From: Streptomyces diastatochromogenes
GTDB lineage: Bacteria > Actinomycetota > Actinomycetes > Streptomycetales > Streptomycetaceae
DNA: 63,441 bases
Direction of reading: 5' to 3'
Assembly (NCBI GenBank): GCA_001550305.1
Contig: LRTP01000639.1
Span: forward strand, 1 to 63,441
The notes beneath the pieces were generated by a model, which was given only the letters and a program-made list of their open reading frames with translations, was not told the origin of the DNA and ran no database searches. Shown piece after piece: positions 1-63,441 of the stretch. Position numbers and translations under genes: made by a program. Each line of letters starts with the position of its first letter. The stretch's first letter is position 1.

Positions 1-95
1 CCCTTGCCGTTAGTTCGGGGCAGCTGCTGTCTGAGAAGCAGAAAGCTCAACCCGCGAGGGAAGAATCCCCCTGCTTCAGCTGGGGGAGAAGTCAA
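1..95 (+). mobile_element. 3' (right) end of an IS200/IS605-type element
   Basis: An imperfect hairpin at 67-86 (CCCCC arm, GC inner pair, TTCA loop, GGGGG arm) is followed by AGTCAA ending at 95, where recognisable ssb coding sequence starts. A subterminal hairpin with a TCAA-type cleavage end is known for right ends of IS608-like members of IS200/IS605. In TnpB-carrying members this 3' segment also serves as the scaffold of the omegaRNA, with the guide taken from the flank. The transposase or tnpB gene itself would lie left of the window, so the family call rests on the end structure only. Confidence 0.5.
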
Positions 96-411
96 GGACT
101 GTAGTGCCTGGCGGCAGCTGGCGGAGAACCTGGCCGGGTCGGTGTCGAAAGGGGCTCGGGTGGTGGTGGCGGGCCGGTTGCGGACTGACCGGTGGGAGAC
201 GCCTGAGGGGGAGAAACGCTCTCGTATGGTGCTGGACGTCGATGATGTGGGCGCTTCCATGACGTTCGCCACGGTCACAATCACCCGTACCGCTCGTCCG
301 GTGCCGGCGCGGGAGACCGCGCCGGACGATCCGTGGGCCACCGCCAGTCCGGTCCGGCCGACGCCGCCTGTCGACGGTGCAGATACCCCGGCCACGGAAG
401 CTCCGTTCTGA
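96..411 (+). pseudogene. ssb: Single-stranded DNA-binding protein, 5'-truncated
   Basis: The reading frame contains the second half of an SSB OB-fold: DCSAWRQLAENL, then KGARVVVAGRL, then WETPEGEKRS, followed by a proline/threonine-rich tail ending EAPF. SSB proteins coat single-stranded DNA during replication and plasmid transfer. The first roughly 50 residues are missing because the IS200/IS605-like end at 1-95 replaces them, so the protein cannot be made from its own start. The acidic C-terminal tip typical of chromosomal SSB (DDDIPF) is absent, which fits a plasmid-type SSB. The stop overlaps the next start (TGATG at 409-413). Confidence 0.8.
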
Positions 412-641
412 TGCCGGCTTCTTCCGCGGACACGCCCGGGGAGGACATGCTGGAGGCAGCGGCGGCGGCTGTGACGGCAGCACAGAAGGCTCTGCAAGCA
501 GCACGCCGGGACCTCAGGACAGCCGTCGTCGCGTCCCGGCAGGCAGGGGAGTCGGTCCAGCGCATCGCCCGGCGTACCGGTTTGGACCCGGTAGAGGTGC
601 GCAACATCCTGGCCGTGCCACCGCCACCAGCCGCCGCCTAG
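411..641 (+). CDS. Small helix-turn-helix-like protein, function unknown
   Basis: A 76-residue protein starting at the ATG that overlaps the ssb stop (TGATG), so it was probably translated by coupling to ssb. It is alanine-rich and helical (residues 13-45 could form a coiled coil). Its C-terminal part reads SVQRIARRTGLDPVEVRNIL, which has the spacing of a helix-turn-helix like that in sigma-factor region 4. The TAG stop lies exactly at the left junction of the following IS630 (target CTAG), yet the stop is retained, so the protein may be complete. I do not recognise a named family. Confidence 0.5.
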   Translation: MPASSADTPGEDMLEAAAAAVTAAQKALQAARRDLRTAVVASRQAGESVQRIARRTGLDPVEVRNILAVPPPPAAA

Positions 642-1888
642 TAGTGCGTCGCTGCTTAGCTGTGGGTTGTCTGGTTGGGAAGCTGATGTCTGGCAGATCC
701 TTCTTCCGGTTCTGCCGGACAGGGGTGGTGTGGTGGGTTCGCAGAAGAAGAGGCCGGTGGTACTGACCGCGGCTGAGCGTGAAGAGTTGGTCCGGGTGAC
801 CACGACGGGGGTTCATCCGGCCTCGGTGATAAGGCGGGCGCGGGTGCTGCTCGCGCTCGACACCTCTGCAGGCGGGATCGGCTCGCAGGACGTGATCGCG
901 GCCCGGGTGGGTGTCTCGGGTGAGACGTTGCGGCTGGTTGCCAAGCGTTTCGCTGAGACCGGTGGCGATGTGCACGCCACGATCGCGCGGAAGAAGCGTG
1001 ACCTCCCGCCGGTGCCCTCGCCGGTGACCGGCGAGGTCGAAGCCCGGCTGATCGCGATGGCGTGCTCACAGCCACCCCAGGGCCATACCCGGTGGTCGCT
1101 GCGGCTGCTGGAGAAGCACGTCGCGCTGGCCGAGGACATCCCCGATCTGGACCACTCCACCATCGGGCGGGTCTTAAAAAAACGGAACTGCGTCCTCATC
1201 TGAAGAAGTGCTGGACCATCCCACCACGGGCGAACGCGGAGTTCGCGGCCCGGATGGAAGACGTGCTGGCCGTCTATGCCCGGCCCTACGACCCGGCACG
1301 TCCCGTGGTGTGCATGGACGAGAAGCCCTACCAGCTCCTCGCCGATGCCCGCGACCCGCTCCCGGCCCGCCCCGGTCACGACGCCTGCCAGGACAGCGAG
1401 TACATCCGCTGCGGCACATGCTCAATCTTCGTGTGGGTCGAACCCCTGCGCGGGTGGCGTCGCGTTCAGGCACTGTCCCAGCGGACCCGGATCGACTGGG
1501 CCGGCCAGGTCAGGCAGTTGCTGAGCGTGGACTACCCCGACGCCGAGGCCGTGGTGCTGGTGATGGACAACCTCAACACCCACAGCATCGCCTCACTGTA
1601 CGAGGCATTCGAACCAGAAGAGGCCTTCGCCCTGGCTCAGCGCCTCGAGATCCACCACACGCCCAAGCACGGGTCATGGCTCAACATCGCCGAGATCGAA
1701 CTCTCCGCGCTGACCAGGCAATGTCTCGACCGCCGGATCGGCGACCTCGACACCCTCAACACCGAACTCTCGGCCTGGCAGAACGCCACCAACACCGACC
1801 AACGTCAGGTGGACTGGCAGTTCACCACCCACGACGCACGCATCAAACTGCGCCACCTCTATCCCAGGAATTAGCTGCGACAGTCTAC
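641..1888 (+). mobile_element. IS630-family insertion sequence, complete
   Basis: The element lies between TA dinucleotides (639-640 and 1889-1890, both within CTAG), matching the TA target duplication of IS630/Tc1 elements. The ends are imperfect inverted repeats: GTAG then GTCGC then GCT on the left, and the complement of the same pattern on the right. It contains one transposase gene in two frames and sits directly behind the small gene at 411-641. Nothing else is carried. Confidence 0.8.
667..1874 (+). CDS. IS630-family transposase (two overlapping frames, probable -1 frameshift)
   Basis: The first frame (667-1203) encodes the helix-turn-helix DNA-binding part ([16 protein letters not shown]). 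The second (up to 1874) encodes the DDE catalytic part: aspartates in [10 protein letters not shown] and [10 protein letters not shown], and the glutamate in [13 protein letters not shown]. The frames join at a run of seven A at 1176-1182. Reading the codons TTA AAA AAA and slipping back one base gives an uninterrupted protein of about 400 residues, as known for many IS630 members. All catalytic residues are present, so the element may be active. The true first codon may be later than 667, because residues 1-25 look unlike the family. Confidence 0.85.
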
Positions 1889-2061
1889 TAGCCACGTTGG
1901 ACAGTGCAAAGTTCACTGGACAGACCCCACACAGGCTGGTGTGGCGGAGCTTTCGCGAGTGTGGCGGGGTCGGGGTGATTGTCGTGGTTGGTTGTCACAG
2001 CAGTTATTCGATGAGGCGTTCCTTGGCCAGGGCGAGGGCTGGGCTTGTCGGGCCCTGCGGA

Positions 2062-2562
2062 CTACAGGAACTCGCTTCGGTAGGTCGAGGCCAACTCGGC
2101 CGCGCGGCGGCGGCGCTCCGCGAGCTCGTCCTCCGACAGGTGTGGCGGCGGCGCGTCCTTGCCCGCGACGACATCGCCGATGCGCATGAAGTACTCGTCC
2201 TGGCCGGCGGGGGTGCACATGCACAGCATGCGGGCCGGCGCACCCGAAACGTTGCGGAAGTTGTGCGGCGCGTTGGCCGGGATGTTGACCGTGGACCCGG
2301 CCCCTACGGTGTGCTTCTCGCCGCGGAAGGTGAACTCGATCTCGCCCTCGAGGATCGTGAACATCTCCTCGAAGTCGTGCCGGTGCGGCGGCGGGCCGCC
2401 GCCGTCGGGGACGCGCATGTCGATCAGGCAGTATTGGCCGTTAGTCTGCTCGCCGGTGACCAGCATGGCGTACGTGTTGCCCACCAGCGAGATGTACTTG
2501 GTGCCGGGGTCGTCGGGGTTCGCGACGGTCAGCGAGCGGGACGGATCGTCGTCGGGGATCAT
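2062..2562 (-). CDS. Single-domain cupin protein
   Basis: A 166-residue protein with a cupin fold. Motif 1 reads PPPHRHDFEEMFTILEGE, giving the two histidines and the glutamate that bind a metal. Motif 2 is around VNIPANAPHNF. Cupins of this type include dioxygenases, isomerases and small-molecule sensors; the substrate cannot be told from sequence. The last 35 residues are a charged helix (SEDELAERRRRAAELA). It stands alone on the minus strand with no operon partner: about 170 bases with no visible gene separate its end from the IS630, and a decayed AraC gene lies on the other side. Confidence 0.8.
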   Translation of the reverse strand: MIPDDDPSRSLTVANPDDPGTKYISLVGNTYAMLVTGEQTNGQYCLIDMRVPDGGGPPPHRHDFEEMFTILEGEIEFTFRGEKHTVGAGSTVNIPANAPHNFRNVSGAPARMLCMCTPAGQDEYFMRIGDVVAGKDAPPPHLSEDELAERRRRAAELASTYRSEFL

Positions 2563-2859
2563 CGCGGTTGTCTCCTCAGATGTCGGTCAGGTGGGGGTCG
2601 GTCGCCTGGCGCGACGACGACCTTGTCGCTGGGCAGAGCGCCGCGGCGTCGGCGTGCAGGGCCGACGGCTCAGCCGGGTGCACCCGCGGGCAGTTGATTG
2701 TTGACGGTTGAAGTGCAGCCAAGAGTAGGAACGGCCATGCGTAGTAAGCGTGTACGTTTGCGACACCGGATGGGATTGCGGCGACATCTTCGTCGGCGCG
2801 GAGGACATGAGCAGCAGGCCGCGTTTCCTCGGCCCGGGCGACAGGACGGGCACGTTCAC

Positions 2860-3160
2860 CGTCGAAGCCGACTCCACCGGAACCGGCCGGGGAACGTGGG
2901 AGCCGTTCATCGACACCTGGAACGACCGCATGGGAGACCTGTACCCCTGCCGGAATTCAGCGCTTCCACGATCGACGGCTTCCAGGGAACGATGCGCCGG
3001 GTGACCCCGCAGCACCGCTGTCAACGAGCTCTGGGCTCTTCGCCCTTGACTGCCTCCGAAGCCGCCGCGCGTTGGCACTTCACCGACAGCAGCCACTTCA
3101 TCCGCGCACTCAAGAAACACCCGCCCAGTTCGCCCGCCGCCCAACCTGACGCCTCGGCCT
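2860..3160 (+). pseudogene. AraC-family regulator remnant
   Basis: Two pieces of an AraC/XylS regulator are seen in different frames. An N-terminal stretch (about 2876-2960) reads TWEPFIDTWNDRMGDLYP, continuing one frame over as LPEFSASTIDGF. A C-terminal stretch (about 3045-3130) reads ASEAAARWHFTDSSHFIRAL, the second helix-turn-helix of the AraC domain. The roughly 200 residues expected between them are missing and the frames do not join, so the gene is dead. Sequence from 2698 to 2860 shows nothing else. Confidence 0.65.
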
Positions 3161-3258
3161 CCCCCGTCCCGGTTCACCGGCGATTGCCGCGGCCAGCCCG
3201 GCATCCCGCCGCGTCCTGTTCCGCTGCGGTCTGCGGGGCTCCGACGCCTGTCGAGTCC

Positions 3259-3762
3259 TTATGCTCCGCCTTTGCGGCGGCGAGGCGTGGCCGAGCGGGG
3301 CGGTGTCGAGCGCATGTGGTCGCGCACCGGCGCCAGCAGGCCGGCGAGAGCCTTGACGTCGTCGCGCGAAAGCGGCTCGAACAGGAGGCCGTTGACCACC
3401 TCGACGTGACCCGGCAGCACCTTGCCGAGCAGCGCGCGCCCGGCATCGGTGATGGTGACGGTGATGCTGCGCTCGTCGTCCATTGAGGGAGCGCGGACGA
3501 CCAGGCCCTCCGTCTCGAGGAGACCCACCTGGTACGTCAGGCCGCTGCGGCTGTAGACGACGCCGTCGGCCAGGTCGGTCATGCGGTGGCTGCCCGTCGG
3601 TGAGTCTCCGAGGCGGGCCAGTAGCTGGAACTGCACATAGCTGAGGTCGCCGCTCTCGCGCAGCTGCTGCTCGACCGCATGCCGGAGCAGGCTGGTCACC
3701 TCGATGAGGTCGAAGTAGGCGCCGAGTTGTACGGGGTCGAGCGACGGCGGTGAATCAGGCAT
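3259..3762 (-). CDS. MarR-family transcriptional regulator
   Basis: A 167-residue winged-helix protein with the standard MarR layout: dimerisation helix (residues 10-35), recognition helix region (SGLTYQVGLLETEGLVV) and wing with the DER motif (MDDERSITVTIT). MarR proteins usually repress themselves and a neighbouring detoxification or redox gene and are released by phenolic or oxidising ligands. A perfect palindrome (3778-3791) lies 15 bases upstream of its start, and near copies precede the oxidoreductase at 4835, so it probably controls both. No cysteine-based switch is obvious. Confidence 0.88.
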   Translation of the reverse strand: MPDSPPSLDPVQLGAYFDLIEVTSLLRHAVEQQLRESGDLSYVQFQLLARLGDSPTGSHRMTDLADGVVYSRSGLTYQVGLLETEGLVVRAPSMDDERSITVTITDAGRALLGKVLPGHVEVVNGLLFEPLSRDDVKALAGLLAPVRDHMRSTPPRSATPRRRKGGA

Positions 3763-3777
3763 GTCCGGAGTCTACTG

Positions 3778-3791
3778 CTTCGAATTCGAAG
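3778..3791. promoter_or_regulatory. Palindromic operator CTTCGAATTCGAAG
   Basis: A perfect 14-bp palindrome 15 bases upstream of the marR start codon. Two near copies lie at 4750-4765 and 4788-4803 before the oxidoreductase gene. MarR dimers bind palindromes of this size, so this is inferred to be the autoregulatory operator. Confidence 0.7.
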
Positions 3792-4161
3792 AGTGTGGAG
3801 TGCCGCCGTTCCGGCCACCTCGGCGGAGTTGGAACTGCACTTTTCCGTGAGTTCCGGTGCCATCCTGGGTGGGGGACTGGGCGGAGGCGAGGGTCTCACC
3901 GGTCCGATGTGGTGGCCTCGTGAGCGCACGGTGTGGGCAGTGTTGGGCCCGAGTGAGCACCGCAGAAGGTGGAGATCGGGCAGTGGTGCGGTGCAGGGTT
4001 GCGGAAGGGAGGACGGCGCCGCCCACGGATCCCGAGGACCGGCCATGAGCATCCCCTATCTCGCGCAACGTGAGGACCAGCGGGCAACGTCGTCCTCGGC
4101 CCTCCCCGGTGACGGCACCACAGCCCGGCCGCGGGGAAGAAGCCATGAACATGACGCCGGG
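3792..4161. other. Intergenic region without a recognisable gene
   Basis: Between the marR operator and the FMN reductase remnant. Open frames exist on both strands but none resembles a protein family or has convincing codon use with a ribosome site. It should hold the promoter of the FMN reductase gene. Confidence 0.5.
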
Positions 4162-4737
4162 ATGAGCGCCGCCGCGTGGAGTCCGGTGTCCTTGGCCGTG
4201 GTGAGCGCCGGTGTCGGCGATCCGCGTCCCACCCGCCGGCTCGCGGACTGAGTGGCGGAGGCTGTGTGCCGGTCACTGGCGGCCGGCGGTGCGCGCGCCG
4301 AGGTGGAGGTGCTGGAGCTGCACCGGCTGGCGCCCGACCTCGCTCAGCGCTTTGCCCAGCGCCGCGCCAGCCTCGACCTGCGGGAGGCGATCGCGGCGGT
4401 CGTGGCGGCCGACGGGCTCGTGGTGGCGACCCCGGTGCTCGCCGCATCCCCGAGCGAGGTGTTCGACTCGTTCTTCGCGGTCCTCGGGGACGGAGTCCTC
4501 TCCGGCACGCCGGTGCTGCTGGCGCTTAACAGCGGCTCCCGCCGGCAGCCGCCCGACCTCACGCAGGTGATGCGCAGACGCCTGACCGGCGTGCACGCCG
4601 ACCCTGTGCCCACGGTCGTTGTCGCCGGCCCCGCCGACTGGCAGGCCACGGCTCACAGCGACGAGGGGCGGCTGCACACCTGCATCGACCAGGCCGCCGC
4701 CGAACTCGCCGCGGCGATGCGCTCGCACTGGCAGTGA
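4162..4737 (+). pseudogene. NADPH-dependent FMN reductase with one in-frame stop
   Basis: From ATG 4162 the frame reads an FMN-reductase N-terminus (LAVVSAGVGDPRPTRRLAD), hits TGA at 4249-4251, and continues in the same frame with AEAVCRSLAAGGARAEVEVL and the flavodoxin-like core (VVATPVLAASPSEVFDSFF, VLLALNSGS). The length without the stop is about 190 residues, normal for the family that supplies reduced flavin to monooxygenases. The stop is one base away from CGA (arginine), so a single C-to-T change explains it. A GTG follows directly at 4252 and could restart translation, but the phosphate-binding loop would be lost. It lies between the MarR operators, suggesting a flavin-redox role. Confidence 0.75.
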
Positions 4738-4749
4738 CCGACAGCACTT

Positions 4750-4805
4750 GCTTGGAATTCGAAGCAGAGGTACCGTCATCAACAGTTGCTTCGAATTCGA
4801 ATCAA
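4750..4805. promoter_or_regulatory. Two MarR-type palindromes before the oxidoreductase gene
   Basis: GCTTGGAATTCGAAGC (4750-4765, one mismatch between arms) and a copy around CTTCGAATTCGAAT (4789-4802) match the palindrome upstream of marR. They lie 30-85 bases before the ATG at 4835, where a repressor would block RNA polymerase. Confidence 0.7.
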
Positions 4806-4834
4806 CTTCGATCGCAGTGAAGGTGAGAACCGAC

Positions 4835-5779
4835 ATGAAGGCAGTGCGTTTCCACGAGTACGGCGACCCGAGCGTCCTGCGCTACGAGGACGTGGAGCAG
4901 CCCGTCCCCGGGGCCGGTGAGGTCCGGATCCGGGTCGCCGCGACGTCGTTCAACTCCGTCGACGGCAACATCCGCGGCGGCTTCATGCAGGGCCCCATCC
5001 CGGTGGTGCTGCCGCACACTCCCGGCCTCGACGTCGCCGGCACGGTCGACGCGCTGGGCGAGGGCGTCGACGGCATCGCGGTCGGCGACCAGGTTGTCGG
5101 CTTCCTGCCGATGGGCAAGCCCGGCGCCGCGGCGCAGTACGTCATCGCCCCGGCCGAGATCCTCGCGACGGCGCCGAAGAGCGTCCCGCTGGCCGACGCC
5201 GCCGCACTGCCGCTGGTGGGCCTGACCGCCTGGCAGGCGCTGTTCGACCACGGCAAGCTGACGGCCGGACAGCGCGTGCTGATCAACGGCGCCGGCGGAG
5301 CGGTCGGCGGCTACGCCGTGCAACTGGCCAAGGGAGCCGAGGCCCACGTGATCGCCACGGCCAGCCCGCGCAGCAGCGAGGCGGTCACATCGGCCGGCGC
5401 CGACGAGGTCATCGACCACACCACCACCAGCGTGACCGCGGCGGTGACCGAACCGGTCGACGTCGTGCTCAACCTCGCACCGGTCGATCCTGCCGAGCTG
5501 GCCGCACTCGTCACCCTGGTCCGTCCGGGCGGGGTCGTGGTGAACACGACGGTGTGGATGCCCGCACCCTCCGACCAGGAGCGCGGCGTGCGGGGCATCG
5601 ACCTGTTCGTCCGCAGCGACGCCGACCAGCTGGCGAAGCTGGTGGCGCTGGTCGACCGCGGCGAGCTGCGCGTCGACGTCGCCGAGCGGGTGCCGCTGGC
5701 CGAGCTGCCGGCGCTGCACGCCCGCGCCGCCGAGGGCGCGGTGCACGGCAAGGCCATCGTCGTCCCGTCCACCGTCTAA
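4835..5779 (+). CDS. NADP-dependent quinone-oxidoreductase-like MDR enzyme
   Basis: A 314-residue medium-chain dehydrogenase/reductase. The N-terminal GroES-like part (MKAVRFHEYGDPSVLRYEDV) lacks the zinc-ligand cysteines, as in the quinone reductase group. The nucleotide-binding loop reads LINGAGGAVGGYAVQLAK (about residues 150-167), followed by GADEVIDHT. Enzymes of this group reduce quinones or enones using NADPH in the cytosol. The ATG at 4835 is preceded by AAGGTGAG. Two MarR-type operators lie just upstream, so it is probably induced by the ligand of the MarR protein at 3259-3762; pairing with an FMN reductase fits detoxification of electrophiles. Confidence 0.88.
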   Translation: MKAVRFHEYGDPSVLRYEDVEQPVPGAGEVRIRVAATSFNSVDGNIRGGFMQGPIPVVLPHTPGLDVAGTVDALGEGVDGIAVGDQVVGFLPMGKPGAAAQYVIAPAEILATAPKSVPLADAAALPLVGLTAWQALFDHGKLTAGQRVLINGAGGAVGGYAVQLAKGAEAHVIATASPRSSEAVTSAGADEVIDHTTTSVTAAVTEPVDVVLNLAPVDPAELAALVTLVRPGGVVVNTTVWMPAPSDQERGVRGIDLFVRSDADQLAKLVALVDRGELRVDVAERVPLAELPALHARAAEGAVHGKAIVVPSTV

Positions 5780-6166
5780 TGGGAGATACGGAGCCGGGGA
5801 ATGCTCGATTCCGTAACTGTCAGCAGGTGAGCACTATCGCCGCCGGAAGCTCTGACTTCTCGGGTCAGCGATCCAACGCACCTTCGGTGCGCGCCGGGGC
5901 GTGGTAAATGCCGTGGCGTGCGCCGAGGTGCTTCTTGTGTGCCCTGAGGTGGGCTGATGTCGGTCCGGGACGCTGGTGGGGTTCGTTCCGGCCGAAACCG
6001 ATGCCTCTGTGATGCCGGTGAGCTCGCAGGTCAGCGTGGTGCTGGGGACCGTCCACGGGAACCGTGGAGTGTCGCTGTGAAGCACGTGCGTCAGAATTCC
6101 TGATCCACCCTGGTCCTCCCGGAACGGCGTACCGCTTAGCCGTTCGCAGAGGGAGGGAGCAAGGCC
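5780..6166. other. Intergenic region, left flank of IS110 remnant
   Basis: No gene recognised. The part next to 6167 should contain the left end of the IS110 element, which lacks terminal inverted repeats and so cannot be delimited here. Confidence 0.4.
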
Positions 6167-7352
6167 GTGGACGTGCTGCACGAACGCTGTGCCGGCCTCG
6201 ACATCAGCAAGAAGGACGTCAAGGTCTGCATCCGCACCCCGAGTACGAAACGGCGGGGGTCCTTCACGACCGAGACCACGACGTGGGGATCGACGACGAA
6301 CGCGCTCCTGGATCTGCGGGACCATCTGCTTGCCGCACGGGTGACACTGATAGTGATCGAGGCGACCTCGGACTACTGGAAGCCCTTCCACTACGTGCTG
6401 TCCGAGGGCCTGAACGTGATCCTGGTCAACGCCCGGCAGGTCAAGAACCTGCCCGGCCGCAAGACGGACGTCTCCGACGCGGCCTGGCTGGCCCAGCTCG
6501 GCGCCCACGGCCTGGTCAGGCCCTCCTTCGTGCCACCCGAGCTGGTCCGCGAACTACGGGACCGCGGCTGGAGAAACTGCTGGAGGACACCGGCATCAAA
6601 CTCTCTGCGGTCGCCTCCGACATCATGGGCGTCTCCGGCCGGGCCATGCTCGAAGCCCTCATCCGCGACGAAGGCGACCCGCACGCCCTCGCGGAGATGG
6701 CCAAACGCAAGCTCCGCAACAAGATCCCCGAACTCACCGAGGCCCTGACCGGACGCTTCCGCGCCCACCACGCGTTCCTGACCTGCCTGCACCTGGACCA
6801 CTACGACCAGCTCACCACCATGATCGACCAACTCACCGGGCGGATCGAAGAGGCGATGGCACCCTTTGGTGGCGCCCTCGACCTGCTCAACACCATCCCC
6901 GGAATCAACCAGCCCACCGCCGAAGTGATCACCGCGGAGACCGGCGGCGACATGACCCGGTTCGCCTCCGCCAAACACCTCGCGTCCTGGGCCGGAATCT
7001 GCCCCGGACACCACGAGTCCGCCGGCCGCACCAAGAACACGAAGGTCTGCCCCGGCAACCCCTACTTCAAAGGCGCCCTCGGACTCGCCGCGTTCGGCGC
7101 GGTCAGAACGAAGGACACCTACCTCGCCGCCCGTTACCCGCACGCCGCGACCCGCTCAGGGCACTGGTCGCCGTCGAGCACTCGATCATCACCGCGATCT
7201 GGCACATGCTGAGCGATCACGTCGGCTACCAGGAACTCTGCGGCTCCTACTTCACCCAACGGGATCCTGAACGCGCCACCCGAAGGGCCATCACCCAGCT
7301 CAACTAGCTCGGCTACACCGTCACCCTCAACCCGAGGGAGACCGCGGCCTGA
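6167..7352 (+). pseudogene. IS110-family transposase, decayed
   Basis: The GTG start leads to the RuvC-like DEDD domain (CAGLDISKKDVKVCIRTP, LIVIEATSDYWKPF, NARQVKNLPGRKTDVSDA), and the C-terminal half carries the transposase_20 domain (LLNTIPGINQPTAEVITAE). There are three lesions: a small deletion with frameshift near 6558 that removes the helix usually linking the domains, a second frameshift near 7150, and TAG at 7305-7307 where the family has glutamine (LN*LGYTVTL). IS110 enzymes use a bridge RNA, but this copy cannot encode a working protein. Confidence 0.85.
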
Positions 7353-8229
7353 CCGGCAGTCCCGGACAACCGGCAGCCTTTACGGCCACCGGGCACCCAG
7401 CCCTGCCCACACCCACCCTGACTGACCTGTACTACAGCCGGGGATCTTGCGGGGGTCTATCATGATTTAGGTGTTTTTCGTCCGGTTGGCGTAGTGAGTG
7501 GGTAGGGGGCTGTTCGGCCTGCACCCGTCCGGCGGTGAGGCGGCCGTCGAAGAGCAGGTCGAACTCGTTGAGAGCGGACTTCCACCGGTTGTTCCAGCGC
7601 TGTCGGCCGCGTCCGGTGGGGTCGAGGGCGAGGGTGGTCAGGTACAGGCGCTTGAGGGCGGCCTGCTCGTTGGGGAAATGTCCGCAGGCGCTCGCCGCGC
7701 GTCGGTAGCGGGCATTGAGGCTTTCGATCGCGTTCGTGGTGTACACGACCTGGCGGATGGCGTCGGGCAGGCCGAGGAAGGGCACGAACTCGCTCCAGGC
7801 GCGCTCCCAGGTGCCGGCGATCGAGGGATACTTCGTGCCCCACTTCTCGGCGAACTCGCCGAGGCGGACGCGGGCTTGCTCCTCGTTGACGGCGGTGTAG
7901 ACGGGCTTGAGGTCGCGGGCGACCTCCGCCCAGTCGCGCCGCGAGGAGTAGCGCAGGCTGTTTCTGATCAAGTGGACGATGCACGTTCGGACCACGGTCT
8001 GGGGCCAGACGGTATTCACCGCCTCGGGCAGGGCGGACAGGCCGTCGCAGACCAGCATGAGCACATCGCGCACGCCGCGGTTCTTGATCTCCGTCAGCAC
8101 GGTCTGCCAGTATTTGGCGCCTTCACCGCCGGTGCCGGCCCACAGCCCCAGGATCTCGCGGTAGCCGTCCGCGGTGACCGCGATGGCCACGTAGACCGGA
8201 CGATTGGCCACGTGCCCGTCGCGGATCTT

Positions 8230-9915
8230 GGTTCTGTCGACGATCTTGTGATCCGGACGGTTGAGCGGTTCGTGCCGACCGTTCGCAATCATGCATCGCG
8301 TGCTCTCGTGATGTGCTTTTGGAGCTGTTTCCTTACCTGTCCGCGTTGCTCATCGAGGAGGTCGAGCGACGGCCGGACAAGGTGGTGTTGAGGACGCGGG
8401 TGCGGGCGGCGAGCGGGTCCTGTCGGTGCGGTCAAAGCTCCGCTCGGGTGCACGGCCGGTACGTACGCAAGCTGCGTGACGTCGCCGTGGGCGGACTGGG
8501 CGTGGTGATCGAGTTACGCATACGCCGGTTCCGCTGCGAGAACACTGCCTGCACGGCGGTGACGTTCGCCGAACAGATCGTGGGACTGACGACCCCGCAC
8601 AGTCGGCAGACCCCGCTATTGCGCGCGGTGCTGACGCGGATCGGACTGGCCCTGGCCGGCCGGGCAGGAGCCCGCCTGGCCTCCGCGGTCGGCATCACCG
8701 TGGGCAAGGACACGCTGCTGCGGCTGGTCAGAGCCCTGCCCGAACCGGAGGTCGGCGAGGTGGAGGTCCTCGGCGTTGACGACTTCGCCTTCCGCAAGGG
8801 CCGTCACTACGGCACGGTGCTGATCGACATGGCAACCCACCGTCCACTGCATCTCTACGAGGGGCGCGAGGGCGAAGACCTCGCCGCATGGCTCCGCGAC
8901 CACCCCGAGGTGAAGGTGATCTGCCGGGACCGGTCCAGTGGTTACGCGGAGGGCGCACGCATCGGAGCGCCGCAGGCCGAGCAGGTCGCTGATCGCTATC
9001 ATCTGTGGGCCAATCTCGGCCAGGCGGTCGAGAAGACAGTGAACGGTCATCGCTCCCGTCTGGCCGAACCGCCTTCACAACCCGCAGACACCCCCGACGA
9101 ACCGCAGGTAGTCCAGCTGCCGACAGAGCTGAAGATCGTGACTCGGCTCCGTGAACAGCATGCTGCCGCCCACGAGTTGTGGCAGCAGGGGATGTCGAAG
9201 GCGGGGATCGGCCGGAAACTCGGACTGCACCAGGCCACCGTCCGCAAACTGGTTAACGCCCCCTCCGCGGACGACGTCGTCCCAAAAGCCTGCAGCGGGC
9301 GCACGTCGTCGACCCGTATGTCGGCTACCTGCACCGGCGCTGGAACGATGGCGTCAGAAACGCCACCCAGCTCTACCGCGAGATTCAGAAACAGGGCTAC
9401 CCCGGAGGCGAGTTGGCCGTCCAACGTCATCTGCGGCAGTACCGCACCGGGCGCGGACACGCACCCGATCCGGGGCCGAAGCCTCCGTCGGTCCGCGAGG
9501 TCACCTCATGGATCATGACTCACCCCGAACACCTGCGGGACGAGGCCGCCGGCAAGCTTCACCGGCTGCGTGAACGCGATCCCGAGCTGGACCGGCTCAC
9601 TCTTCACGTCAGGAAGTTCGCCGTCATGATGACCGCACGCCACGGCGACCGCCTCGAGGACTGGATCACCGAGGTCGAACGAGACTCCCTCGCCCCACTC
9701 GCGGGCTTCGCCCGCAACCTCCGCCGCGACTTCGACGCCGTCCGCAACGGACTGTCCCTTCCTCACAGTTCCGGCGCCGTCGAAGGCAACATCAACCGGC
9801 TGAAGATGCTGAAACGGCAGATGTTCGGCCGGGCCAGCCTCGATCTCCTTCGCAAACGCGTCCTGCTCGCGCGATGAGTCCAGCCCATCCGGATCACAAG
9901 ATCGTCGACAGAACC
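8230..9915 (+). mobile_element. ISL3-family insertion sequence with 8-bp target duplication
   Basis: Starts GGTTCTGTCGACG and ends with its inverted complement CGTCGACAGAACC; the inverted repeats run about 27 bp with near-perfect identity. CGGATCTT occurs on both sides (8222-8229 and 9916-9923), the 8-bp duplication expected of ISL3. The target is the IS256 transposase gene. The clear duplication and matching ends point to a recent insertion. Confidence 0.9.
8313..9877 (+). CDS. ISL3-family transposase, one frameshift
   Basis: The N-terminal zinc-finger region and DDE domain are in the first frame (VLGVDDFAFRKGRHYGTVLI, DRSSGYAEGA, ADRYHLWANLGQAVEK). After a -1 shift at 9281-9287 the protein continues LQRAHVVDPYVGYLHRRW and ends with the catalytic region SSGAVEGNINRLKMLKRQMFGRA. 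The shift site is C-CCA-AAA, which has the X-XXY-YYZ form of a slippery heptamer, but ISL3 enzymes are normally a single frame, so a lost A is equally likely. All catalytic motifs are otherwise present. Confidence 0.8.
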
Positions 9916-10480
9916 CGGATCTTGACGTGGATCGCGTCGATGAACACCACCGGATCGAGCGGGCGGGTGCGCCAGTCCGCCATCGAATCAAGGGCCTTGT
10001 CGGTGATCGTGGACACCGTCTCCTTGCTCGTGGCCATCTGGTACACCTCGGCCAGGTGCGCGACGATCTCCCCGGACGTCAGGCCCTTCGCGGTCAGCGA
10101 CAGCACCATCTCATCCAGCGCCCCCGTGCGGCGCCCGTAGCGAGGAAGCAGCCGCGGGGTGAAGGTGCCCAGCCGGTCACGCGGCACCTGCACCACCACC
10201 GGCCCGGCTTGCCTCCTCGGCCAGATGCAGGTCCATCTCCGTCTCCAGCGCGGACTGCATCAGATGCTGCGCGATCTCGGGCAGCAGCCCGCCCTCGCCC
10301 ATCAACCGCAGCCCGTCACCCTCGCGGGTCTTCTCGGCCGCCAGCGCGGCCAGCTCCTGCCAGCCGTTGGCGCGGGCCTCGCGGATGCGCTCGCGGAGGT
10401 TCTGGATGATCTCGAACTGGATGTCACGAGATGCTGCGTCCAACTCTGTTGCGCTCCTTCATCGTTCGGATGCGCAACGT

Positions 10481-11015
10481 CTACCGACTAAGCCATGCGG
10501 GGGATGCGTTCATGTCCGGCGTGTCGTCCGGTAGTCCGGTCAAGAGGCGTCCGCCAGCGCATCCGATCGCGATGTGCCGGGGTCCGGCGGGCAGGCTCGC
10601 ATAGTCGACGAGGTTGTCGAGCAGTTCGCGGGCGCCGGGGGTGTTCAGGACGACGTCCTGCACGCGCGAGTTCAGGCCGTCCAGGTCCAGGATGTCGCGG
10701 GCGGCCGCCGGGTCGCGGAGGCGGTCGCGGACATCCTCGGTGCGGTCGGCCTGCGGGGGAACGGGGGCGGCTCTTGCTGTCCTTCGGGAGGTGGAGGAAG
10801 CCTAACGACGTCAGCTTGATGGGCTCGGGCATGTGAAGTCCCTTTCGGGGAGGCTGGACTGGCGCGCGGGGGGGCCGGACGTGGAGATCGACGGCCGCCC
10901 CCGACGTCACTGAGGTGGTGGAGGCACTCGCGTCGGCGGTTGCCGCCCGGGCGGCACTCGCCTGGAGTTCGGCGTGGCGCTGCATGAGCTGGTCGGTGGC
11001 CGTGGGGTCGGTCAT
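10481..11015 (-). pseudogene. RapZ C-terminal-domain-like protein, frameshifted and truncated
   Basis: From ATG 10832 (preceded by GAAAGGGA) the protein starts MPEPIKLTSLGFLHLP, then shifts frame and continues ADRTEDVRDRLRDP, LDGLNSRVQDVVLNTPGARE, GPRHIAIGCAGGR. This matches the domain found at the C-terminus of the RNase adaptor RapZ and in free-standing actinomycete proteins. Right after GCAGGR, where the family has HRS and a further 40 residues, the sequence diverges at the edge of the IS256 element. An in-frame ATG at 11015 would add a 60-residue alanine-rich leader; whether that is a separate gene whose stop was lost is unclear. Confidence 0.65.
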
Positions 11016-11026
11016 GGCCGTCCTGA

Positions 11027-11209
11027 TCAGGCGCGCGGGTACTCCATGCCGGCGAAGCCGTCGGGGTGCTCGGGCCCATGGTCATCGCTGGTGCTGTCAG
11101 CAGGCTGGTTCTTGCGAGCGGCCAGCATCGCGCGGAACGCGTCGACCACGGCCTGGTCCGGGGAGAGGTCGCCGGGCGCGTGACCGCAGCAACGGAAAGG
11201 CCGCGTCAC
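11027..11209 (-). CDS. Small protein of unknown function, coupled to the WhiB-like gene
   Basis: A 60-residue protein ending DDHGPEHPDGFAGMEYPRA. Its GTG start (11207-11209) overlaps the stop of the WhiB-like gene, so it is probably translationally coupled. It contains a predicted helix DQAVVDAFRAMLAARKNQ. No family recognised. The next gene in the run starts 12 bases downstream (ATG 11015). Confidence 0.5.
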   Translation of the reverse strand: MTRPFRCCGHAPGDLSPDQAVVDAFRAMLAARKNQPADSTSDDHGPEHPDGFAGMEYPRA

Positions 11210-11553
11210 CGGAGCGGGGCAGTCGACGGGGTCTCTGCGGCGAGGACGTCCACCCAGTTCGGACCGAGGCGGTTCTCCAGCCGCCGGCGCAGGGCAGTGC
11301 GATCCGGGGCGGTGGTGGCGGCCCACACGCCGATGCGGGTCAGGTCCGGGTGGGTGAGTGCCCATCGCAGGCAGGCCGCGGCGATCGGGCAGGTGCGGCA
11401 CGTGGCCTTGGCCTGCCGGATGCGGTCTGCTGCGGCAGGGTCGGTGACCTCGCCGCGGTCGACGTCGAACGCCTGCGGGTTGCTGTGGCACGCGGTCGGT
11501 GTCGCGGGGGTGGGCAGCGGGATGCGCTGGTCGAGTTCGAGGGTGGGGCCCAT
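11206..11553 (-). CDS. WhiB-like (Wbl) iron-sulfur regulator
   Basis: A 115-residue protein with the four cysteines of the WhiB family: one in ACHSNPQAF, then C-x2-C-x5-C in ATCRTCPIAAACLRWAL. These hold a 4Fe-4S cluster that senses redox state or nitric oxide while the protein binds the principal sigma factor. The turn after the cysteines reads GVWAATT instead of the usual GVWGG, followed by a basic helix DRTALRRRLENR. Plasmid and phage Wbl proteins often vary here. It heads a minus-strand run with the 60-residue protein and the RapZ-like remnant. Confidence 0.8.
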   Translation of the reverse strand: MGPTLELDQRIPLPTPATPTACHSNPQAFDVDRGEVTDPAAADRIRQAKATCRTCPIAAACLRWALTHPDLTRIGVWAATTAPDRTALRRRLENRLGPNWVDVLAAETPSTAPLR

Positions 11554-11576
11554 GAGGGTCTCCAATCGCACGTGAG

Positions 11577-11870
11577 TCAGGCGTGGTCGTCGTAGCCGCT
11601 TACGCGTTTGGGCTTCGCGTCGGAGGCGAACCTGCCGAGCCGCGCTTCCACGGGGTTCGCGCTGATCCAGTCCTCTGCACAGACCTTGTGCGCGGGCCCG
11701 CCGTAGTGGGAGCGCATCGGCGTGGGAGCACCGCGCAGCACGCACAGCAGGTCCTACCAGCGGTCGAAGTGCCGGGCGTCCCTCCAGTCCAGGAGGGAGC
11801 CGGGAACCGGGATGAGACCCGGCTCCCACAGCGGCGCCTTGCCGCGGCGGCACCGGGCGGACGCGCTCAT
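11577..11870 (-). pseudogene. Small plasmid protein with an in-frame TAG
   Basis: One frame reads MSASARCRRGKAPLWEPG, then GSLLDWRDARHFDRW, then TAG at 11754-11756, then LLCVLRGAPTPMRSHYGG and AHKVCAEDWISANPVEARL to the stop at 11577. The composition on both sides of the TAG is protein-like and in the same frame, so a single nonsense change is the simplest reading. No known domain. It lies 23 bases before the WhiB-like start and probably belonged to the same transcript. Confidence 0.4.
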
Positions 11871-11987
11871 CCGACGGGCAGGTGGGTTCCAGGGCGGCCC
11901 GGGCGGCGCCCGTGGACCGTGGGCGTGTAGGCGTCGTGGCACGTCGCCAGGTAGCCATGCGGCTGCTCGCCGGTCTTCACGCGATAC

Positions 11988-12362
11988 ATGGCCATGTCCG
12001 CACCGCGCAGAAGACGGGAAGCGCACTGGCCTTTCGGGGACCAGCGCATTGAGGGGCGCGAGGCTCTGCGCGCCTATTTCGCCTCTCGCCCGGAGGACAG
12101 GCTGTCGCGCCGTCTGATGACGAACATCCTGATCACGGTGGAGTCCAAGGCGACAGCGCGGGCGGTCTCGTATCTGACGACATACCGAGTCGATGGCTAC
12201 TCAGGTGGAATGATCGAGCCCAGGCTCCCGGCGAACGTCGGCCACTACGAAGACATCTTCCGGAAGATCGACGGCGTCTGGTTCCTCGCCAGCCGCGCTG
12301 TCTTCCTCCCCTTCGGCGGCGGAACGGAACGGCTCCCCGTCGCGGATGCATCATCCGCTTGA
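11988..12362 (+). pseudogene. SnoaL/NTF2-like protein, N-terminally replaced
   Basis: From about 12040 the frame reads IEGREALRAYFASRPED, ESKATARAVSYLTTYRVDG and HYEDIFRKIDGVWFLASR, typical of SnoaL_4/NTF2-like domains (cone-shaped barrel that binds small ligands). The family's first 30-40 residues, with the helix ending in the usual RYASALD-like motif, are missing and replaced by unrelated sequence after ATG 11988. A strong hairpin follows at 12377-12404. Probably a fragment left by rearrangement. Confidence 0.55.
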
Positions 12363-12376
12363 CGACACCGCTTTGC

Positions 12377-12404
12377 GGCCCGGCGACCGTCAGGTCGCCG
12401 GGCC
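12377..12404. terminator. Hairpin terminator
   Basis: GGCCCGGCGACC and GGTCGCCGGGCC form a perfect 12-bp stem with a four-base GTCA loop, 15 bases after the SnoaL-like stop. No U-run follows, as is common in Streptomyces. Confidence 0.65.
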
Positions 12405-12789
12405 CTGGTGATCGGTGAGGGTCGGCCGAAAGCAGGCGCGAAGGACGTGGTCGATCTCGGGGACCAGGTCGCTGATGGTGATGTGGTCGATCCAGCGATG
12501 CGGGATGTCTCTGGCTCAGCAGACGCTGTCGGGCCGAAACCGGTGTGGTGTCGGTCTGCGCCTGGACCAGTTCGGTCAGGGCGTCGATGAACGGCTGAGG
12601 CGTGGCCGGTGGCATCGCGGCGGCCTGCTTGAGGCGTTAGCGCGCGGCTGGGAACGGCGGCGTGCTGATTCTGACCAGAACCCGACGGCCAGAAGCCGAA
12701 GTTGGCCACGGCTTCTCTCGTACCGGCTGCCTGCCGCTGGAACCCTCGGTGGGATGCCAGCCGCCATCGTCGGGGGAAGGAGAGGTCTG
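12405..12789. other. Degenerate region without an intact gene
   Basis: Short protein-like stretches appear on the minus strand in different frames (RWIDHITISDLVPEIDHVL; PQPFIDALTELVQAQTD), suggesting a decayed gene of unknown family. Nothing intact is visible. Confidence 0.4.
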
Positions 12790-13161
12790 GTGCCTTGGTG
12801 GACAGCAGCCCTGTGGGGGCTAGCAGGAGCGGCCGTGGTGGAGGGCCTGGCTCTGTACCAGGCGATCCACCGGGTGAAGGACTTCCCCTGGCGCAAGGAG
12901 GGTGAGGCCCGCTTCCCCGCCTACCTGACTTCCGTGATCATCCGGGTGGCAGTCGGCGCTGGCATGGCCGCGGCCTTCGGCGCCTCCACCCAGATCGCCG
13001 GCCCGCTGGGAGCTCTCATCGTCGGTGTCACCGCCCCGAAGATCGTTGAACAGATGCTGCGCCACGGTTTGGCCCATCAAGCGGCGGAGCCAGCACCGCC
13101 ATCCGCCACCCCCGCCCCGACAACCGGCGCGTCCATCCAAGGAGGCCCCGATGCCGCGTGA
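12790..13161 (+). CDS. Small membrane protein of unknown function
   Basis: About 123 residues from GTG 12790, chosen because AAGGAGAGG lies just upstream; an ATG at 12754 is in frame but has a poor ribosome site. It has two or three hydrophobic segments: WWTAALWGLAGAAVVEGLAL, SVIIRVAVGAGMAAAFG and GPLGALIVGVTAPKIVEQML, separated by a charged loop (RVKDFPWRKEGEARFP). The C-terminal tail is rich in Pro, Ala and Thr. It overlaps the next gene by 11 bases. Such pairs occur on actinomycete plasmids; I cannot assign a role. Confidence 0.6.
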   Translation: MPWWTAALWGLAGAAVVEGLALYQAIHRVKDFPWRKEGEARFPAYLTSVIIRVAVGAGMAAAFGASTQIAGPLGALIVGVTAPKIVEQMLRHGLAHQAAEPAPPSATPAPTTGASIQGGPDAA

Positions 13162-13645
13162 CTACGCCTCCGACCTCGGCCGCGCCCTCGCCCGCGACAC
13201 CCCCGCATTCCAGGCACCACCACAGCCAGCCTCGGCCGGACAGAGCTTCTTCCACCAGCTCCTCGCCGCCCTGGCGCGCGTCACCCCCGCCTTCCGACCC
13301 ACGACTGCTCACCCACGAGACCCCGCTCCTGAAGCCGGCGCTGCCGCGAGGCCGCGCCGCACCCGGATGGACCGCATTCGGGAGCGCAACGTAAAAAAGC
13401 CATACACCCCTTCTGGACAACGCTCGGAGCCCCCGGAGAAATGGGCACGACGGTACCGCCGTGTGGATCCGGGACGTCTTCTCACCGTTGCCGAAGTCGC
13501 CTCCCTCATGCAGGTCAGGAAGACCTCGGTGTATCGGCTGGTCCACAGCGGGCATCTCCCGGCCGTTCGGTACGGGCGATCGTTCCGAGTGCCGGAGGGG
13601 GCCGTCCACGAATACCTGCGAGACAGCGTTCGCAACATGAGCTGA
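13151..13645 (+). CDS. Excisionase-type helix-turn-helix DNA-binding protein
   Basis: A 164-residue protein. The C-terminal 65 residues are a MerR/excisionase-type domain: LLTVAEVASLMQVRKTSVYR, then LVHSGHLPAVRYGRSFRVPE and AVHEYLRD. This fold is used by Xis factors and by small plasmid regulators. The N-terminal 100 residues are low-complexity, rich in Pro, Ala and Arg. The ATG is preceded by GGAGG and overlaps the upstream membrane-protein gene. No integrase gene is visible in the window, so a regulatory role in plasmid copy number or transfer is as likely as excision. Confidence 0.75.
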   Translation: MPRDYASDLGRALARDTPAFQAPPQPASAGQSFFHQLLAALARVTPAFRPTTAHPRDPAPEAGAAARPRRTRMDRIRERNVKKPYTPSGQRSEPPEKWARRYRRVDPGRLLTVAEVASLMQVRKTSVYRLVHSGHLPAVRYGRSFRVPEGAVHEYLRDSVRNMS

Positions 13646-13743
13646 CCAGGTGTTTTCAACCTCGAGGGCCCGCACGAGGGCCTGCGCACTCTCAACGGCC
13701 GCTGTGTGCGTCTGACGTCTGCTCACTGCGCCGAAACCTGCTG

Positions 13744-13767
13744 GCCCCGGCTTGAAGACACCGGGGC
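13744..13767. terminator. Possible terminator hairpin
   Basis: GCCCCGG and CCGGGGC arms separated by ten bases, about 100 bases after the HTH gene and 34 bases beyond the end of the convergent gene at 13801. Confidence 0.4.
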
Positions 13768-13800
13768 AACGGCAGTCGTGCGTGCTTCAGGGCTGGCCCG

Positions 13801-14202
13801 TCACAGCGGCAGCGTTATGCCGAGTTCCTGCATGGCGCTGGAAGGCGGGCCGCCTTCAGAACGTTCGGTCTTGTAGCCCTTCACACGGGGTTCGAGGGTG
13901 CGCGGGTCGACAGCTTCGGCTGGGGCGCTCTTGGCGTACAGGCCCAAGGGCTGGCTGTCGCGGTCGTGGGGCAGGAGCCAGAAAACACGGCGGCGGAACG
14001 TGCCGGAGGCGCGGGAGGGTTTGGCCGTGGTGCCCAGGAGGACGTAACCGACCATGCGGCCGTCGCGGTGGTAGGCCGGCTTCCCCTTGCGGGTGGGGAG
14101 CCGGTCCAGGCTCTGGCGGACGTAGTCGAGGTGGTCGATGTCCTCCAGCCACACGATGTCGGCTTCGTGGCTGATCTCGTCCTCGGTAATCAGGGAGCTC
14201 AT
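13801..14202 (-). CDS. Conserved plasmid protein (DUF6009-like)
   Basis: A 133-residue soluble protein starting MSSLITEDEISHEADIVWLE, with RMVGYVLLGTTAKPS and FRRRVFWLLPHDRDSQPLG. It resembles a family of short Streptomyces plasmid proteins that I recall as DUF6009; function unknown. It overlaps the helicase gene by four bases (ATGA), so it is the third gene of the primase-helicase operon and probably serves replication or its control. Confidence 0.6.
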   Translation of the reverse strand: MSSLITEDEISHEADIVWLEDIDHLDYVRQSLDRLPTRKGKPAYHRDGRMVGYVLLGTTAKPSRASGTFRRRVFWLLPHDRDSQPLGLYAKSAPAEAVDPRTLEPRVKGYKTERSEGGPPSSAMQELGITLPL

Positions 14203-15740
14203 GCGCGGTCCCTCTCCTCGTCGGTGAGCAGTCCGATGCCGGGGTAGTGCTTGCGCTGGTTGGACAGGATCATCTCCTTGGGCGAGGCCAGGCCCACGAG
14301 TTCCCGCGTGCGGGCAGCGAACGCGCGCGAGGACATGGCCGGTGCCCCTTCATTCTGGCACCAGGCCCGGTAGGCGGCGTAGAGCGCCGTCTGTTCCGCG
14401 CGCAGTTCGGTGTCGAGGCGGCAGCACTCGTCGTAGAAGCGGCCGGTGTGGTCCTCAGTTTCCGCGTACGCGCTGGTGGCGATCCGGACGCGTTCGGGGC
14501 CGGTCAGGTCGCGGTCGCCGGCGAGGTAGCGGCGGGCGCCGTCGACGAGCCAGGTGAGGATGCCGGGGCCTTCCTCGGTGACGAGGAGGTCCGCGAGGTT
14601 GTCGATCTTGCGGTGGTCCGGGACGACCCGCTCGAACGGGATCAGTCGCATGCGGCGCCAGAACGCGAAGCCGCCGGTGCCGACTTCGGGGCGGTGGTTG
14701 CCCAGCAGCCACAGTTTGTGGGTGGGGTTGAAGCCGAAGAAGTCTTGCCGCATGCGGCGGGCCTTGATGCGGTCGCCGCCGGTCAGCAGCTTGACGCGGC
14801 CCTCGTCGAACTTGTCCCCCGGTTTGACCTCGGAGCAGACAATGACGCGTCGGCCGTGGAGTTCGGCCAGGTCCGTGGGGTGGCCTTCGTAGGGGCGGGC
14901 CATCAGAAAGCCGGGCGGGGCCGCGTCCGCGTAGTCGCCCAGGAGTTTCATCAGGACGTCCAGGAGGACGGATTTGCCGTTCTTTCCGGAGCCGAAGAGG
15001 AAGGGCAGGACCTGGCCGCCGACGTCGCCAGTGACGGAGTAGCCCAGCAGGAGTTGCAGGTAGGCGATCATCTGCTGGTCGTCGGCGTCGGCGCCGAAGG
15101 TGTCGGTCAAAAACCGTTCCCAGCGCGGAATGGGCATGCTCTGCGGGCCGACGGCTGTGGAGCGGGAGTGGAAGTCCTTGTTGGGGTCGGGGACTTTGAC
15201 CAGGCCGGTGCGCAGGTCGACGATCCCGTCGGGGGTGCACAGGGCGTACGGGTCGGCGTCCAGGAGAGCGGCGTTGAGAACCATGCCGGGGGCGGACTTG
15301 GCCTGGGCGAGCATCGCGTTCATGCCCGTGGTGGACAGCGCGCGGCGGCGATGCGACTGCAGGGCCTGGGCCGTGAGCACGCCACGGGGGTCGTGGACGG
15401 CGATGGCCTCGGCAAGGTCACCGGCTGCCCAGAGCACGGTGTCGTCCTCGTCGATCTGCCAGCGGGTGGTGTCCCACCGGTACCAGCCCATCCCGGGCAC
15501 GTGCCGGTAGTCGTTGGCATACAGCTTGACGAAGAGCTTGGCGTTGCCGCGGTCGGTGAGGGTGTCGGGCAGGAGCCCGGCAGCGGTTGCTTCTCCGGCG
15601 GCTGCGCGGGAGGCGTCGATCTGGGCTGGCAGAGCAACGGTGGTGGTTGGTGCGGGGCGTTCCTGGTTGCGGATCTGGGCGGCGACGGCTTCGGGGTCGA
15701 AGTCGAAGAGGGCCTCGGTCTCGTTGCGGTGTGACGTCAT
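14199..15740 (-). CDS. Phage/plasmid D5-type replicative helicase
   Basis: 513 residues. The N-terminal 190 residues are the D5_N region (NDYRHVPGMGWYRWDTTRW, CTPDGIVDLRTG). The superfamily-3 type ATPase follows: Walker A FGSGKNGKS at about residues 249-257, Walker B region HGRRVIVCSE, sensor motif KLWLLGNHRPEVG and arginine-finger region FWRRMRLIPF. The C-terminal winged-helix part ends near residue 500. Such proteins unwind the origin next to a PrimPol primase. The start (MTSHRNETEALFDFD) overlaps the PrimPol stop by four bases, giving a tightly coupled operon fired from the iteron side. Confidence 0.88.
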   Translation of the reverse strand: MTSHRNETEALFDFDPEAVAAQIRNQERPAPTTTVALPAQIDASRAAAGEATAAGLLPDTLTDRGNAKLFVKLYANDYRHVPGMGWYRWDTTRWQIDEDDTVLWAAGDLAEAIAVHDPRGVLTAQALQSHRRRALSTTGMNAMLAQAKSAPGMVLNAALLDADPYALCTPDGIVDLRTGLVKVPDPNKDFHSRSTAVGPQSMPIPRWERFLTDTFGADADDQQMIAYLQLLLGYSVTGDVGGQVLPFLFGSGKNGKSVLLDVLMKLLGDYADAAPPGFLMARPYEGHPTDLAELHGRRVIVCSEVKPGDKFDEGRVKLLTGGDRIKARRMRQDFFGFNPTHKLWLLGNHRPEVGTGGFAFWRRMRLIPFERVVPDHRKIDNLADLLVTEEGPGILTWLVDGARRYLAGDRDLTGPERVRIATSAYAETEDHTGRFYDECCRLDTELRAEQTALYAAYRAWCQNEGAPAMSSRAFAARTRELVGLASPKEMILSNQRKHYPGIGLLTDEERDRA

Positions 15741-16855
15741 CGGGGGCCCCTTCGCGTGTCGAGGGGGTGTTGGCGGCCTGCGGTCATGCCGCTGCGGATG
15801 ATCTGGGCGGCGCGGCGCTCCTGGCCCGGGCGGGCGGCGGCCGCGGCCTGAGTGAGGGCGAGCTCGGCTTCGTCCTCGGTAAGGCGGCCTGCGGCGACGA
15901 GGCCGCCGAGGGTGTAGGCGGCGCGGTTGAGGGTGTCGGAGAACCCTGCGCCTTCGGTGACGTGGCCGCAGGCCTCGATGGGAGCGAGGACGGAGGCGAG
16001 CATGCGCTGGATGCGGTCGCGGCCGCCGCCCGCGGCGAGCACAGCCTGCTGGGCCCGTGGCGGGACCGGTCGGGGGGCGGGGATGCTTGAGGCGGGCAGG
16101 TGACCGGTGCGCTCGAGTTCCTGGGCAAGCCAGATGGGGAGGGAGGCCGGCTCGCGGACGCTGTCGAGCGGGACGTAGGTGCCGTCCCGGGTGGTGGTGC
16201 CGGGGGCGATGATGTAGCCGCCGTGCGCGCGGACGTCGACTTGCCAGGCCAGCGCGGTGCCCTGGCTGGAGCCTGCGGAGCAGCGCCAGCGCCGGTTGTC
16301 CGCTGCCCGGTACCAGACGTGCAGGCCGCCTGAGGGGGTACGGACGCGCAGCGTGGTGTCATCTTCCGCAGGGCTGCGCTGGCCGCGCAGAGCGGCCAGG
16401 ACGGCGAGGGTGTGGAAGCCGTTGGCCAGGCCGGTGAGATCGATGTCGTCGCCGATCGGGATACCTGGCAGGATCCGGTCCCGGGTGGGCGGCTGGGTGA
16501 GGTGGGCGTCGATGTCGATGACGACCAGGCCGGCCGGGCCGCAGGCGATGCCGACGCCGAACTCCGGGTGGGCGCCCCACCACTGGGTGATATGGCGCTG
16601 GTCGAGGGTGGCGGCGTGGAATCCGTGGCACCAGCGGCCTGCGGGCAGGCACGGGCACTCGGCGGGCGGGTGCGGAGTCGTGCGGCACTGGGTGCAGTTG
16701 GCGGCCGGGGTCTTGCGGCCGGCGGCCAGGGGGTGCACGGGCCAGCCACGGCGCGCGCACCAGCTGGCAGTGGCCAAGGAGACAGCGACTGAAGACTCGG
16801 AGGCGGGCTGCCGTGAGTCGCTGCCAGAAATGCGCAGGTCAGCACGCATGCGCAC
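15737..16855 (-). CDS. Bifunctional primase/polymerase (PrimPol, AEP superfamily)
   Basis: 372 residues. The archaeo-eukaryotic primase core shows the catalytic pair D114 and D116 (LVVIDIDAH) and the SGGLHVWY motif (about 175-182) with its histidine. A cysteine cluster (CTQC about 54-57, CPC about 67-69) probably holds zinc, as in integrative-element PrimPols. The C-terminal 100 residues are the helical primase tail (RAAYTLGGLVAAGRLTEDEAE). It makes primers and can extend them at the replication start. The gene lies directly downstream of, and its first codons include, AGCGACTGA repeats that continue across 16860-17382, the presumed origin. Confidence 0.88.
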   Translation of the reverse strand: MRMRADLRISGSDSRQPASESSVAVSLATASWCARRGWPVHPLAAGRKTPAANCTQCRTTPHPPAECPCLPAGRWCHGFHAATLDQRHITQWWGAHPEFGVGIACGPAGLVVIDIDAHLTQPPTRDRILPGIPIGDDIDLTGLANGFHTLAVLAALRGQRSPAEDDTTLRVRTPSGGLHVWYRAADNRRWRCSAGSSQGTALAWQVDVRAHGGYIIAPGTTTRDGTYVPLDSVREPASLPIWLAQELERTGHLPASSIPAPRPVPPRAQQAVLAAGGGRDRIQRMLASVLAPIEACGHVTEGAGFSDTLNRAAYTLGGLVAAGRLTEDEAELALTQAAAAARPGQERRAAQIIRSGMTAGRQHPLDTRRGPR

Positions 16856-17382
16856 CCCCTATCAGCGACCGAAGCGACTCAACGACGAACACAGCCTAGC
16901 GAACGTGGCCCGTGAGGACGTGGAGCACGTGCGAAGGAACCCCGAGGCCGTGTCGATGATGCGACCGGCAAGCACCGGCAGCGACCCAGCGCAGAGGGCA
17001 GCGACCCAAAGGCATTCAGTCGCTGTCGCTCCAGCTCACAGAAAACTGCAGGTCAGACACTACGCAAGACTCAGAACAGCGACTGAAGCGACTGAAGCTC
17101 CCTATATGTAACGCACACGCGCACACAGGAACGTCTTCGTATACCCCGACCTTGAGTCGCTTCGGTCGCTGTGAACTCATGATCACTGCTTTGACCTGCA
17201 CATTCGTACATCAGGCGAGCAGCGACCGAACAGTCGCTGAGTAGCTGGGCCTTCAGTCGCTGTCTTCGTCCGCCCCTGCAGCGACCCAAGCGACTGAAGC
17301 GACTGAAGCGACTGAGCAGCCGACAAAGGGCTCGCGACCGGCCGCTGCGACGGAGACCCAGACATGAGTCGCTTCGGTCGCT
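16784..17382. repeat. Iteron array, putative replication origin
   Basis: At least 18 copies of a 9-bp unit AGCGACTGA (variants AGCGACCGA, AGCGACCCA) occur on both strands. Direct tandem runs are at 16863-16880, 17078-17098 and 17280-17316. Head-to-head pairs of the form GAGTCGCTTCGGTCGCT are at 17154-17171 and 17366-17382, and further copies at 17015-17030, 17219-17241 and 17251-17262. Less G+C-rich stretches (around 17100-17110 and 17173-17213) could melt. The array begins inside the 5' end of the PrimPol gene and contains no open frame of its own. Iterons next to a rep operon are the classic sign of a plasmid origin; binding protein and unwinding site are inferred. Confidence 0.75.
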
Positions 17383-17522
17383 CAGGGGCAGTCCGGAGCA
17401 CTTGGGAGACCCGCCTCCGCGGTCGCGGCGCAATGCACCAGGCATGGCGCCGCGACCGGCGGCCGGGACGGCGGGGGCCGAGGGGTTGGGGGGCGTGGAA
17501 GCGCGGTGGCCGGTGAGGCGCA

Positions 17523-18880
17523 TCAGGACCGGCCAGACGTGGGTAGGGTCGTTGTCGGGCAGTGATGCGAGCAGGTATGCCGGGCCGTCGCCGGGTTCCT
17601 GGGCAACCCGAGAATCTGGCCGAGTTGAGCATGCAGCACAGGCTCACTGGTGCGGTTGGTGAGGTCGGTGCGGTGGAGACTCACGCCCATGCCAGTACCG
17701 TCGGGTGACGCGCTGACCACAGTGTCAGGGCCCGTACGCAGGAGGTGCCCCGGGTAGGAAACGGGGGTGCGGATCCAGTCGTCTCGCTGTCCGGGCCACG
17801 ACGGCGCTGTGCCCGGATGCGGCGAGGAAGAACCGGCGCCGGTCGAGCCAGGCCGCCGTGCGGACCGCGGCATCGAAGGTGATTGGGTAGCTCACCTGGT
17901 CCCCGGCGTTGTCGCCGGCGCGTGTGAGTGTCAGCGTCCCCTGACCAGTGCCGAAGGTGACGCCGGAGCCCGACAGCACCCACGGCTCGCCGTCCGGGCC
18001 GGGAATGAGGACCGCTCCGTCTTCGAAGCCGCCCGCGACGGCGAGCAACTGCCCGTCGTGCCAGTGCACCAGGGCCGAGCCGCAGAGCACCAAAACGGCG
18101 CCGTTCTGCCGTACAACCGGTGCGCCGTGACAACCGGGTAGCGCCAGGTGCCAGTGGGCGTGCCCCCGGCCGGTGTCGACGGCAAGCAGGCCGTCTGGAC
18201 AGGTCACCAGTGCTGTTCGGTCGGACAGCAAGGCCATCCCGGTCGGCCGGTGGTGCTGTTCCTGCCCGACGAGCAGGAGCTCCGCGGTCGTACCCGCCCA
18301 GGTCTGGGCGTTCACGCTGGGAGGTGCCAGCAGCCGTGCGGGCGGGGTCATTCGCCACACGTCGGCCGCAGACATTGCGTACCAGTTCGGCGAGCGGAAG
18401 CAGGCCCGTCACGGCCGCGTCCAGATGCGTCCGGTCCATAAGGACTCCGCGTCCTGACATTGCGGCGATCATCTGCTCATCGAGCACGCTGGGATTGTCG
18501 GGCCCGTGAACGTGCACCCAGCGCAGCTGCCTCTCCTGCAGATGCTTGGCAACCCCTTCGTGGACCCTGCGGAGATACTCCCCCAGTCCCTCCCTGGCCT
18601 GCCGAGGTTGCTGAAGGTGACGAGATAGCGCCCGTCGTCGAAATCGAAGGAGAGGCCTTGGACTGCCGACCCCAGAAACGGCAGCTCCTGCGTGTGGGGA
18701 ACTGACTGGTGCAGAAGAGTCTGCACGATCCATCGAAGCGACGCCTGTGGGACTCGGCCGCGCTGTGTGATCCCTCCGTACGTGGCAAGCAAGTCTCGTA
18801 CGTCGTCTATGGGCAACTCCCCCGCTCGCAGGCCTGCGCCTCCCGTCGACGCGGCTGTTCTGTACTTCTGGATGGTGGCT
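17523..18880 (-). pseudogene. Large broken gene with beta-propeller-like C-terminal half
   Basis: Reading right to left, protein-like sequence moves through three frames. First comes ELPIDDVRDLLATYGG with LRWIVQTLLHQS and GLSFDFDDGRYLVTFSN. After a shift follows LGEYLRRVHEGVAKHLQERQ and RTHLDAAVTGLLPLAELVRN. After another shift comes a 200-residue stretch rich in short beta blades (ALLSDRTALVTCPDGLLAVD, GAVLVLCGSALVHWHDGQLL, PGPDGEPWVLSGSGVTFG). After a last shift it ends DDWIRTPVSYPGHLL to 17523. The blades resemble PQQ/WD-type propellers. At least three frameshifts make it a pseudogene or a badly read sequence. Family unknown. Confidence 0.45.
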
Positions 18881-19607
18881 ACGGGAGAGGACGGCTCTGG
18901 CGCCAGGTGTTGCCCAGTGTGCCGAAGTCCCGCTGGCGTTCGGCCAGGAGGTCCTGCGGCCGCTGCAGGTGACAGTCGAGAACGTGCACACCGTCCTGGA
19001 AGGGCTCGAAGCCGAGCTGCTCCCACACACGGCCCAGCTTGACGGCGGCCTCCCGGTGCTGGTCGTAGGTCAGCTCTCGGCCGTCGGCAGAGCCCGGCTC
19101 TCACACCACCGCGACGCAGTCCTGCGACGGACGCCGGATTGCCGCCCCTGCCAGGACCGGCCCCAGGCCGCAGCCACGCCACGCAGGCTCCAGGATGACC
19201 CGGTCCATGATCAGCAGATCACCGACCGGGTGCGCGAGCGCGGCCTCGAAGGCCGGCTCCCACTCACCGGCTGCGACGTCCAGGACCGCCTCGCCGATCC
19301 GGGAGACGTCCCCGGTGTAGGAGTCCATCGCCTCGAAGGGATGGTCGGGACCGAACATCCGTACCCGCACGAAAGACATCCGGCCCACGGCAATGTCCTG
19401 CACCGTGTCCGACGAATCCTGATCCATGTCGCTGTACGCGGCCATGTCCTCAGCCAGGACATCCGCATCGATGCGGGCCGTCACCGTCCACACCTCGAGG
19501 GTGTCGACGAACTCGTACGTCTGGAGGGGATGTTCATGGTGGTAGGCGAGGCTGATCAGCGACGGATCGGCAGGCAGCTGGGCAATGTTGGGAGCCGCGG
19601 TGGTCAC
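18879..19607 (-). pseudogene. GNAT-like acetyltransferase with one in-frame TGA
   Basis: A 242-codon frame starting [16 protein letters not shown]. It contains [13 protein letters not shown] and the GNAT acetyl-CoA loop region [20 protein letters not shown], hits TGA at 19101-19103 after QDCVAVV, then continues in the same frame with PGSADGRELTYDQH and KLGRVWEQLGFEPFQDGVHV, the normal GNAT C-terminus, to the stop at 18879. The stop is one base from CGA (arginine). The substrate cannot be told. Without readthrough the product lacks its last beta strands and would not fold as an acetyltransferase. Confidence 0.7.
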
Positions 19608-19968
19608 CGTGCCACCGTAGTTGCCATGCCCTTCCGCGCGCCGGGGAACCGCTCACGCTCACCCTCTCCGCGGCGCTCTGCGGCGGGACACGATCCCTTG
19701 GTGAGCCCGGGGCCGCTTCCCAGGTGCAGCGCAGCCGTTGCCGCTTCGGCCGCGCAGGGGGGCAGGGGGGCAGGCAGCCGTGATCTACAGTGCACGGTCC
19801 GATCGAGCTCGGCATGACCACGTTCAGCTGTCGTCTGCGTCGGTTTCGTCGTGCTCGGACGTCAGCCGCTCGTGCAGGTCCTGGATGCACTCCAACCGGC
19901 CCAGTGCGTCTTGTAATGGGCGGGGGCCAGGACGCCGTTGCGCCTGGATGGGGCCACAGACGGCCCAC
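19608..19968. other. Region with only gene scraps
   Basis: A protein-like tail on the minus strand (ALGRLECIQDLHERLTSEHD, ending near 19825) may be a displaced C-terminus of the small gene that follows. No complete gene is seen. Confidence 0.35.
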
Positions 19969-20118
19969 CTATTCACATTCCGGGATCGCGCCTTCCCAGT
20001 CATCGGTGCACCGGTCGGCCCAGGTCTGGCCCACCATGACCAGCCGGGTCACCACGCCGCTGGCGACCTCCTGCACTCGCACCACCAGACCGAGTTCAGT
20101 CGGAAACGAAAATCCCAT
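19969..20118 (-). CDS. Small protein, 49 residues, unknown
   Basis: Reads MGFSFPTELGLVVRVQEVAS and VMVGQTWADRCTDDWEGAIP, with hydrophobic and acidic patterning unlike random G+C-rich sequence. The ATG (20116-20118) diverges from the DUF4238-like gene only a few bases away. It may be the front part of a longer gene broken by frameshift, since a compatible tail lies 120 bases downstream in another frame. No family recognised. Confidence 0.35.
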   Translation of the reverse strand: MGFSFPTELGLVVRVQEVASGVVTRLVMVGQTWADRCTDDWEGAIPECE

Positions 20119-20144
20119 GCGTGACACATCCGCCGTTGGGGACC

Positions 20145-20927
20145 ATGGGTCCCGTGAACGTCAGAAACACCGGGTCCGGAAGCAGAGATCCGGAGCGGAT
20201 TGCCGAACTCGCCCCCAAGGCAAGCGACAACATCAAAAATCAGCACGTCGTTTCGCAGGTGCTGCTGAGTGAGTTCACCACAGCTGTAGAGCACACCACC
20301 GTCGAGCACGTGCAGCCCTACGATCTGCAGCAACCCGAGCGCCGGTCCAAGACCCAGCCGCCTCGGGGCGTCGGCAAGATCGAGAACTTCGTGCTGGGGG
20401 CTTCCACATCGCTGGAGACCAAGTGGGGCGAGGTCGAGCGGGAGCTTCCCGGCGCCTTTGCCGCGGCCAAAGCGGGAACCGCGCTTGGAGACCCACGCAT
20501 GACTGGGATTCTGCGTGACGTGGTCGCGCTGCACTACATCCGGTCACAGCACTACCGCGAGGTCTTCGACCACATCTTCAACGAGTTCGTCCCTCGGCAG
20601 CGGCATTGGCTGCTTACCGAGCGTGCTGACCAACTGGAGGCGGCCTACCTGCAGCGCACAGGTCCGCCTCCGACCGGACCGCAGGAGCTCGCTGCCCTCG
20701 CCGACGAGATATTCAGCCTGATGATCGAGCAGTACCACGACGGGTCACTGCTTCGCGTGCGCATCGAGGACTCCTTCAACCGAGCCCGCGAGCTCATGGC
20801 TCAGAACGTCCTGACAATCCTGCAGCCGGAAGAGGGCGAATTCCTGATCGGAGACAACCCGGCCCTGGCCGTGCGAGAGGAAGGCGACAACCTCTTCTAC
20901 GGCATGGCCCTAATGGCAATGCCGTGA
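20145..20927 (+). CDS. DUF4238-like protein, probably 3'-truncated
   Basis: About 260 residues from ATG 20145 (a GTG at 20121 is possible). The N-terminal NQHVVSQVLLSEFT and the C-terminal FLIGDNPALAV match the QHxxP and GDxP motifs of DUF4238, a family often found in defence and accessory islands but without proven activity. The helical middle (HYIRSQHYREVFDHIFNEF) also fits. The frame ends at 20927, inside the left inverted repeat of the IS1182 element, so the native C-terminus has been lost. Confidence 0.65.
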   Translation: MGPVNVRNTGSGSRDPERIAELAPKASDNIKNQHVVSQVLLSEFTTAVEHTTVEHVQPYDLQQPERRSKTQPPRGVGKIENFVLGASTSLETKWGEVERELPGAFAAAKAGTALGDPRMTGILRDVVALHYIRSQHYREVFDHIFNEFVPRQRHWLLTERADQLEAAYLQRTGPPPTGPQELAALADEIFSLMIEQYHDGSLLRVRIEDSFNRARELMAQNVLTILQPEEGEFLIGDNPALAVREEGDNLFYGMALMAMP

Positions 20928-22713
20928 CTCTGTTGGTGATCTTGTGTGGGGTGCTGACGGAAGGGCCGTGAGGTGCTTCGCTGAGAGTGTGCGGGGTGGC
21001 CTCGGGGCCTGGGGTGTGGGTGCGGTGTCGTTACGGCCGAGGAATTTTCAGCGGATCCCGGTGAGGACGCTGTGGACGGCGCGGGCGGCGTGTCCGAAGG
21101 GCACTCCGGCAATGCTCATCCGAGACCGGCTCGATGTCCTGTTCGAGGACGACAAGTTCGCCGGACTGTATCCCGACGATGGCAGGCCGGGGCTGTCACC
21201 CGGACAACTCGCGCTGGTGTCCGTGCTGCAGTTCGCGGAGAATCTCTCCGACCGCGCGGCGGCGGACGCGGTCCGCACCAGGATCGACTGGAAGTACGCG
21301 ATCGGCCTTGCGCTGGAGGATCCTGGCTTCGATCACTCAGTGCTGTGCGAGTTCCGGGCCCGACTGGCCGAACAGGACGGCGCCGCCGATCAGGTGCTGC
21401 AGCTGATGCTGGACCGCTTGGTGGAGGCTGGGCTGCTCAAGGCCGGGGGGCGGCAGCGTACCGACGCCACCCATGTACTGGCCGCGGTCCGGACCCTCAG
21501 CCGCCTGGAGCTGGTCGGGGAGACCTTGCGGGCGGCGCTGGAGGAACTGGCCGAAGCCGCGCCCGCCTGGCTGACGCCGCTGATCGAGCCCGAGTGGGCC
21601 AAGCGATACGGACGCCGGGTGGAGATCGGCAAACTGCCGGGCGGCAAACCAGCCGTGACCGCCCGGGCCGAGGAGTTCGGCCGGGACGGACAGAAGATCC
21701 TCACCGCCGCCTGGGCCGCCTGCGCCCCACCCCGCCTGCGCCTGCTGCCGCAAGTGGAGATTCTCCGTCAGGTCTGGGTCCACCACTACTTCTGGGATGT
21801 GGACGGATCCCTGTGCTGGCGGGACGGCCACCCCCTGCCGCCCGCCTCGCTGCGGTTCGACTCCCCCTATGACACCGATGCGCACTACTGCGTCAAACGC
21901 GACACCGCCTGGAGCGGCTACCGGACCCATTTCACCGAAACCTGCGACGAAGAACGACCCGAACTGGTGGTCCATGTCGCCACCACCATCTCCACCGTCC
22001 AGGACATCGAGCTGACCGACACCATCCACGACGAACTCGCCAAGCGGCAGTTGCTGCCCGCCGAGCATGTGGTCGATTCCGGCTACGTATCACCGGTCCG
22101 CATTGAGCGGGCCCAGCGCGTGCACGGCATCACCCTGCTCGGGCCGGTCGTCGCCGACCACAGCGCCCAGGCCAAGGCCGGTTCGGGTTTCGGCAAGGCG
22201 GCGTTCACCATCGACTGGGCCAATGAGCAGGTAATCTGCCCGCGCGGGGCCACGAGCGTGTCCTGGACCAAGCTGAACATCAAGGACCACACCTATCTGC
22301 AGGCCCGGTTCGCCGAAGCGGACTGCCGGACCTGCCCAGACCGCGCCCAGTGCACCACTTCAGCCACCGGGCCCCGATCCATCGCCGTGCTCCCCCGGCC
22401 GCTGCACGAGATCCAGATGCGCAACCGACTCGACCAGCGGACCGAGCAATGGCAACGCCGCTATGCGATCCGCGCCGGCATCGAGGCCACGCTCTCGCAG
22501 AACGTCCGGGCCCACGGCTTGCGCCGCACCCGTTACCGGGGCCTGGCCCGTACCCACGTCCAGCACGTTCTCACCGCGATGGCCTGCAACGTCACCCGGG
22601 TCTCCGACTGGATATCCAGCACCCCCAGAACCCGCCGCCGCACCACACGCTTTCACGCGCTGTGCGCAGCCACCGCATGACCCCGCCAACATCACCAACA
22701 GAGTCACGGCATT
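20918..22713 (+). mobile_element. IS1182-family insertion sequence
   Basis: A 23-bp perfect inverted repeat (starting AATGCCGTGACTCTG) bounds the element at 20918-20940 and 22691-22713, with one intact transposase between. GGCCCTAA occurs near both ends (20906-20913 and 22714-22721) but is four bases away from the left repeat, so it is not a clean target duplication. The flanking genes are unrelated (DUF4238-like and AraC-type), suggesting deletion or recombination at this copy. Confidence 0.85.
21025..22680 (+). CDS. IS1182-family transposase, intact
   Basis: 551 residues from GTG 21025 (SLRPRNFQRIPVRT). The N-terminal DUF772-like domain reads PGLSPGQLALVSVLQFAENL and RIDWKYAIGLALEDPGFDHS. 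The DDE part shows DSPYDTDAHYCVKRDTAWSG, EHVVDSGYVSP and, near the end, the glutamate region RAGIEATLSQNVRAHGLRRT. Cysteines in EADCRTCPDRAQC form a zinc-knuckle-like insertion typical of the family. No lesion is visible, so this element could be mobile. Confidence 0.9.
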   Translation: MSLRPRNFQRIPVRTLWTARAACPKGTPAMLIRDRLDVLFEDDKFAGLYPDDGRPGLSPGQLALVSVLQFAENLSDRAAADAVRTRIDWKYAIGLALEDPGFDHSVLCEFRARLAEQDGAADQVLQLMLDRLVEAGLLKAGGRQRTDATHVLAAVRTLSRLELVGETLRAALEELAEAAPAWLTPLIEPEWAKRYGRRVEIGKLPGGKPAVTARAEEFGRDGQKILTAAWAACAPPRLRLLPQVEILRQVWVHHYFWDVDGSLCWRDGHPLPPASLRFDSPYDTDAHYCVKRDTAWSGYRTHFTETCDEERPELVVHVATTISTVQDIELTDTIHDELAKRQLLPAEHVVDSGYVSPVRIERAQRVHGITLLGPVVADHSAQAKAGSGFGKAAFTIDWANEQVICPRGATSVSWTKLNIKDHTYLQARFAEADCRTCPDRAQCTTSATGPRSIAVLPRPLHEIQMRNRLDQRTEQWQRRYAIRAGIEATLSQNVRAHGLRRTRYRGLARTHVQHVLTAMACNVTRVSDWISSTPRTRRRTTRFHALCAATA

Positions 22714-23370
22714 GGCCCTAAGGTGGGAGTCGCCGAGGTGGGCCAGTGCGTAGGCGCGGATGCGGTCGACAAGGTCGCTGGCGACGGAAGCCCGCTCGGG
22801 GGTGGTGTCGGCGAAAGTGGCGAGGAGGAGCGCGGTGAGCGCGTCGGCCAGATACGTGCGTGCCACACCCCGGCGGGGGAGGTCCTCGTCGACTGCGGAC
22901 AGCGCATGGCCGAGGAGTCTGCCGACCCCGCCCTGAGTGGGTATGGGGAGCGCCGTGCGCCGGCTTATGGGGTTCGCGTGCCTGCCGAGACTTGCCCGGG
23001 GAACGCAGAGCACGGTCATGTCACTGGATTCGGCGCCGATGAGCCGGTAAGGCCAGGTGTTGTCACAGGCGAACAGTTCACCGGGTTCCACCGTCGTGGT
23101 CCGGTCATCCTGGGTCGCCGTGATCGGGCCGTGGTGGTGCAGAGCGATCCACTCCACGTCGCTGGAGGTGATGCTGCGGTTGTCCCGCGCCACCGTTGCA
23201 GCGGTGGCCTGGATACGAGCGACGACCACAGGTCCGATAGCTGTGTGGTCGACCACGGCTTCGAACGCTTGTGGGCCGGGATCGGTCACCCGCAGCGGGG
23301 CGAACAAGGCCGAGGCGACTGCCTCGAACGACTCGGCTCCTCTTAATCGGGAACCCTCGCGGTCTGTCAT
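22714..23370 (-). pseudogene. AraC-type regulator lacking its DNA-binding domain
   Basis: From ATG 23368-23370 the protein shows the AraC_binding_2 domain: HTAIGPVVVARIQATAATV, EWIALHHHGPITATQ, EPGELFACDNTWPYRL and the helix EDLPRRGVARTYLADAL. It reaches RIRAYALAHLGDSHL, the start of the HTH_18 domain, and is cut by the IS1182 right end. Both helix-turn-helix motifs are therefore gone; the frame then reads through IS sequence. The product cannot bind DNA. Confidence 0.75.
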
Positions 23371-23794
23371 GTCGGCGTACCCCCAACCCCCTGTTTTGCC
23401 CGAGCAGTTTACTGCCGCGTTCTGCACTGTGCACGAACTGGGGAGCCACGGTGCGCGTATTGGTGCTCTTGAGTCACGGGGTCCGCCTACGGTCATCTAC
23501 GAGCGATGCGTAACTCAAATCCCGGGTTGGGATCTGGTGTGTGTCGCTTACTGGAGAAGGCCGGGTGGCCGCTGCCGATCATTGCGTCGTCGCGAGCGTC
23601 ACTGCCCGACCGAGTGTTCGTGCGCCCAGCCTGTGGCGACCAGCGAACCCGGTCATTCGTGAATGGTTAGTGAGCTGTTCGGTGTCGGGCACGTCAGCAC
23701 GATAGTAGGCCTGGCCTGCACTAACCACTCTTCCTGGCTTGCCCGTCCTGGGCTGACAGGACGACATTCCACCCCTTAAGGAAAGGGAATCAAG
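23371..23794. other. Intergenic region, promoter area of an exported protein
   Basis: No gene recognised. It should contain the promoter for the exported protein at 23795, which has AAGGAAAGGGA as a strong ribosome site just before its ATG. Confidence 0.4.
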
Positions 23795-24148
23795 ATGAAG
23801 CCAATCAGTCGATTTACAACCCAGGCTGCGGCCCTGGTTGCTGCTGTCGGAGCCACTGTCGTCCTCGCCAGCAGCCCAGCCTCCGCAGCCGGCGGATTCT
23901 GGGCTCAGACATGCCAAGACGGGAGGGCTTGTATCGTCCTCGGGGAGGGTGAGGGGGACGGGGGCCCGTGGTGGAACGTCGACGGCTGCGGTGACCACCC
24001 GATTCAGGACTATTACCGGCAGGCCACGGCCCACGGCAATCTGTTCAACGTCGTCTATGTAAATGGCAAGTGGGACCGTGTCAACCCGTGGACCACGCGG
24101 CCGCTGGACCGCTTCACTCTGGTCACTCAGGTGATCGTGCTGTGTTAA
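23795..24148 (+). CDS. Small exported protein, unknown
   Basis: 117 residues. A Sec signal peptide (MKPISRFTTQ, then a hydrophobic AALVAAVGATVVLA) ends at a probable cleavage site ASA-A near residue 34. The mature part has four cysteines (TCQDGRAC, DGCGD and a final LC), enough for two disulfides, and many Trp, Gly and Asp residues (GPWWNVDGCGD, VYVNGKWDRVNPW). Ribosome site AAGGAAAGGG is well placed. No known family; the size and disulfides would fit an inhibitor or a surface protein. Confidence 0.75.
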   Translation: MKPISRFTTQAAALVAAVGATVVLASSPASAAGGFWAQTCQDGRACIVLGEGEGDGGPWWNVDGCGDHPIQDYYRQATAHGNLFNVVYVNGKWDRVNPWTTRPLDRFTLVTQVIVLC

Positions 24149-24389
24149 GAAGCCGTTGACCTATCGATCATGAGGACGGTTCTGATCGAACACGGTCCCA
24201 GGCCGGGCGACCTTGGCCGGGTGGGCGCATGACGGCAGGACCTCCGGTGCAGCACGAGGGTTGCGAAGCCAACTCGAGTGCAGAGAATTCCTGTTGTCCC
24301 AGTCTTGCGTGCCGGTCCCGGTCCCGTCCAACTCGTTTGTGTCGGTGTGCGATTGCCTCGCTCACCAGTTCTGGAACGCGGCCGACCGC

Positions 24390-24540
24390 CCCGACCGGGT
24401 GCGGCGGTATCCCTCCGACATGACGGTCGCGGAGTGGCAGGTGGTGCGCGACGCGAGGCCGGTCCCGGCCTGGCTGGAGGTCGGGGCGGACAGCCGGAGG
24501 GCTACCGCCACCGGCAGATGCTGGATGCCGTGTGTGGGCG
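24390..24540 (+). pseudogene. IS5-type transposase N-terminal scrap
   Basis: RRYPSDMTVAEWQVVRDARP and PAWLE, continuing one frame over as GRGGQPEGYRHRQMLDAV, match the DUF4096 N-terminus of IS5-group transposases. It is frameshifted and ends where an ISL3 scrap begins. Confidence 0.65.
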
Positions 24541-24584
24541 GTCATGATTTTGGGTTCAGGTCGCGATTCTGCGAAACCTCCGGC

Positions 24585-24960
24585 TCATGCTCGGAGCAGG
24601 ATTCGGGTGCGGAGGAGGCGGAACGAGGCTCGGCCGTACATGGCTCGCTTGATGGTCTTGATGCGGTTGACGTGCTCTTCGACAATGCCCGAGCTCCATG
24701 GCAAGGTGAGGCTGGCGGTGGCGGTGGCGGTGGCGGCGTCGAGGTCGAGGCACAGGCTCTGCGCGAAGGACAAGATGGGGGCGGGTGCGTCGTGCTCAGT
24801 CTGGCGGACCCACTCCAAGAGCCGGTGGCCACGCCGGTGTTGGAGCAGTTCGTGGAAGGTCCGGGCGAGGTCGCAGGCCCGGGCGATGTCCGGGCACGCC
24901 AGCCGGACTTTCAGCAGTTCGTCCTCCTCGCGGGGCTTCAGCGCACCGCGGGGCAGCGTT
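24585..24960 (-). pseudogene. ISL3-family transposase C-terminal fragment
   Basis: The last roughly 120 residues of an ISL3 enzyme: DELLKVRLACPDIARACDL, RRGHRLLEWVRQTEHDAPAP, then LPWSSGIVEEHVNRIKTIKR and AMYGRASFRLLRTRILL. It is distinct in sequence from the intact ISL3 at 8230-9915. Confidence 0.75.
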
Positions 24961-24961
24961 A

Positions 24962-25245
24962 TGCGACGCGCTGCTGTGCACGGTCGGGCCGGTGCGGACG
25001 CCCGTCGACCTGGCGCTCGCGCCGGAACGCCGCCGCGGGCACGGCGCCCTCTACGCCGGCCTCAACCAGGGACGGATCGACGTGACCCGACTGCGCCGTG
25101 CGCTGGCCTCGATGCCGTTGCCGAGGGCCGCGGACGGTCGTATCGTGCTGGCCGCGGACGTCTCGCCATGGCTGCGGCCGGACGCCAATACCTGCCCTGA
25201 CCGGACCTTCTGTGACACGTTCGGCCGGGGTGAAGGGACCGGGGC
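24962..25245 (+). pseudogene. IS701-like transposase N-terminal fragment
   Basis: Reads DALLCTVGPVRTPVDLALAP, GHGALYAGLNQGRIDVTRL and GRIVLAADVSPWLRPDANTC, matching the front third of a transposase group common in Streptomyces whose first catalytic aspartate lies in the VDVSPWLRP motif. The rest is absent. Confidence 0.65.
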
Positions 25246-25270
25246 CACCCCGGCCGGCGAACCACGCAGC

Positions 25271-25322
25271 CAGGGGTCCGGGTGTGCTGCCGCCCGGCGG
25301 TGGCAGCACACCCGGACCCCTG
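25271..25322. terminator. Strong hairpin terminator
   Basis: A near-perfect inverted repeat with a 21-bp fully paired outer stem (starting CAGGGGTCCGGGTGTGC) and a GC-rich loop, located 30 bases beyond the stop of the exported-protein gene on the minus strand. It can act in both directions. Confidence 0.85.
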
Positions 25323-25352
25323 GCGGTCAGCGGGTGCGGGGCGGGGCGGCTG

Positions 25353-25751
25353 TCAGCCGAGGGAGATCGGGTCGGTGCCGAAGGTCCAGGAGCTTCCGGA
25401 CCTCGCGTAGACCTGGATCGGGGTGCTGCCGTAGTCCTCGCCGGAGATGTAGTCGCACTGGCCGGGCGCGAGGACGGGGGTGATGTGCCCCGGGCTGGTG
25501 ACGTTGTCGCCCGCCGTGTCCTTGATCCAGAAGTAGAAGCTGTTTGCCGAGCTCTGGTAGTTGCACAGCCGGGCGGACACCCACGGGTTCTCGTCCAACG
25601 TGTGCCAGCCAGTGATCTCCACGCCGTGCGCAGAGTTGGAGTCGGAGCCGGTTGCGGCGGATGCGCTTCCCGACGCGAGCCCCAGCCCCGTGACGGTCAG
25701 TGCGGTCACTGCGGCGAGGGAGGCGACTCGGCGCCCCAGCTTGAATTGCAT
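25353..25751 (-). CDS. Small exported protein, unknown
   Basis: 132 residues with a Sec signal peptide (basic MQFKLGRRVAS, hydrophobic LAAVTALTVTGLGLASG, cleavage near ASA-A at about residue 32). The mature part is beta-rich (VEITGWHTLDENPWVSARLC, NSFYFWIKDTAG) with two cysteines that could form one disulfide. Own terminator at 25271-25322. No family recognised; the layout resembles other small secreted Streptomyces proteins. Confidence 0.75.
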   Translation of the reverse strand: MQFKLGRRVASLAAVTALTVTGLGLASGSASAATGSDSNSAHGVEITGWHTLDENPWVSARLCNYQSSANSFYFWIKDTAGDNVTSPGHITPVLAPGQCDYISGEDYGSTPIQVYARSGSSWTFGTDPISLG

Positions 25752-25904
25752 GTCTTCCCCTTAGATTCGGACGGGACGAACGATCCGTGTTCATAACCGT
25801 CGGACAAGTCATGGCACGGACAACTGTGCGTCAACGGCCTGTGTCAATCTTGCCAACTCACCCACAGGCCGCGGGCTGCTCTCCAGTCATCTCGCTGAAC
25901 GCCA

Positions 25905-26417
25905 TCAGCACGGGCCCGCGTTGCTATTGCCCCAGTTCGCGCCACTGGCATAGGCGTGCCACGAGCCGTAGCCCACGCCGCAGGCGAGGGAGATATTGAC
26001 CGTCGCCTGCCAGGTGTCGGGGTTGGAGTTGTGTATCGGAACCCAGCCGGTGGTGACGTCCTGCGGGCCGAGGATCGTCTCGGTGTTGTTGCACGGAGGG
26101 TTGGCGAACCCTTGCGGCATGAGGCAGGGGTTCGCTGACCAGTTGCTCGGGAGCGGGTCGTTGCGGTGGTTGACCCAGTAGCTGTAGGAGTACTGGAAGT
26201 GGGCGCGGGCGCTGCCGCAGCTGTTGTACTGCTGCTCCACCTGGCCGGCGTACTCGCCGCCGACGTAGATGTTGCCAGGGGCGCCGATGTTGATGATGGT
26301 GCAGCTGGCGGGGGCGGCGTGTGCGGCTCCGCCGACATCGATGATGGTGCCGCCTGCGACGGCCAGGGTCGCGGCGGCCATGGCGATGGTGCGTCGGGCC
26401 GTTCCGAGTTTCAGCAT
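25905..26417 (-). CDS. Exported cysteine-containing protein, unknown
   Basis: 170 residues with a Sec signal peptide (MLKLGTARRTIAMAAATLAV, cleavage near AHA-A at residue 34). The mature part has six cysteines (PASCTI, YNSCGS, NPCLM, PPCNN, LACGVG and a final PC) and aromatic-rich strands (HFQYSYSYWVNHRND). The even cysteine count suggests three disulfides. It is transcribed in the same direction as the 25353 gene, 150 bases upstream of it. Function unknown. Confidence 0.75.
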   Translation of the reverse strand: MLKLGTARRTIAMAAATLAVAGGTIIDVGGAAHAAPASCTIINIGAPGNIYVGGEYAGQVEQQYNSCGSARAHFQYSYSYWVNHRNDPLPSNWSANPCLMPQGFANPPCNNTETILGPQDVTTGWVPIHNSNPDTWQATVNISLACGVGYGSWHAYASGANWGNSNAGPC

Positions 26418-26683
26418 GGGTGTGTTTCCCCCTCGTAGTTGATACCCCTTGCCGGAGCTGCTGGTTGTTCCTCTGGTTTCGTGCTGCCGCTTGGGCCGAC
26501 CTTGGAAGTGGCAGGTCCAGGCTGGCCGGGGCGCTGGAGTGGAGTCACGTTTCCCGTACGAATCCGTACGGCCCGCTTAAGACTCCTAACACAATGAGCT
26601 ACCGGGAATGACTGTCTGTCAGCTTGCGTTTTCCTCGTATCGGTATCGGCGGGGTGTGGGGGTGTGCGACGGCTTCTGGGGCG

Positions 26684-27496
26684 GTGAAGCGCAAGCCGTG
26701 GGAGGTCGAGGACGGGCTGTGGGAGCGGATTGAACCGCTGCTCCCGGTAGTGGAGCGGCGCTACCGCTATCCCGGACGTAAGCGGCTTGACCAGCGCAGG
26801 GCCATGTGCGGGATCCTGTTCGTGCTGTACACGGGGATCCGGTGGGAGTTCCTGCCGCAGGAGCTGGGCTTCGGCTCCGGGATGACCTGCTGGCGTCGGC
26901 TGCGCGACTGGAGGGAGGCCGACGTGTGGCAGCGGTTGCACGAACTCCTGCTCGCCGAACTCCGAGCTGGCGACGCCTTGGACCTGTCCCGCGCCTCCGT
27001 CGACGGCTCCCACCTGCGGGCCCTGAAGGGCGGAGACGCCACCGGGCCCTCGCCAGTGGACCGGGGCAAGACGGGCAGCAATCACCACGTCATTGTCGAC
27101 GCCCACGGCATACCCCTGGCCGCCACCGTGACCGGTGGCAACCGCAACGACGTCACCCAGCTCCTGCCCCTGATCCACGCCGTACCGCCCATCCGCGGCA
27201 ATCGCGGACGTCCCCGTCAGCGCCCCGACGTCCTCTACGCCGACCGCGGTTACGACCACAACGTCTACCGCCGCCAGGTCCGTGAGCTGGGCATCCGCCC
27301 GCTCATTGCCCGGCGCGGCACCGAGCACGGAAGCGGCCTGGGCAAGAACCGCTGGGTCGTCGAAGCGGCCTTCGCGCTTCTGCGCTGGTTCCGCCGGCTG
27401 CGTATCCGCTGGGTAATCCGCGCCGACATCCACCAGGCCTTCCTCACCCTCGGCTGCGCAATCATCTGCTGGCGGCGCCTCAGAAAACAGTGCTGA
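26684..27496 (+). CDS. IS5-family transposase, intact
   Basis: About 270 residues from GTG 26684 (KRKPWEVEDGLWERIEPLLP); an upstream TTG at 26624 would abut the terminal repeat and is less likely. The DUF4096 front part reads RRAMCGILFVLYTGIRWEFL. The DDE residues are in SVDGSHLRALKGG, LYADRGYDHNVYR and NRWVVEAAFALLRWFRRL. Length and motifs are complete, so it could mobilise the whole passenger unit between the 42-bp repeats. Confidence 0.88.
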   Translation: MKRKPWEVEDGLWERIEPLLPVVERRYRYPGRKRLDQRRAMCGILFVLYTGIRWEFLPQELGFGSGMTCWRRLRDWREADVWQRLHELLLAELRAGDALDLSRASVDGSHLRALKGGDATGPSPVDRGKTGSNHHVIVDAHGIPLAATVTGGNRNDVTQLLPLIHAVPPIRGNRGRPRQRPDVLYADRGYDHNVYRRQVRELGIRPLIARRGTEHGSGLGKNRWVVEAAFALLRWFRRLRIRWVIRADIHQAFLTLGCAIICWRRLRKQC

Positions 27497-27505
27497 TCTG
27501 AGCCC

Positions 27506-28483
27506 TCAGCCCGAACCGGCGACCAGTGCCTCGCCGAGCGGGGTGCGCCGGTAGAGCACCGACCGTCCGGACCGGGCGCGGACGAGCAGCCCCGCGCCTC
27601 GCAGGATGGTGAGGTGGTCTCCTACCGCGCCGGGTGCCATGGCGAGGCTTCGGGCGAGGTGGCTGGTGCTGGCCGGGGCGTCCAGCGCCACCAGCAGCCG
27701 GGCTCGGGCCCGGCCGACCAGAGCGGTCAGCGCGTCCGGTTGGGGGACGGTCTCCTGTTCGCCTCACAGGGCGGCGGTGCCGCGGGCACGGTAGACCAAG
27801 GTCCTGGGCCAGGGGTCTTCCATTTGGGCGGCGATATGCCCGACGATGGCCGAAGGGATCAGCAGGAGCCCGTCGCCGGCGAGGCGGACTGTTCCGCCTC
27901 GGAAGAAGCCGATCTCGATACCGCCGGCGCGCCAGGCGACGCCCGGGTGCAGGCTCTCGATGGTCGCGGCCCATCCGTGTTCGCCGATCACACCCACCCG
28001 GTGCACGACATCGCGCTCACAGATCGCGCGCAGCTGCGGCCAGTCCGCGGCGAGCAGCTCGTGCCACGCCTGGTCCATCGCCTCGGCGATCCTGGAGACG
28101 GCATCCGCCGAGTCCAGCACTGCGCGTACGCGGGGATCACGGGCGGACGGGCCGGTCGCGGTGGCGGCGAATTCGTGGCGGGCCGCTTCCAGCGGTGTGG
28201 CCCGGATCACGGCCAGGTCGTCAGCCCAGGTCTGGATGAGGCCGCGCGGGGGCGGGGCGACGAAGTTCGGTCCGCCTTGCGGGGCCTGCAGCGCGAGGGC
28301 GGCGTCCAGTTCGGTCTCGCGGCGAAGCCGTTCAAAGGCCGGCATGAGCCGGGTGGCCCAGGCTCGCGGCAGCGGCTGGCCTTGGCCGGCGAGCGAGCGC
28401 AGCAGCAAACAGAGGTCCAGTGCAGGCGACAGCGCGAAGCGGCTGCGCAGCAGGTCCTCGACGGAGACTTCGATGCGCAGCAC
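27506..28483 (-). pseudogene. ArsR-type regulator (DUF5937-like N-terminus) with one in-frame TGA
   Basis: From ATG 28483 the frame runs 239 residues (MLRIEVSVEDLLRSRFAL, PLEAARHEFAA, GGIEIGFFRGGTVRLAGDGL, LVYRARGTAAL), meets TGA at 27764-27766, and continues in frame with GEQETVPQPDALTALVGRAR and the winged helix PASTSHLARSLAMAPGAVGD and HLTILRGAGLLVRARSG. The family usually has tryptophan here (ALW), one base from TGA. Without the C-terminal winged helix the regulator would not bind DNA, which could leave the divergent exporter gene unrepressed. It ends nine bases from the transposase stop. Confidence 0.75.
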
Positions 28484-28514
28484 CCTGCGACGCTACCGCA
28501 GGACGTCCGTTCCG

Positions 28515-28534
28515 ATTCGTCCAGCGACGAATCA
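28515..28534. promoter_or_regulatory. Inverted-repeat operator between regulator and exporter
   Basis: GATTCGTC and GACGAATC arms separated by four bases lie in the 89-base gap between the divergent ArsR-type and MFS genes, the expected position for an ArsR operator controlling both. Confidence 0.65.
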
Positions 28535-28572
28535 TTGTTGGGTGGGGTGGGCGCACGGCGAGGCTGGGCGTC

Positions 28573-29889
28573 ATGACCCCAACCGCCGAACCCGCGCAGG
28601 TCAACCACCGTGCCACCTACCGGGAGGTGCTGGCCGAGCCGCGATTCCGGCTGCTCTTCTCAACCCGCACCGTCGCGATCACCGCGGACTCGCTGCGGAT
28701 CACCACGTTCTCGGTGCTGGTCTTCTCGGCCACCGGCTCCGCGCTGCTGAGCGCACTGGCCTTCGGCATCGGCTTCATCCCGCAGCTGTTCGGCTCGCTG
28801 CTGCTGGGCTCACTGGCCGACCAACTGCCGCCCCGCGCGCTCATCACCGGCGGCTACGCCTTGACGTGCGCCGCCGCCCTGCTGATCGCCCTGGTGCGGA
28901 TGCCGATCGCGGCAAGCCTCGGTGTCGTGGCGCTGGTCGCCCTCGCTACACCGGTGTTCAGCGGCGCGTCGAGTCGGCTGGTCGCGCAGTGGCTGGAGGG
29001 CGACGCCTATGTACTGGGCCGTTCACTGAACAACATCGCTTCCTCCGGCGCGCAATTGTTCGGTCTGGCGCTGGGAGGTGCGGCCGTCGCGGTACTCGGC
29101 CCGCACCGGGCGCTCGCGGTCAGCGCCGCCCTCTACCTCGGCTGCGCGCTCGCTGTCCGCATCGGGCTACCCCGGCTGCAGCTGGGAGAGTTCGGCGGCA
29201 CACCCGGCAGCGCTCGGGGCGATGGCGGGGCCGTCCGGGCAAGTCTGCACGGTGCCGGCCTGCTGCTGCGCGGACGCACGGTGCGACGACTGATGCTGGC
29301 CCAGTGGCTACCGTGCGCGTTCGTAGCGGGCGCGGAAGGTCTGATCGTCGCCTACGCGGGAGGACGCCACTTCGCGCCCGGCTGGTACGCGGTGCTGATG
29401 GGCTGTTTGCCGGTCGGCATGCTGGCCGGTGATCTGCTGGTGGGTCGACTGCTGCGGCCGCCCACCCGGGAGCGACTGGTGGTCCCGTTGATTGCGCTGA
29501 TGGGACTGCCGCTGGTCGGCTTCGCTGCCGAGCCCGGAGTGGGTGTCTCGTCCTGTCTGCTGCTGCTCTGCGGCTTCGGATTCGCCTATGGTCTCGGCTT
29601 GCAACGGCCGTTCCTGGACGCCCTCCCGCAGGATGGTCAGGGCCAGGCCTTCGGTCTGCTCGGCTCCGGCAACATGACGCTGCAGGGCGTCGGGCCGGTC
29701 TGCTTCGGGTTGGTGGCCGCAGGCATCGGAACAGGCGGCGCAATCGCCCTGGCAGGCGGTGCGGCGGCGCTTACCGCCGGCTGGATTCTCACCTGGCACC
29801 CGCCCACCTCCCCGGTCTCCGTACCGAACTACTCAACGGGATCAGAGAACGGCACCGAACAGCATGCGTGTCGTTCTCCTGCGCAGTAA
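28573..29889 (+). CDS. MFS exporter
   Basis: 438 residues with about twelve hydrophobic segments. The conserved loop after helix 2 reads GSLADQLPPRALITGGY, the motif-A position of major facilitator proteins, and the overall pattern resembles the macrolide-efflux type group (FRLLFSTRTVAITADSLRIT at the start). It should export a drug or metabolite with proton uptake. It is divergent from the ArsR-type gene with an operator-like repeat between, and lies inside an IS5-type unit, so it can be spread with it. The substrate is unknown. Confidence 0.82.
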   Translation: MTPTAEPAQVNHRATYREVLAEPRFRLLFSTRTVAITADSLRITTFSVLVFSATGSALLSALAFGIGFIPQLFGSLLLGSLADQLPPRALITGGYALTCAAALLIALVRMPIAASLGVVALVALATPVFSGASSRLVAQWLEGDAYVLGRSLNNIASSGAQLFGLALGGAAVAVLGPHRALAVSAALYLGCALAVRIGLPRLQLGEFGGTPGSARGDGGAVRASLHGAGLLLRGRTVRRLMLAQWLPCAFVAGAEGLIVAYAGGRHFAPGWYAVLMGCLPVGMLAGDLLVGRLLRPPTRERLVVPLIALMGLPLVGFAAEPGVGVSSCLLLLCGFGFAYGLGLQRPFLDALPQDGQGQAFGLLGSGNMTLQGVGPVCFGLVAAGIGTGGAIALAGGAAALTAGWILTWHPPTSPVSVPNYSTGSENGTEQHACRSPAQ

Positions 29890-30056
29890 CCGTTGCAGGT
29901 CGGGTTGACCGCGAGCCGTCACGCACCCCACCCCCACGTCTCTCTGACAGACAGCCATTCCCGATAGCTCATTGTGTTAGGAGTCCTTATAGACTCTCCT
30001 TGTCAGGAGCGCGGCTTCACGGGGGAGTGGGCGTCGTGGGTGGGCAGCGGGGCGCT

Positions 30057-32426
30057 ATGCCGGATCCTAGCAAGGCGGCGGATCTGGCGGAGTTCGTCTG
30101 TTTGCTGGGTGAGTTGCGGGCCTGGGCGGGGATGCCGTCGTACCGGGTGCTTGCCAAAAGGGTCGGGCCGCTGATGCGACCGGCACGGGTTGTCTCGACG
30201 TCCACGGTCGTGGACGTGTTCAAGACCGGACGCAGTCGCCTGGACCTGGACCTGGTCGTGGGAATCGTCCGGGCGCTGGAGGCAGACGGGCCTGCGGTCG
30301 ATCTCTGGCGCAAGGCATGCATCAAGGTCCACGGGCTGGCCAAGACGGGCGGCCCAGTCGGGGTCTTCGGTCAACTGCCCACGGATCTGGCGACGTTCAC
30401 CGGGCGCCGTGAGGAACTCGCGCGCCTGATCGCGGCCGCGACGCAGCATCACGACCGCAGCGGTCCAAACACGGTCGTGATCTCCGCGGTCGAGGGCATG
30501 GCCGGGGTCGGCAAGACCCAGCTCGCGATCCATGCCGCCCACAAACTGGTACGCGCCGGGTATTTCACCGACGTGCAGCTGCATGTGAACCTGCGCGGCT
30601 TCGACCCCGAACTCCCGCCCGCGGACCCGTCCGCGGTGTTGGAGGCGTTCCTGCGGCAGCTGGGAGTATCCGCGCCGCATATCCCCGAGAGTCGGGACGA
30701 GCGGGCGGCGATGTACCGCGACCGAATGCGGGATCGTCGTGCCTTGGTGCTGCTGGACAACGCCGCCACCGAGGACCAGGTCCGCGACCTCATCCCAGCC
30801 GGGCCCACATGCCTGGTCCTCATCACCAGCCGCCGCAGCCTCGCCGGACTCGACAGTGCCACCCCGCACCTGATCGGCACTTTCACCGAAACCGAAGCAC
30901 TCGACCTGCTCACCCGGATTGCCGGACATGACCGTGTGGCCGCCGAACCCGAAGCTGCCGCACGCGTCATCGGGTACTGCGACCGCCTCCCACTCGCCCT
31001 GGCGCTGACCGCCGCCCGGCTCCGCTCCCGGCCCGCCTGGAGCCTGGCCGAACTCGCCGACCGGATGCAGGCCGGGCGTCTGGAGGCGATCAGCGCCGGC
31101 GGCCGCGCAATACGCCCTGTGTTCGACGCGTCCTACCAGGCACTCCCAGACAGGGCACAGCAGGTGTTCCGCCTCATTGGCCTTCACCCCGGCCCGGACT
31201 TCAGCGCAGCGGCGGCCGCCGCATTGGCGGGCATCACCGCCAGCGGGGCCGCCGAGGTACTGGAACTGCTCCTGGACGAACACCTGCTCCAGCAAAAGCG
31301 CAGCGGGCGCTTCGAACTCCACGACCTGCTCCGCGCCTACGCCAATGAGCAGGCCAACACCATTGACCCTGACCAGGAGCGCCGCGCTGCAGTGCACCGG
31401 ATGCTGGATCACTATGTGCATACCGCGCACGACGCCGCCCTGCTGTTGGAACGGGGCCGGGACCCGCTGAACCTGCCCCCGCCGCAACCGGGGGTCTGCT
31501 TGGAACACTTCGCCGATCACGAGCGGGCGCTGGCCTGGTTCACCACCGAACATGCCGTGCTTCTAAGCGCCGTAGGCCACGCCGCCGCCACCGGTTTCCA
31601 CGCCCACACCTGGCAGCTGGCCCACGCCCTCGCCACCTACCTCGATCGGCGCGGGAACTGGCACGACCTTGCCGCCCTCGGCAACACCGCCATAGACGCC
31701 GCCGACCGGCTGGCCGACCCCCTCGGGAAGGCCATCGCCCACAATATCGTCGCCCGCGCCCACCGCCGCCATGGCAACTACGAGGACGCCCAGCATCACC
31801 TACGCCACGCACTCGACCTGTTCGGCCGGATCGGTAACCTGGATGGGCAGGCCGATACGTACATCGAACTCGCCAGAGTGAAGGCTCGGCAGAGCCCTCC
31901 TGCCATTGCCGAAGCACTTACGCTTTCCCGTCAAGCCCACGCCTTGTACCAGTCCTGTGGCCACCGGCTGGGGCAGGCCCAGACCCTCACCGCCATCGGC
32001 TGGTCGCACGCGCGTCTTGGCGACTATGCACAGGCCTTGACCTGCTGCCGACAGGCTCTGCCTGTCCTTGAAGAATTCGACGACCGTGAACGGCAGGCCC
32101 ATGCCTGGGACAGCATCGCCTACGCCCACAGCGACCTGGGTCAGCACTCCCAAGCCGTCGCGTGCTACAGACTCGCCCTTGATCTGTGCCGCGACCTCGG
32201 CGACCGCCCACTAGAAGCAGACATCCTCAATCGCTTCGGCGACGCCCACCATGCCGCGCACTACCCCGATGCAGCCCACGACGCTTGGCAACAGGCCCTT
32301 GACATCCTCACCGAACTCGATCAGCCCTACGCCGACCAGATCCGCAGCAAGCTCGGTCTGTACGGTGACCGGTGGGAAGTCCCGGACACGGGGCGTGTCA
32401 GAGGGCAGTACCAGAGGACGTTCTGA
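30057..32426 (+). CDS. NB-ARC/TPR regulatory ATPase with N-terminal HTH-like domain
   Basis: 789 residues from ATG 30057. Residues 10-90 form a helical XRE-like domain (CLLGELRAWAGMPSYRVLAK, TVVDVFKTGRSRLDLDLVVG). The NB-ARC STAND ATPase follows: Walker A GMAGVGKT (147-154), Walker B RRALVLLDNA, then CLVLITSRRSL and the GLPL-like RLPLALALTAARL. A winged-helix segment and about six TPR repeats (RALDLFGRIGNLDGQADTYI, QALTCCRQALPVLEEF) make up the C-terminal half. It is like AfsR/SARP proteins without the SARP domain: ligand sensed by TPRs, ATP-driven oligomerisation. It starts 70 bases after the IS5 unit and stands alone. Confidence 0.82.
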   Translation: MPDPSKAADLAEFVCLLGELRAWAGMPSYRVLAKRVGPLMRPARVVSTSTVVDVFKTGRSRLDLDLVVGIVRALEADGPAVDLWRKACIKVHGLAKTGGPVGVFGQLPTDLATFTGRREELARLIAAATQHHDRSGPNTVVISAVEGMAGVGKTQLAIHAAHKLVRAGYFTDVQLHVNLRGFDPELPPADPSAVLEAFLRQLGVSAPHIPESRDERAAMYRDRMRDRRALVLLDNAATEDQVRDLIPAGPTCLVLITSRRSLAGLDSATPHLIGTFTETEALDLLTRIAGHDRVAAEPEAAARVIGYCDRLPLALALTAARLRSRPAWSLAELADRMQAGRLEAISAGGRAIRPVFDASYQALPDRAQQVFRLIGLHPGPDFSAAAAAALAGITASGAAEVLELLLDEHLLQQKRSGRFELHDLLRAYANEQANTIDPDQERRAAVHRMLDHYVHTAHDAALLLERGRDPLNLPPPQPGVCLEHFADHERALAWFTTEHAVLLSAVGHAAATGFHAHTWQLAHALATYLDRRGNWHDLAALGNTAIDAADRLADPLGKAIAHNIVARAHRRHGNYEDAQHHLRHALDLFGRIGNLDGQADTYIELARVKARQSPPAIAEALTLSRQAHALYQSCGHRLGQAQTLTAIGWSHARLGDYAQALTCCRQALPVLEEFDDRERQAHAWDSIAYAHSDLGQHSQAVACYRLALDLCRDLGDRPLEADILNRFGDAHHAAHYPDAAHDAWQQALDILTELDQPYADQIRSKLGLYGDRWEVPDTGRVRGQYQRTF

Positions 32427-32514
32427 ACCGGTATGACCTTCTTGCAGTCGCCTGATCGAGTGGGGTACGGCGGTTCAGGCCGGTCGCACGGCTTGGTCAT
32501 GCTGGGCTGTTCGG

Positions 32515-32691
32515 GTGAGTGACCGCAAGCCCTACAAGAGCGACTTGTCCGATGAGCGGGTGGTCGCGGCGATCAGGCAGGTGCTGGGGGCAGTGGGAGC
32601 GCTCGCCGATGTCGAGGACGAGATCACCCGCACCGGTCAGATCTCCGCCAGGCTGTACGAGCAACTGCGCACCGCGCTCACCGATACCCCT
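32515..32691 (+). pseudogene. Chimeric scrap: IS5 transposase start joined to unknown sequence
   Basis: SDRKPYKSDLSDER matches the first residues of a common Streptomyces IS5-group transposase, then the frame changes to unrelated sequence (VAAIRQVLGAVGALADVEDE, TGQISARLYEQLRTAL) that looks like a helical protein end. It is interrupted by IS701 at 32692. Confidence 0.45.
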
Positions 32692-32695
32692 CTAG

Positions 32696-34261
32696 TACTC
32701 CAGCCGTAGTTCGGTATCTGGGCTGGTCAGCGGCCTGGTGGCGTGGAGTGTAGCGGGGCGCCAGGTGGGCGGGACGGATTTCCCCACCGCGCCCCGGCGA
32801 ATAGGTAGCCGCGCCGTTCGTAGTGGCTCTGGCGGGCGCGTGCCTGGTGGCGTCGTCTCCACCGTGACCAGGTCAGCGTGTGGTGGTGGCGTGCGGGGTG
32901 GTGCGGGGACTCAGCTGCCAGGAGACGGCGGATCTCGGCCGGTGTGAGGTCCACGAGATCGGGCGTGTCGTCGCCGGGGCCCCCCTTTCGCGTTCCTGGG
33001 CGGCGATGGCGGCGAGGAACGCGTGGGCGAGCATGGCGAGGGTGATGTGCCGGTACCAGCCGGTGTAACGGCGGACCTCGTACTCGTCGAGGCCGCACTC
33101 GTTCTTCGCGGACTGGAAGCATTCTTCGATCTTCCAGCGGCATCCGGCGATCCGGGCCAGGTCGGCGAGGGTGGCGTCCAGCGGAGCGCTGGCCAGGAAG
33201 TAGGCGATGTCCTGGGGGTCGGTGATGCTGGGGCGGGCCAGCATCCACCGCCTGCGGGTGGGCTTGTCGCCGTCGCGTTCCTCGACGACGGGCAGGAGGG
33301 CGCCGGCCCAGTCGTAGCAGCGTTCGCCTTTGGCTCCGGGGCCGGCGGACAAGCGCTGCCATGCCTCCGGCGGGGCCTCACGGCGGATACGGTCCTCAAT
33401 GCGCGGGCCGTGGACCTGCTGGGACTTGGGGACGGCCACGACGTAGTGGAGCTTCAGGTCGTCTTCGAGGAAGCGGCGGAAGCGGCTGTCCTGGCCGTAG
33501 GCGGCGTCCGCGGTGACCCAGCGGAAGCGCAGCGGGGAGGCATGGGCCCGGCGGATCATGTCTTGGGCGAGGGCGTTCTTGGTGGCGAAAGTACGGTCGT
33601 CGGGGATGCGGGCGGCCTGGCAGCGGTCACGGTCGTCGGTCCAGGACCTGGGCAGATAGAGGTCACGGTCGACGAGGGCGTGTCCCCGGCTGGTGGCATA
33701 GGCGGCGAACACGCCGATTTGGCAATTTTCGGTGCGTCCGGCGGTGCCGGAGTATTGGCGCTGTACTCCGGCGGAGGTGGTCCCCTTCTTGATGAAGCCG
33801 GTGTCGTCGACGATCAACACGCCGTCGTCATGGCCGAGTTGGTCGGCCACGTACTGCTGCAGGTCGTCGCGGACACTGTCGGCGTCCCAGCGGCTGCGGG
33901 AGAGCAGGTACTGCAGTCCGTCCGGGGTGGCGTGGCCGGCCCACTCGGCGAGCTGCCACCCGTTCTTGCGGCCGACCGGAGCGAGCAGGCCGCGTACGTA
34001 GTCCCGCATCCGCCTACGGGGCTCGATCCGGGTGAAGCGGCTCCCGGTCCGCAGGAAGAGTTCTTCGAGTTCCCGATCCCACATATTCACCGGCGCATCG
34101 TTGAGCATGTCGAGGGACTGCTCGCACCAGCTCACAGGCATGCGGCAGAGCACTCGTTCGTGGGGCGCGATGGCGAAGTCCGTCCCGCCCACCTGGCGCC
34201 CCGCTACGCTCCACGCCACCAGGCCGCTGACCAGCCCAGATACCGAACTACGGCTGGAGTA
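32696..34261 (-). mobile_element. IS701-family insertion sequence with very long inverted repeats
   Basis: CTAG flanks the element on both sides (32692-32695 and 34262-34265), the 4-bp duplication expected for IS701. The terminal inverted repeats (32696-32794 and 34163-34261) are 99 bp with about five mismatches, far longer than the roughly 20-30 bp usual for the family, and the right copy contains the first codons of the transposase. Confidence 0.88.
32727..34219 (-). CDS. IS701-family transposase with one frameshift near its C-terminus
   Basis: From ATG 34219 the frame carries the DDE domain: LIVDDTGFIKKG, VTADAAYGQDSRFR and RWKIEECFQSAKNECGLDEY. At a run of six G near 32990 the natural continuation (DTPDLVDLTPAEIRRLLAAE, then HHHTLTWSRWRRRHQ) moves to another frame and runs to 32727. 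The frame without the shift ends at 32873. Either a G has been lost or slippage restores the end; catalytic residues are all before the lesion. A later in-frame start (MPVSWCEQSLDM) is possible. Confidence 0.8.
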
Positions 34262-34330
34262 CTAGCCGCCAGCGGCCCGCGGCCAGGGTCGCAAGGTCCA
34301 GGTCAGCCCGACGTGGCCGCCGGACCGAAA

Positions 34331-34684
34331 GACGGCCGACGGCTTCCTGGAGGCGCTGGAGAACCGGGTCCATGTGGGGGTCAGCGCCGGATCAATGATC
34401 TTCAGCCGTAATCTCACCGGACACTCCGCCGACGTCATCGGGGACACCACGGACCTCCACGTGCTCGGCGCGACGACCGTGGAACCTCCGTTCGGCCTTT
34501 CGACTGGTATCTCAAGCCTCACCTGTACTCGCCGGATTTCCCCGAGCGGGACGACGCCTGGGCTGATCGCATCGCTGCGCGGGCGGATTTCCCGATCTAC
34601 TTCATCGACGACGAGACGGCCGTTCGCGTCCGGGACGGCAAGGTGGACGTCATTTCTGAAGGCCGGTGGCGGTTCCATCCGTGA
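34331..34684 (+). pseudogene. Peptidase E-like (S51) C-terminal half, frameshifted
   Basis: ADGFLEALENRVHVGVSAGS contains the nucleophile elbow G-x-SAG-S of peptidase family S51. GHSADVIGDTTDLHVLGAT and, after a one-base shift near 34497, FDWYLKPHLYSPDFPERDDA and FIDDETAVRVRDGKVDVISE complete the usual C-terminus. The N-terminal half is missing. S51 enzymes cleave Asp-X dipeptides; this copy is inactive. Confidence 0.7.
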
Positions 34685-34863
34685 CTCAACACGTGGTGGG
34701 GCGCCCCGATCGCCTCAGGTACGAGAAGCATGAGCGGGCTGAAATCGGCAGCACCCGCAACGGCACCCGGTCCAAGACCGTGCTCATTGATGTGGGGCCG
34801 GTCGAGTTCGAAGTTCCCCGTGACCGGGCGGGCAGCTTCGAGCCTCAGATCGTCAAGAAAGCG
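34685..34863 (+). pseudogene. IS256 transposase scrap
   Basis: TRNGTRSKTVLIDVGPVEFE and VPRDRAGSFEPQIVKK match the N-terminal region of IS256-type transposases. Both sides are lost. From here to parB (35081) no gene is seen. Confidence 0.7.
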
Positions 34864-35081
34864 AAGCCGATTCCGGTGATGACGAGCGCACCGGCGACGA
34901 CCACGCCGATGAGAATCCGGTGCGCTCATGTCAGCTGAGGTATCTCGCGACTCCCGGCAGTCACGCGCTGCTCCCCCACCGCATTGTCGTACCTGAAGAG
35001 CACTCAGGCTCGCATGCACCTCTGGCCGCTGCGAGAACCTCAGTGTCTTCTCCTTCCGGTCGAGTTGAGCGTGACGCCGTC

Positions 35082-36209
35082 TCAGCTCGCTTCATCGGCG
35101 TCGGCAAGTGCCGTGATCTGCGCGTACCGTTCAGGGTCGAGTTCCTGCCCGAACTGGTTCAGTGCCCGCAGCATTTCGAAGAAGGCGGGCTGTTCCATCT
35201 TCCGTGTCAGGTGCATCGCGATGAACAGCGGATCGTCGTAGGGCAGGGAGCGCGGCTGCTTGTCTTCGTTAACAGGGTCGGTCCTGGGCGGGCGGTCGGC
35301 GGCGCCGCGTGGTTCCGGAACGGCCGGTTCGGGTTCGTGCTCGTCGTCTTGCGCCTCTGTCTGGGGCTCTGAGGCCGGGACGTTGGCTGCCGTGCTGCTG
35401 GTGATTACGCCGTAATCACTCTGGACGTTCTCCGGCACGCTGGGAGCCGGTTCGGCCGCTGTCTGCTGCACTGGCTGCGGACGGGAGGCCCGGGCCTCGG
35501 TTTCCTTGCGTGCCCGTTCTGCTTTGAGCTCGTCCAGGGCCGCTGCCTGCTGGTCGGCGGGCTTGTTGCCGATCGCGCGTAGCAGGTCGATGGGCTCTTC
35601 CCCGATCCGGGCCTGGAGTTCGGGGGTGAGATTGAGGAGCGCGAGGCGTTGTGACACCCAGCCCTGGGAGCGGTGGAGGCGCTTGGCGAGGGCCCGCTGG
35701 CTTCCGTGGATGACGAGGAGTCGCTGGAGAGCGCGTGCTTCGTCCAGTTCTTCGAGGTCCTGGCGGTGGATGTTGGCGACGAGGGCGGACTCGAGGAGTT
35801 CCTCGGAGGTACCGCCTTGGTCGTCGCTGACCATGACCTTGAGTGTGGCAAGGCCGGCTTCGCGGGCCGCGGCAAGCCGGCTGCTGCCGTCGATGACGAT
35901 GTGCGTGGTGTCTGGTTCGAGGTCGGCCTCGCGGTCGGGGTTGGCCTTGATGTAGGCGTCACGGTTCATGACCGTGATCGCCTGCTTCTGGCCGTGTGTT
36001 GTGAGGCTGCCCGCGAGGTCGGTGAGGTCGCCGAGGTTGGAGCGCGGGTTGTCGGGGTTCGGGCTGATGCGGTGGACGGGGAGTTCCGCGGGCGGTGCGA
36101 TCCCGTCTGTCGGGACTCCGGTTGCGGCGGCGACGGCCTGGCGGCGTGCGCTGACTGCGCGCACTCCCCCGCCGAAGCGGCCGCTGCCGAGCTGGTCGGC
36201 CTTGCTCAC
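35082..36209 (-). CDS. parB: ParB-type partition protein
   Basis: 375 residues. The ParB/sulfiredoxin-like CTPase domain begins ELPVHRISPNPDNPRSNLGD and includes IVIDGSSRLAAAREAGL, a variant of the usual GERR motif. The helix-turn-helix is in GSQRALAKRLHRSQGWVSQR. The last 130 residues are a Pro/Glu-rich linker and a dimerisation tail. ParB loads on centromere sites and is moved by ParA. The start overlaps the parA stop (ATGA). One copy of the palindrome listed as a partition site lies inside this gene at 35401. Confidence 0.9.
   Translation of the reverse strand: MSKADQLGSGRFGGGVRAVSARRQAVAAATGVPTDGIAPPAELPVHRISPNPDNPRSNLGDLTDLAGSLTTHGQKQAITVMNRDAYIKANPDREADLEPDTTHIVIDGSSRLAAAREAGLATLKVMVSDDQGGTSEELLESALVANIHRQDLEELDEARALQRLLVIHGSQRALAKRLHRSQGWVSQRLALLNLTPELQARIGEEPIDLLRAIGNKPADQQAAALDELKAERARKETEARASRPQPVQQTAAEPAPSVPENVQSDYGVITSSTAANVPASEPQTEAQDDEHEPEPAVPEPRGAADRPPRTDPVNEDKQPRSLPYDDPLFIAMHLTRKMEQPAFFEMLRALNQFGQELDPERYAQITALADADEAS
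35401..35419. promoter_or_regulatory. parS-like site 1 (inside parB)
   Basis: Perfect 19-bp palindrome GTGATTACGCCGTAATCAC (odd centre) within the parB coding sequence. Same sequence at 37765 and 40163. Confidence 0.7.
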
Positions 36210-37483
36210 AGGACCTCCCGGGCGAGGGCGCGCATGCCGACTGCCTGCTGCGATTTCGGCGCGTAGGACAACAGCGGCTTCTTCACGCGGACGGCTTCCT
36301 TCTGTTCCTTGAGGTCGCCGATGAGCCCGACCACCCGCGGATCCTTTATGTCGACCCAGCCTTGAAGGGAGGACGTGGCGATGTAACCGCGGCGGGAGTC
36401 ATACAGGTTGACGACGATGCCCAGGTAGTCGATGTCGATCTGCAGGTCGCTGCGCAGGTCGTCGACCTGGGTGGTGAGGAGTTCGTAGGCGTCGGCGGAA
36501 CTGTCCTCGGCCTGGACGACGACGAGGGCCCCGGACTGTCCGGGCTTCTCGGCGTCGCGGCGGCGGCCGTAGTAGGCGGCGGCGTCCATGCTGAGCCCGA
36601 GGCTGGGTGGGCAGTCGACGATGATTACGTCGTAATCACTCTCGAGCGGGGCGAGGGCTCGCTCGAGTGCCGATTCACGGGCGCGGACCGCGGACAGCCG
36701 CACGTCGAGAAGGAAGGCGTCGTTGCAGGCGGGCAGGAGGTGGAGCCGGCCGTCGAAGACGTCATCGTCAACGGAGACGATGAGATCGCGGAGCTCCCCC
36801 TTAGGGTCTCCCGCCATGTGGTTGGTGAGACTGTCCCCGTTCAGCGGCAGCGGGGTGGCACCGAGTTGGTTGGTGAGGTGGCACTGCGGGTCGAAGTCGA
36901 CGAGCAGCACACGCATCCCGGGCCCGGGCAGGTTCTCGATGTCGAGCGGATCGTCGGCGGGTTCGGCTTCCCCTGCGTTGGTCTCGCTGGCGCGCAGGGC
37001 TTTGGTGAGGGCCTTGGCCACGCGCACGGGGTGCAGGGAGTTGGAGTCTTCAGCGAGTGCTTCGCCCAGTCCGGCGGTGATGGCGGTCTTGCCGACGCCG
37101 CCCTTCTGGTTGCAGACGACGATGCGGCGGGTGATCGCGGGCCGCTGGATGTCGGGTGCCGGGTTCGTGTCGAGCCAGAGCTGGACGGACTGTGCGAGGC
37201 CCTGGATGAGGGAGACACGTCGGTCCGTTGCGATCTGGCGGAACTCTTCCCACTGGCCGGGCGGCAGGAAGGTGGAGAAGGAGTCGGCTGCCGCGGTGTC
37301 GAGAGTGGCGAGGGTGGAAGCGAGGCTGCACCAGTCTCGGATGCCCTGTTCGACGGCGGTCTGGATGTCGATGCCGTGCTGGGCGGCTCTGATCTTGAGG
37401 TTCTGCCGGAGTGATCCCGGCAGTTTGGAGACGACCTTCTCGCGGTCGCTGGAAGTGGATGGCGAACTCATGGGAGACACCAT
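36206..37483 (-). CDS. parA: ParA-type partition ATPase with N-terminal DNA-binding segment
   Basis: 425 residues. The deviant Walker A box is NQKGGVGKTA (about 125-134), followed by LLVDFDPQCHLTNQLG and DYDVIIVDCPPSLGLSMDAA. An N-terminal 115-residue extension contains KLPGSLRQNLKIRAAQHGID, which looks like a ribbon-helix-helix or similar DNA-binding segment, so the protein may repress its own operon as type Ia ParA proteins do. An insertion after the Walker A box (residues 145-185) is unusual. It leads the parAB operon; an inverted repeat lies just upstream. Confidence 0.9.
   Translation of the reverse strand: MVSPMSSPSTSSDREKVVSKLPGSLRQNLKIRAAQHGIDIQTAVEQGIRDWCSLASTLATLDTAAADSFSTFLPPGQWEEFRQIATDRRVSLIQGLAQSVQLWLDTNPAPDIQRPAITRRIVVCNQKGGVGKTAITAGLGEALAEDSNSLHPVRVAKALTKALRASETNAGEAEPADDPLDIENLPGPGMRVLLVDFDPQCHLTNQLGATPLPLNGDSLTNHMAGDPKGELRDLIVSVDDDVFDGRLHLLPACNDAFLLDVRLSAVRARESALERALAPLESDYDVIIVDCPPSLGLSMDAAAYYGRRRDAEKPGQSGALVVVQAEDSSADAYELLTTQVDDLRSDLQIDIDYLGIVVNLYDSRRGYIATSSLQGWVDIKDPRVVGLIGDLKEQKEAVRVKKPLLSYAPKSQQAVGMRALAREVL
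36622..36640. promoter_or_regulatory. parS-like site 2 (inside parA)
   Basis: TGATTACGTCGTAATCA core with one terminal mismatch to site 1, within the parA coding sequence. Confidence 0.6.
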
Positions 37484-37484
37484 A

Positions 37485-37521
37485 CTAACGTCCTAGATCA
37501 TCTGAGCGATTGACACGTTAG
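37485..37521. promoter_or_regulatory. Inverted repeat upstream of parA
   Basis: CTAACGT and ACGTTAG arms separated by 23 bases, starting two bases upstream of the parA start. Position suggests an operator or promoter element for parAB autoregulation. The rest of 37522-37802 has no gene and carries a parS-like site. Confidence 0.45.
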
Positions 37522-37764
37522 TTAGGCCAAGTTGACGCCGGATCGGGAGTGGCGCGCGTGATTCCTGTCCCCTCTCCCCCGGCCCGTGACATCGCACCCG
37601 GCTCGCCAGTGGCACTTCATGCCGATTGATACATCGATGCCCCGGGAGTCCTATTCGAACTGCGGCAGCAGGCTTGGGTCGGGCCGCAGCCGTATGTGTG
37701 ACCGCCTGAGTGCTCCGGTTCCCTGGACCTCAACTCGGGCCGTTCTGCGCCGAGACCGGGACGA

Positions 37765-37783
37765 GTGATTACGCCGTAATCAC
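37765..37783. promoter_or_regulatory. parS-like site 3
   Basis: GTGATTACGCCGTAATCAC, identical to site 1, in the intergenic region about 280 bases upstream of parA. Confidence 0.75.
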
Positions 37784-37802
37784 CGGAGGGACAAAGTTGA
37801 GG

Positions 37803-39828
37803 TCATTGGCGGGAGAGGCTTCTCGTCAGGCCTGCGGCGATCGTGGTGGCCAGGATCCAGCCTGCCGCGATCAGCGCTGCGGCGAGCAATGCTGCCAACC
37901 ATGCGGGTTGAAGGCCTGCTCCTGGCCGAAACTCACGACGGGCACCAGCAGGTCCAGGGTGTAGAGGAAAGCGTTGAAGGGGGGCGCCTAGGCCGGCTTC
38001 ACTGCGGATGGATGATGTGAGGCGAAGGCAAGGGCCGCGGTGAGCAGCAGGAGCACGAGCCACGCTGCCGCGCGCATGGGCCGGTAGCCGTATCCGACCG
38101 TCCAGTCCTGGATGTGGCCCCAGATGCGCAGTGTCGCCGGTTGGCTGGCCCGCTGACGACGGCACTTGGCGAGCAGTACCTGCCGCGCTGCGGCGTCGTG
38201 GCCCTGGGCGGTGTAGGTGGTGGCGAGTTGCCCGTAGGGCTGTGGCAGGTATCCGGTGCTGTCCTTCGCCAGCCAGGCAAGACGGTCCCGGACGGGCAGG
38301 CTCGCTTCGAGATGGCGGTAGGTGAGCCCGTCGAGAAGCAGGTCGTCGGGCCAGCGGGCCGGGTCGTCGGCGAAGACATCGATCTGTGAGTGCCGGAAGT
38401 CCACGGGCCCGCTCAGGTCGGTGTCCGCTTTCGTTCTGACTGAACCCGCTCTGATCTTCCTTAAGGACAGTCGGCCTACGATCCTCGCCCGCTTGAGGCA
38501 CAGCACGCCGGCAACACTGCTGCTGGTGAAGGACATGCCGCCATCGGAGACGAAGCCGCCGCAGCACTCGAAGGCGCCGCCCGCACGCAGTCCCTTGGCG
38601 GTCAGGGCGTTCCCAGCCGTATTCGACAGCCGGGCGCCGTGAAACTCGATGCTGGTGCCAACGACTGCGTCGTTGAGGACGATGTGTCCGTTGGGGGACA
38701 GGCCGCGGCAGTTGATGCGCCCCGCGACGTGCAGCCGTCGGGCTGACAGCGTCTGGCGTCCCGGGTTGTGCAGACGTGCCGCCGTCAGGTCCAGCAAGCT
38801 CTCGATGTGGGCGCCGTCCAGAGTGACTTGTCCGCGCGCCGATAAGCCTGAGGTGCCGACCAGGTCGCCGCTGATTCTTGCGAGTGAGGCGTCGAAGGTG
38901 CACTGGCCGGCACTGTCGAATCGTGCGCTCTGGAGTTGCAGGGGGCCCTGGATGGCACTCCCTGAAATTTGGACCGTGCCTTCGACTGCGGCTGAGTCGA
39001 GGGCCAGCGGGCCATCCACATGGAGCCGCTCGGCGCGCACCGCCGTACCGGCGGGTTGTTCAGCAGTGCACCACTGAGCACGCAGCAGCGGGAGATCCGC
39101 GCATCCTCCAGTCTCAGCACACCCTGAGACACGAGTGTGTGTCCCGGCAGGCGGGCGCTGCCGAACAGGCCGCCGTCGACCACGATCCCGTCTCCGTTGA
39201 AAGTCGCGCCCTCCGGATTGACGATGCGGGCACCCTCCAGGACCAGAGTCCCGCCGATCCTGGCGCTCCACATCAGCAACTCACCGTTTATGTCTGCATC
39301 CCGGCAGCGCAGATCGCGCTCGACCACGAGGCTGTCGGCGTGAAGGGCGGGAGCACCGCTGACGTGCAGGCCTGTCAGATCAACTGTGCCGGTCACGTGA
39401 GTCCGTGTGAGCCGGACCGAATGCGTGCTGCGGCAATCTGCGAGGCGGAGGAGGCCGTCGATGCGGGCGTCTCGCAGCAGCACACAAGGCAACCGTGAGC
39501 CGGTGAGGTCTATGAGTTTCGTTGATGCGGCTTCCAGGCGGGGTTCGTGGTCGAACGTGCAGCCCGTCATCGTGAGGGCGTAGGGAACATCGCAGCCAGA
39601 CAGATCAGGCTTTCCGGTCACTCTGGCCCCGTGTACGCGCAAAGCCGGGACATGCCCGGCCTCTGGCTCGCGTTCACCGAGCACGAGCCGAGCAATGATC
39701 TCGGCGCGCACGATGGTCTCGGATGCCGATCCAGGCCCAGGCACCGAGGGCCCGAAGCTGATGCTTTGGCCTCTGGGACATGCGTCCCACAGACGTCGTT
39801 CTGCCTCAGACAGGTCACCACCCGGCAT
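37803..39828 (-). pseudogene. Large pentapeptide/beta-helix-like membrane-associated protein, broken
   Basis: From ATG 39828 the product has many repeated strand motifs (GARVTGKPDLSGCDV, TGTVDLTGLHVSGAPALHAD, GELLMWSARIGGTLVLEGAR), a regular right-handed helix pattern, and near the end a membrane segment (AWLVLLLLTAALAFA). There are three lesions: one base lost near 39055 (C run), TAG at 37988-37990 in PA*APPFNAFLYTLDL, and a shift near 37900 before the last hydrophobic segment (ALIAAGWILATTIAAGL). Homologues are common on Streptomyces plasmids and often labelled membrane-associated oxidoreductase without evidence. About 670 residues if repaired. Confidence 0.6.
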
Positions 39829-40085
39829 GTCCAGGTCCCCCTCGTCTTGGCTTTGCAGCCAGAGCGTGCAGCGCCCTGGTGGAGACGCGCGTCCGTATTG
39901 CTGGGTGCCGCGCGCCCCCGTCTGCGGGACTGGTTGGGGCCTGGGGGAGAGGTGGTCTGCCTGGCCCCTCGTCAGCGCGGCTGTCTATTGCGTCTGGCTC
40001 ATCTCAGCTGTTGGGAGGCAGGGTGGAGCCTACGACCAGGCCGGCTTCTTGACCGTGTGAGCGGGCAGGGAGACGCAGCCGCCGA

Positions 40086-40127
40086 TGCCTCTGCCTCTGC
40101 CTCTGCCTCTGCCTCTGCCTCTGCCTC
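40086..40127 (+). repeat. Hexanucleotide microsatellite (TGCCTC)7
   Basis: Seven perfect tandem copies of TGCCTC, 35 bases before a parS-like site. Length variation by slippage is likely. Confidence 0.95.
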
Positions 40128-40162
40128 CAGAGAGACTGAGACTGACCAGGTCCGCGGGACAA

Positions 40163-40181
40163 GTGATTACGCCGTAATCAC
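40163..40181. promoter_or_regulatory. parS-like site 4
   Basis: GTGATTACGCCGTAATCAC, identical to sites 1 and 3. Confidence 0.75.
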
Positions 40182-40208
40182 CAGGAAGCGGCCGACCCCG
40201 AACGCCAA

Positions 40209-40227
40209 GTGATTACGGCGTAATCAC
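40209..40227. promoter_or_regulatory. parS-like site 5
   Basis: GTGATTACGGCGTAATCAC, one centre-base difference from site 4 and 46 bases from it; sites 4 and 5 form a tandem pair. Confidence 0.75.
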
Positions 40228-40340
40228 CGACCGGAGCCGCGGCGAGACCAGAAGCGGCGGCGTGGGCGATGGTGGGGGAGCAGTACGGCGAGCGCGGACA
40301 GCGCGCCAGCAGTTGTGCGGGCGACGGGGGTGAAACGCAC
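40224..40340 (-). CDS. Possible 38-residue basic peptide
   Basis: GTG 40338-40340 is preceded by GAAAGGAA; the peptide reads RFTPVARTTAGALSALAVLL then HHRPRRRFWSRRGSGR: one short hydrophobic segment and a strongly basic tail. The stop lies within parS-like site 5. It may be chance; no family known. Confidence 0.3.
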   Translation of the reverse strand: MRFTPVARTTAGALSALAVLLPHHRPRRRFWSRRGSGR

Positions 40341-40354
40341 GACGAGTTCCTTTC

Positions 40355-40381
40355 GAAGATCACGCACGGTTTGTGATCTTC
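40355..40381. terminator. Hairpin, terminator or operator
   Basis: GAAGATCAC and GTGATCTTC arms around a nine-base loop, between the small basic ORF and the DUF6584-like gene. Confidence 0.4.
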
Positions 40382-40538
40382 CTAGCGGGCCTGCATCTCG
40401 CCCGTCTGGCACTGTGTCGTCGGCTCACCCGTGCGCCTGGTAGGTCACACCGCCGCCATCAGCGCAGCAGCAGAACAGCAAAGCGTGAGCCGCGAAAACA
40501 GTTCGACACTTTGTGTTGCGCGAATCGATCATGCGCTC

Positions 40539-41050
40539 ATGCCACTGATAGACACCCTCGCCCGAGTCGACGGGGACTTGTCCGCCGGCCGGGTGCCCAT
40601 GGCGCGCCAGCGTCTGCGCGGACTGGTTTCGTCCTTCCCCAACGACCTGACGCTTCGCCGGCGCTTGGCAGGGGTGTACCGGCTGTACGGCGAGCCTCCG
40701 GAAGCGGGTCGCTGGATGTACCTCGAAGAGGACCGGATGGCCGATGAGACCTCCGCTTTCGAGGCGAGATACCAGACACCCCAACAGCGCATGGGTGCAC
40801 TTGCGTGGAGCGGACCCGAGTCGCTGGCCTGTTCCGCCTTTGCCGTGAAGCAACTGGCCGCGGTAAGGAGGGCCTGCTCCGACGCCCTGGGGCGCCCCAT
40901 CGACTGGGACACGGTGTCCTGCGCTCAGGACGACGAGCCGGGCTCCGGGAAAAGGTCGTTCACCGGCTCCCTGCGGGGGTCGGATGCTTGGTGGTGCTCC
41001 TTGCGATGCTGGCGATCTGGGTGAACGGGCTCATCGCCCTCTTCAACTGA
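40539..41050 (+). pseudogene. DUF6584-like protein, frameshifted near the end
   Basis: From ATG 40539 it reads MPLIDTLARVDGDLSAGRVP, ARQRLRGLVSSFPNDLTLRR, VYRLYGEPPEAGRWMYLEED, typical of a Streptomyces family I recall as DUF6584 (TPR-like front, C-terminal membrane anchor). The expected anchor (GCLVVLLAMLAIWVNGLIAL) appears one frame over after a G run near 40970. Unshifted, the protein ends at 41024 without the anchor. Function unknown. Confidence 0.6.
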
Positions 41051-41817
41051 CCCAGTCGACGGGGACCTTCTGGCGCGCCGATCAAAAATCGGTGAGACCC
41101 GTCAAGTGAGACGGAGCACGTGCCGAGGGCAGGACTCGCTCGTTCCTGAGCGGGTCCAGACGGCGAGGTCGCCTCGCGATACGAAGTGCAGGTCGAACGG
41201 GTCAGCGGTGCTCTGCAGCCAGGTGAAGTAGATCTTGCGCGCGTCCGGATAGGCACCGCGTCCACGTACGACAACTCGACGTACGACCCCGCCTGAGCCA
41301 CCCCAGCCGCTACAGCCATCCAGCACCCCCAGCGCACTTGGCCGCGCGACGAGGTTCGGTGAGACAGAAGCCCGAACGACTCGGTTCGTTGAGAAAACGA
41401 CTCGCTTGGATGAGACAGGACACCGGCGAAGGCATCGTTGTCGCGGCTGTCCAGGAGGGACGTCGAGCTATTACGCCGTAATAGTGCTCGGACGGTACCC
41501 GGCCCCTCTCTCGGCGGACTGACCTCGCCTGGGAACCGATCGTCGGCCCGCCACGCTCACTGGCATGGGGCCGCCCTCGGACAGCGGGCGCACGTCTGCG
41601 TGGCCTGTCCCCGCACGGCGGCCCTTGCTCGGATCGCCATGGACGCAGACCCACTGGCTGATGATCCCGGTGCACAGCCTGGGACAGCTCGCTGGAAGCC
41701 TTCCCAGCCCCGGTATTGACGAAGTAGGACCCACACTCGGATCACATTGGTCCAATCAGCGGACGTGAAGTGAGGGTGCGGCTAGTGCTCTGACCGGGAA
41801 GGTTCGCCGGGTTGCGG
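41051..41817. other. Mostly non-coding; a decayed minus-strand gene end
   Basis: On the minus strand 41102-41260 reads ARKIYFTWLQSTADPFDLHF and VSRGDLAVWTRSGTSE, the probable tail of a broken gene of unknown type. A diverged parS-like site is at 41468-41484. Nothing else recognised. Confidence 0.4.
41468..41484. promoter_or_regulatory. parS-like site 6 (diverged)
   Basis: CTATTACGCCGTAATAG shares the central ATTACGCCGTAAT with sites 1, 3 and 4 but differs in the outer bases symmetrically. Confidence 0.5.
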
Positions 41818-42090
41818 TCACTCCTTCTCGGAGGCAGCTGCGACGTGACGGCGACAGAGGTCGGCAGCCGTGAGGTGGGGTTTGTGCAGCGCATCGGTGT
41901 AAAGCCGCATCTCACGAGCCGCTTGGTCCAGGTGGTTCCAGAAGGTGAGCGGCAGGTCGAGGTCGTCACCGAGATCAACCAGGCAGTCGAAGGCGAGTCC
42001 CAGCTCGTTGTGCTCCAGGAACTTGAGCGTCGGTGAGAGATCGATGTCTGGCAGTCCCGTCAGGTGGGCCCGGGCGGCGCCGAGATGGTC
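41818..42090 (-). CDS. Unknown protein, C-terminal part
   Basis: The frame reads HLTGLPDIDLSPTLKFLEHN, ELGLAFDCLVDLGDDLDLPL, FWNHLDQAAREMRLY and KPHLTAADLCRRHVAAA. It resembles a recurring Streptomyces protein family with no assigned function. Upstream of about 42090 the frame enters sequence antisense to the next gene and no good start is found, so the 5' end is probably lost. Confidence 0.5.
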   Translation of the reverse strand, partial: DHLGAARAHLTGLPDIDLSPTLKFLEHNELGLAFDCLVDLGDDLDLPLTFWNHLDQAAREMRLYTDALHKPHLTAADLCRRHVAAASEKE

Positions 42091-42432
42091 ATGGTCAATT
42101 CCTATGAGATCGACTTTTTGCCTGGTGTCTGGGGCGATCTCGATGAAGTCGACCAGTCCCGACCGGTCAACGAGCTGGCGGGAATCTTGCTCACTCTCAT
42201 CGATCGCGGGTGGATCGAGGTCCACCGACTCGCACCGTGGACCTCCCGCTCAGGGAAGAAGGGCTTCCAGCCCGGCGAGTCGGTGCCTCGTGACCAGCTT
42301 CCGGCAATTCTCGAAGACGCGGCCAACTGGGAGTACCCCGAAGACGGGAACTGGATGGGCACGTTGACCCTCGTCGAGACCGAAGCGGGAAAGAGGATCA
42401 CTCGTCTTTCTCCCGAAGAGATGGCCGGGTAG
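42085..42432 (+). CDS. Unknown small protein
   Basis: 115 residues from ATG 42085 (MVMVNSYEIDFLPGVWGDLD, then ELAGILLTLIDRGWIEVHRL, ANWEYPEDGNWMGTLTLVET). A compact alpha/beta composition with conserved-looking tryptophans; similar small proteins occur in Streptomyces, function unknown. Its 5' end abuts or overlaps the antisense gene end described at 41818-42090. Confidence 0.6.
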   Translation: MVMVNSYEIDFLPGVWGDLDEVDQSRPVNELAGILLTLIDRGWIEVHRLAPWTSRSGKKGFQPGESVPRDQLPAILEDAANWEYPEDGNWMGTLTLVETEAGKRITRLSPEEMAG

Positions 42433-42479
42433 ATCTTCGTGCCGGAAAAACCTTAGGCCGCTGTCAACGGTCGGCCGCC

Positions 42480-42800
42480 TCAGCGGAGGCCCTTCTCGCT
42501 GCGGATTCGGGCTCGTTCGCGGCGCTGGGCGGCCAGGACGTCGGGGTGGCGGGCGTTGGCGTTACGCCAGCGCAGGTGGCGGCGCAGCTCGCGGGTCTGA
42601 ACGGGGTGGTTGAGCTGGTTCGAGTCGGCCAGGCTGAACTGCCGCAGCGGTCCGAAGTGCGGCTCGATCGGATTGGCCCAGGAGGCGTTCGTCGGGGTGA
42701 AGCACAGCCGGACGTTGTTCTTCCACGCCCACCGGCGGATCTTCGCGCCCTTGTGGGCGGAGAGGTTGTCCGTGATCACGTAGATCGGGGCGCCGGACGT
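42480..42800 (-). pseudogene. IS630-family transposase C-terminal fragment
   Basis: Contains IYVITDNLSAHKG (second catalytic Asp), FTPTNASWANPIEPHFGPLR (catalytic Glu) and a basic C-terminus. The front two thirds are absent. Sequence 42801-43076 has no recognisable gene. Confidence 0.8.
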
Positions 42801-43076
42801 GCGTCATGAGGACGAGGCTGTCCGTAAGCTGCCGAGACTGTGTGCCGCGTTCCCACTCAGACCGCTGGCACTCTGACACGACAACATCGCGGACCACGGC
42901 GACGAATCCGCAATCACGGTCCCCATGGCGGAGTTCAAGGCCTGGGCCTGCCAGAACATGCAACGCCACAGCACCACCGCCCAGACCGAGGCGCTCTCGT
43001 TGTCGAGCGGCACGCGCTCAACCTTCGCCGCCAGGTGGGGGAGTGGAGCCAACCGCGGTGCCGCCGCGCAGTCGGT

Positions 43077-43886
43077 TCAGTCCGAACACACTGCGACCGC
43101 AGCGGCATAGGCCAGCTGAGCGTCTTCCGTCCTCGCCGCAGGGAGCGCCTTTTCCCGCTCGACTCGCTGAAGCGCTCGTACCGTGGCGTTGAGGTAGGTA
43201 CTGAGACTGACCTTCTGGGTCGGTGTCTCGCAGTTGAGAAGGACAGCGGCGACTTCGTCCAGCCAGTCGTCGACTTCGCTGTCCGGGACGAAATCATCGC
43301 GGTGTTCGAGAAGGCGGCGCGCAACGGGGAGCACAAGCTCGTGCCGCCGCCGCGCGGCCTCTTCAGCACGACGTTGAGCGGCAGCACGCTCGGCGATCCG
43401 GCGCTCGGCCTCCACGACGGCCTCGGGGGTACGGCGCACGGGTTGGCCTTCGCGCTCACCATCGTTGAGAGTGAGGGCTTTAAGCCGTTTGGACTTGTTG
43501 TACGCCGCGCTCGGTCCGCCGACGGCGAGAGGAGGCGCCAAGTCGGCCCACTCGACACCGGCGGCCCGGGCCGCGTCGATCGCTTTCATCTGATGGATCT
43601 CGGCCTGCTCGCGGACGTACTCCCAGAGCAGGACCCTCTTGAGGGCGGCTGCACGGCGTGCGTCTTCATTCGCCCTGCCAAGCGCTGAGGCGTGCGTCTC
43701 GGTGTAGAGCAGTGCGCCGAACAGTTCGTCATCTGCGGGCATCCTCCCGATGTCGGGATCCTCGGCCTTCTCGTGCAGGTCCCGCAGTTCACCGACAATC
43801 GCTGCGGTGTCCAGGGTGCCAATCCGGATGGGCCTTTTGAGCAGGGGACTTGTGCGCTTTAGCGCCCTGCGCGGGTTCGTCGCCAT
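43077..43886 (-). CDS. Conserved plasmid-type protein, unknown function
   Basis: 269 residues from ATG 43886 (ATNPRRALKRTSPLLKRPIR). It is largely helical and charged: KAEDPDIGRMPADDELFGAL, ALKRVLLWEYVREQAEIHQM, DAARAAGVEWADLAPPLAVG (a helix-turn-helix-like spacing), then a long coiled-coil-like RRIAERAAAQRRAEEAARRR. An in-frame ATG at 44033 is possible but a perfect inverted repeat at 43912-43930 would fall inside, so the later start is preferred. The palindrome 26 bases upstream suggests autoregulation by a DNA-binding protein, possibly this one. Confidence 0.6.
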   Translation of the reverse strand: MATNPRRALKRTSPLLKRPIRIGTLDTAAIVGELRDLHEKAEDPDIGRMPADDELFGALLYTETHASALGRANEDARRAAALKRVLLWEYVREQAEIHQMKAIDAARAAGVEWADLAPPLAVGGPSAAYNKSKRLKALTLNDGEREGQPVRRTPEAVVEAERRIAERAAAQRRAEEAARRRHELVLPVARRLLEHRDDFVPDSEVDDWLDEVAAVLLNCETPTQKVSLSTYLNATVRALQRVEREKALPAARTEDAQLAYAAAVAVCSD

Positions 43887-43911
43887 GTCTGAGATTGTGC
43901 CTGCAGCAGTC

Positions 43912-43930
43912 GATTCACATTTTGTGAATC
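43912..43930. promoter_or_regulatory. Palindromic operator
   Basis: GATTCACA and TGTGAATC arms around TTT, 26 bases upstream of the start of the 43077-43886 gene. Confidence 0.6.
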
Positions 43931-44132
43931 TCGCTTGGCGACGGCTTTCCGACTCCTGCAGCTGGTGACCCGTCTCCGCGAAGTCGAGGCAATCCCGGTC
44001 TTTGTGAGGCATCCGGTCGCGCGTCTCGCTCAATCTCGGGCATCTGGTGTGACGTCTCGATCAATCTGAGGTGCCGACCTCTTCCGCCCCCTGCGGTCGT
44101 TCCAGCTGGTCAGCGCCGAGCGGGGGTGGCTG

Positions 44133-44907
44133 GTGAAAGCGGAGGACTTCTGGCTGGAGTACACCGACGCCCGAGGAGAGGTGCATGGCGGGCCGGTTGA
44201 GGTGATGTGGCCGACCCGGTTCGAGGCGGCCGGGCAGGTGCGTGCGTTCCCGTCGTACCGCGGCCAGCGGAACTTCTCCGGCTGGTACTGGGCTACGACC
44301 TGCTCTGAGCTGGTGGGTTACGAGTCCTGGGTGGAACTCGGGCACCTGATGCGGCTGGATGCCGAGCCGGACGTGCTCGCGGTGGCCTCGCAACCGTTCC
44401 GGCTGTCGTGGCGGTGCGGCGGCCGGGGCCGGCGGATCAAGCACACGCCGGACTACTTCGTACGTCGGCGCGACGGCACGGCCGTAGTGCTGGACGTGCG
44501 CCCGGACAAGCGCATCGAGCCCGAGGACGCGGTGAAGTTCGCAGCGACGGCTGCTGCCTGCACCCGGGTCGGCTGGGGCTACGAACGGGTCGGAGTGCTC
44601 GGTCCGGTGTCAGTGGCGAACCTGCGGTGGCTGTCGGGCTACCGGCATCCCAGAGTTCCGGGAACCGGTCGCCGACGCTCTGCTGGCGGTATTCAGCGAG
44701 CCACTGGGGCTGCTGGCGGGAGCTCGGGCGGTCGGTGATCCTCTCGCGGTGCTGCCGGTGCTCTACCACCTGCTCTGGCACCACGAGCTGACGACGGAAC
44801 TGCGGACGGAGCGTTTGTCAGCCGCGTCGCTGGTGCGGCTGGCGCCCGCGGCCGTGAAGGAGGTGGGCTGGGATGCCGACGCGTCCGCGGCTGCTGTCGC
44901 TGGGTGA
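44133..44907 (+). pseudogene. tnsA: TnsA-like transposon endonuclease, one frameshift
   Basis: GTG 44133 starts KAEDFWLEYTDARGEVHGGP. The TnsA_N catalytic core is clear: a glutamate in ESWVELGHLMRLDAEPDVLA, an aspartate in IKHTPDYFVRRRDGTAVVLD and a basic residue in VRPDKR. At 44649-44651 an extra C moves the frame; the family-like continuation PEFREPVADALLAVFSEPLG, LYHLLWHHELTTEL, ends at 44907. TnsA cuts the 5' strands at the ends of Tn7-like elements so that they move by cut-and-paste. Its stop overlaps the TnsB-like start, as in intact tnsAB operons. Confidence 0.7.
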
Positions 44908-45180
44908 CCGGGTCCACTACGACGGGCGTGAGCACACCGTCGCCGCCCTGCACGGCACATCGGTTCGCCTGGTCGATGACGCCCAGGCCGCGAGCGTCGT
45001 GCTGCTCGGGCATCTGCTGGCTTCGGAGAGCTTCGCAGTTCTCAGCACCGGACCGGCCCGCCCGCCGCTGCCCGAGGAGGGAGTACTGGACGGACTGCCC
45101 GAGGAGGTGGCGGAGCGGGCCCGGTGGTGGCAGCGGCACCTGACCGAGCTGATGACGGGCCGCCCGGACGCGCGTCAGGG
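44873..45180 (+). pseudogene. TnsB-like (Mu-type) transposase, N-terminal 100 residues
   Basis: MPTRPRLLSLGDRVHYDGRE, HTVAALHGTSVRLVDDAQAA and EEVAERARWWQRHLTELMTG match the start of the large integrase partners that follow TnsA-like genes in actinomycetes. The sequence breaks at about 45180 into an IS1182 fragment, so the catalytic domain and any TnsC-like ATPase are lost. Confidence 0.55.
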
Positions 45181-45181
45181 C

Positions 45182-45440
45182 CCGGGCCGAGCAGAAGACC
45201 GAGACCTGGAAGACGAAGTACGCCCTGCGCGCGGGCATTGAGGGCACCATCAACCAGGCCCTGGACATCACCGGCATCCGCCGGGCCCGCTACCGCGGGC
45301 TCCCGAGAGTCCGTCTCCAGCATGCCTTCTCCGCCACCGCACTCAACGTCGTCAGACTCGACGCCTACTGGACCGGCCACGACCAGCACCGCACCCGCGG
45401 TAGCCGCCTCGAACGCCTCGCCTACCGACTCACGGCCTGA
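45182..45440 (+). pseudogene. IS1182-family transposase C-terminal fragment
   Basis: YALRAGIEGTINQALDITGI, RRARYRGLPRVRLQHAFSAT and ALNVVRLDAYW form the last 85 residues of an IS1182-type enzyme, different from the intact copy at 21025-22680. It truncates the TnsB-like gene. Confidence 0.75.
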
Positions 45441-45448
45441 CCCGCGAA

Positions 45449-45709
45449 TTACGCAGCAGAGTCCTGCTCGCCGGCGAACTCAGCGATGGTCCAGCCGTTC
45501 TTGCGCTGCAATGGGGAGAGGAGCCCACGCAGGTACTGAAGGGCGTGCTCTTGGGATTCCGGGCGGTAGAACAGCGGGGTTATCCGCTCGCCCAGCGTGG
45601 CGAACTCGCGGCCCCAGACGGCTAAAACAGCCGGGCTGACGGCGTCCGACGAACGATCTGAATCATGTGGCTGTGTCGTGGCCACAGCCAGAGCCTCCCA
45701 CCACCCCAT
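45449..45709 (-). pseudogene. IS701-family transposase N-terminal fragment
   Basis: EFATLGERITPLFYRPESQE, HALQYLRGLLSPLQRKNGWT and IAEFAGEQD are the first 85 residues of an IS701-type enzyme. The remainder is missing. Confidence 0.75.
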
Positions 45710-45810
45710 GATCCAGATCTAGCCCTGTAGTACTAAGCGCTTCAGACCACCGCAGCCCACGTTCGTGCGGCCACGGTGGCGCAACCGCGTCCCTGTTGCC
45801 GCGCGATGGT

Positions 45811-45828
45811 GTATCACTCCCGTATCAG
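45811..45828. promoter_or_regulatory. Direct-repeat motif upstream of the response regulator
   Basis: GTATCACTCCCGTATCAG holds two GTATCA units 11 bases apart, one helical turn, as OmpR-type regulators need. It lies about 115 bases before the regulator start. Related motifs are at 48010-48028, 48094-48110 and 50300-50316. Confidence 0.5.
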
Positions 45829-45940
45829 CGCCGGTCAGGCCTGCGGTGGCGGGCCCAAGGGCTCCCGGACCCCGCATGGTTCCGCTGTCCCATACGGCAT
45901 GATGGAGCCCCGGCCCCGGCGCCTCTCACGATGGATGTAC

Positions 45941-46693
45941 ATGTCTGATTCCGCCCACGAGAACCCTGAGGCTCCGCAAATTGCTGCGCCTTCCGCGAGC
46001 GCGGTGACCATCCTCCTCGTCGAGGACGACGCGGTGATCCGCAGATCCGTCGCGATGGCCCTGGAACGCTACGGCTACCACGTGACCGTGGCGGGCGACG
46101 GGCTGACTGGTCTGGAGCTCTTCCGGGAGGCCCACCATGACCTACTTCTGCTCGACGTGATGCTGCCGGGCCTGGACGGGATCGGACTGTGCCGCCGGAT
46201 CAGGGAGACCAGCATGGACCCGATCCTGATGATGTCCGCGCGCGGCGATTCCCTCGACGTGGTCTCGGGCCTGGAATCCGGTGCCGACGACTACGTGGTC
46301 AAGCCCGTCGACACCGCCGTCCTGGTGGCCCGGATCCGCTCGCTGCTGCGTAGGGCCACCGCGGTCCCCGCCGCACAGGCCGGCGGGGCCGAGCGCCCCG
46401 CCGCGCCCCGCCTGCTGGTCTTCGGCGACCTGGTGATCGACCCCGCGGCTCTGGAAGTCCGCCTGGACGGCGAGGAAATCGCCCTGGCCCCGAGCGAGCT
46501 GCGGCTACTGCTGGAGTTCGCGGCGCACCCCGGCATCGTGCTGGACCGTCAGACCCTGCTGCGCAACGTCTGGGACTACGGCTGGGACGGTGACACGAGG
46601 GTCGTCGACCTGTGTGTGCAGCGGCTGCGCAGGAAGATCGGCGCTCACCGCGTGGAGACGGTCCGCGGCTTCGGGTACAAGCTGCGGCGCTGA
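45941..46693 (+). CDS. OmpR/PhoB-type response regulator
   Basis: 250 residues from ATG 45941 (earlier in-frame ATGs exist at 45902 and 45932). Receiver domain: acidic pair D29/D30 (LLVEDD), phospho-acceptor D72 (LLLLDVMLPGLDG), S99 and K121 (DYVVKPVD). The C-terminal winged helix starts LVFGDLVIDPAALEVRLDGE and ends RLRRKIGAHRVETVRGFGYK. It heads a plus-strand run with a sensor kinase, a D,D-carboxypeptidase and a VanJ-like protein, so it probably switches this envelope cassette on. A direct-repeat motif lies in its promoter region. Confidence 0.92.
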   Translation: MSDSAHENPEAPQIAAPSASAVTILLVEDDAVIRRSVAMALERYGYHVTVAGDGLTGLELFREAHHDLLLLDVMLPGLDGIGLCRRIRETSMDPILMMSARGDSLDVVSGLESGADDYVVKPVDTAVLVARIRSLLRRATAVPAAQAGGAERPAAPRLLVFGDLVIDPAALEVRLDGEEIALAPSELRLLLEFAAHPGIVLDRQTLLRNVWDYGWDGDTRVVDLCVQRLRRKIGAHRVETVRGFGYKLRR

Positions 46694-46707
46694 ACCGGAG
46701 AGCCGAG

Positions 46708-47952
46708 ATGCCGATCGCACACGCGCTGAACCCCCGCTCGATACGCTGGAAGATCATTTTCCTGGTTGCCATGGCCTGTTCCGCGATGGCGCTCACGGTC
46801 GGTGTGCTGGTGCACGAGTCCACGCTGAAGTGGTCCCTGAACGAAGGCGAGTCCCAGGCCTGGCAACAGCTCGACGCGGAGGTACGGGACGCCCGGGCCT
46901 CCGGTCGGCAACCGCCCCTCGCGGACCCCGGCAAGCTTCCGGAATCCCTGCTGCGACAGATCGAGCTGCACGGCCGGGGCAGCGTCTACGAGAAGGAGCT
47001 GCCGGCCCCCGCCTTCTGGGTGGCGAAGAAGCAGGGCGGCCGGCTCTACGCCACTGAGGTCGACATGACGGCCGACCTGCTCACCAGGCAGGCCCTGGAC
47101 CGCCACATGTGGAAGTACTCACTGCTCGCCCTGGCCGTTGTGCTCCCGGCCACAGCCCTGTCGATGGAGCTTCCGACCAGGCGGCTGCGCCGGGTGGCCC
47201 GCACCGCCCGCCGTATCGCGGCGGGCGACCTGGACGCCCGCACGAACATGGGCAGCCGCACACGCGACGAGATCAACGCCATCTCGGCCACGGTCGACGC
47301 GATGGGCGACAGCCTGCGCGAGCGCATCGCCACCGAGCAGCGCTTCACCGCCGATGTCGCGCACGAGCTGCGCACGCCGCTGATGGGACTGGTCACCTCG
47401 GCCGGCCTGCTTCCCGAAGGGGAGGCCACCGACCTGGTCAGAGGCCGGGCCCGGGTACTGCGCGACCTGGTCGAGGACCTGCTGGAGATCTCCCGTCTCG
47501 ACGCGGACGCCGAGCGGCCACAGTCACGGCCGGTGGACCTGGCCGAACTGGTCGAGGAGTCGGCGGCGAAGACCGGCGTGACGGCGCGGGTGAGCGCCCA
47601 CGGCACACCGTTGGCCGAGACCGACCCGCGACGCCTGGACCGGATCATCGCCAACCTCGTCGTCAACGCCGATCGCCACGGCGCCGGCCCCGTGGAGATC
47701 ACCGTCACCAAAGCGACGATCACTGTACGGGACCACGGGCCCGGCTTCCCCGCCGACCTCCTGGCCCACGGCCCTCAGCGGTTTCGTACCGGCGTGGCCG
47801 AGCGGGGCCGCGGGCACGGCCTGGGCCTCACGATCGCATGTGGTCAGGCCAAGGTGATCGGGGCAACCCTGGACTTCGCCAACCACCCGGAGGACGGGGG
47901 AGCGGTGGCTGTGCTGCGCCTGCCCACGGACGTCCCCGCAGCTGCCCGGTGA
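46708..47952 (+). CDS. Membrane sensor histidine kinase
   Basis: 414 residues. The first membrane segment (KIIFLVAMACSAMALTVGVL, about 15-34) and the second (YSLLALAVVLPATALSM, about 137-153) enclose a 100-residue extracellular sensor domain. HAMP follows (RRVARTARRIAAGDLDARTN). The phospho-acceptor is H219 in DVAHELRTPLMG. ATP-binding boxes are NLVVNADRHG, DHGPGFP and GRGHGLGL. It starts 15 bases after the regulator stop. The extracellular domain has no family I recognise; VanS-type and CseC-type kinases have a similar plan. Confidence 0.9.
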   Translation: MPIAHALNPRSIRWKIIFLVAMACSAMALTVGVLVHESTLKWSLNEGESQAWQQLDAEVRDARASGRQPPLADPGKLPESLLRQIELHGRGSVYEKELPAPAFWVAKKQGGRLYATEVDMTADLLTRQALDRHMWKYSLLALAVVLPATALSMELPTRRLRRVARTARRIAAGDLDARTNMGSRTRDEINAISATVDAMGDSLRERIATEQRFTADVAHELRTPLMGLVTSAGLLPEGEATDLVRGRARVLRDLVEDLLEISRLDADAERPQSRPVDLAELVEESAAKTGVTARVSAHGTPLAETDPRRLDRIIANLVVNADRHGAGPVEITVTKATITVRDHGPGFPADLLAHGPQRFRTGVAERGRGHGLGLTIACGQAKVIGATLDFANHPEDGGAVAVLRLPTDVPAAAR

Positions 47953-48009
47953 CCCGGACCATCCCGCCTCGCCCCGGCCCGGAAGCCTTTCCTTCCCCCC
48001 TTGCCGGCA

Positions 48010-48110
48010 CTGATACACAGCTGACGGGTTCCTGAGCACCCGTAGCGCTCCGCCGCCCGTCGTCCGGACGAACCGCCCCCGCAGCCTTGCGATGTATCGC
48101 TCACGTACGG
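48010..48110. promoter_or_regulatory. Two regulator-type motifs before the carboxypeptidase gene
   Basis: CTGATACACAGCTGACGGG (48010-48028), whose reverse complement ends GTGTATCAG, and GTATCGCTCACGTACGG (48094-48110), with half-sites 11 bases apart. The second is 24 bases before the ATG at 48134. They resemble the motif at 45811-45828. Confidence 0.45.
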
Positions 48111-48133
48111 CGCCCCCTGAGGTGGCTTTCCCG

Positions 48134-49108
48134 ATGTTTCTTCACCCTGCCCCACGCCATCGCCTCCCGATCGGTCTGCTGGCCCTGTTCATACTGGTGG
48201 GCCTAGGTGCCACCGTGATCGTCGCCACGACACCGGACGACACCTCCGGCTCGACGTCCGCCTCCCGCACCAGGCTGGACAGCGCCTGGCGAGCGGCCGT
48301 GGACGACGGAGCGATCCCCTGGCCGGAGGAAGGCCAGACCGCGGTCGGACTCCAGGGCATGGCGGCCACACAAACGCGGGGCGAACAGCTCCCGGTGCCG
48401 ATCGCGAGCCTGACCAAGGTGATGACCGCCTACGTCATCCTCAAGGATCACCCCCTCGAACCGGGCGAGCCGGGCCCGCGGATAGAGGTGGACCGACAGG
48501 CCGCCAACGAAGCAGGTGTCGGTGACGAGTCGTCAGTCCCGGTCCGGGCCGGACAGAGGTACTCCCAGCACCAGCTCCTGCAGATGCTGCTCATCCCCTC
48601 CGCGAACAACGTCGCCCGCCTCCTGGCCCGCTGGGACTCCGGGAGCCAGGGAGCCTTCGCAAAGAAGATGCGGAACACCGCGGACGAATTGGGAATGGAC
48701 CACTCAACCTACACGGGGGCAAGCGGAATCGAAGCCAGCACCACGAGTACCGCGGCCGACCAACTGGAACTGACCCGGCAGGCGATCAAGATCCCCGTCT
48801 TCCGCGACATCGTGGCCAGCCCCACCGCCACCGTCCCCGGCATCGGTCTGATCCACAACTCCAACCCCCTGCTGGGCTCTTCAGGTGTCGTCGGCATCAA
48901 GACCGGCTCCAGCACCCCGGCGGGCGGCAACCTCCTGTGGGCCGCCGAGGTCCGCGTCGGTGACCGTGCCCGACTGTTCCTCGGCGCGGTCCTGCACCAG
49001 CGAGCGAACACCACGCCGGATGAAGGACTCCAGGCGGCGCTGGACAGCAGCCGCGCACTGATCGACGGGCTCCGCGACCAGCTGGCCTCGGCGCGAACGG
49101 AGAGCTGA
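48134..49108 (+). CDS. D-alanyl-D-alanine carboxypeptidase (peptidase S11)
   Basis: 324 residues. An N-terminal membrane anchor or signal (LPIGLLALFILVGLGATVIV, about 11-30) places it outside the membrane. Active-site motifs of penicillin-binding protein family S11: S92-L-T-K95, S156-A-N158 and K256-T-G. It removes the last D-Ala from peptidoglycan stem peptides, which lowers cross-linking and also the target of glycopeptides. The signal sequence is followed by a Ser/Thr-rich linker. Two regulator-type motifs precede it and the VanJ-like gene follows after one base. Confidence 0.9.
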   Translation: MFLHPAPRHRLPIGLLALFILVGLGATVIVATTPDDTSGSTSASRTRLDSAWRAAVDDGAIPWPEEGQTAVGLQGMAATQTRGEQLPVPIASLTKVMTAYVILKDHPLEPGEPGPRIEVDRQAANEAGVGDESSVPVRAGQRYSQHQLLQMLLIPSANNVARLLARWDSGSQGAFAKKMRNTADELGMDHSTYTGASGIEASTTSTAADQLELTRQAIKIPVFRDIVASPTATVPGIGLIHNSNPLLGSSGVVGIKTGSSTPAGGNLLWAAEVRVGDRARLFLGAVLHQRANTTPDEGLQAALDSSRALIDGLRDQLASARTES

Positions 49109-49109
49109 A

Positions 49110-50234
49110 ATGAGTGTGACGCGAACACAGGCAGAGAGCGACGGGCGAACCCAGGAGGCGGTACCCGAAGGTTCGACCAATGCGCCGGGGACGACCGCCG
49201 GGGCCTCTCCCCCACAGCCCCCGCTCCGACGGCTCCGGCCGCAGCGGTTGCGGCCGCGACGGTTCCGTCGGCGGGGCACACTGACCACGGGCGGCTGCGT
49301 CCTTCTCGCGCTGGTCGTCCAAGGCCATCGCTTGATCCCCAACACCCCCGGCCGTCTGGGCAGCCTGGCCGACACCCTGCTTCCCTGGACGGCCCTCGCC
49401 CTTCCCACCCTGCTGGCCACGGCGCTGCTACGCAGATCGCCGGTGGCGACGGCGGCCTGCGTCCTGCCGATCGCCGTCTGGCTGGCCACCTTCGGCGCCT
49501 CACTCGCCGACAAGTCGTCACCGGGCGGTGACCTCACCGTGGTCAGCCACAACGTCAACCAGAACAACCCCGACCCTCGTGGCACCGCCCGCAGCCTGAT
49601 CGCGTCCAAAGCGCACATCCTGGCACTCGAGGAACTGAGCCCCGACACAGCACCCGTGTACGAGCGCGCCCTGGCCTCCTCGTACCCGTACCACTTCTAC
49701 AACGGCACGGTCGGCCTGTGGAGCACCTACCCCCTGCGCGACGCCCGCGCGGTGCCGATCATGCCGTGGACCCGAGCCATGCGCGCCACGGTGGACACCC
49801 CCAAGGGCCCGCTGGCCGTCTACGTCGTTCACCTGGCGTCCGTCCGCGTCCGCCCCGACGGCTTCGCCACACTCGCACGCAATGAGGCCCTCGACCGCCT
49901 CACGGCCCCTCTGCACGACGAACGGGTCCAACGCGTCGTCGTCATGGGCGACTTCAACGGATCAACCGACGACCGCGCGCTGCGCCCGCTCACCAGGAGC
50001 ATGACCTCAGTCCAGTCGACGGCGGGCCAGGGCTTCGGCTTCACCTGGCCATCGCGCTTTCCGGTCGTCCGGATCGACCAGATCCTCCTCAAGGGCGTGA
50101 AAGCCACCTCGTCCTGGAACCTGCCGGTGACGCCGAGCGACCACATCCCGGTGGCGGCCCGCATCGACCTCGGGGACGAGGAGCACACCGCAGTCCGGCA
50201 GCCGGCGTCTGGCCGCCGCAGCGGACCGCGGTGA
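49110..50234 (+). CDS. VanJ/StaP-like membrane protein with EEP-type extracellular domain
   Basis: 374 residues. A Pro/Arg-rich cytoplasmic start (about 55 residues) is followed by three hydrophobic segments (GGCVLLALVVQG; ALALPTLLATALL; ACVLPIAVWLATFGA). The extracellular endonuclease/exonuclease/phosphatase fold has VVSHNVNQNNPDP, ALEELSPD, VVVMGDFNGSTDD and, at the end, TPSDHIPVAA, giving the Asn, Glu, Asp and His of the family. This architecture is that of VanJ of S. coelicolor, known to give teicoplanin resistance, and StaP. Gene start follows the carboxypeptidase stop by one base, so the two are co-translated. Confidence 0.8.
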   Translation: MSVTRTQAESDGRTQEAVPEGSTNAPGTTAGASPPQPPLRRLRPQRLRPRRFRRRGTLTTGGCVLLALVVQGHRLIPNTPGRLGSLADTLLPWTALALPTLLATALLRRSPVATAACVLPIAVWLATFGASLADKSSPGGDLTVVSHNVNQNNPDPRGTARSLIASKAHILALEELSPDTAPVYERALASSYPYHFYNGTVGLWSTYPLRDARAVPIMPWTRAMRATVDTPKGPLAVYVVHLASVRVRPDGFATLARNEALDRLTAPLHDERVQRVVVMGDFNGSTDDRALRPLTRSMTSVQSTAGQGFGFTWPSRFPVVRIDQILLKGVKATSSWNLPVTPSDHIPVAARIDLGDEEHTAVRQPASGRRSGPR

Positions 50235-50299
50235 GTCGTATGCCCGGAGCCGGCGGCCCGGACACAGCGATCGGACCCGGACCGGCCGGCCCACCGCGA

Positions 50300-50316
50300 C
50301 TGATACACGACGGATG
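50300..50316. promoter_or_regulatory. Regulator-type motif copy before the hydrolase gene
   Basis: CTGATACACGACGGATG shares CTGATACAC with the motif at 48010 and lies between the VanJ-like gene and the broken hydrolase gene. Confidence 0.4.
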
Positions 50317-50427
50317 CCTGCCGAAGTGGTGGCCGATGCCCGGGGGTTACGACGCGGAGACGGGGCCCGGCCAGTGTGCCCTGCACGGCATCGAAGACAA
50401 TCGGCTCACTCTTGGAGGCCCCCTCTC

Positions 50428-51902
50428 ATGCCACCAGCTGTCATGCTGCGCCGCGGGACACTGCTTGCCGCGACGGCGATGCTCAGCGGACTGATGCTCC
50501 CTTCGGCGTCCGCCGCGCCGAAGGACATCTCAGGCCTGGACTGGCGTCCTTGCACGACCGTGGCCAAAGACTGGCCCATACCGGGCGACACCCGAACGGA
50601 GTGCGCTGAACTGCGAGTTCCCCTGGACTACTCCAAACCGCAGGGCCGCAAGATCAGCCTCGCGGTCAGCCGGATCAAGGCCGACGGACCAGGACGCAAG
50701 GCCGAACCCCTGCTGTACGGCCCGGGCGGCCCAGGGGTGTCGAACCTGGCTTCACCGGCACGTGTCCTCGAGACCGGGCTGCGCCCGCTCGCCGCCAACC
50801 GCGACATCCTCGGCATCGACGACCGGGGCACCGGCTACAGCGACAGGATCGACTGCGACGCGGGGCCGGGCGTCGATGTTCCCGCCACCGCCGGACCACG
50901 GGAGCGCGCCAAGGCGGCCTTCGACGAGTACGCCGAGTTCAACAAGCGATGCGCGGCAAAGGACCCCGAGTTCGTACGACAGCTCACTCCGGCGAACGCT
51001 GCCCGCGACATCGACTCCTTCCGGCAGGCGCTCGGCGCCTCGAAGATCGACTTCTACGGTGTGTCGTTCAGCACCGCGGTCGGCATGGCCTACCGGTCCC
51101 TGTTCGACGACCGGGTCCCACCGCATGTGGCTGGACTCGGTGATGCCGCCCGTGTTCGACCATTCCGTGATGGATGGAGACATAGAGGCAGCTGGAGGCG
51201 GCATCGACAACTTCGTCCGTTGGCTGGCCCGGCACGACGGGGAGTATCACCTGGGCACGGACAGGGTCGCCATTGTGAAGCGGCTGATCGGGCTGCGTGA
51301 CGAACTTGGACCGCCGGCCCCGTGCCGTCGGTGACGAGGTGATGAACGGCGACTGGGTGGCCTCCCTCCTCGCCACCAGGCCCATCGACTGGGTGACGTC
51401 TGCGATCAACCTGGTGAGCGTCCTGGAAGGCGGAACGCCGGGACCCGCAACGAAGGCCAGAGGGTCAGCGAAACGGCGGCCCTTCGCTTACGACGCTCCG
51501 CGGCGCGGCCTGAACGGCCTGCAGTACGACGCGATGATGTGCAACACCGACACCAGCGGGACCAGCTTCGCCGACATGTGGGGCGCCCTGCAAGCACGTC
51601 GCACCGCGGATCCTGGCCTCGGCGGACTCTACTTCACTGCCTGGTGTGCGGACTGGCCCTTGCACGCCCCACCCACACATGTGGTGCGGGGACACAGCCC
51701 GCTCCAGCTCTCCGGGCACAAGGACGAGGACGTCACGCCCTACCGATGGGTTCAGGAGGCCCAGAAGGCGACAGGCGGCGCTCTGCTCACCGTTCAGGAC
51801 GACGTACACGCCTCTCTTGCGCAGCTTCCCTGTGTTTCCAAGGTCCTGGCGTTCTTCCGGAGCGGCAACACCACCAACGGCACCTGTCCCGGCGATCGGT
51901 GA
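50428..51902 (+). pseudogene. Exported alpha/beta hydrolase (tripeptidyl aminopeptidase type), two frameshifts
   Basis: ATG 50428 follows GGAGG. A signal peptide (MPPAVMLRRGTLLAATAMLS, cleavage near ASA-A) leads to LRVPLDYSKPQGRKISLAVS, the oxyanion region LLYGPGGPGVS, and the nucleophile elbow DFYGVSFSTAVGMAY. The frame shifts near 51113, continues RMWLDSVMPPVFDHSVMDGD, and shifts again near 51300 to the C-terminal part FADMWGALQARRTADPGL and FTAWCADWP, ending at 51902. This is the S33 secreted peptidase layout. As read, only a truncated enzyme is made. Confidence 0.75.
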
Positions 51903-51928
51903 CCGACCCCTCACGGCATGGAGACACT

Positions 51929-52378
51929 ATGAAACGTTCCTTCAGGACCGGTGCCCTGCTCGGCGCCGCACTGTTCGGCCTCGCGGTCCTGGCGCCCGCC
52001 GGATCTGCCGCGCCGGCCCTCCCCACCCTCCCTTCCAGCATCACGACAGCGGTCGCACCGGCCGATGCGACCGCCCCGGCCAAGCCGACGGGACCGGTCC
52101 ATGCGGCCTCGCCGCGGGACAAGACCGACTTCACCGGTACGGTCGACGTCGATGGCTGTTCGGGCGCGGTCGTACGGATGCCTGACTCGACGGCCGGTGA
52201 CCGGGCGTTGGTGATGACCAACGCCCACTGCTATGAGGGGGCCTGGCCCGTCCCGGGCGAGGTGCTGGTGAACCAGCCCTCCCACCGCCTGTTCAACGTG
52301 CTGGGCCGCTCCGGCGACACCGCGGTGCAGTTGCATGCGAGCAAGGCTGTACGTCAGAAGCTGTTTCAGATCCGGTGA
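51929..52378 (+). pseudogene. Trypsin-like serine protease, N-terminal part
   Basis: 149 codons. Signal peptide (MKRSFRTGALLGAALFGLAV, cleavage near SAA), a propeptide-like Ala/Pro region, then the protease start: VDVDGCSGAVVRMP and the catalytic-histidine motif VMTNAHCYEG. The frame leaves the family at about 52350 and stops at 52378; aspartate and serine of the triad are missing. The break coincides with the start of a different gene block. Confidence 0.7.
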
Positions 52379-52574
52379 TCTGTGACGTTCTGTGACTGGT
52401 GGACCGGTCAGTGGTGCCGGGCGCCGCGGGTCGCAATAGGGGCCGGAACTGGCCATGTTGGCTAGTTGTCTGGTGATGTTGGTGGTGTGGGGTGGAGTCT
52501 GGGGTGCATCGCCGGGCCGGGGTTCCGCAGCCGACGCAGGACGCCGACGCTTCGGCCGCGCCGGGTGGTGCGCC

Positions 52575-53522
52575 ATGGCCTCAATGGTAGAGATGGTCGG
52601 GAAGGTCACGCGGAGCCGTTACGACGAGCTGGTGGCCGAGTCTCTGGACATGGTGGAGGAGGACACCCGCTGCCAGTTCGCGCTCGGGGACGCGGCTCTG
52701 GAGCTGGAGCCGCTTCGCGCGCACGGCGGTCACCTGCCGCTTGACGAGGGTGACCAGGGTGTGGAGGACTCGCTGCGGCGGTACGCAGAGGAGATCGGGC
52801 TGTCCTTCTATACCGTCCGGACGCACCGGTGGGTGGCCGCGCAGTGGCCCGCCGAACACCGGCAGACGGGGGTCTCCTACGAAGTGCACCGGATCCTGGC
52901 CTCCGCGCCGGACCGGTTCGAACTGATCCGGAACCCGCCGCTGAGCGAGCGCACCGGCCGGCGCCGCTGGAGTGCAGAGGTGGCCAAGAAGTTAGTGGGC
53001 TGGAAGACCGAAGAGATCCAGATCCCGGTCACCGCCCAGGAGAAGGTCGAGGCGATCCGTGAACTGGCGCGCGACGACGAGACGGTGGCGGCGCAGGTGG
53101 CCACCGACTTCCTGCGCCGGCCGGAGATCGCGTTCAAGGCCATGCGCGATGCCGAGGCCCGGGACAACGTGAACGAGGCCCAGTTCGAGCAGGCCGGGCT
53201 CGATGACGACGAGTTCGACGAGGAGTACGAGGAAGCCTTCGCCGAACAGGGCGAGCCGTTCGACGACCCGGCCCGCATCGTCCACAGCTGGCGCAAGTCG
53301 ATGGAGTTCAACGAACTGATCGCCGTCTGCCAGGGCTTCATCGCCGGGGCCGCCCGGCTGGTCCCGAAGCTGCGCGGGCACGAGTTCACCGACACCCAGA
53401 CGAAGGTGTTGGAAAACCACCTGGAGAAGATCCGCGCGACGGCCGACTGGATCGAGACCGCGGCCGCAACCGGGCAGGTCGACCTCGACGAACAGCTCGC
53501 CCAGCTGCTGCGGGGCCAGTAG
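52575..53522 (+). CDS. DUF6192/RacO-like plasmid protein
   Basis: 315 residues from ATG 52575 (an in-frame ATG at 52593 is an alternative). It starts MVGKVTRSRYDELVAESLDM and has a helix-turn-helix-like RRYAEEIGLSFYTVRTHRWV, then a long helical and acidic middle (LDDDEFDEEYEEAFAEQGEP) and a coiled C-terminus. I recall such proteins on Streptomyces plasmids next to RacP; the biochemical role is unknown, and the HTH suggests DNA binding. It is followed after two bases by the RacP-like gene. Confidence 0.6.
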   Translation: MASMVEMVGKVTRSRYDELVAESLDMVEEDTRCQFALGDAALELEPLRAHGGHLPLDEGDQGVEDSLRRYAEEIGLSFYTVRTHRWVAAQWPAEHRQTGVSYEVHRILASAPDRFELIRNPPLSERTGRRRWSAEVAKKLVGWKTEEIQIPVTAQEKVEAIRELARDDETVAAQVATDFLRRPEIAFKAMRDAEARDNVNEAQFEQAGLDDDEFDEEYEEAFAEQGEPFDDPARIVHSWRKSMEFNELIAVCQGFIAGAARLVPKLRGHEFTDTQTKVLENHLEKIRATADWIETAAATGQVDLDEQLAQLLRGQ

Positions 53523-53524
53523 CC

Positions 53525-53935
53525 ATGGGGGTGGGTCTGCCCGCCCACGTCCACGGCCAGGCGGTACGCAAGGCTCTGCAGGAGGCACGGCCGGCGGGGC
53601 TGACGCTTCCCCAGTTGTGCCGGGCGACCAAGCGCACACCGTCGCAGGTCTGGGCGGGCTTGAGGTTCCTGCGGAAGGTCGCGGTCAAGGAAGGACTGCC
53701 GCCGGTGACTTACAGCAGACGGGACGGCTTCCAGATGTCGGAGGAGAGCGAGGTCTGGATCTCCTACGAGCGGGCGATCTTCCAGGCGGAACTGCACCGG
53801 GTCACCAACTTCATCACCGGGATCATCGCCCCGCACGCCAAGAAGGCCCCGGACGACGAATGGATCCGCCTGGTCCTGGACCAGCTCGGCGGCGTCAAGG
53901 CCACCCTGGAAGTCCTCACCCGCATGGAACGCTGA
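53525..53935 (+). CDS. RacP-like protein
   Basis: 136 residues: winged-helix-like front (QAVRKALQEARPAGLTLPQL, CRATKRTPSQVWAGLRFLRK) followed by a helical part (WISYERAIFQAELHRVTNFI, WIRLVLDQLGGVKATLEVLT). Similar Streptomyces plasmid proteins are labelled RacP. Function not established. Its stop overlaps the next start (TGATG at 53933-53937), so the transposase gene that follows is in the same translational unit. Confidence 0.6.
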   Translation: MGVGLPAHVHGQAVRKALQEARPAGLTLPQLCRATKRTPSQVWAGLRFLRKVAVKEGLPPVTYSRRDGFQMSEESEVWISYERAIFQAELHRVTNFITGIIAPHAKKAPDDEWIRLVLDQLGGVKATLEVLTRMER

Positions 53936-54882
53936 TGACCAGCACGAACGAGACCCGACCGCCGGCCGTGCGCGAGCGGCACTACCCCAGTGACACCACG
54001 GACGCCGAATGGGCCGTCCTCGAACCGCTGCTGCCCGTCCCGGCCTGCGCGTTACCCACGGGCGGGCGCCCGGAGAAACATCCGCGCCGCAATGTCGTCG
54101 ATGCCATCCGCTACGTCAACGACAATGGATGCAAATGGCGGGCCGTTCCCGTCGACTTCGGGATCCCCTGGCGCACGGTCTACGGGTATTTCCAGCGATG
54201 GCGGGCGAGCGGGGACCTCGCCCGCATCCTTGCCGAGCTGCACCAGCTGGTCCGTGTTCACGACGGCCTCAACCCCCGCACCGTCGCAGTGATCCTGGAC
54301 TCCCAGTCCGTCAAGGGAGCCGAGACGGTGAGCAAGGACACCCGCGGCTTCGACGGCGGGAAGCTGATCAACGGGCGGAAACGGCACCTGGCCGTCGACA
54401 TGCGCGGCATGGCTCTGGCCATCATGGTCACCCCTGCCGCCCCGCACGACAGCATACCCGCCCGCGACCAGCTGTTCCGCCTGCGCCTGACCCATCCCGA
54501 ACTCGCCATAGCCTGGGCGGACTCCGCCTACGGCGGAACCCTCGTCGACTGGTCCCACTCCTTCCTCGGCATCACCCTCAAAACGGTGCCCCGCCGCAAA
54601 GACCAGGACGGATTCGCCGTCCTCGCCAAGCGGTGGCGAGTCGAGCGGGCCATCTCGTGGATCATGAGAGCCAGGAGAAACGTACGCGACTACGAGCGAC
54701 TCATCTCCCACAGCGAGGCCCACATCACCTGGACCTTCATCACCCTCCTGGTCCGCCGGCTCACCCGCCCTCCCCGGCCACCCCGCACGCCGTTGAACCG
54801 CTCGAGACGAGTGCTAACAAGCCCAAGCCCATACGCCTGCGGAAGCAGTCGAACACCATACGCCTCGCCCCGGCTGTTCTGA
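53935..54882 (+). CDS. IS5-family transposase coupled to the RacP-like gene
   Basis: 315 residues. DUF4096 front part (RERHYPSDTTDAEWAVLEPL, RNVVDAIRYVNDNGCKWRAV); DDE residues in VILDSQSVKGAE, IAWADSAYGG and WRVERAISWIMRARRNVRDY; ending in a low-complexity tail. Motifs are complete. Unusually, the ATG overlaps the stop of the upstream gene, and no terminal inverted repeat is obvious between the RacP-like gene and the transposase, so the boundaries of the element must lie outside both genes or be lost. Confidence 0.82.
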   Translation: MTSTNETRPPAVRERHYPSDTTDAEWAVLEPLLPVPACALPTGGRPEKHPRRNVVDAIRYVNDNGCKWRAVPVDFGIPWRTVYGYFQRWRASGDLARILAELHQLVRVHDGLNPRTVAVILDSQSVKGAETVSKDTRGFDGGKLINGRKRHLAVDMRGMALAIMVTPAAPHDSIPARDQLFRLRLTHPELAIAWADSAYGGTLVDWSHSFLGITLKTVPRRKDQDGFAVLAKRWRVERAISWIMRARRNVRDYERLISHSEAHITWTFITLLVRRLTRPPRPPRTPLNRSRRVLTSPSPYACGSSRTPYASPRLF

Positions 54883-55135
54883 CCTAACGCATACACCCGT
54901 CCCAGCGACACGGGGAAGGCGCCGACCTGGTCGGCTGCTCAACGGTGGAAATGGCGTTCCGCTCGGCCCGGACCACCAACGACCCGGACGCCTAAGGAAC
55001 TTGATCAAACCCTGACTCATACCTACACTCAGACCCTGATTCAGGGGTCGTTGCCAACCCTAAGGTTGTCCGCAGGGCCGTGCCGCACGTGCTAGGGCCG
55101 CGGCTGTCCACGGCCCCCAACCAAGGGTGTGAGCG

Positions 55136-56407
55136 ATGATGTTCAATTCGGCAGCGAAAATTCGGCATTTAGCGACGGTCGTCGCCGCCGGCGGGGTGAT
55201 TGCACTGGTTGCGGCCACGGCATCGGCGAGCAGCTCTGCACCGCCCTCGTCCATAGCAGCGTCGAGCCTGCCCCCGGCGAGCGTGGCCAATGGCTACACC
55301 TTCCTCGACCGGATGATGGACAGGTACGCTAGCGGCTCGACGCCCCGGCTGGTGCAAAGCTATGTCCCCGACGCGGCGCTGGGCGATTTCACCGACTCTG
55401 TGACCTACGACGACGCACTGGTGATCCATGCGCTGCTGGCCCGCGGCACGGCCGACGATCTCCGCCGGGCGCGGATCATCGGCAACGCGCTCCTCTACGT
55501 GCAGGCCAACGACGCCAGCCACGACGGGCGGATCCGTGCGGCCTACTCACCAGAGCCGCTGACCGACTCCCGCCACGTGCAGCCCACCGATGCAATCAGC
55601 GATGTCGGCAACATGGCGTGGGTCGGTCAGGCACTGGTCCAGTTGTACGCCAAGACTGGCGACAAGGCCTACCTCACCGGCGCGACCGGCATCGCCGAGT
55701 GGATCCAGGACGAGGCCTACGACACTCGCGGGCCCGGCGGCTACGACGGCGGGTACGACGGCGACACTAAGATTCTCTGGAAGTCGACTGAGCACAACCT
55801 CGACGTGTACGCCTTCTTCACCATGCTGGCGAAGGAGACCGGGAGCGCCTCCTGGACCACTGCGGCGGGCCATGCCAGAAGCTTCGTCACCGCGATGTGG
55901 GACGCGGAGGGGAGGAAGTTCTGGGTTGGCACCGACGAGGGCGGGGCCAAACCTGACAAGGGGTTCCTGCCCGAGGACGTCAACACCTGGGCTTACTTGG
56001 CGCTCAGGGACGCCACTTACGCCGCCTCGATCGACTGGGACGTCAGCAACTTGGCGGCGAGGGACGGCTCCGTCAGCGGAGTCAGCTTCGGTGCCTGCGA
56101 CCGGTCAAAGGTCTGGCTCGAAGGGACCGCGCATCTCGCAGACGCGCTCGCCATTCGCAACGCCGCTGGCGACGCGGCCAAGGCGCAGGGTTACCTGAGC
56201 TCCATCCAACTCGCCCAGACTACCGCGCCCCACCACGACGGCTACGGCATCGTCGCCGCCTCGCATGACGGCCTCAGCGACTGCGACGGCGACCACTACT
56301 ACGCCGCGCTACACACCGGCGCCACCGCCTGGTACCTCATGGCGACCCGCGCGGCCAACCCGTTCGAGCTGCTCCCGACGGCTCCGTCGCCGCTGTGGTC
56401 ACCCTGA
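55136..56407 (+). CDS. Exported (alpha/alpha)-barrel protein, possible glycosidase-like
   Basis: 423 residues. Sec signal peptide (IRHLATVVAAGGVIALVAA, cleavage near ASA). The mature part has regularly spaced helices with Trp, Tyr and Asp in loops: YTFLDRMMDRYASGS, FTDSVTYDDALVIHALLA, DVGNMAWVGQALVQLYAKTG, STEHNLDVYAFFTMLAKETG, DVNTWAYLALRDATYAA, KVWLEGTAHLADALAIRNA. This matches six-hairpin (alpha/alpha)6 toroid proteins such as several polysaccharide-degrading enzymes. No catalytic pair can be named with confidence. Starts ATGATG; promoter region 54883-55135 holds no gene. Confidence 0.7.
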   Translation: MMFNSAAKIRHLATVVAAGGVIALVAATASASSSAPPSSIAASSLPPASVANGYTFLDRMMDRYASGSTPRLVQSYVPDAALGDFTDSVTYDDALVIHALLARGTADDLRRARIIGNALLYVQANDASHDGRIRAAYSPEPLTDSRHVQPTDAISDVGNMAWVGQALVQLYAKTGDKAYLTGATGIAEWIQDEAYDTRGPGGYDGGYDGDTKILWKSTEHNLDVYAFFTMLAKETGSASWTTAAGHARSFVTAMWDAEGRKFWVGTDEGGAKPDKGFLPEDVNTWAYLALRDATYAASIDWDVSNLAARDGSVSGVSFGACDRSKVWLEGTAHLADALAIRNAAGDAAKAQGYLSSIQLAQTTAPHHDGYGIVAASHDGLSDCDGDHYYAALHTGATAWYLMATRAANPFELLPTAPSPLWSP

Positions 56408-56440
56408 CCTCCGTGCACAATTCTCAGCCCTGCCTGCGAG

Positions 56441-56845
56441 TCAGCTTTCGTCCGATTGGAAGAAGCGCGGGCCGTTTCCCCGGTCTGCGCAGTCGGTCGA
56501 GCAGGCCAGGTCGCGTTGTACCTGGAGCTGGGCCAGGCGAGTGCTCAGCGTGCGGGTGATGTGCTTGTAGCTGTCGCTGCCCAGAGTGAGGCGCAGCGGG
56601 GCGGGTTCCTCAACGATGCTGGCGATCATTGCGTCGACCATCTTGCCTGGGTCGCCCGGCGAGTGGAGCGAGGTGTCGTCAAGGATGTCATTGATCCTGC
56701 GGGAGGGTGAGGCGTCATAGGCGGGGATACGGGGCCCGACCCTCGCGCTCCTGTCACGGAAGCCGGTACGCGCACTGCCGGGTTCGACGATCGTGCAGCC
56801 GATCCCGAACACGGCCACCTGGCCCCGGTGTCCTAGCTCAGACAC
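56441..56845 (-). pseudogene. Short-chain dehydrogenase C-terminal fragment
   Basis: FGIGCTIVEPGSARTGFRDR, SPGDPGKMVDAMIASIVEEP and LRLTLGSDSYKHITRTLSTR are the last 120 residues of an SDR enzyme. The cofactor and catalytic parts are replaced by an IS256 fragment. Confidence 0.75.
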
Positions 56846-57356
56846 CAGCCGCAAATCACCTTGTCGGTGATCGTGGAGATAGTGGCCTTGGACGCGCTCG
56901 CCCCGTAGACCTCGGCCAGATGCGCGGAGATCTCCCCGTGGGTGAGGCCCTTCGTGGACAACGACAGCACCATCTCGTCCACCCCGGACAGCCTGCGCTG
57001 GCGCTTCTTGACGATGGTCGGCTCGAACGTGCCCGCCACGTCACGGGGCACCTTGACCTCTACCGGGCCGACATCGGTCAGCACCGTCTTCGCCCTGGTG
57101 CCGTTGCGGGAGTTGCCGCTGCCCCGGCCCTCGGCTTCGTGCTTCTCGTATCCGAGTGATCGGTGATCTCGCCCTCCAGGGCGGACTCCAGCAGCTTCTT
57201 GGTCAGCTGCTGCAACAGCCCGCCCTCCCCGGTCAGCTGCAGGCCCTCACTGCGGGCCCGGTCCACGAGCATCGCGACCAACTGCTCGTCACTCGCCGGT
57301 ACGGCCTCCGCCGCCTGGCCGGTGTCCGCTATCCGCTCGATGGTGGTGTCGCTCAT
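56846..57356 (-). pseudogene. IS256-family transposase N-terminal fragment, frameshifted
   Basis: MSDTTIERIADTGQ, LTGEGGLLQQLTKKLLESAL and GEITDH, then after a lost base near 57160 GRGSGNSRNGTRAKTVLTDV, VPRDVAGTFEPTIVKKRQRR and VDEMVLSLSTKGLTHGEI. It stops at STITDKV where the DDE domain should begin, abutting the SDR fragment. Confidence 0.8.
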
Positions 57357-57418
57357 CTGGCGTCTCCTTGATCATCGGATCCGCCGATCATTGAACACTC
57401 CCGGCGTGCGCTGGTCTG

Positions 57419-58264
57419 TCAGTTCCTCTTCAGGACGCGCTCGGTGAGTGCGTCAACGGCGGTGATGAGTTCTGGGGTGAGCGCCGTTGTCAATGCGTTC
57501 GTGGTGGTGCAGTCGTCTCCGATGACGAGTCCCGTCTGGTCGGAGAGCGAAGGGTCGGTGGCCGCGAACACGACCGGACGCGCGCCGTCGGCTGCGGGAC
57601 GCTGCACTCCCTGGCGGATCTGCTCCCAGTGCGGACGCAACGCAGGCGGCAGGATCTGGGGAGTCATCTCCGCGGCGTTCGGAGTCGCGGATGGCCCTGG
57701 GTCGGCCGCGAACACCGACACGCCGCTGTCGCGCAGCCGCTGCGCCAGGTCCTGGTTGTACGCCAGGTGCGCGAGCTTGGCCCGGCCGGACGCGGCCATG
57801 CCGTAATACTCGTCGTGCTCGATCTCTTGGTAAACGGGCGTTCCCGACATCAAGGCCACGCTGATGGATGACGACGTGACGTCGACGACCCGGCTTGGTC
57901 TGCCCGTCCGCAACGCGTCGAGCAGGGCCTCGGTCAACACGGTCGGGGAGAGGTGGTTCAGTGCGAAGCTCGCCTCGATTCCGTCGGCGGTCTCCCACCG
58001 CGTCGACCACATGCCGCCGACATTGTTCACCAACACCTGCAGCGGGCCCTCCTCGGCCAACCGCGCTCCGAGTGCGCGAACCTCGGCCAGTACGGAAAGG
58101 TCTGCCTGGATGAAGCGGGCGTCCCCGATCCGCCGCACGGCCTGCTCGCCGTGCTCCTCGTCCCGCCCCACGACGGTGATCGCATATCCTCGCTGAGCCA
58201 GTTCGATCGCCACTTCCACGCCGATTCCGCGTGTTCCACCGGTGATGACCGCCTTCGGTGCCAT
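57419..58264 (-). CDS. Short-chain dehydrogenase/reductase (retinol-dehydrogenase-like)
   Basis: 281 residues from ATG 58264. NADP-binding TGGTRGIG (about 10-17), then NNVGG, catalytic VTSSSIS, and a tyrosine-lysine pair in EYYGMAASGRAKLAH. The C-terminal DPGPSATPNA replaces the usual PG motif. The enzyme oxidises or reduces an alcohol/ketone; substrate unknown. The gene is divergent from the LysR-type regulator at 58401, with an inverted repeat between, so control by that regulator is likely. Confidence 0.85.
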   Translation of the reverse strand: MAPKAVITGGTRGIGVEVAIELAQRGYAITVVGRDEEHGEQAVRRIGDARFIQADLSVLAEVRALGARLAEEGPLQVLVNNVGGMWSTRWETADGIEASFALNHLSPTVLTEALLDALRTGRPSRVVDVTSSSISVALMSGTPVYQEIEHDEYYGMAASGRAKLAHLAYNQDLAQRLRDSGVSVFAADPGPSATPNAAEMTPQILPPALRPHWEQIRQGVQRPAADGARPVVFAATDPSLSDQTGLVIGDDCTTTNALTTALTPELITAVDALTERVLKRN

Positions 58265-58347
58265 GTGTTTCCTTCGTTCCTTACGGAGTCGGCCGTTCCA
58301 ACTCTCCTCATGCAATCCGAGCGAGACTGAGAGATCCAAAGCCGGCA

Positions 58348-58365
58348 AGGCATCGAGGTATGCCT
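58348..58365. promoter_or_regulatory. Inverted repeat in the SDR/LysR intergenic region
   Basis: AGGCAT and ATGCCT arms around six bases, 36 bases upstream of the LysR start, in the 136-base divergent promoter region. LysR dimers bind interrupted dyads of this type. Confidence 0.5.
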
Positions 58366-58400
58366 CACCGGCATAGCCGCAGGAGTGGCAAGCTGGTTGG

Positions 58401-59300
58401 GTGCGGTTCGACATCGATCTCAAGCATTTGCGCTATCTACTCGCGGTGGCCGACGAAGGTACGTTCACGAAGGCGGCCGAACATCTGGGCATGACGCAGC
58501 CCGCGCTGTCGCGGGCGATCCGGTCCCTGGAGGACGCGGTCGGGACGGCATTGTTCATCCGGGCCCCGCACGGGGCCGAACTGACCGAGGCCGGCCGGAT
58601 GCTCAGCCAGGAGGCTCGCAGCCTGGTCGAATCAGCCGATGCCGCACTGACCCGGGTAGCCAGGTTCGGACGGGAGGGACCGCAGCTTCGAGTGACCGCA
58701 CGCGGGTGCGACATCGACGTCCTGCAACAGCTCGTGACCTCCTACAACGAGCGGCTTCCGGGTGAGCTCCCCGCGCGAGGGGGCATGGTTGACTGGCGGG
58801 TCCAGGCTGATCAGGTGCGCGCTGGTGAGGCGGACGTCACGCTGCTGCGCGCTCCCTTCGACTCTCGCGACCTGGACAGCGATCTGATCCGGACCGACCC
58901 TCGCGTCGCCGTGCTCCCGGACACTCATCCGCTTGCCGGGCGTGAGGCGATCCATCGCAGTGAACTTGCGGGTGAGTCATTTCCGGTCTGGTCGAATCTC
59001 ACGCCGGCTGAAATGAAGTACTGGCTTGGCACGGACCTCACCGACTACGACTGGCAGCCTGGCCCGGTGGTGCATGACACTGCTCAGTTCATCGGCAGCA
59101 TCAGGTTGGGTCAGGGCGTCGGATTCCTTCCCGCTGCACACGTGCCTGAGCACCTGCCCGCTGGGATCACCGTCTTACCGGTCGTCGGGCTGTCGCCCAG
59201 CCAGTTGCGGATCACCTGGGCGACGTCCGCGATCTCTCCCAATGTGGCGAGGTTCGTGCGTCACGCCACGGAACACACCACGGCGGTCGTGACGGCCTGA
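58401..59300 (+). CDS. LysR-family transcriptional regulator
   Basis: 299 residues from GTG 58401. N-terminal winged helix DLKHLRYLLAVADEGTFTKA, then EHLGMTQPALSRAIRSLEDA; the effector-binding periplasmic-protein-like domain follows (LRVTARGCDIDVLQQLVTSY, VTLLRAPFDS, RLGQGVGFLPAAHVPEHL). Full length for the family. It is divergent from the SDR gene at 57419-58264 and probably regulates it and itself in response to the SDR substrate. Confidence 0.88.
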   Translation: MRFDIDLKHLRYLLAVADEGTFTKAAEHLGMTQPALSRAIRSLEDAVGTALFIRAPHGAELTEAGRMLSQEARSLVESADAALTRVARFGREGPQLRVTARGCDIDVLQQLVTSYNERLPGELPARGGMVDWRVQADQVRAGEADVTLLRAPFDSRDLDSDLIRTDPRVAVLPDTHPLAGREAIHRSELAGESFPVWSNLTPAEMKYWLGTDLTDYDWQPGPVVHDTAQFIGSIRLGQGVGFLPAAHVPEHLPAGITVLPVVGLSPSQLRITWATSAISPNVARFVRHATEHTTAVVTA

Positions 59301-59640
59301 CACTCGTCGACGTGCGCGCGAACAACGTACCTTCGCCTGCAAGTCCCTCGTCGCAACGGAGTGCCGGCCATCGCGCTACCCGAGCTTGTCGATCCTGGTC
59401 ATCGGCAGGTCGAGTCGGGCGGCGGGTGGTGCCATGGATGATGGCCGCGGGTTCGGGCTCAATTGGTCATCGCGACACTCTGATCTGATTGTCGTTCATA
59501 GGGGGCCGATGGCGCTTCGGGCTGTGCACGCGGGGGAGTGGTCTTCGCGTACCTGCCGGATCTCGGTTGCGGGCAGGCGCCCGTCCCTGACCGTCCTCCG
59601 CGGCTGGCTCCAGCAGTGGGAAGAGACCGGGCAGCCCCAC
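59301..59640. other. Non-coding or degenerate region
   Basis: No gene recognised on either strand between the LysR gene and the Tn3 scrap. Confidence 0.45.
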
Positions 59641-59775
59641 CTCCCGCCACGTACACCCAACTGGCCGTACGGGTTGACGTGGGTGCAGAACAGCGGTGAC
59701 AGCGCCCTGCGGTCCGCGTCGGTGAGCTCGTCCGCCCTTGACAGCACGTCACGGATCAATCGGGCGAGGCCCGTT
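59640..59775 (-). pseudogene. Tn3-family transposase C-terminal scrap
   Basis: LIRDVLSRADELTDADRRAL and SPLFCTHVNPYG match the conserved C-terminal end of Tn3 transposases (the ...LSP...HVNPYG motif). Only about 40 residues remain; no resolvase or 38-bp end is seen. Confidence 0.6.
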
Positions 59776-59948
59776 GCAATACCCCTGGGGTTTCGAGGAG
59801 CTTTCTCGTTCCGGGGCTCCGCCGACAGGCGCGTCAGCGAGCCGACGCGCGTACCGGCCGCGCACACGCCACGACACCACCCCGCATTGGGGCACCTCGC
59901 CGTCGGCGCCGCGGCGCTCGGTGGATGGCAGTGGGTGTCTTCCATGCC

Positions 59949-59984
59949 CGAGGGCCGCCGGGTACGGCCGGCGGCCCTCGTTTT
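59949..59984. terminator. Rho-independent terminator
   Basis: CGAGGGCCGCCGG and CCGGCGGCCCTCG form a 13-bp perfect stem with a six-base loop, followed on the plus strand by TTTT. It lies 36 bases beyond the tautomerase stop and closes the minus-strand operon from the other side. Confidence 0.8.
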
Positions 59985-60020
59985 CAAGGTGCTGTCTTGG
60001 CCGAATGACGGCAGGTGCGG

Positions 60021-60251
60021 TCAGGCGTCGCTGGTGTCGGTCGGTGTCGCCTCGCCGAGCATGGCTGCGGTCAGCACGTTGCCGGAGATGCCCCAGCCGC
60101 CGTCGGCGACCTCTTCGACCAGAACCATGGTGTTGGCGCGGGCACGCTCGCCGTAGATCTCGACGTACAGCTCGGTCGTGCGGGTGACGATCTCTTCCTT
60201 CTGCTTCTGGGTGAGGGTCTTCTCGGGGACCTTGAAGTTCGCGAAAGGCAT
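60021..60251 (-). CDS. Tautomerase-family protein (4-oxalocrotonate tautomerase type)
   Basis: 76 residues beginning M-P: the proline after the removed methionine is the catalytic base of the family (PFANFKVPEKTLTQKQKEEI). The second beta-alpha unit reads NTMVLVEEVADGGWGISGN. Typical length for single-unit enzymes that assemble as hexamers and interconvert keto and enol forms. It is the last gene of a three-gene minus-strand operon with two SDR enzymes, 29 bases after the upstream stop. Confidence 0.85.
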   Translation of the reverse strand: MPFANFKVPEKTLTQKQKEEIVTRTTELYVEIYGERARANTMVLVEEVADGGWGISGNVLTAAMLGEATPTDTSDA

Positions 60252-60280
60252 GACTGATGTTTCTTTCTCTCAGCGGGGCG

Positions 60281-61193
60281 TTACAGGGAGCTGCCTGAGG
60301 TAAGCAGGCTGTCCAGTCCAATGCGGCGGAAGAAGTCGACGCGGACGCGGTCGGCGACCGCAGAGACAACTTCGCTGCCGTCTCGGCTGGGGTCTATGTG
60401 GGTGCGCAGCGGCCGAGTGCCGTGCTCCATCGCGACCAGCCGCGCGACGGCTTCAGCGACATCGGACACATCGGCGTCTGGAGGGATGAGCGCGGCCAGG
60501 CGCTTGGCCAGATCGTCCATCAGCGGTCGGTGACGCCGGTCGTAGGCTTCGGCGCGATCGCGGTCCGCGGGGGCGCCTGCGTTGGCGAAGTGGTTGGTGC
60601 CGGTGGTGAACGCGCCGGGCACCACGATCGCGGTGTCGACGCCGAACGGGAGCACCTCGGCGGCGTAGCTGACGGCGAGGGCGTCCATTGCGGCCTTGGC
60701 GGCGAAGTACGGGGCCAGGAACGGTGGGCAGCCGCCGCGGGTGCTGGAGCTGCCGATCCACACCAGCAGCCCAGAGCCCTGCTCACGCAGTTGCGGCAGG
60801 GCGGCGCGGTTGACACGCTGCGCGCCCAGGACGTTCACGTCGTACAGGTCCGCGAGTTGCTCGGCGGTGAACGCCTCGGCGGCGCCCAGGACCATGTGTC
60901 CGGCGTTGTGCACGACCACGTCCAGCCGGCCATGTTCGGCGAGAATCCGCTCGACTGCGGTGTCAGCGGAGTCCTCGGAGGTGACGTCCAGCTCGACGGC
61001 GTGCACGGCAACCTGGTGGTCGGTGCCGTAGCGCGCCAGCTCGGCCACCGCGGCTGCGTTACGGGTAGTGGTCTGGCGGATGCCCGCATACACGGTGTGA
61101 CCGGCGCGGGCCAGAGCACGCACGGACAGCGCCCCGATGCCGCTGGAGGCCCCAGTGACCAGGATGACCTTCCTAGTACCGTCGTTCTTCATG
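60281..61193 (-). CDS. Short-chain dehydrogenase/reductase
   Basis: 303 residues from ATG 61193, chosen for the purine-rich GAGAGAGA upstream; an ATG at 61219 is in frame. Cofactor loop TGASSGIG, VHNAGH, catalytic serine in WIGSSSTRGG and YFAAK (APYFAAKAAMDAL). A long C-terminal extension follows. It is the middle gene of the operon with another SDR upstream and a tautomerase downstream; the set could process a hydroxylated or keto substrate in sequence. Confidence 0.88.
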
Positions 61194-61245
61194 ACTGGGT
61201 CTCTCTCAGTTTCTCTCATCGACTAATGGGTGGCTGCGGGCCGGC

Positions 61246-62028
61246 TCAGATGATTCCGCCATTGGCGCGAATGACCTGTCCGTTGATCCAGTGGCCCGCC
61301 GGGGAGGCCAGGAACGCGACGACCTCGGCGATGTCGGACGGGGTACCGAGTCGCTCCAGCGGGGGCTGGGCAGCCAGGCGGGCGATGGTCTCCTCGTCCT
61401 TGCCGTCCAGGAACAGGTCGGTGGCCGTGGGCCCGGGCGCGACGGCGTTGGCGGTGACATCCCGGCCCCGCAGCTCCCGGGCCAGGATCAGCGTCAGTGC
61501 CTCGACCGCACCCTTGCTGGCGGCGTATGCGCCGTATTTGGGGAAGGCCAGCCCCACCACGGACGTGGAGAACGTCACGATCGTACCGCCGGGGCGCACC
61601 CTGCGGGCGGCCTGCTGGACCACGACGAAGGTGCCGCGGATGTTGGTGCGGTGCAGGTCGTCCAGGACGGCCAGATCCAGCTCGGCGATCGGCGCCAGGC
61701 GCATCCGTCCGGCCGCGTGGACGACGACGTCCACACCGCCGAACTCTGCCTCTGCCGCATCGAACAGGGCTGCAACGGCGTGTTCGTCGGCGACGTCGGC
61801 GCGTACTGCGATCGCCCGGACGCCGCTGGTGATGGCCTCCTTCACGGCGGCTTCGGCCTCGTCCTGGTTGCCGGCATAGCCGACCACGACGGCGTATCCG
61901 TCGGCGGCCAGCCGACCGACGACCCGGCGGCCAATGCCGCGCGAGCCACCGGTGACGATCGCGACACGAGATGAGGCGGATCGCTGAACCGGGGCGGCGA
62001 TCCCGTCGGGGGGAGTGGGGGTAGGCAT
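61246..62028 (-). CDS. Short-chain dehydrogenase/reductase (FabG-like)
   Basis: 260 residues from ATG 62028. TGGSRGIG (about 26-33), VHAAGR, serine in VTFSTSVVGLA, YAASK (YGAYAASKGAVEALT), ANAVAPGPTATDLF and the C-terminal GHWINGQVIRANGG, all standard for classical SDRs. First gene of the minus-strand operon and divergent from the XRE regulator at 62183, with a 154-base shared promoter region. Confidence 0.9.
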   Translation of the reverse strand: MPTPTPPDGIAAPVQRSASSRVAIVTGGSRGIGRRVVGRLAADGYAVVVGYAGNQDEAEAAVKEAITSGVRAIAVRADVADEHAVAALFDAAEAEFGGVDVVVHAAGRMRLAPIAELDLAVLDDLHRTNIRGTFVVVQQAARRVRPGGTIVTFSTSVVGLAFPKYGAYAASKGAVEALTLILARELRGRDVTANAVAPGPTATDLFLDGKDEETIARLAAQPPLERLGTPSDIAEVVAFLASPAGHWINGQVIRANGGII

Positions 62029-62182
62029 GGCTGACTCCTGTGGTGGTTGATCAGGCCGCGGCCTCGCCGTCGCCCTGCTACGTCCTCCACGATCGACCGA
62101 TCTCCCGCCTCTAACCAGGGCTGCTTTAACCGGGGGATGCTGCCCCCTGGCTACGGTCCGGCGCGCGAAGGACGATGAAGGC

Positions 62183-63073
62183 GTGAACCTTCCAGAACTC
62201 GGCGCCTTCCTCAGGACACGCCGCGACCGCATCCGCCCCGCCGAAGTCGGTCTCCCTCAAGGCCCGCGCCGGCGCGTCCCCGGGCTGCGCCGTGAGGAAG
62301 TCGCCCAGCTTGCAGGGATGTCGGCCGACTACTACACCGACTTGGAACGCGGCAGCGGAAAGCGCGGCGTGCAGCCCTCGGCCCAGACCCTCGCGGCCCT
62401 TGCTCGAGCCCTGCGTCTGAACGGCGACGAGCGCGACCACCTGTTCCACCTGGCCGAACGGCCGATCCCTCCGTCGGCACACGGACCGTCGGCACATGTA
62501 CAGCCGGCGCTTCTCGGACTGCTGGACCGGCTGTCCAACACTCCCGCGCGTGTCATCACCGACCTGCACGAAACCTTGGTGGAAAACGACCTGGCCCTGA
62601 CCCTGCTCGGCAAGTCCCCGGCACACCGCGGCCCGACGGCAAGTTTTGTGTACCGCTGGTTCACCGACCCACAGGCGCGCGAGATCTACCCGCCCGAGGA
62701 TCACCCGCACCACTCCCGGGTGTTCGTGGCCGACCTCCAGGCAGCGGCTGCCCGACGTGGCCGGGATGCGGAAGTTGCGAAGATGGTCGCCGTACTGCGC
62801 CGCCGTAGCCAGGAGTTCGCAGCCCTCTGGGACACCCACGACGTCGCGGTGCGCCGCATGGACCACAAGAAAATCGTCCACCCCACGCTCGGCATCATCG
62901 AACTTGACTGCTACAACCTGCTCAGCGAGGACGGGCGTCAACGCCTGCTGTGGTTCACTGCGCCACCAGGAAGCCCGGGGGCCGAGCAGCTGGCACTTCT
63001 GTCCGTCATAGGAACACAGGACCTGAGCGCCGCCGAGGGCACGGTATCGGAGGAATCTTCCCCGCACAGGTAG
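62183..63073 (+). CDS. XRE-family regulator with MmyB-like ligand domain
   Basis: 296 residues from GTG 62183. Helix-turn-helix in GLRREEVAQLAGMSADYYTD followed by LERGSGKRGVQPSAQTLAAL; C-terminal MmyB-like domain (PARVITDLHETLVENDLALT, FTDPQAREIYPPEDH, RSQEFAALWDTHDVAVRRMD). Regulators of this type commonly sit divergent from an SDR gene and control it, as here. Complete for the family. Confidence 0.88.
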   Translation: MNLPELGAFLRTRRDRIRPAEVGLPQGPRRRVPGLRREEVAQLAGMSADYYTDLERGSGKRGVQPSAQTLAALARALRLNGDERDHLFHLAERPIPPSAHGPSAHVQPALLGLLDRLSNTPARVITDLHETLVENDLALTLLGKSPAHRGPTASFVYRWFTDPQAREIYPPEDHPHHSRVFVADLQAAAARRGRDAEVAKMVAVLRRRSQEFAALWDTHDVAVRRMDHKKIVHPTLGIIELDCYNLLSEDGRQRLLWFTAPPGSPGAEQLALLSVIGTQDLSAAEGTVSEESSPHR

Positions 63074-63229
63074 TCTCCGGCCTGGGAGTCCATGGCGTCC
63101 CGCTGTGTACAACACCGTGACTCTGACACGAGCCGCGCTGCCGGTCACCGCGGTGGCCGTGGCGCAAACCGAAGTCCGCTACTGCTGCGTTCCTCAAAGG
63201 ACGTACACATATCGGCGGCGTCGTTCGGG
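63074..63229. other. Unassigned flank
   Basis: No gene recognised; joins the XRE gene to the IS630 fragment. Confidence 0.4.
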
Positions 63230-63353
63230 CGGACACGCTGTTGTGCGGGGACAGATTGTCGGTGATCACATAGATGTCCCCGACAGGGTTGGCGTCCTCT
63301 ACCAGCTGAAGGAACTGCTGGTAGAAGGCACTGTTGCGGGAGGTGGTGGTCAT
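63230..63353 (-). pseudogene. IS630-family transposase fragment
   Basis: TTTSRNSAFYQQFLQLVEDA and GDIYVITDNLSPHNS contain the second catalytic aspartate region of an IS630 enzyme; everything after is lost. The sequence is bounded on the right by the hairpin element. Confidence 0.7.
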
Positions 63354-63441
63354 CGGGATTCCTCCGTGGATACCCCCGCCTTCAGGCGGGGGAGGAATCG
63401 GACTCCTGCGGAGCAGGGCAGGGAAAGCCGATTCGCCGCCA
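63354..63441. mobile_element. Hairpin end resembling an IS200/IS605 element
   Basis: A perfect hairpin CCCCCGCC TTCA GGCGGGGG (about 63373-63392) flanked by GGATTCCTCCGTGG and GGAGGAATCGGACTCC. Its form matches the subterminal hairpin at 67-86, so another IS200/IS605-type end may run out of the window here. The orientation and the gene it belongs to cannot be decided. Confidence 0.4.

Follow-up and report, generated by a model that had tools for sequence, protein, structure and literature searches.

The 63,441-nucleotide stretch of Streptomyces diastatochromogenes DNA analyzed here (the window) carries an IS5-family transposase gene next to a divergent regulator/MFS transporter gene pair, all enclosed by inverted repeats. 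A preliminary description of the letters proposed that positions 26580–29986 form a single mobile unit carrying efflux genes, rather than two IS copies around a passenger. Does this region move as one unit, and how did the gene pair come to lie between the ends of an IS?

Boundaries and genes of the unit

The longest inverted pair listed in positions 26000–30600 consists of the 42-nt repeats at 26581–26622 and 29944–29985, which are 95% complementary, far above the 24 matching positions that were the maximum for random 42-mer pairs from the neighbourhood (mean 11.7, 2000 trials). The unit extends from one repeat to the other with one extra base on each side; because TTA stands at both flanks, its coordinates are exact, and the region was confirmed to be real as described (Table 1). 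The transposase stop (27494–27496) and the regulator stop (27506–27508) are nine bases apart, in agreement with the preliminary description. Self-comparison of the neighbourhood also returned a 56-bp near-palindrome (25269–25324, 89%) and a 104-bp inverted pair (32692–32795 and 34162–34265, 96%).

Table 1. Features of the mobile unit (positions in the window, unless a locus is named)
Feature	Position	Strand	Basis or remark
Whole mobile unit	26580–29986		3407 bp; ends, duplication, empty site, second full copy
Left target duplication copy, TTA (3 bp)	26577–26579		single triplet at the G175 empty site
Right target duplication copy, TTA	29987–29989		flank reading and G175 empty site
Left terminal inverted repeat	26581–26622	+	self-comparison for inverted pairs
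Outer right terminal inverted repeat, inverted near-copy of left end	29944–29985	-	inverted-pair search
IS5-family DDE transposase, 290 aa, single open frame	26624–27496	+	profile match; start TTG in the ORF list, true start may differ
Decayed remnant of original right end, overlapping transposase stop	27488–27505	-	terminal bases compared with passenger-less sisters
Regulator: DUF5937-like part and C-terminal ArsR-type HTH (27509–27763)	27506–28483	-	in-frame stop 27764–27766
MFS transporter, 438 aa	28573–29889	+	closest NCBIfam profile TIGR00900 (H+ antiporter) at 76.5 bits, under its 319.6 cut-off
IS5-family units of ~1.9 kb with a 248-aa APH-superfamily phosphotransferase	L188 3732–5624; L190 3850–5742; L191 3787–5677; L196 3753–5658		

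The transposase matched the IS5-family profile NF033580 with 226.9 bits (cut-off 110) and contains motifs of the D126, D205, and E245 types, as judged by eye. Like other members of this family, the unit combines terminal inverted repeats with a short target duplication (TTA/TTA, and a single triplet when empty). Among the unit copies compared, only the window has a full-length transposase in one frame; the gene is split between frames in L036 and L044, and both truncated and split in L045 and L101. Since the L036 transposase is split, of the two full copies of the unit only that of the window could be autonomous.

The divergent layout of the cargo, the ArsR-type HTH, and the MFS assignment given in the preliminary description all held, with the qualification that the regulator has two parts and is interrupted by a stop in the window. 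The transporter matched MFS_1 (51.6 bits, cut-off 33.4) and the C-terminal part of the regulator matched the ArsR-type HTH profile PF01022 (24.5 bits, cut-off 22), while its N-terminal part is DUF5937-like at 23 bits, below the 27.1 cut-off. The in-frame stop separates these two parts, and a sense codon occupies its place in all 51 other copies that cover the codon. Near-full regulators lack a stop in 48 of 49 cases, the exception being the window (L099, one of the 48, is split by a frameshift), and codons 1–405 are free of stops in 47 of the 48 near-full MFS genes. Dividing mean dN by mean dS gave 0.63 for the transposase (12 stretches long enough for comparison), against 0.34 for 49 copies of the MFS gene and 0.35 for 50 copies of the regulator. 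Thus, the cargo genes stay open while the transposases decay. Judging by family resemblance, the host probably uses the cargo to export a toxic compound; since the HTH is cut off and the window regulator lacks its DNA-binding part, the window exporter may be unregulated.

Empty site, second insertion, and distribution

We searched for empty sites with joined flanks as queries against 392 Streptomyces genomes (one genome per species, many of them drafts, and apparently the same set in all searches of the genus), scoring two candidates per genome. The queries covered eight sites (the right flank of L202 being 9 short; L054 and L047 were left out), and with this scoring a match across the junction was obtained for two of them, the window and L202. 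For the window, genome G175 matched without gaps through the junction over 2497 bp at 94.9% identity (72 bp on the left and 2425 bp on the right), and a shorter flank query gave 1572 ungapped bp at 95.6%. The expected empty site was thus found, with a single triplet that differs by one base from the anticipated TTA: G175 has one TTG where the window has TTA twice. The L202 unit, which carries an AHSA1 gene, has empty sites in G140 and G376 (400 bp ungapped, one TAA). Among the matches listed (392 genomes, two candidates per genome), those for L188, L191, L196, L198, and L200 were one-sided, and none came from the joined flanks of L036. The right flank of the window, compared with 100 relatives, gave matches of 67–72% to related genes in the order and no empty site.

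A second full copy of the unit was identified in Streptomyces sp. NBC_00154 (L036, 2958–6373). It is 95.5% identical over its length, shares no flanks with the window, and has its own duplication, TAA/TAA, as anticipated for a unit that occurs elsewhere. An exact 17-base end pattern searched over genome contigs was found at three loci, with a facing pair of matches only in L036; this search may not have covered records close to the genome of the window.

The G175 empty site and the NBC_00154 insertion support the single mobile unit. We conclude that 26580–29986 is very probably one transposable unit, an IS5-family transporter IS whose transposase would act on the outer ends and insert everything between them at TWA with a 3-bp duplication. 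The boundaries, the duplication, the empty site, the second independent insertion, and the relatives with other cargo described below are established at the level of sequence. Several observations count against the single-unit reading: the left flank of the G175 empty site matches over 72 bp only, both ends are present in only two of the 55 sequences mapped on the unit, the L036 transposase is split between frames, one two-ended relative (L190) has unlike flank triplets, and a donor of the outer right end was seen in none of the loci.

These 55 sequences are the window and the 54 loci from a search with the regulator/MFS stretch, which matches in at least 54 of the 392 Streptomyces genomes (E ≤ 1e-100), a lower bound because two candidates per genome were scored. 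The window and L036 have both ends, L044 has the left end alone, and the right end is reached, or approached to within 5 bp, in 14 of the 55. The transposase stretch matches over at most 7 bp in 23 sequences and is kept over at least 700 bp in five. A neighbouring gene matching the Mycothiol-S-transferase and DinB profiles was observed in 31 of the 55, on the right side of the unit in 28, within 100 bp of it in 26 of them, and on the left side and inverted in three. Retained right ends lie ~64 bp from this gene and are mostly followed by TAAG. These patterns are consistent with one older insertion beside the Mycothiol-S-transferase/DinB gene that would have been followed by loss of the left part and by exchange between strains.

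Two further arrangements were observed in this set. Compared with L040 (8887–9489), the usual right-hand gene stands left and inverted in L120, L121, and L124, as if the unit had been inverted beside it. In L046, an insert of ~3.2 kb (7551–10766) with inverted ends GGGCCCGTAAA... and ...TTTACGGGCCC lies within CTAAG, exactly between the right end of the unit and the usual flank, and is probably another mobile element.

Outside Streptomyces, the regulator/MFS pair was found at 66–71% DNA identity, and in the four non-Streptomyces loci examined (L232–L235) both genes are present and the end motif is absent; the pair therefore exists without the IS. Of the possibility, considered at the outset, that the same pair is chromosomal without IS ends, this much applies to other genera and to eroded Streptomyces copies, but in no case with the flanks of the window. 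In a tree of 47 passenger sequences, the deep branches include L127 and L128, which have no IS remains, and L121, which has a transposase fragment; recombination is likely, and on this tree the Streptomyces copies that lack IS remains may predate or postdate the capture. A plasmid search returned 42 Streptomyces records with pieces of the unit, four of which cover at least 80% of it, and none of the best 20 of these 42 records reaches the left end.

Relatives with other cargo and a proposed route of capture

In the loci examined, we recognized twelve units that have two ends and the end motif (the window, L036, L188, L190, L191, L194, L196, L198, L200, L202, L054, and L047). Their flank triplets agree in 11 cases, L194 included, the exception being L190 (TTA versus TAA), and a TWA target is seen in the units. 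Six unrelated cargo types occur in the clade: the regulator/exporter pair; an APH-type phosphotransferase, which matched PF01636 with 69.2 bits (cut-off 23.2) and is complete in eight loci and interrupted in L194; an AHSA1 protein (L197 and L202); a DUF5959 protein (L198); a 134-aa protein without a Pfam match (L200); and a pentapeptide-like protein (L054) that scored 23.2 bits with PF13576, below the cut-off of 27 (400 of 521 aa scanned). The alternative cargo genes all lie on the strand opposite to the transposase, like the window regulator. The 890-bp L047 is free of cargo, with 6 bp between the end of the transposase gene and the end of the element, and the right end of L051 was likewise located at the transposase end.

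The transposase tree gives a support of 1.00 to each of four divisions, namely the regulator/MFS group, the AHSA1 pair, the split setting off the APH group, and the L198/L200/L054 group, which carries three unrelated cargos. By its transposase L201 belongs to the APH group, yet no APH gene was found at its locus. The ACTCCTAAC left motif is absent from L183, L184, L186, L192, and L199. In L192, a 436-aa frame that by eye resembles FAD-dependent monooxygenases follows the transposase directly on the opposite strand, with no unit ends found. The transposases of L047, L198, L200, L202, and L054 are each read in two frames, which overlap and join near a common site (GPSPVDRG); that of the window is in one frame. 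This resembles the IS427 group, for which programmed frameshifting has been reported; IS427 and IS1031 are names of subgroups within the IS5 family, with subgroup target rules.

The shorter passenger-less relatives that the preliminary description had asked about do exist, as in L047, but none was seen at 90% or more identity to the window transposase: all seven places at this level (E ≤ 1e-150) are linked to the regulator/MFS cargo. Its remark that IS5 members with passenger genes are rare needs revising, as relatives with other cargo were found and the unit is not a lone rarity in Streptomyces. Since these relatives carry other, unrelated cargo, the unit and its kin look like a small natural vehicle that picks up and moves genes. 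For the clade as a whole, we give an even chance to the reading that it is a cargo platform, in which the transposase and left end are kept, and a slot bounded by the transposase stop and a movable right end has repeatedly taken in unrelated opposite-strand host genes, each time through the placing of a new right end past a neighbouring gene and the loss of the old one.

A trace of such an old end was found inside the unit. Read inward from 27505, the remnant is GGGCTCAGATCA; its terminal bases match L231, L184, and L186 at 11 of 12 positions, L183 at nine, and L199 and the unit's own outer right end at eight, and no other place in the unit gives an 11/12 match. In the passenger-less sisters L231, L184, L183, L186, and L199, for not all of which a left end was found, the right end and the transposase stop overlap. 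The window remnant is followed by TCA, not TWA. An inner terminal repeat had been described as lacking: an intact third repeat is indeed absent, a decayed one is present, and the single-unit reading stands. Because the remnant lies partly in the transposase gene, common descent would be enough to preserve it; its point is that the old right end was at this place, which is now followed by cargo. In the window and L036, the outer right end repeats the left end over a length of 43 bp, compared with repeats of 15–19 bp in all nine other units tested. This copied outer end and the decayed inner end suggest how the cargo was enclosed, the simplest reading being that an inverted left end of the same IS came beyond the pair and took over.

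The route would start from a regulator/MFS pair already in place next to a passenger-less IS of ~0.9 kb. The left end of this IS would then arrive as an inverted copy beyond the pair, for example if a second copy of the IS were reduced to that end, and decay of the old right end would leave only the outer ends usable, so that the transposase would act on these two and insert everything between them at TWA with a 3-bp duplication. A donor of the outer right end was not seen in any locus.

The same two traces, the 43-bp copy at the outer right end, as the end of an inverted second IS would give, and the inner right-end remnant, are also what a decayed composite transposon could have left, in which two inverted IS copies flanked the pair and the right one was deleted down to its left end. 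However, a second transposase on the right was seen in none of the 54 mapped loci (matches to the unit), and the window and L036 units moved in reduced form, each with its own duplication. We consider a composite remnant a tentative possibility; it and the preferred reading overlap as accounts of origin but differ on what is moving at present.

The broken transposases of the other long copies, and the further relatives in the window's own genome (e.g., 86% and 76%), would fit a passive cassette that has good ends but is moved by another IS5 relative's transposase, its own being incidental. We regard this as unlikely: the window transposase is one full open frame, and the left ends of passenger-less sisters, for example L183 and L199, are different (GGACTGG...). 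In our reading, the unit would be moved by the transposase that it encodes. The pair is also widespread without complete ends, in those 54 or more genomes and in other genera, as would be seen if a chromosomal pair merely lay between unrelated IS ends by chance, with no single mobile unit. Against this, all 3407 bp are missing together from the G175 empty site and the same whole unit occupies another site in NBC_00154, and such a coincidence is highly improbable. The preferred reading is thus one IS5-family unit that moves with its cargo.

Comparison with known mobile elements

The change of a single chromosomal gene into a mobile one is seldom visible. Here the state before (the pair without IS ends, and empty sites), a trace of the step (a decayed inner and a copied outer end), and the state after (the mobile unit) are all readable in sequence, so that the conversion of a bare IS into a gene carrier can be tested directly. 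The setting is antibiotic-producing bacteria, and sister elements carry an APH-superfamily kinase. In our searches of open literature, we recognized no account of IS5-family elements with passengers in Streptomyces; an earlier description may exist, for example in ISfinder.

Transporter ISs (tIS) are known from other families, such as IS1595. In the passages cited here, tIS is the name for ISs with passenger genes (PMC3129680, PMC7986276), which occur in a number of IS families (PMC7986276); IS5-family ISs are given a single transposase and a length of about 0.85–1.2 kb, a range for Ralstonia (PMC7371123); and transposable modules consist of one IS and adjacent DNA (PMC3281130). The unit shares with transposable modules and composite transposons the IS-driven movement of neighbouring host DNA, but both of its outer ends are defined repeats and it has no second transposase copy: in place of the second of two flanking ISs, the right side has the 42-bp end only. 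With the IS5 family it has in common the NF033580 transposase profile, the short target duplication, and passenger-less relatives of 0.9 kb, and it differs in its 3.4-kb length, two cargo genes, and 43-bp repeats. Like the tIS of the cited passages (PMC3129680, PMC7986276), it has one transposase and terminal repeats with cargo unrelated to transposition between them. It has passenger genes between IS ends and no second IS copy, the G175 empty site and the NBC_00154 insertion indicate that the whole moves as a unit, and on these sequence features we classify it as an IS5-family tIS. In contrast to known tIS, its transposase is of the IS5 family, its cargo varies between close relatives, and it keeps a trace of the old right end inside. 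Transporter ISs are already known, but the modular, repeatedly refilled IS5 form looks new.
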